The position numbers were made by a program, and so were the translations under genes. Source: Fidelibacterota bacterium (lineage in GTDB: Bacteria; Fidelibacterota; UBA8477). From it: a stretch of 11,646 nucleotides of DNA. A model generated the notes under the pieces. The model was not told the origin of the DNA. It ran no database searches and saw only the letters and a list, made by a program, of their open reading frames with translations. Shown here piece by piece: positions 1 through 11,646 of the stretch (the stretch's first letter is position 1; the number at the start of each line of letters is the position of its first letter). The stretch is from assembly GCA_021734045.1 (NCBI GenBank), contig JAIPJR010000077.1:1-11646 (forward strand). Direction: 5' to 3'.

Positions 1-1072
1 ATTTTAATCGATTTCCATCCCGGTCCCGGACAATAATCGCAAATGCCGGGACATCACCGCTCACACGATAGGAAATTGTCGCAGTCAGGTGTTTCAACTG
101 TGGCGCCATAATCTCCGGCAGGCGACCCAGGTTGGGCGTAATAATCACCGCGCCGGCATCCGAGCGGTCACCAGGCACCGCAGAAACCGAGAATTCGGCC
201 ACTCCCCTGTCATCTGTAACCGGTTTAGCAGCAAGGTCGCCAGATTTGTACACTGCCCGCAGGGGCATGCCACGGATGGGAATCGCCTTGCCATTCCTCA
301 CCAAACTGATTTTTACCGCAATTTCATCCGGTAGTCGTTGACCTGGCGCAGCTACCTGATCTTCTCCTGACATAATAGTCAGGCTGACACCACTCAGGAT
401 CGTGCGCAGTTCTGATAGCATGGCTGAACCTGTGAGATTATCCGGTAGATGATATTTCATATCCGCAATGGCATTGTAAAAACTCTGACGCGGATAGACC
501 TCCGGCACCAATGCCAAGGCGTCAGAGAAGTTCTCTATGGCCGGGAAAATATTGCCCTGATCCAATAGTGACTGGGCATCATCATGAAGTCCGGACAGAC
601 GATCACCGTATTGGCGCAATTCATCGGCCAGAGCGCTCAGATATTGGTTACGATCCAGGACAGCGTAGGCATAATAAGTCCCACCCACCGGCTTGGATTC
701 TACCACTTGAATGCCCTGGATGGTCTCATCTACAATGGTTTCAGTAGTAGAATTAAACGCATTCGAATAAAATTCCCGATCATCACCGGTGTACTCTTCC
801 TCCACGGTTTTAGTGGCGTTTTTAATTTGGACTTTTAATTGAGATGCTACTTCGGTACGGGCTTGATCAGATGCCGTTTTCAAATCCGGTCCTGATCCCA
901 CACCGGTCCAGTACATCCCGGCGGGATAGGCTGGATGTTTACCGGATTTTGCCCATCCTGGAATCGCATCGTTTCCGCTGGTCGCCTTGTCGCTTCCGGT
1001 ACAGCCGGTGATGTTCAGAAGAATACCCAGCCCGATGGTCAGAACCATTAGTCTATAGAAATTAATTTTCAT
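1..1072 (-). CDS. LPP20-family outer-membrane lipoprotein (3' end outside window)
   Basis: The reading frame is open from an ATG at 1072-1070 to the window edge, giving 357 residues with no stop, so the gene is partial at its C-terminus. Residues 1-24 form a lipoprotein signal: Lys and Arg, a hydrophobic stretch, then the lipobox ITGC with Cys24 as the lipidated residue. Residues about 38-150 read as an LPP20 domain: a PGWA motif, a GVGSG turn, an acidic-amphipathic helix with DQARTEVASQL, and an YYAYAVLDRNQY strand-helix near the end. Residues about 160-205 look like a TPR-type helical hairpin (AQSLLDQGN followed by AIENFSDALALVP). From about 225 onward the alternating hydrophobic pattern suggests beta-sandwich (Ig-like) domains. 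The start has GGAG at 1082-1079, 6 nt away, and lies 3 nt after the stop of the upstream gene, so translation is probably coupled. LPP20 members include Helicobacter LPP20 and Vibrio FlgP. The family assignment is good; the role is inferred only. Confidence -1.
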   Translation of the reverse strand, partial: MKINFYRLMVLTIGLGILLNITGCTGSDKATSGNDAIPGWAKSGKHPAYPAGMYWTGVGSGPDLKTASDQARTEVASQLKVQIKNATKTVEEEYTGDDREFYSNAFNSTTETIVDETIQGIQVVESKPVGGTYYAYAVLDRNQYLSALADELRQYGDRLSGLHDDAQSLLDQGNIFPAIENFSDALALVPEVYPRQSFYNAIADMKYHLPDNLTGSAMLSELRTILSGVSLTIMSGEDQVAAPGQRLPDEIAVKISLVRNGKAIPIRGMPLRAVYKSGDLAAKPVTDDRGVAEFSVSAVPGDRSDAGAVIITPNLGRLPEIMAPQLKHLTATISYRVSGDVPAFAIIVRDRDGNRLK

Positions 1073-1075
1073 GAA

Positions 1076-2359
1076 TTACTCCATTTCCACAGACAAAACA
1101 ACCAGTTTGCGGTTCAATGCCACTCGACGCAAACTTCCATCCGGTACCGCCTTTTCAATAGCGCGTTTCAAATCGCGATACACATTACTGGAGCGGTCAT
1201 AGCGTTCATAATCCGCCCAAATCAGGTAATCCAGCGTGTAGTCGGTCATTAAGATCTCTTTGGTAGTTTTGGCCATGTCATCAAACACATCCATTACCTC
1301 GAACATGATATCTTCGGCTTCGCTGGTGGAAAAATCCGTAGAAACACTGATTATAACCTTGTACTGCAGTCCCCGCGCTAAATCATCCTTCCAGTAGGCA
1401 GTTATGCGCGCCAGGACTTTTTCAATGGCGTCATTAATCCCCTCTTCAATGACCGCCGCATCCATGGTGGGGCGCTCGGCGGAATAACCGGTCTCGGTGC
1501 CCAGCAGCCGCCCGGTGGTGGTTTCGAAAGCCCGGACTGCGACAGCCGCTTTTTTCACTTCCCGGCTACCGACCCGACGACTCTCAGTAGTCACATTATA
1601 GGTGATATACACATCAGCACCGACGCTCAAAGCGATGAGATAGGTGGGGTCATCTTCCACATCTTTAAGGGTTTGGGAGGCGGATACTAAATCCTGTAAA
1701 CCCTCTTGCTGTTCCGGTACAATCACATCATATCGGCGGGCGGTGAGGTAGCTTTCGATGACTTCGGCGCCTTTTTTCAGTGTTTTATCGCTCTTGAGCA
1801 GGTCAAGTGGATAGCGCCCCTTGGGTGCCTCCGGCAGAACCATGATGGTAGGCAAGCCCATTTTTTCGGTCAAATCTGCCTGGGCAGTTGTGACACCCAG
1901 AGCCACCAAGTCATCTTTCACCAGGCGTGTGTTCACCCGCATAAGGCGTTTAATGCGTAATTTCTTCCCGTCATCAATTTTCACCCGCTCTTCAAACCGG
2001 TCTGACTCCCAGGCGATATATTTATTGATGTTCTGCGCCTCGAAGAAGGACTCCTGAATCCCGGCGAATTTGGATTTTTCGCCATCGGTGGTGAGGATGG
2101 GATCGCTACCACCCAACACAACAAACCAGATTGCGGCCCGGCGGGCATCCAGTTTTGCACTGGTAGTCAGTTCTTCCTGGTCCACCTTCCCCAGCCAGTT
2201 TGTCTTGGCAGTCCCGATACCGGTTGCCGCCAGAATGACTTCAGATGGTCCTGAACTTTCGATAAACAGAGCTTCTTTGGAACGGGGCACATTGGATTGG
2301 GCACTTAGAATCGTGGCCAGACCAAATACCAGAGCGAAAGTTGCGATAGAATGTTTCAA
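1076..2359 (-). CDS. Secreted DUF6175-like protein with FlgT-N-like domain
   Basis: The protein has 427 residues. Residues 1-20 are a signal peptide ending LSA-Q, without a lipobox Cys, so it is probably soluble in the periplasm or peripheral to the outer membrane. Residues about 41-155 resemble the FlgT N-terminal/LPP20-like fold: an ATGIG start, a DARRAAIWFVV helix, then a basic strand RIKRLMRVNTRLV. Residues about 169-325 have the layout of DUF6175 and CsgG/TolB-N-like domains: a PTIMVLPE strand, a helix (GAEVIESYLTARRYDVIVP), GADVYITYNVT, and a strand with AFETTTGRLLG. Residues about 331-427 form a separate alpha/beta module starting YKVIISVSTDF. The start codon is TTG, chosen because a strong ribosome binding site lies 6 nt upstream and the signal peptide starts there. 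It lies between a barrel protein and an LPP20 lipoprotein in one operon. Family recognition comes from reading the sequence, and the function is unknown. Confidence -1.
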   Translation of the reverse strand: MKHSIATFALVFGLATILSAQSNVPRSKEALFIESSGPSEVILAATGIGTAKTNWLGKVDQEELTTSAKLDARRAAIWFVVLGGSDPILTTDGEKSKFAGIQESFFEAQNINKYIAWESDRFEERVKIDDGKKLRIKRLMRVNTRLVKDDLVALGVTTAQADLTEKMGLPTIMVLPEAPKGRYPLDLLKSDKTLKKGAEVIESYLTARRYDVIVPEQQEGLQDLVSASQTLKDVEDDPTYLIALSVGADVYITYNVTTESRRVGSREVKKAAVAVRAFETTTGRLLGTETGYSAERPTMDAAVIEEGINDAIEKVLARITAYWKDDLARGLQYKVIISVSTDFSTSEAEDIMFEVMDVFDDMAKTTKEILMTDYTLDYLIWADYERYDRSSNVYRDLKRAIEKAVPDGSLRRVALNRKLVVLSVEME

Positions 2360-2373
2360 AATAATCTCCTCCC
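2357..2373 (-). promoter_or_regulatory. Strong Shine-Dalgarno with TTG start codon
   Basis: On the minus strand GGGAGGAG (2373-2366) is followed after 6 nt (ATTATT) by TTG at 2359-2357. No in-frame ATG lies between the upstream stop and the signal peptide, so this site decides the start of the DUF6175-like gene. A small GAGAA-CAAC-TTCTC hairpin (2389-2376) sits just upstream of the ribosome binding site; whether it matters is unclear. Confidence -1.
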
Positions 2374-2393
2374 TTGAGAAGTTGTTCTCTTGA

Positions 2394-4022
2394 TTATGGA
2401 ATCATATTAGAAAGCGTCGAGGCTGGATCAAATGCCAGTGACGGCGGCGCATAAATGATTTGAAAAGCGATACCGGACCCGGAATAACGAAGAGCAGGTC
2501 CTGAAATACTACCCACCTCCTCATTATCCGCGTTGTACCGGGTCCATTCATCACTTTCACCTGTGTATAATGAGTAGCGAATACCCGCGGTTAAATCGAT
2601 ACTCAGGGTGTAATTCAAACCCAGCCCAACCAGAAGGCCATTATTTGCATTTCTGTCGGTATAGGTATCACCCATTGAATCATCCCAGTTACCCCAGGTT
2701 TGTTGATGGGCAAATCCCAGTTGTCCGTATGCATCAAACCGGCGCCATTGCATCCGTTTCATCACTGATCCGGACACCAGAAAGCGTGTGACGGAATCAA
2801 AAATGTCATCCCCCGTCCAAGAATCCGTGATGGATGCTCCGCCAATCATCGCGGCCAAGTCAAAATACCAATGCGGTGTCTGCGTAATGCCGCCCAGGTT
2901 ATAGGCGATCTCAGCCCCAAGCCCGCCGCCACCTTCTACATCGTATAATGAAGATTCGGTGGACAAGGGCAGCGTTCCCATGAGAATGTAAATGTCCAGA
3001 TTCAGGCGGGGATATTCCACCAGTGACATACCCGGTGCCCAATCCCCCACGATGACACCATACCCGTGACTCAATTCACTGGCATTCTCGCGATTATCCG
3101 CAATCTGACCAATCCGGACAAATCCATCTCTCTTGAATTTCATCTCACCGTTTGATGACTCCACATATTCACCGACGATAAAGCGGTCATCAATGCGGAG
3201 ACCTTCTCTTTTACCCATCCGGAAACCAACCTGTGTACCGACCACTTCTGCCACCTGGGTAGTGAGCTTAAATTCGTCATATTCCTTAGTGGCATTCTCC
3301 AGGTTGCGGGCATAATTCAATACAGCCGCCTCAAAAGCATTCTCTTCAGCGTCCTCAAAGTCATACTTGGTGGCGAAACCAATACTGGTGCTTTCATTTT
3401 TGACGACTGGTTTTACCGAGGTTTTTCCGTCCATGTAAGCAATTTTAAACCAAAATATGCCACCGCCTATGCTCACCGTCACGGTGTATTTGGTTTTATC
3501 ATCCTCTTTCTCCGAATCCACGGCGCGAGAGTAGCCATTCATATAGGGCAAATAAATGAATCCTGAGTTTAAAACCTGTTCCAGATTCTCTGCGGTAATG
3601 CCCATATCTTTTGCTTTGGTGGTGATAAATGACATTTTAGTGGCTTCGTCGACCAGTTCACTTGCTCGCTGTTCGGCGTACTCATCCATAATTTTCACGA
3701 TTTCAGGAACAAAAGTGCGGTTCATAATTTCGGCAATCTCGTCTACCGATAAAGCGTTCCGGCTATTGACTTCCGAGATGAATTCCCTGGTCAGCGGGCT
3801 GTTCTCCGGCAGGGGATTAAAATCAAACCGTGGAAGCTGAACACGCTCCTTCACCGTTTTGCCGATGTAGGATATCTGGTTTAATGATAAATTCCGTGCA
3901 TCAGGGCTGGCCAGGATGATAGCGTCCAGGAAAGTCACCGATTTACGCGTATACGTATCATTCTGACCTGATACAGAAAGTGCTACAGCACCGAGAAGCA
4001 TAAAAAAAATCAAATTGCGCAT
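2394..4022 (-). CDS. Secreted FlgT-C-like protein fused to outer-membrane beta barrel
   Basis: The protein has 542 residues from the ATG at 4022-4020. This start is preferred over an ATG at 4055, which would add 11 polar residues in front of the signal peptide, because AAGGAG stands 6 nt upstream and the signal peptide then begins at once. Residues 1-20 are a signal peptide ending SVSGQ. Residues 25-150 are mostly helical. Residues about 165-250 contain beta strands and a helix (DAEENAFEAAVLNYARNLE). Residues about 252-330 look like an SH3-type FlgT-C module, with VGTQVGFRMGKREGLRIDDRF, then a strand ending RDGFVRIGQIADN. Residues about 341-525 alternate polar and hydrophobic residues in about eight strands, rich in Gly and aromatics, as in small outer-membrane barrels; a short tail follows the last strand, so the protein does not end in the usual terminal aromatic. 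It is the first gene of a three-gene envelope operon. I do not recognise a named family, so the function is unassigned. Confidence -1.
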   Translation of the reverse strand: MRNLIFFMLLGAVALSVSGQNDTYTRKSVTFLDAIILASPDARNLSLNQISYIGKTVKERVQLPRFDFNPLPENSPLTREFISEVNSRNALSVDEIAEIMNRTFVPEIVKIMDEYAEQRASELVDEATKMSFITTKAKDMGITAENLEQVLNSGFIYLPYMNGYSRAVDSEKEDDKTKYTVTVSIGGGIFWFKIAYMDGKTSVKPVVKNESTSIGFATKYDFEDAEENAFEAAVLNYARNLENATKEYDEFKLTTQVAEVVGTQVGFRMGKREGLRIDDRFIVGEYVESSNGEMKFKRDGFVRIGQIADNRENASELSHGYGVIVGDWAPGMSLVEYPRLNLDIYILMGTLPLSTESSLYDVEGGGGLGAEIAYNLGGITQTPHWYFDLAAMIGGASITDSWTGDDIFDSVTRFLVSGSVMKRMQWRRFDAYGQLGFAHQQTWGNWDDSMGDTYTDRNANNGLLVGLGLNYTLSIDLTAGIRYSLYTGESDEWTRYNADNEEVGSISGPALRYSGSGIAFQIIYAPPSLAFDPASTLSNMIP

Positions 4023-4028
4023 GTTCCG

Positions 4029-4034
4029 CTCCTT
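4029..4034 (-). promoter_or_regulatory. Ribosome binding site deciding the barrel-protein start
   Basis: AAGGAG on the minus strand lies 6 nt before the ATG at 4022-4020. The alternative in-frame ATG at 4055-4053 has no comparable site. This places the signal peptide directly at the N-terminus. Confidence -1.
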
Positions 4035-4102
4035 ATTCGTGGGTTGCACCGGCATGTTCTAATCCTGTGATATCCTGAAAATCGTTTGTTGTCTGATGAG
4101 GG

Positions 4103-4137
4103 ATTCTCATTCCGGTAAACCGAAGGTAATTGAGAAT
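4103..4137. repeat. Imperfect inverted repeat in the leader/promoter of the envelope operon
   Basis: The outer arms ATTCTCA (4103-4109) and TGAGAAT (4131-4137) are perfect complements over 7 bp. Inside them, TTCCGGT and ACCGAA pair with one bulged C around an AA loop (4110-4122), leaving GGTA unpaired on one side. The repeat overlaps the candidate -10 element at 4123-4128, so it could be an operator or a structured 5' leader. No regulator binding this sequence is known to me. Confidence -1.
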
Positions 4138-4151
4138 TATTTTAGATTCAA
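4123..4151 (-). promoter_or_regulatory. Candidate promoter of the three-gene envelope operon
   Basis: On the minus strand TTGAAT (4151-4146) is followed after 17 nt by TACCTT (4128-4123). The -10 is weak by sigma-70 standards. The string TACCTTCG is also close to the Bacteroidota -7 pattern TAnnTTTG, although the spacing to the TTG is not clearly better for that reading. It lies just after the trxA terminator and about 100 nt before the start codon, so a promoter is expected somewhere in this gap; the exact elements are uncertain. Confidence -1.
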
Positions 4152-4170
4152 GATTTTAAATGTGAGGATA

Positions 4171-4197
4171 AAAAAAGCCTTCCCGCGGGAAGGCTTT
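4171..4197 (-). terminator. Rho-independent terminator of trxA
   Basis: Positions 4174-4197 are a perfect 24-nt palindrome centred on CCCGCGGG. In RNA it would fold as about a 10-bp GC-rich stem with a CGCG loop. On the minus strand it runs into six T residues (4176-4171), and it begins 27 nt after the trxA stop. On the plus strand only three T residues follow, so termination is mainly for minus-strand transcripts. Confidence -1.
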
Positions 4198-4224
4198 GAT
4201 ATTCATTGCATCAAGATAGATGGA

Positions 4225-4554
4225 TTAGTCCAGAACCGTTTCCACTTTGGCTACGATTTGCTGCTTAGGAACTGCACCAATCACCATCTGGGCTACTTCA
4301 CCGTTTTTAAAAATGAGCAGGCTGGGAATGCTTCGAATGCCATATTTCTGGGCGACAGCAGGATTATTATCCACATCCAATTTTCCTACTTTCAATTTTC
4401 CAGCATATTCACCGGCCACTTCAGCAACCACAGGCGCCACCATTTTACAAGGCATACACCACACTGCCCAGAAGTCCACCAATACCGGTAAATCCGATTG
4501 TATAACCTCTGCTTCAAAATTGTCATCTGTAAATTCCATCACCGAATCGGCCAT
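4225..4554 (-). CDS. trxA: Thioredoxin with CMPC active site
   Basis: The 109-residue protein matches the normal length of bacterial thioredoxin, a cytosolic dithiol-disulfide carrier reduced by thioredoxin reductase. The fold markers are present: buried Asp27 in VDFWA, the active site WCMPCK with Cys33 and Cys36, Pro41 in the second helix, Lys58 in KLDVDNN, and cis-Pro77 in SIPS. There is no signal peptide. The usual CGPC active site is CMPC here, and the residue after the cis-Pro is Ser rather than the common Thr. Those two positions affect redox potential and substrate docking, so the protein may differ from housekeeping Trx in preference, although the rest is a classic Trx. It stands alone, with its own promoter, ribosome binding site and terminator, between two operons. 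Confidence -1.
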
Positions 4555-4560
4555 GTTGCT

Positions 4561-4566
4561 CTCCTT
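4561..4566 (-). promoter_or_regulatory. trxA ribosome binding site
   Basis: AAGGAG on the minus strand lies 6 nt before the ATG at 4554-4552, which is near-optimal spacing and fixes the trxA start. Confidence -1.
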
Positions 4567-4600
4567 CGTATCAATTACCGGTCTTCATCATTCCGGACTG

Positions 4601-4628
4601 AATTTAACTGGCACTCCATTGATGTCAA
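4601..4628 (-). promoter_or_regulatory. Sigma-70-type promoter of trxA
   Basis: On the minus strand a perfect TTGACA (4628-4623) is followed after 16 nt by TAAATT (4606-4601). It points at trxA with a leader of about 40 nt, after the probable terminator of the ABC operon. This is the best promoter in the window and suggests steady, independent expression. Confidence -1.
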
Positions 4629-4636
4629 GGAATTGG

Positions 4637-4678
4637 AAAATTGCGCCGTCAAGATTATTTCATTCCTGACGCGCAATT
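4637..4678 (-). terminator. Probable terminator after the ABC permease
   Basis: The arms TGACGCGCAATT (4667-4678) and AATTGCGCCGTCA (4639-4651) pair over 12 bp with one bulged C and a 15-nt loop. On the minus strand the stem ends in AATTTT and then CC, so the T-run is short. It starts 15 nt after the permease stop and just before the trxA promoter, which supports a terminator, possibly a leaky one. Confidence -1.
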
Positions 4679-4693
4679 ACCACTCTCGCAGGG

Positions 4694-5929
4694 TTAAGTG
4701 CGTATCCAGCGTAAAATCTCCGGAAGGGTAATACGTTTACCGTAGAGTAGGATAGCAGTACGAAAAACCTTACCCGCTATTCGCATCGTGTAATAGACCG
4801 CTACCACCATAATAATCAGTGTAATGCCCACCTGAAAGGGGCTGGCAGCACTGACGGCTAATTTCATGATCATGAAGTAGGGTGTGAAAATGGGGATATA
4901 ACTGAGCACATTCACCAGTGTAGAGTTTGGGCTTTCAATAACCAAGGTCCAGAGCATGATGGGAATAACCGCTAAAATGGATATAAATCCCACTGCCTGC
5001 TGGGCATCCTGTTCCGAGTCGAATAGTGATCCAATGGCCATGAATACGGCCGCCCACCACAAATAGCCGAGAATGAAATAGACCAGGAATAGAATAATCA
5101 TGACGGAATCAATTACATTGATGCCGTAATAGGTCCCCACCCCGGCTAAAACTATTAGATAGAGGAGTGACTGGCTTATTCCAAGTCCTGCCAGCCCGAT
5201 TATTTTTCCGGCCATAAGTTCATTGTAATGCGCTACCGAGAGCATCATCTCAATCACCCGGTTAGAGCGTTCTTCGATAATGCCGCGCATCAGGAGCTGT
5301 GCGCCCATAAAGACACCCATGAACAGCAAAAACAGAAACGCGAATGGCATCATATAGCGGAAAAATTCCTGCCCACCGGAAAGCTTGTCTTCCTTGCCCA
5401 ACTCGTAGGAGCTCACATTAACCCGCGCCTTCAACACATCCACGAGGGAGGAATCCAGCCCGTACACCTCAACTCGCTGCATGAGGAGAATATCGTTCAA
5501 AGCATTCTCGAACCGGGAAACATCCCGGAATGAACCCACCTGTTTGGAGTAAAAACTCACTTCCATACTATCAGCAATATGGGCAGGAATGATGAAATAG
5601 CCATCCATATTCCCGTCACCAACCAGTGTCTCAAAAGCTGACTTTATCTCTTGAGACGGCTTATTTTCTACAGTAAAGCGGTACTGGGGCACACCGTCTG
5701 AGGTGTAGCGCTTCTCCAGTTTTTGCGAAATTGCTCTTCCGTACTCGCCGGTTTCATCAATGATACCGTAGTGTTTTTCCGATAACCCCAGTCCCGCACC
5801 GGCGATATAACCCGATAACAGACTAATTCCGATAATGAGCAGTGGCAGTCCAAATGTGCTGATAAGAAACCATTTGGAACGGACGCGAATTTTAAATTCA
5901 TGCCAGGCGATGATGATGATTTTGTTCAT
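4694..5929 (-). CDS. ABC-2 family exporter permease (NatB-like)
   Basis: The 411-residue membrane protein matches the NatB/ABC-2 type (ABC2_membrane_3) layout. A cytoplasmic N-terminal stretch leads into TM1 (about 20-45), then a large extracytoplasmic domain (about 46-185). TM2 follows (about 189-214), then the conserved cytoplasmic coupling motif IIEERSNRVIEMMLSVA (217-233). Four more membrane segments lie at about 241-266, 274-302, 311-331 and 364-386, and the C-terminal tail is basic. The start codon overlaps the ATPase stop by 4 nt (ATGA), so the two subunits are translationally coupled and probably form the exporter. NatB of Bacillus exports sodium, but members of this fold move many substrates, so the substrate cannot be named here. 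No signal for specific regulation is visible. Confidence -1.
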   Translation of the reverse strand: MNKIIIIAWHEFKIRVRSKWFLISTFGLPLLIIGISLLSGYIAGAGLGLSEKHYGIIDETGEYGRAISQKLEKRYTSDGVPQYRFTVENKPSQEIKSAFETLVGDGNMDGYFIIPAHIADSMEVSFYSKQVGSFRDVSRFENALNDILLMQRVEVYGLDSSLVDVLKARVNVSSYELGKEDKLSGGQEFFRYMMPFAFLFLLFMGVFMGAQLLMRGIIEERSNRVIEMMLSVAHYNELMAGKIIGLAGLGISQSLLYLIVLAGVGTYYGINVIDSVMIILFLVYFILGYLWWAAVFMAIGSLFDSEQDAQQAVGFISILAVIPIMLWTLVIESPNSTLVNVLSYIPIFTPYFMIMKLAVSAASPFQVGITLIIMVVAVYYTMRIAGKVFRTAILLYGKRITLPEILRWIRT

Positions 5930-6819
5930 TTTACACCTCGCACCAGTGAGATGAATATCTCTTCCAGACCGGCCTCGGCAATCCGAATGCTTCGGGTGGG
6001 GATGACTGCATTTATCTTCCCAATCATTCCCTGTACCTCCGATTCAGACTGGAAGGGAATGTGAATGTTGCCATTCCCTTGCACCTCGCCGCTCATCTCT
6101 CGGAATAGGTCGTGTTGAAGTTGCGCTGCTTCCAGAGGCATCACCTCAAGGACCTGCTTGCCATGCTGTTGTTTTATCTGTTTTAAATCACCGGAGACAA
6201 TCAATTTGCCCTTATTCACCAATCCGATATCATCACAAATTTTTTCCACCTGATCCATTTGGTGAGAGCTGAGAATAATGGTTTTCTCCTGTGCCTTCAG
6301 CTCAGCCAGAATCTCTTTCAGAATGATTTGATTCACCGGGTCAAGACCGGAAAAGGGCTCATCAAGAATAAGAAATCGGGGATCATGGACGATTGCGTTA
6401 ATAAACTGCACCTTCTGCTGATTACCCTTGGACAGTTCGCTCACCTTTGTGTTGTAGCGGCTACTGAGATCAAATCGTTCCAGGTAGTTATCAATGACCA
6501 TGCCCGCTTCATGGGCTTTTTTCCCCCGCAAACTGGCAAAATAGATAAGCAATTCCTTAACGGGAATTTTCTGGTACAATCCCCGCTCTTCCGGCAGGTA
6601 CCCGAATGCACTGGCATCCGGTTTTTCAGGCGATCCGTCATAAATCACCCGCCCCATATCCGCCTTCAGAATATCCATAATAATGCGAATGGCTGTAGTC
6701 TTCCCAGCGCCATTAGGACCGAGGAATCCAAAAATCCGCCCTGGTTCCACGGTAAATGAAACCGAATCAACCGCCAATACATCCTCAAATTGCTTCGTTA
6801 TTTCTTCCAGTCTTAGCAT
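5926..6819 (-). CDS. ABC transporter ATP-binding protein (NatA-like, DUF4162 type)
   Basis: The 297-residue ATPase powers the permease encoded next. The motifs are in order: Walker A GPNGAGKTT (34-42), a Q-loop region reading YLPEERGLY (74-82) with Glu in place of the usual Gln, the signature ELSKGNQQKVQ (128-138), Walker B FLILDEP (149-155), D-loop SGLDP (157-161) and the switch His in SSH (184-186). The variant signature LSKGN and the PEERGLY stretch are typical of the NatA subfamily with a DUF4162-like C-terminus (about 215-297), so I do not read them as damage. The ATG at 6819 has AGGA 8 nt upstream. It follows glgB by 31 nt and precedes the permease with a 4-nt overlap. Confidence -1.
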   Translation of the reverse strand: MLRLEEITKQFEDVLAVDSVSFTVEPGRIFGFLGPNGAGKTTAIRIIMDILKADMGRVIYDGSPEKPDASAFGYLPEERGLYQKIPVKELLIYFASLRGKKAHEAGMVIDNYLERFDLSSRYNTKVSELSKGNQQKVQFINAIVHDPRFLILDEPFSGLDPVNQIILKEILAELKAQEKTIILSSHQMDQVEKICDDIGLVNKGKLIVSGDLKQIKQQHGKQVLEVMPLEAAQLQHDLFREMSGEVQGNGNIHIPFQSESEVQGMIGKINAVIPTRSIRIAEAGLEEIFISLVRGVK

Positions 6820-6849
6820 AGAAACTATCCTGTTTTACTGTATGACATG

Positions 6850-6855
6850 ATTATA
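6850..6855 (-). promoter_or_regulatory. Isolated TATAAT upstream of the ABC genes
   Basis: On the minus strand a perfect -10 hexamer TATAAT overlaps the glgB stop, 30 nt before the ABC ATPase start. The sequence 16-18 nt upstream (around CAAGCG) does not resemble a -35, and there is no TG extension. It may be a weak internal start site or chance. Confidence -1.
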
Positions 6856-9106
6856 CGGGCAAATATGGTTCACGCTTGAGGATTAAACAACCCAATGGTG
6901 GTAAACTGAGCGAGAGGTGATTTTCTCCCGATTCATTCCCCTGGGCGGTGAGAATGCCGTCACTCCCCTGCTGGAAGCCACCATATTTTTCAGCGTCACT
7001 GGTGAGAATGACACGGTATTCACCGCTATCCGGAACCCGGATTGCGTAATGGTGACGAGGTACGGGTGTAAAATTAAAAATGACGATGATTGGACTCTTG
7101 GCTTCATCGTGCTGGCGCTGGTATGAAATAACGGAATTTTCCACATCATGAAAATCAATCCACTGGAAACCAGAGGGATGAAAGTCCACCTGGTGAAGGC
7201 CAGGTTCTTCCAAGAGTAAACGATTCAAATCGCGTATCCAGGCAAGCAGACCCTGATGAATGGGGAATTCGGTCAAATTCCAATCCAGACCCTGTTCAGC
7301 GTTCCATTCATTCCACTGTCCAAATTCCGAACCCATGAAGAGCAATTTCTTCCCCGGGTAGGTCCACATGAAACCATACAAAAGACGCAGGTTAGCAAAC
7401 TGTTCCTCGTAACTGCCGGGCATTTTAGACAACAAAGCTTTCTTACCATGGACCACCTCGTCATGGGACAGCGGGAGCAGAAAATTTTCGTTAAATGCGT
7501 ACATCAGGCCAAATGTGAGATTATTGTGGTGATATTTACGGTGAACCGGATCGTTCTGGAAATAGTGGAGAATATCATGCATCCAACCCATATTCCACTT
7601 CATCCCAAACCCCAGTCCACCGGCATAAACCGGCTTTGAGACACCCGGCCAGGCGGTGGATTCCTCAGCAATTGTTACCACACCCGGAAAGCGCTGGTAA
7701 ACTGATTCATTCATCTGCCGGAGAAATTCAATAGCCGCCAGATTTTCACGGCCGCCATATTTGTTGGGAATCCACTCCCCTGCTTTCCGAGAGTAATCCA
7801 AATATATCATACTGGCCACCGCATCCACCCGGATCCCATCAATGTGATATTTATCCAGCCAGAAATGAGCACTTGCTACGAGAAAATTACGCACTTCATT
7901 GCGTTCGTAGTTGAAAATTTTTGTACCCCAGTCCGGATGTTCCCCCTGCCGGGGATCTGCATGTTCATACAAGGCTGAACCATCAAAATAGCTCAAGGCA
8001 AAGGTATCACGGGGAAAATGCGCCGGTACCCAGTCCAGAATCACACCAATCTGGTTCTGATGACAATAATCCACAAAATACATGAAATCTTCTGGTGATC
8101 CGAACCGGCTGGTGGGCGCAAAATAGCCGGTAGCCTGATAGCCCCACGATCCGTCAAAAGGATGCTCGTTCACGGGTAAAAGTTCAATGTGACTGAATCC
8201 CAAATCCTGACAATGTGCCACCAGTTGGTGCGCGAGGTCGCGGTAGTTAAGAAATTCACCGTGCTCCCCACGCCGCCAGGACCCCAGATGAACTTCATAA
8301 ATGCTGTAGCGCGTATCACGGTTATCCGGCAGTCCTGACCGGTCTGCCATCCATTTTTCGTCCTTCCATTGATAATTATCCAAATTCGTTGTGATGGAAG
8401 CCGTATTGGGACGCAATTCAGTTTTATTTGCCATGGGGTCGGTCTTGAGTATGACCATACCGGCTGATGTACGAATTTCAAATTTGTAGAGTGTGCCGGA
8501 CTCAATCCCCGGGATAAAAAGCTCCCATACACCAGAGCTTCCCATGACCCGCATGGGGTGGCGACGGCCATCCCATTGGTTGAACGCTCCCACGACGCTT
8601 ACCCGCTGTGCACTGGGCGCCCAAACCGCAAAATAATATCCCGTCTGTCCATCCACTGTCAGCGGATGAGATCCCAGTTTTTCATATACATGATAATGAT
8701 TCCCCTGTCCCCACAGATATAAATCGTATTCCGTGATAACCGGTAGAGTTGTATAAGGGTCACTGATAACCTCTTCATTACCGTCGTTGTAGGTTATCGC
8801 CAACTGGTATTTGGTATCAGGCAGTTTTTGAGGGGTAAAAATACCCTCAAAAAAGCCACTGCGATGGATTTGATTCAATTCGCCAATCTGTTTTTTCATG
8901 CGCATAACACGAACCTGAACGGCGTCCGGAATAAAAACTCGCACGACCCAGTGTTGTGTGCGCTGCCCTTTTGATTTTCCAGGTTTTGTATAAGGGTGGC
9001 GTCCCAATACTTGAAACGGGTCATGGTGGCGCGACTCTATGATTTTCAGAATTTCTTCATGGGAAATTGTCGAATCAGCGATGAATCCTGACACGGGCTG
9101 GCGCAT
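6851..9106 (-). CDS. glgB: 1,4-alpha-glucan branching enzyme (GH13_9)
   Basis: This 751-residue enzyme makes alpha-1,6 branches in glycogen by transferring segments of alpha-1,4 chains. Its length fits long-form GlgB with two N-terminal beta modules. The N1 module is about 20-115, starting HHDPFQVLG. The CBM48 module is about 130-235, with YYFAVWAPSAQRVSVVGAFN. The catalytic barrel begins near 265 with YSIYEVHLGSWRR and holds HPFDGSWGYQATGYFAPTSR. The catalytic triad is visible: nucleophile Asp428 in DGIRVD, general acid Glu481 in IAEEST, and Asp549 in LSHDEV. A C-terminal all-beta domain ends the protein. The ATG stands 3 nt after the phosphatase stop with only a weak GAG upstream, so translation probably depends on coupling. 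No glgA, glgC or glgP is in the window, so the rest of glycogen metabolism must lie elsewhere. This assignment is secure. Confidence -1.
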   Translation of the reverse strand: MRQPVSGFIADSTISHEEILKIIESRHHDPFQVLGRHPYTKPGKSKGQRTQHWVVRVFIPDAVQVRVMRMKKQIGELNQIHRSGFFEGIFTPQKLPDTKYQLAITYNDGNEEVISDPYTTLPVITEYDLYLWGQGNHYHVYEKLGSHPLTVDGQTGYYFAVWAPSAQRVSVVGAFNQWDGRRHPMRVMGSSGVWELFIPGIESGTLYKFEIRTSAGMVILKTDPMANKTELRPNTASITTNLDNYQWKDEKWMADRSGLPDNRDTRYSIYEVHLGSWRRGEHGEFLNYRDLAHQLVAHCQDLGFSHIELLPVNEHPFDGSWGYQATGYFAPTSRFGSPEDFMYFVDYCHQNQIGVILDWVPAHFPRDTFALSYFDGSALYEHADPRQGEHPDWGTKIFNYERNEVRNFLVASAHFWLDKYHIDGIRVDAVASMIYLDYSRKAGEWIPNKYGGRENLAAIEFLRQMNESVYQRFPGVVTIAEESTAWPGVSKPVYAGGLGFGMKWNMGWMHDILHYFQNDPVHRKYHHNNLTFGLMYAFNENFLLPLSHDEVVHGKKALLSKMPGSYEEQFANLRLLYGFMWTYPGKKLLFMGSEFGQWNEWNAEQGLDWNLTEFPIHQGLLAWIRDLNRLLLEEPGLHQVDFHPSGFQWIDFHDVENSVISYQRQHDEAKSPIIVIFNFTPVPRHHYAIRVPDSGEYRVILTSDAEKYGGFQQGSDGILTAQGNESGENHLSLSLPPLGCLILKREPYLPV

Positions 9107-9109
9107 GGA

Positions 9110-10798
9110 TTAATGCTCAATCATCGAAAGAACCGAATGACCATCCAGATTATCCGGTACTTTGAGGTTTAGCAGTTCGGCCAATGTGGGGGCAATGTCA
9201 ATTGTGCGCACGCGTTGGGAGATTTTTTGTGCGCTAATCCCATCCCCCATAATCATCCAGGGAACATGCATATCATAATAATAGGGCTGACCGTGTCCCG
9301 TGCCCTTGGGCAGGCTGGTGAGGTATTGGTATTGTTTAGGAACAATATGCCAATCCGGTCCCTTTTCCGGATGCCAGGAATGAGCAACCAGTTGCCCCAG
9401 TGTATCCAAGTCAGAATGCCTGGTTAATTCGTCCCGGTTATAGACAGCTTGCACCCAGTGCTGCTGTAGGGCTTCTGTACGGATGAATGCATCCAGGTCA
9501 GAAAATTCAATACCAGCATCAGTCAAAACAGAATCACTGATATAAATATCCAGCATGCCGTAGGAGAGAAAAATGTCATCATCCACACCATATTTTATTT
9601 GAACAGCCTGCTTAAGTGAGTCCCTGAATGCTCGGGCGGTGGGACCACCACGGTGGGCGGGGAGTCCCTGTTCCTGCAGCATTTCAGGCATATCCATGCA
9701 GCCATGGTCAGAGGAGATGGCATAGAGGATGTCAGATTTGGGTATCCTGGTCTCTAATTTAATCATAAATGTTTCCAGATATTGGTCCAGCAACAATTCC
9801 AGCTCTGCCGTCTCATGGCCGTTAGGGCCTGTGCAATGGGTGATAATGTCCATGGATGAGATTCCCACAATCAGAAGGTCAGGTACCTCATCCACCCCCA
9901 GATTCTCCTCAGCACTAATCCGTTCAGCCAACTGTAGTGTGACTTCATCCAAAAAGGGCATAAATCCGAATTGCCCGTAATAGGTGTGCGATAAGCCCGA
10001 ATCACCTGAAGAGATATAGTGGGGAAATGAAGGGTTATGTCGATCTGGATTTTTTTCGGAATCGCTGGTCCGGCGGGAAATATCTCGTTCATAGAAATAG
10101 TCGTCTTCACTGCGACCCACGGATTGGTAATACGATTCAGGCTGAGATTTTTCCCATCTTACCCCACGATATCCGGCCGGGTAGTTCTGCTGATTGAATT
10201 CATCAATATAATCAGGATAGGTTTCCATATAGTATTTTGATGTGATGAAATTCCCGAGGTCCCAGTCGTACCAATACGCGCCGTCAGGATTTTTCCCACC
10301 CATCAGTACGGCAGCACGATCTTTTCCGGAGACACTGAATACTTTTGCGCTGGGGTGAGTCTTCTTCAGCCAATCTCCCAACGATGTGCCCTCCACCCTG
10401 CGGTAGGATGTCCCCCTGCCCGACTGACCGATGATGGGAGACGCTTCATCTTCAACGCAATAAAAATTCCGTCCCTGGGATTTATCGAAATAATTATTGG
10501 CCAGAATACCCATAGAACCGTGATGGCGTCCCGATAATAGGGTGAGATGCCCCGGTCCGGTAGCGGTAGATGCGTGATGATGGACGGTATTGGTAAACCA
10601 CGCAGCATTTTCGGTAAATCGCTGTAAACCACCGGTATAGTAAGGTTGAAAACGACCCGGTAAATCACCGCGCCACGAATCCAGTGAGATAAAGACAACC
10701 AGTTTTGGCAGATCGCTGGTTTGCCCAGATTTTCCCCCACAACACAACAGAATGACAAGACTAATTCCGGCCAGTAAACTCAATTTTATTAATCGCAT
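9110..10798 (-). CDS. PafA-type alkaline phosphatase family protein, secreted or lipid-anchored
   Basis: This 562-residue enzyme belongs to the alkaline phosphatase superfamily in the PafA/SPAP-like branch, which releases phosphate from monoesters in the periplasm with two zinc ions and a threonine nucleophile. All expected active-site positions are visible: Asp40 in SLDS, Thr80 in TATGPGH, Asn101 in GILANNYFD, Lys159 and Arg161 in SGKDRAA, Asp317 and His321 in SSMDIITH, Asp364-His365 in SSDHGC, and His502 in GTGHGQPYYYD. The Lys-Arg pair marks the monoesterase type. Residues 1-20 are a signal segment ending LLCCGG; the Cys pair could be a lipobox, but it lacks the usual Gly, Ala or Ser before Cys, so the anchor is uncertain. 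The start overlaps the tyrS stop by 10 nt, with an AAGGTG site just upstream. There is no visible phosphate-starvation box, and being in an operon with tyrS and glgB is unusual. Confidence -1.
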   Translation of the reverse strand: MRLIKLSLLAGISLVILLCCGGKSGQTSDLPKLVVFISLDSWRGDLPGRFQPYYTGGLQRFTENAAWFTNTVHHHASTATGPGHLTLLSGRHHGSMGILANNYFDKSQGRNFYCVEDEASPIIGQSGRGTSYRRVEGTSLGDWLKKTHPSAKVFSVSGKDRAAVLMGGKNPDGAYWYDWDLGNFITSKYYMETYPDYIDEFNQQNYPAGYRGVRWEKSQPESYYQSVGRSEDDYFYERDISRRTSDSEKNPDRHNPSFPHYISSGDSGLSHTYYGQFGFMPFLDEVTLQLAERISAEENLGVDEVPDLLIVGISSMDIITHCTGPNGHETAELELLLDQYLETFMIKLETRIPKSDILYAISSDHGCMDMPEMLQEQGLPAHRGGPTARAFRDSLKQAVQIKYGVDDDIFLSYGMLDIYISDSVLTDAGIEFSDLDAFIRTEALQQHWVQAVYNRDELTRHSDLDTLGQLVAHSWHPEKGPDWHIVPKQYQYLTSLPKGTGHGQPYYYDMHVPWMIMGDGISAQKISQRVRTIDIAPTLAELLNLKVPDNLDGHSVLSMIEH

Positions 10799-11646
10799 AA
10801 CACCTTCAGAAATTTGCGTTTACCGACCTTGACAATGTATTCATGGCCGGGCGCAAAATGAAAATACTCATCTTCTATTTTCTCATCATCCACGGAAACG
10901 GCATTTTGTCTGATCATGCGCCGTACTTCACTACGGCTGGCCAGAATATTCGCATCCGTGAGAACATCCACGATGGTGCGTTCACAATGTTCTGCTGCCA
11001 ATGAATATTCCGGCATATCATCGGGGACCTGTTTTTTTATAAACAGCTTATCAAAGCTATTTTCGGCTTCCAATGCCGCTTTATCATCGTAATACAGACT
11101 CACCACCGCTCTCGCCAGTTCACGCTTGAAGTCCCGCGGGTTAGCACCGGCTTTCATTTCTGTTTCGATTTGCTGAATGCGGTCACCGGGAACATCAGTG
11201 GTGAGTACAAAATACTTCAGAATCAGATCATCTGGTATGGAGAGCAGTTTACCGTACATTTGATCCGCTGTTTCCGTCAAGCCCACATAATTATCCATGG
11301 ATTTGGACATCTTCTCTTTACCGTCCGTCCCTTCCAGTAAAGGCATGGTGAGGATAATCTGTGGCTCCTGGCCGGCCTGGCGTTGTAACTCGCGACCCAC
11401 CAACAGATTGAAAAGCTGGTCGGTTCCCCCCAGCTCCACATCAACATTCAAGGCAACCGAATCCTGCGCTTGAGCCAGTGGATAAAGAAATTCATGAATG
11501 GAAATAGGTACACCACTTTTATAGCGCTTACTAAAATCGTCCGGTCCAAGCATCTGAGCCACAGTGTATTGCGCTGAAAGTTCGATAACATCCGGGAAGG
11601 TCATCTGTGACAGCCAACTGGAATTATGCACCACTTCCAAATCATT
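10789..11646 (-). CDS. tyrS: Tyrosyl-tRNA synthetase, C-terminal part (5' end outside window)
   Basis: The frame runs in from the window edge and gives 285 residues of a protein that should be near 400, so the Rossmann-fold start with the HIGH-type motif is missing. It charges tRNA-Tyr with tyrosine in the cytosol. Visible landmarks are EFLYPLAQAQDSV, the tyrosine-binding stretch DVELGGTDQLFNLL, and the KMSKS loop (EKMSKSMDN, about residue 112 of the visible part). The last 65 residues or so form an S4-like RNA-binding domain (ILASRSEVRRMIRQNAVSV). KMSKS, rather than KFGKT as in E. coli TyrS, places it in the second bacterial TyrRS type, also called TyrZ-like. The stop overlaps the start of the phosphatase gene by 10 nt. 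The assignment is secure; the true start cannot be seen. Confidence -1.
   Translation of the reverse strand, partial: NDLEVVHNSSWLSQMTFPDVIELSAQYTVAQMLGPDDFSKRYKSGVPISIHEFLYPLAQAQDSVALNVDVELGGTDQLFNLLVGRELQRQAGQEPQIILTMPLLEGTDGKEKMSKSMDNYVGLTETADQMYGKLLSIPDDLILKYFVLTTDVPGDRIQQIETEMKAGANPRDFKRELARAVVSLYYDDKAALEAENSFDKLFIKKQVPDDMPEYSLAAEHCERTIVDVLTDANILASRSEVRRMIRQNAVSVDDEKIEDEYFHFAPGHEYIVKVGKRKFLKVLCD

Follow-up and report, generated by a model that had tools for sequence, protein, structure and literature searches.

A conserved three-gene cassette with FlgT-like predicted folds and an LPP20 lipoprotein, a candidate outer-membrane ring or scaffold of FCB bacteria

H-ring and basal-disk proteins have been described as add-ons of the flagellar motor. 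FlgP, Lpp20 and FlgT have an SHS2-like fold in common, and FlgP and FlgT form rings associated with the outer membrane (PMC12222027). In Vibrio, the H-ring (FlgO, FlgP and FlgT) helps in outer-membrane penetration and anchoring (PMC7990780, PMC6375700). In the literature that we searched, no paper dealt with FlgT in nonflagellated bacteria, none linked LPP20 to Marinimicrobia or to the type IX secretion system (T9SS), and none named DUF6175, a family without a described function.

Here we analyzed a window of 11,646 nucleotides from a Neomarinimicrobiota genome. This window spans contig C44 in full; the genome measures 2.5 Mb and is 92% complete. Three consecutive minus-strand genes, called P3, P2 and P1, occupy the first 4 kb of the window. 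Like the Vibrio H-ring, this cassette encodes FlgT-N-, M- and C-type folds, as predicted by models, together with an LPP20/FlgP-type lipoprotein, and it belongs to the outer-membrane side of the envelope. Unlike the H-ring, it distributes the FlgT-like domains over two proteins, has the M domain twice, carries an OmpW-like barrel fused to one of them, gives no sequence match to FlgT models and is kept in the absence of flagellar genes. The FlgP basal disk of Campylobacter and Helicobacter is comparable in the LPP20/SHS2-type domain, which is present in P1 and in two further proteins, LppS and LppD; P1, however, is longer (440-465 aa in its relatives), has extra domains and shows no flagellar tie. 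The CsgG/PelC/GNA1162 family is similar in the fold of the P2 middle domain, but P2 has no CsgG transmembrane hairpins, and no curli or Pel genes recur alongside it.

Layout and family membership of the cassette

An earlier note on this DNA had described three consecutive, tightly spaced genes for exported proteins. This is indeed the arrangement found (Table 1), with gaps of 34 nt between P3 and P2 and 3 nt between P2 and P1, and with export signals that were read by inspection. Between the thioredoxin gene and P3 lies a GC-rich terminator-like hairpin, GCCTTCCCGCGGGAAGGC, with a T-run, and the ribosome site AAGGAG stands ahead of the P3 start at 4022. Because these elements set the cassette off, it looks like a transcription unit of its own. 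Elsewhere in the window, 4694-6819 encodes an ordinary ABC-2 type exporter, a permease with its ATPase, flanked by the thioredoxin gene and a GlgB branching enzyme gene. An alkaline phosphatase gene (9110-10798) is related to PafA; it scored 326 bits with NF042991, short of the equivalog cut-off (650).

Table 1. Features of the cassette and of the region upstream of it. Gene positions refer to the window, domain positions to the protein.
Feature	Position	Strand	Description and basis
P3 (542 aa)	2394..4022	-	Signal peptide, FlgT-M-like, FlgT-C-like and OmpW-like barrel
P3 FlgT-M-like domain	aa 24-252		Model
P3 FlgT-C-like domain	aa 253-336		SH3-type; model
P3 OmpW-like barrel	aa 340-527		8-stranded; model
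P2 (427 aa)	1076..2359	-	Exported DUF6175 protein (Pfam, AF2, Foldseek, VIA)
P2 FlgT-N-like domain	about aa 38-145		SHS2-type; model
P2 middle domain	aa 168-325		FlgT-M/CsgG/PelC/TolB-N-like; model
P2 extra C-terminal domain	aa 331-427		Alpha/beta; no fold match, barely covered by the VIA-align comparison
P1	1..1072	-	LPP20-domain lipoprotein; runs off contig end
P1 FlgP/Lpp20-type domain	aa 38-140
Intergenic region upstream of cassette	4023..4195	-	Sequence read directly

P1 matched Pfam LPP20 with an E-value of 2.1e-12 (47.8 bits against a cut-off of 25.9), and its profile matched the solved LPP20 protein 4kzs (E 2.7e-11). Inspection revealed the lipobox ITGC. The assignment of one of the proteins as an LPP20 lipoprotein is thus borne out for P1. 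An LPP20 match was obtained for all 17 members of A3, and a lipobox-like motif was present in 11 of the 69 relatives of P1, most of them being without one.

P2 is a member of DUF6175 (PF19672) by the Pfam cut-off (E 3e-7, 30.1 bits against 23), as are 68 of the 74 aligned members by their own matches to this family. The Pfam CsgG model matched only 1 of the 74, at an E-value of 0.06. P3 had no Pfam match; an outer-membrane barrel model matched 13 of its 58 aligned members. The Pfam models FlgT_N, FlgT_M and FlgT_C matched neither P2 nor P3, nor their alignments of 74 and 58 rows. By sequence, P2 and P3 are therefore not FlgT family members. Both also remained without a match when compared by sequence, single or as a profile, with PDB chains, and profile-profile comparison revealed no similarity of P2 to P3 or to P1. 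A phage origin was considered as well, and no PHROG match was found.

Predicted folds of P2 and P3

AlphaFold2 models were built on the alignments of 74 (P2) and 58 (P3) sequences and reached a pLDDT of 92.1 and a pTM of 0.81 for P2, and 88.6 and 0.84 for P3. They were compared by Foldseek with 350,542 solved PDB chains. The same pair of FlgT structures occupied the first two ranks for both proteins: 3w1e (E 3.9e-10) and 8z5n_0 (E 7.0e-10) for P2, and 8z5n_0 (E 7.8e-10) and 3w1e (E 1.3e-9) for P3. VIA-align placed residues 41-324 of P2 onto residues 1-267 of FlgT (Z 9.9, rmsd 15.9, 209 aligned) and residues 24-336 of P3 onto residues 96-352 of FlgT 3w1e (Z 10.3, rmsd 10.8, 215 aligned). Residues 340-527 of P3 were aligned with OmpW (Z 17.4, rmsd 3.7, 173 aligned). 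The high rmsd towards FlgT is probably caused by different domain angles in the modelled P2 and P3, to which we also ascribe the low whole-chain TM-scores of about 0.2.

A barrel protein with a FlgT-C-like segment, and a second protein with a FlgT-N-like domain and a DUF6175/CsgG-like middle, had both been proposed for this locus. At the level of predicted folds P3 corresponds to the former, its barrel being OmpW-like, and P2 to the latter, its DUF6175 membership coming from Pfam; FlgT and CsgG-type folds are both present in the models. The idea that the FlgT domains are split over two proteins, one with a barrel, likewise holds by fold. A simple division into N and C does not. Since the FlgT-M fold occurs in both proteins, the split is N+M in P2 and M+C plus barrel in P3, and neither protein combines all three FlgT-like domains.

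The middle domain of P2 also resembles components of export systems. PelC and CsgG form rings, and this domain scored higher against PelC (Z 12.6) and CsgG (Z 11.2; 4q79, aa 169-324) than P2 did against FlgT, with TolB-N at Z 10.0. The trio could thus be a secretion pore or export conduit for polysaccharide, amyloid or protein, in which P2 would be a CsgG- or PelC-like periplasmic ring and P3 the outer-membrane part; an SLBB protein encoded in LCP-89 loci would fit such a role. We consider this improbable. In the model, P2 does not have the long CsgG-type transmembrane hairpin, as strands 250-263 and 266-279 are connected by a short loop, and an 8-stranded barrel alone is too narrow for the passage of a polymer. 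Moreover, no synthase or substrate gene recurs next to the trio, and the best Foldseek match of P2 and P3 is FlgT, not CsgG. It should be noted that the TolB-N/CsgG-type fold is also found in proteins that do not form rings, such as TolB and LptE, and the fold is therefore no proof of a ring.

Conservation of the gene order and further genes at the loci

Relatives of P2 (42-67% identical) were detected in 17 of 60 related genomes. When a species-level genome collection was scanned with P2 as a single sequence, no match was obtained, whereas a scan with the alignment yielded 80 loci. These belong mostly to FCB phyla, namely Neomarinimicrobiota, Cloacimonadota, Latescibacterota, LCP-89, Calditrichota, Electryoneota, Bacteroidota, Ignavibacteriota, Chlorobiota and Balneolota. 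Of the loci, 64 extend past P2 in both directions; in 41 of these the order P3-P2-P1 on one strand was conserved, and in each of the others among the 64 P1 or P3 adjoins P2. P1 follows P2 in 66/78 loci, and P3 is located at most 5 kb from P2 in 57/67; the median gaps across loci are about 32 and 9 nt. The recurrence of P3-P2-P1, which extends over about 10 phyla, is far above chance, and the neighbours of P2 do not vary randomly: the trio, as proposed, is a conserved unit.

P3 was present in all 17 genomes with P2 and in 1 of the 43 others (p 5e-14); in this one genome, P3 runs to the contig end. Two genomes (G052 and G028) have both P2 and P3, although unlinked. The contigs C3 and C13 of G028 carry three P3-type genes, none of them beside the P2 gene. 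Some Cloacimonadota have P3 in inverted orientation or behind P1, and in Chlorobiota the P2-P1 pair is kept with no P3 nearby. A P2-P1 pair without P3 was also seen in family f8 (L036, L037), followed in L036 by the gene for a CBM9/DUF5916 protein. Two divergent relatives of P2 (L119, L120) come from records titled Spirochaetaceae and Rickettsiales; they form long branches and possibly represent mis-binned contigs. In the P2 tree, the rows grouped largely by phylum, and Neomarinimicrobiota, Cloacimonadota and Ignavibacteriota each appeared in more than one group. This pattern therefore fits an ancient spread to which transfer, paralogy or mis-binning has contributed to some extent.

Of 45 wide loci, 23 have an additional LPP20 gene encoding LppS and 18 one encoding LppD, and besides these two no other gene recurs across several phyla at the trio loci. 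In the window's genus, a gene for an MltC-like lytic transglycosylase directly follows LppS (L039:5673-7136, L152:2985-4433, L153:4509-5945). LppS and the gene for a large LTD-repeat surface protein with a T9SS tail are divergent neighbours in many Neomarinimicrobiota, whether or not the trio is present; this arrangement was seen at L039:7167-12687 (C116 of the window's own genome) and L152-L160.

In three loci of an LCP-89 clade, the gene directly upstream of P3 encodes a FlgT_N protein. Two members were scanned and exceeded the Pfam cut-off (E 4e-9 and 6e-7); the third is a homologue of both. No P1 is found downstream at the locus with the FlgT_N protein. Judged from these Pfam matches, the protein is a sequence-level tie of the cassette to the FlgT family. 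The LCP-89 loci L052, L057 and L058 have in one row genes for a C25 protease, a PorV-like barrel, a product of ~250 aa, an SLBB protein, the FlgT_N protein, P3 and P2.

Such neighbours raise the possibility that the trio forms a complex in the outer membrane with ties to the T9SS or its surface proteins. The large LTD-family protein with its T9SS-type tail adjoins the cassette in 11 Neomarinimicrobiota-type loci, as a rule divergently, and the LppS-LTD pair is intact in relatives that lack the module and in the window's own genome, where it lies apart from the trio on contig C116. The LCP-89 loci, L084 and a Zixibacteria record (L065) have C25 protease and PorV-like genes nearby; the Cloacimonadota locus L072 has a PorV-like gene. 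The link through LTD, however, runs through LppS, which is itself also found without the trio. Holders of the trio are mostly FCB bacteria, and SprA was detected in 58/60 relatives, but a gene so nearly universal is uninformative. The link looked promising at first; compared with 20 control windows, a rough and small control whose queries came from module loci, there was no enrichment of T9SS tails outside the LTD gene (19/72 module loci versus 4/20) or of PorV (7/83 versus 3/20). We therefore regard a tie to the T9SS as unlikely.

Flagellar genes and the proposed ring

No flagellar gene is present in the window, as had been noticed earlier, and neither FlgI nor FlhA was found in its 92%-complete genome. 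Among 150 Neomarinimicrobiota genomes, P2 was present in 28 and FlgI in 33, with both in 10 (Fisher p 0.07). FlgI was absent from 18 of the 28 genomes with P2, and P2 from 23 genomes with FlgI. Family f29 has FlgI in eight genomes and P2 in none, whereas at least 12 genomes of family f9 have P2, four of them together with FlgI; in family f2, FlgI was found in 0/4 module genomes versus 5/16 others. Outside the phylum, FlhA was present in 23 of 43 module genomes, including all those tested from Latescibacterota, LCP-89 and Balneolota, and in 0/6 from Chlorobiota. From this distribution it follows that a flagellum can exist without the module and the module without a flagellum.

Since about half of the module genomes outside Neomarinimicrobiota are flagellated, a flagellar accessory role in these holders may exist. 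The proposal that the trio is non-flagellar accordingly stands for the window's own genome and many others. The stronger version of such a role is that the trio is an accessory flagellar ring in FCB bacteria and the counterpart of the Vibrio H-ring; holders without a flagellum would then put it to secondary use or have lost flagellar genes recently. Besides the FlhA counts, P3 is more often in the locus in flagellated genomes (20/23 versus 11/20 non-flagellated), and over the 60 relatives there is a weak flagellar association (8/18 versus 7/42, p 0.048, uncorrected for kinship). The many genomes with only one of P2 and FlgI, the counts in families f29 and f2 and the Chlorobiota genomes speak against it, and the scanned neighbours of P2 are non-flagellar, except for FlgT_N in LCP-89. 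Overall, we give this explanation a small likelihood.

The reading that we propose is a periplasmic ring or scaffold anchored in the outer membrane, built from a rearranged H-ring domain set and with a collar-type role; we put its chances at about even. P3 would be anchored in the outer membrane via its OmpW-like barrel and would display FlgT-M- and FlgT-C-like domains into the periplasm. P2 would supply FlgT-N- and FlgT-M-like domains, and the ring would be formed or braced by P1, the FlgP-type LPP20 protein, which is lipid-anchored in the window's genus. By binding to one another, with P2 and P1 assembling on the periplasmic domains of P3, the three proteins could oligomerise into a ring complex independent of the flagellum. 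Just as the H-ring works for the flagellum, this complex may surround a structure that spans the outer membrane and act on it as a collar, a bushing or an aid to membrane penetration. The models argue for such a ring: FlgT is the top fold match of both P2 and P3, and the segments aligned to FlgT complement each other, N+M in P2 and M+C in P3. The OmpW-like barrel of P3, the LPP20 domain of P1, the kept gene order, the joint occurrence of P2 and P3, the FlgT_N protein of LCP-89 and the additional LPP20 genes point the same way. The absence of sequence matches to FlgT models and of profile similarity of P2 to P3 or P1, the low whole-chain TM-scores, the occurrence of the TolB-N/CsgG-type fold in non-ring proteins, the lack of P3 near P2-P1 in Chlorobiota and the small number of P1 lipoboxes count against it.

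A broader version, in which the cassette is a widespread outer-membrane ring machine of FCB bacteria, made of FlgT/FlgP-type parts with a built-in beta-barrel and serving a non-flagellar structure, is possible but doubtful. If it is true, envelope collars would form an older family, with the flagellar H-ring parts as one of its branches. An operon with the same predicted folds in flagellum-less bacteria, within a spread of about 10 phyla, suggests that the flagellum is not the only place where such rings work and that the rings possibly predate their flagellar use, and DUF6175 would gain a first function that can be tested.
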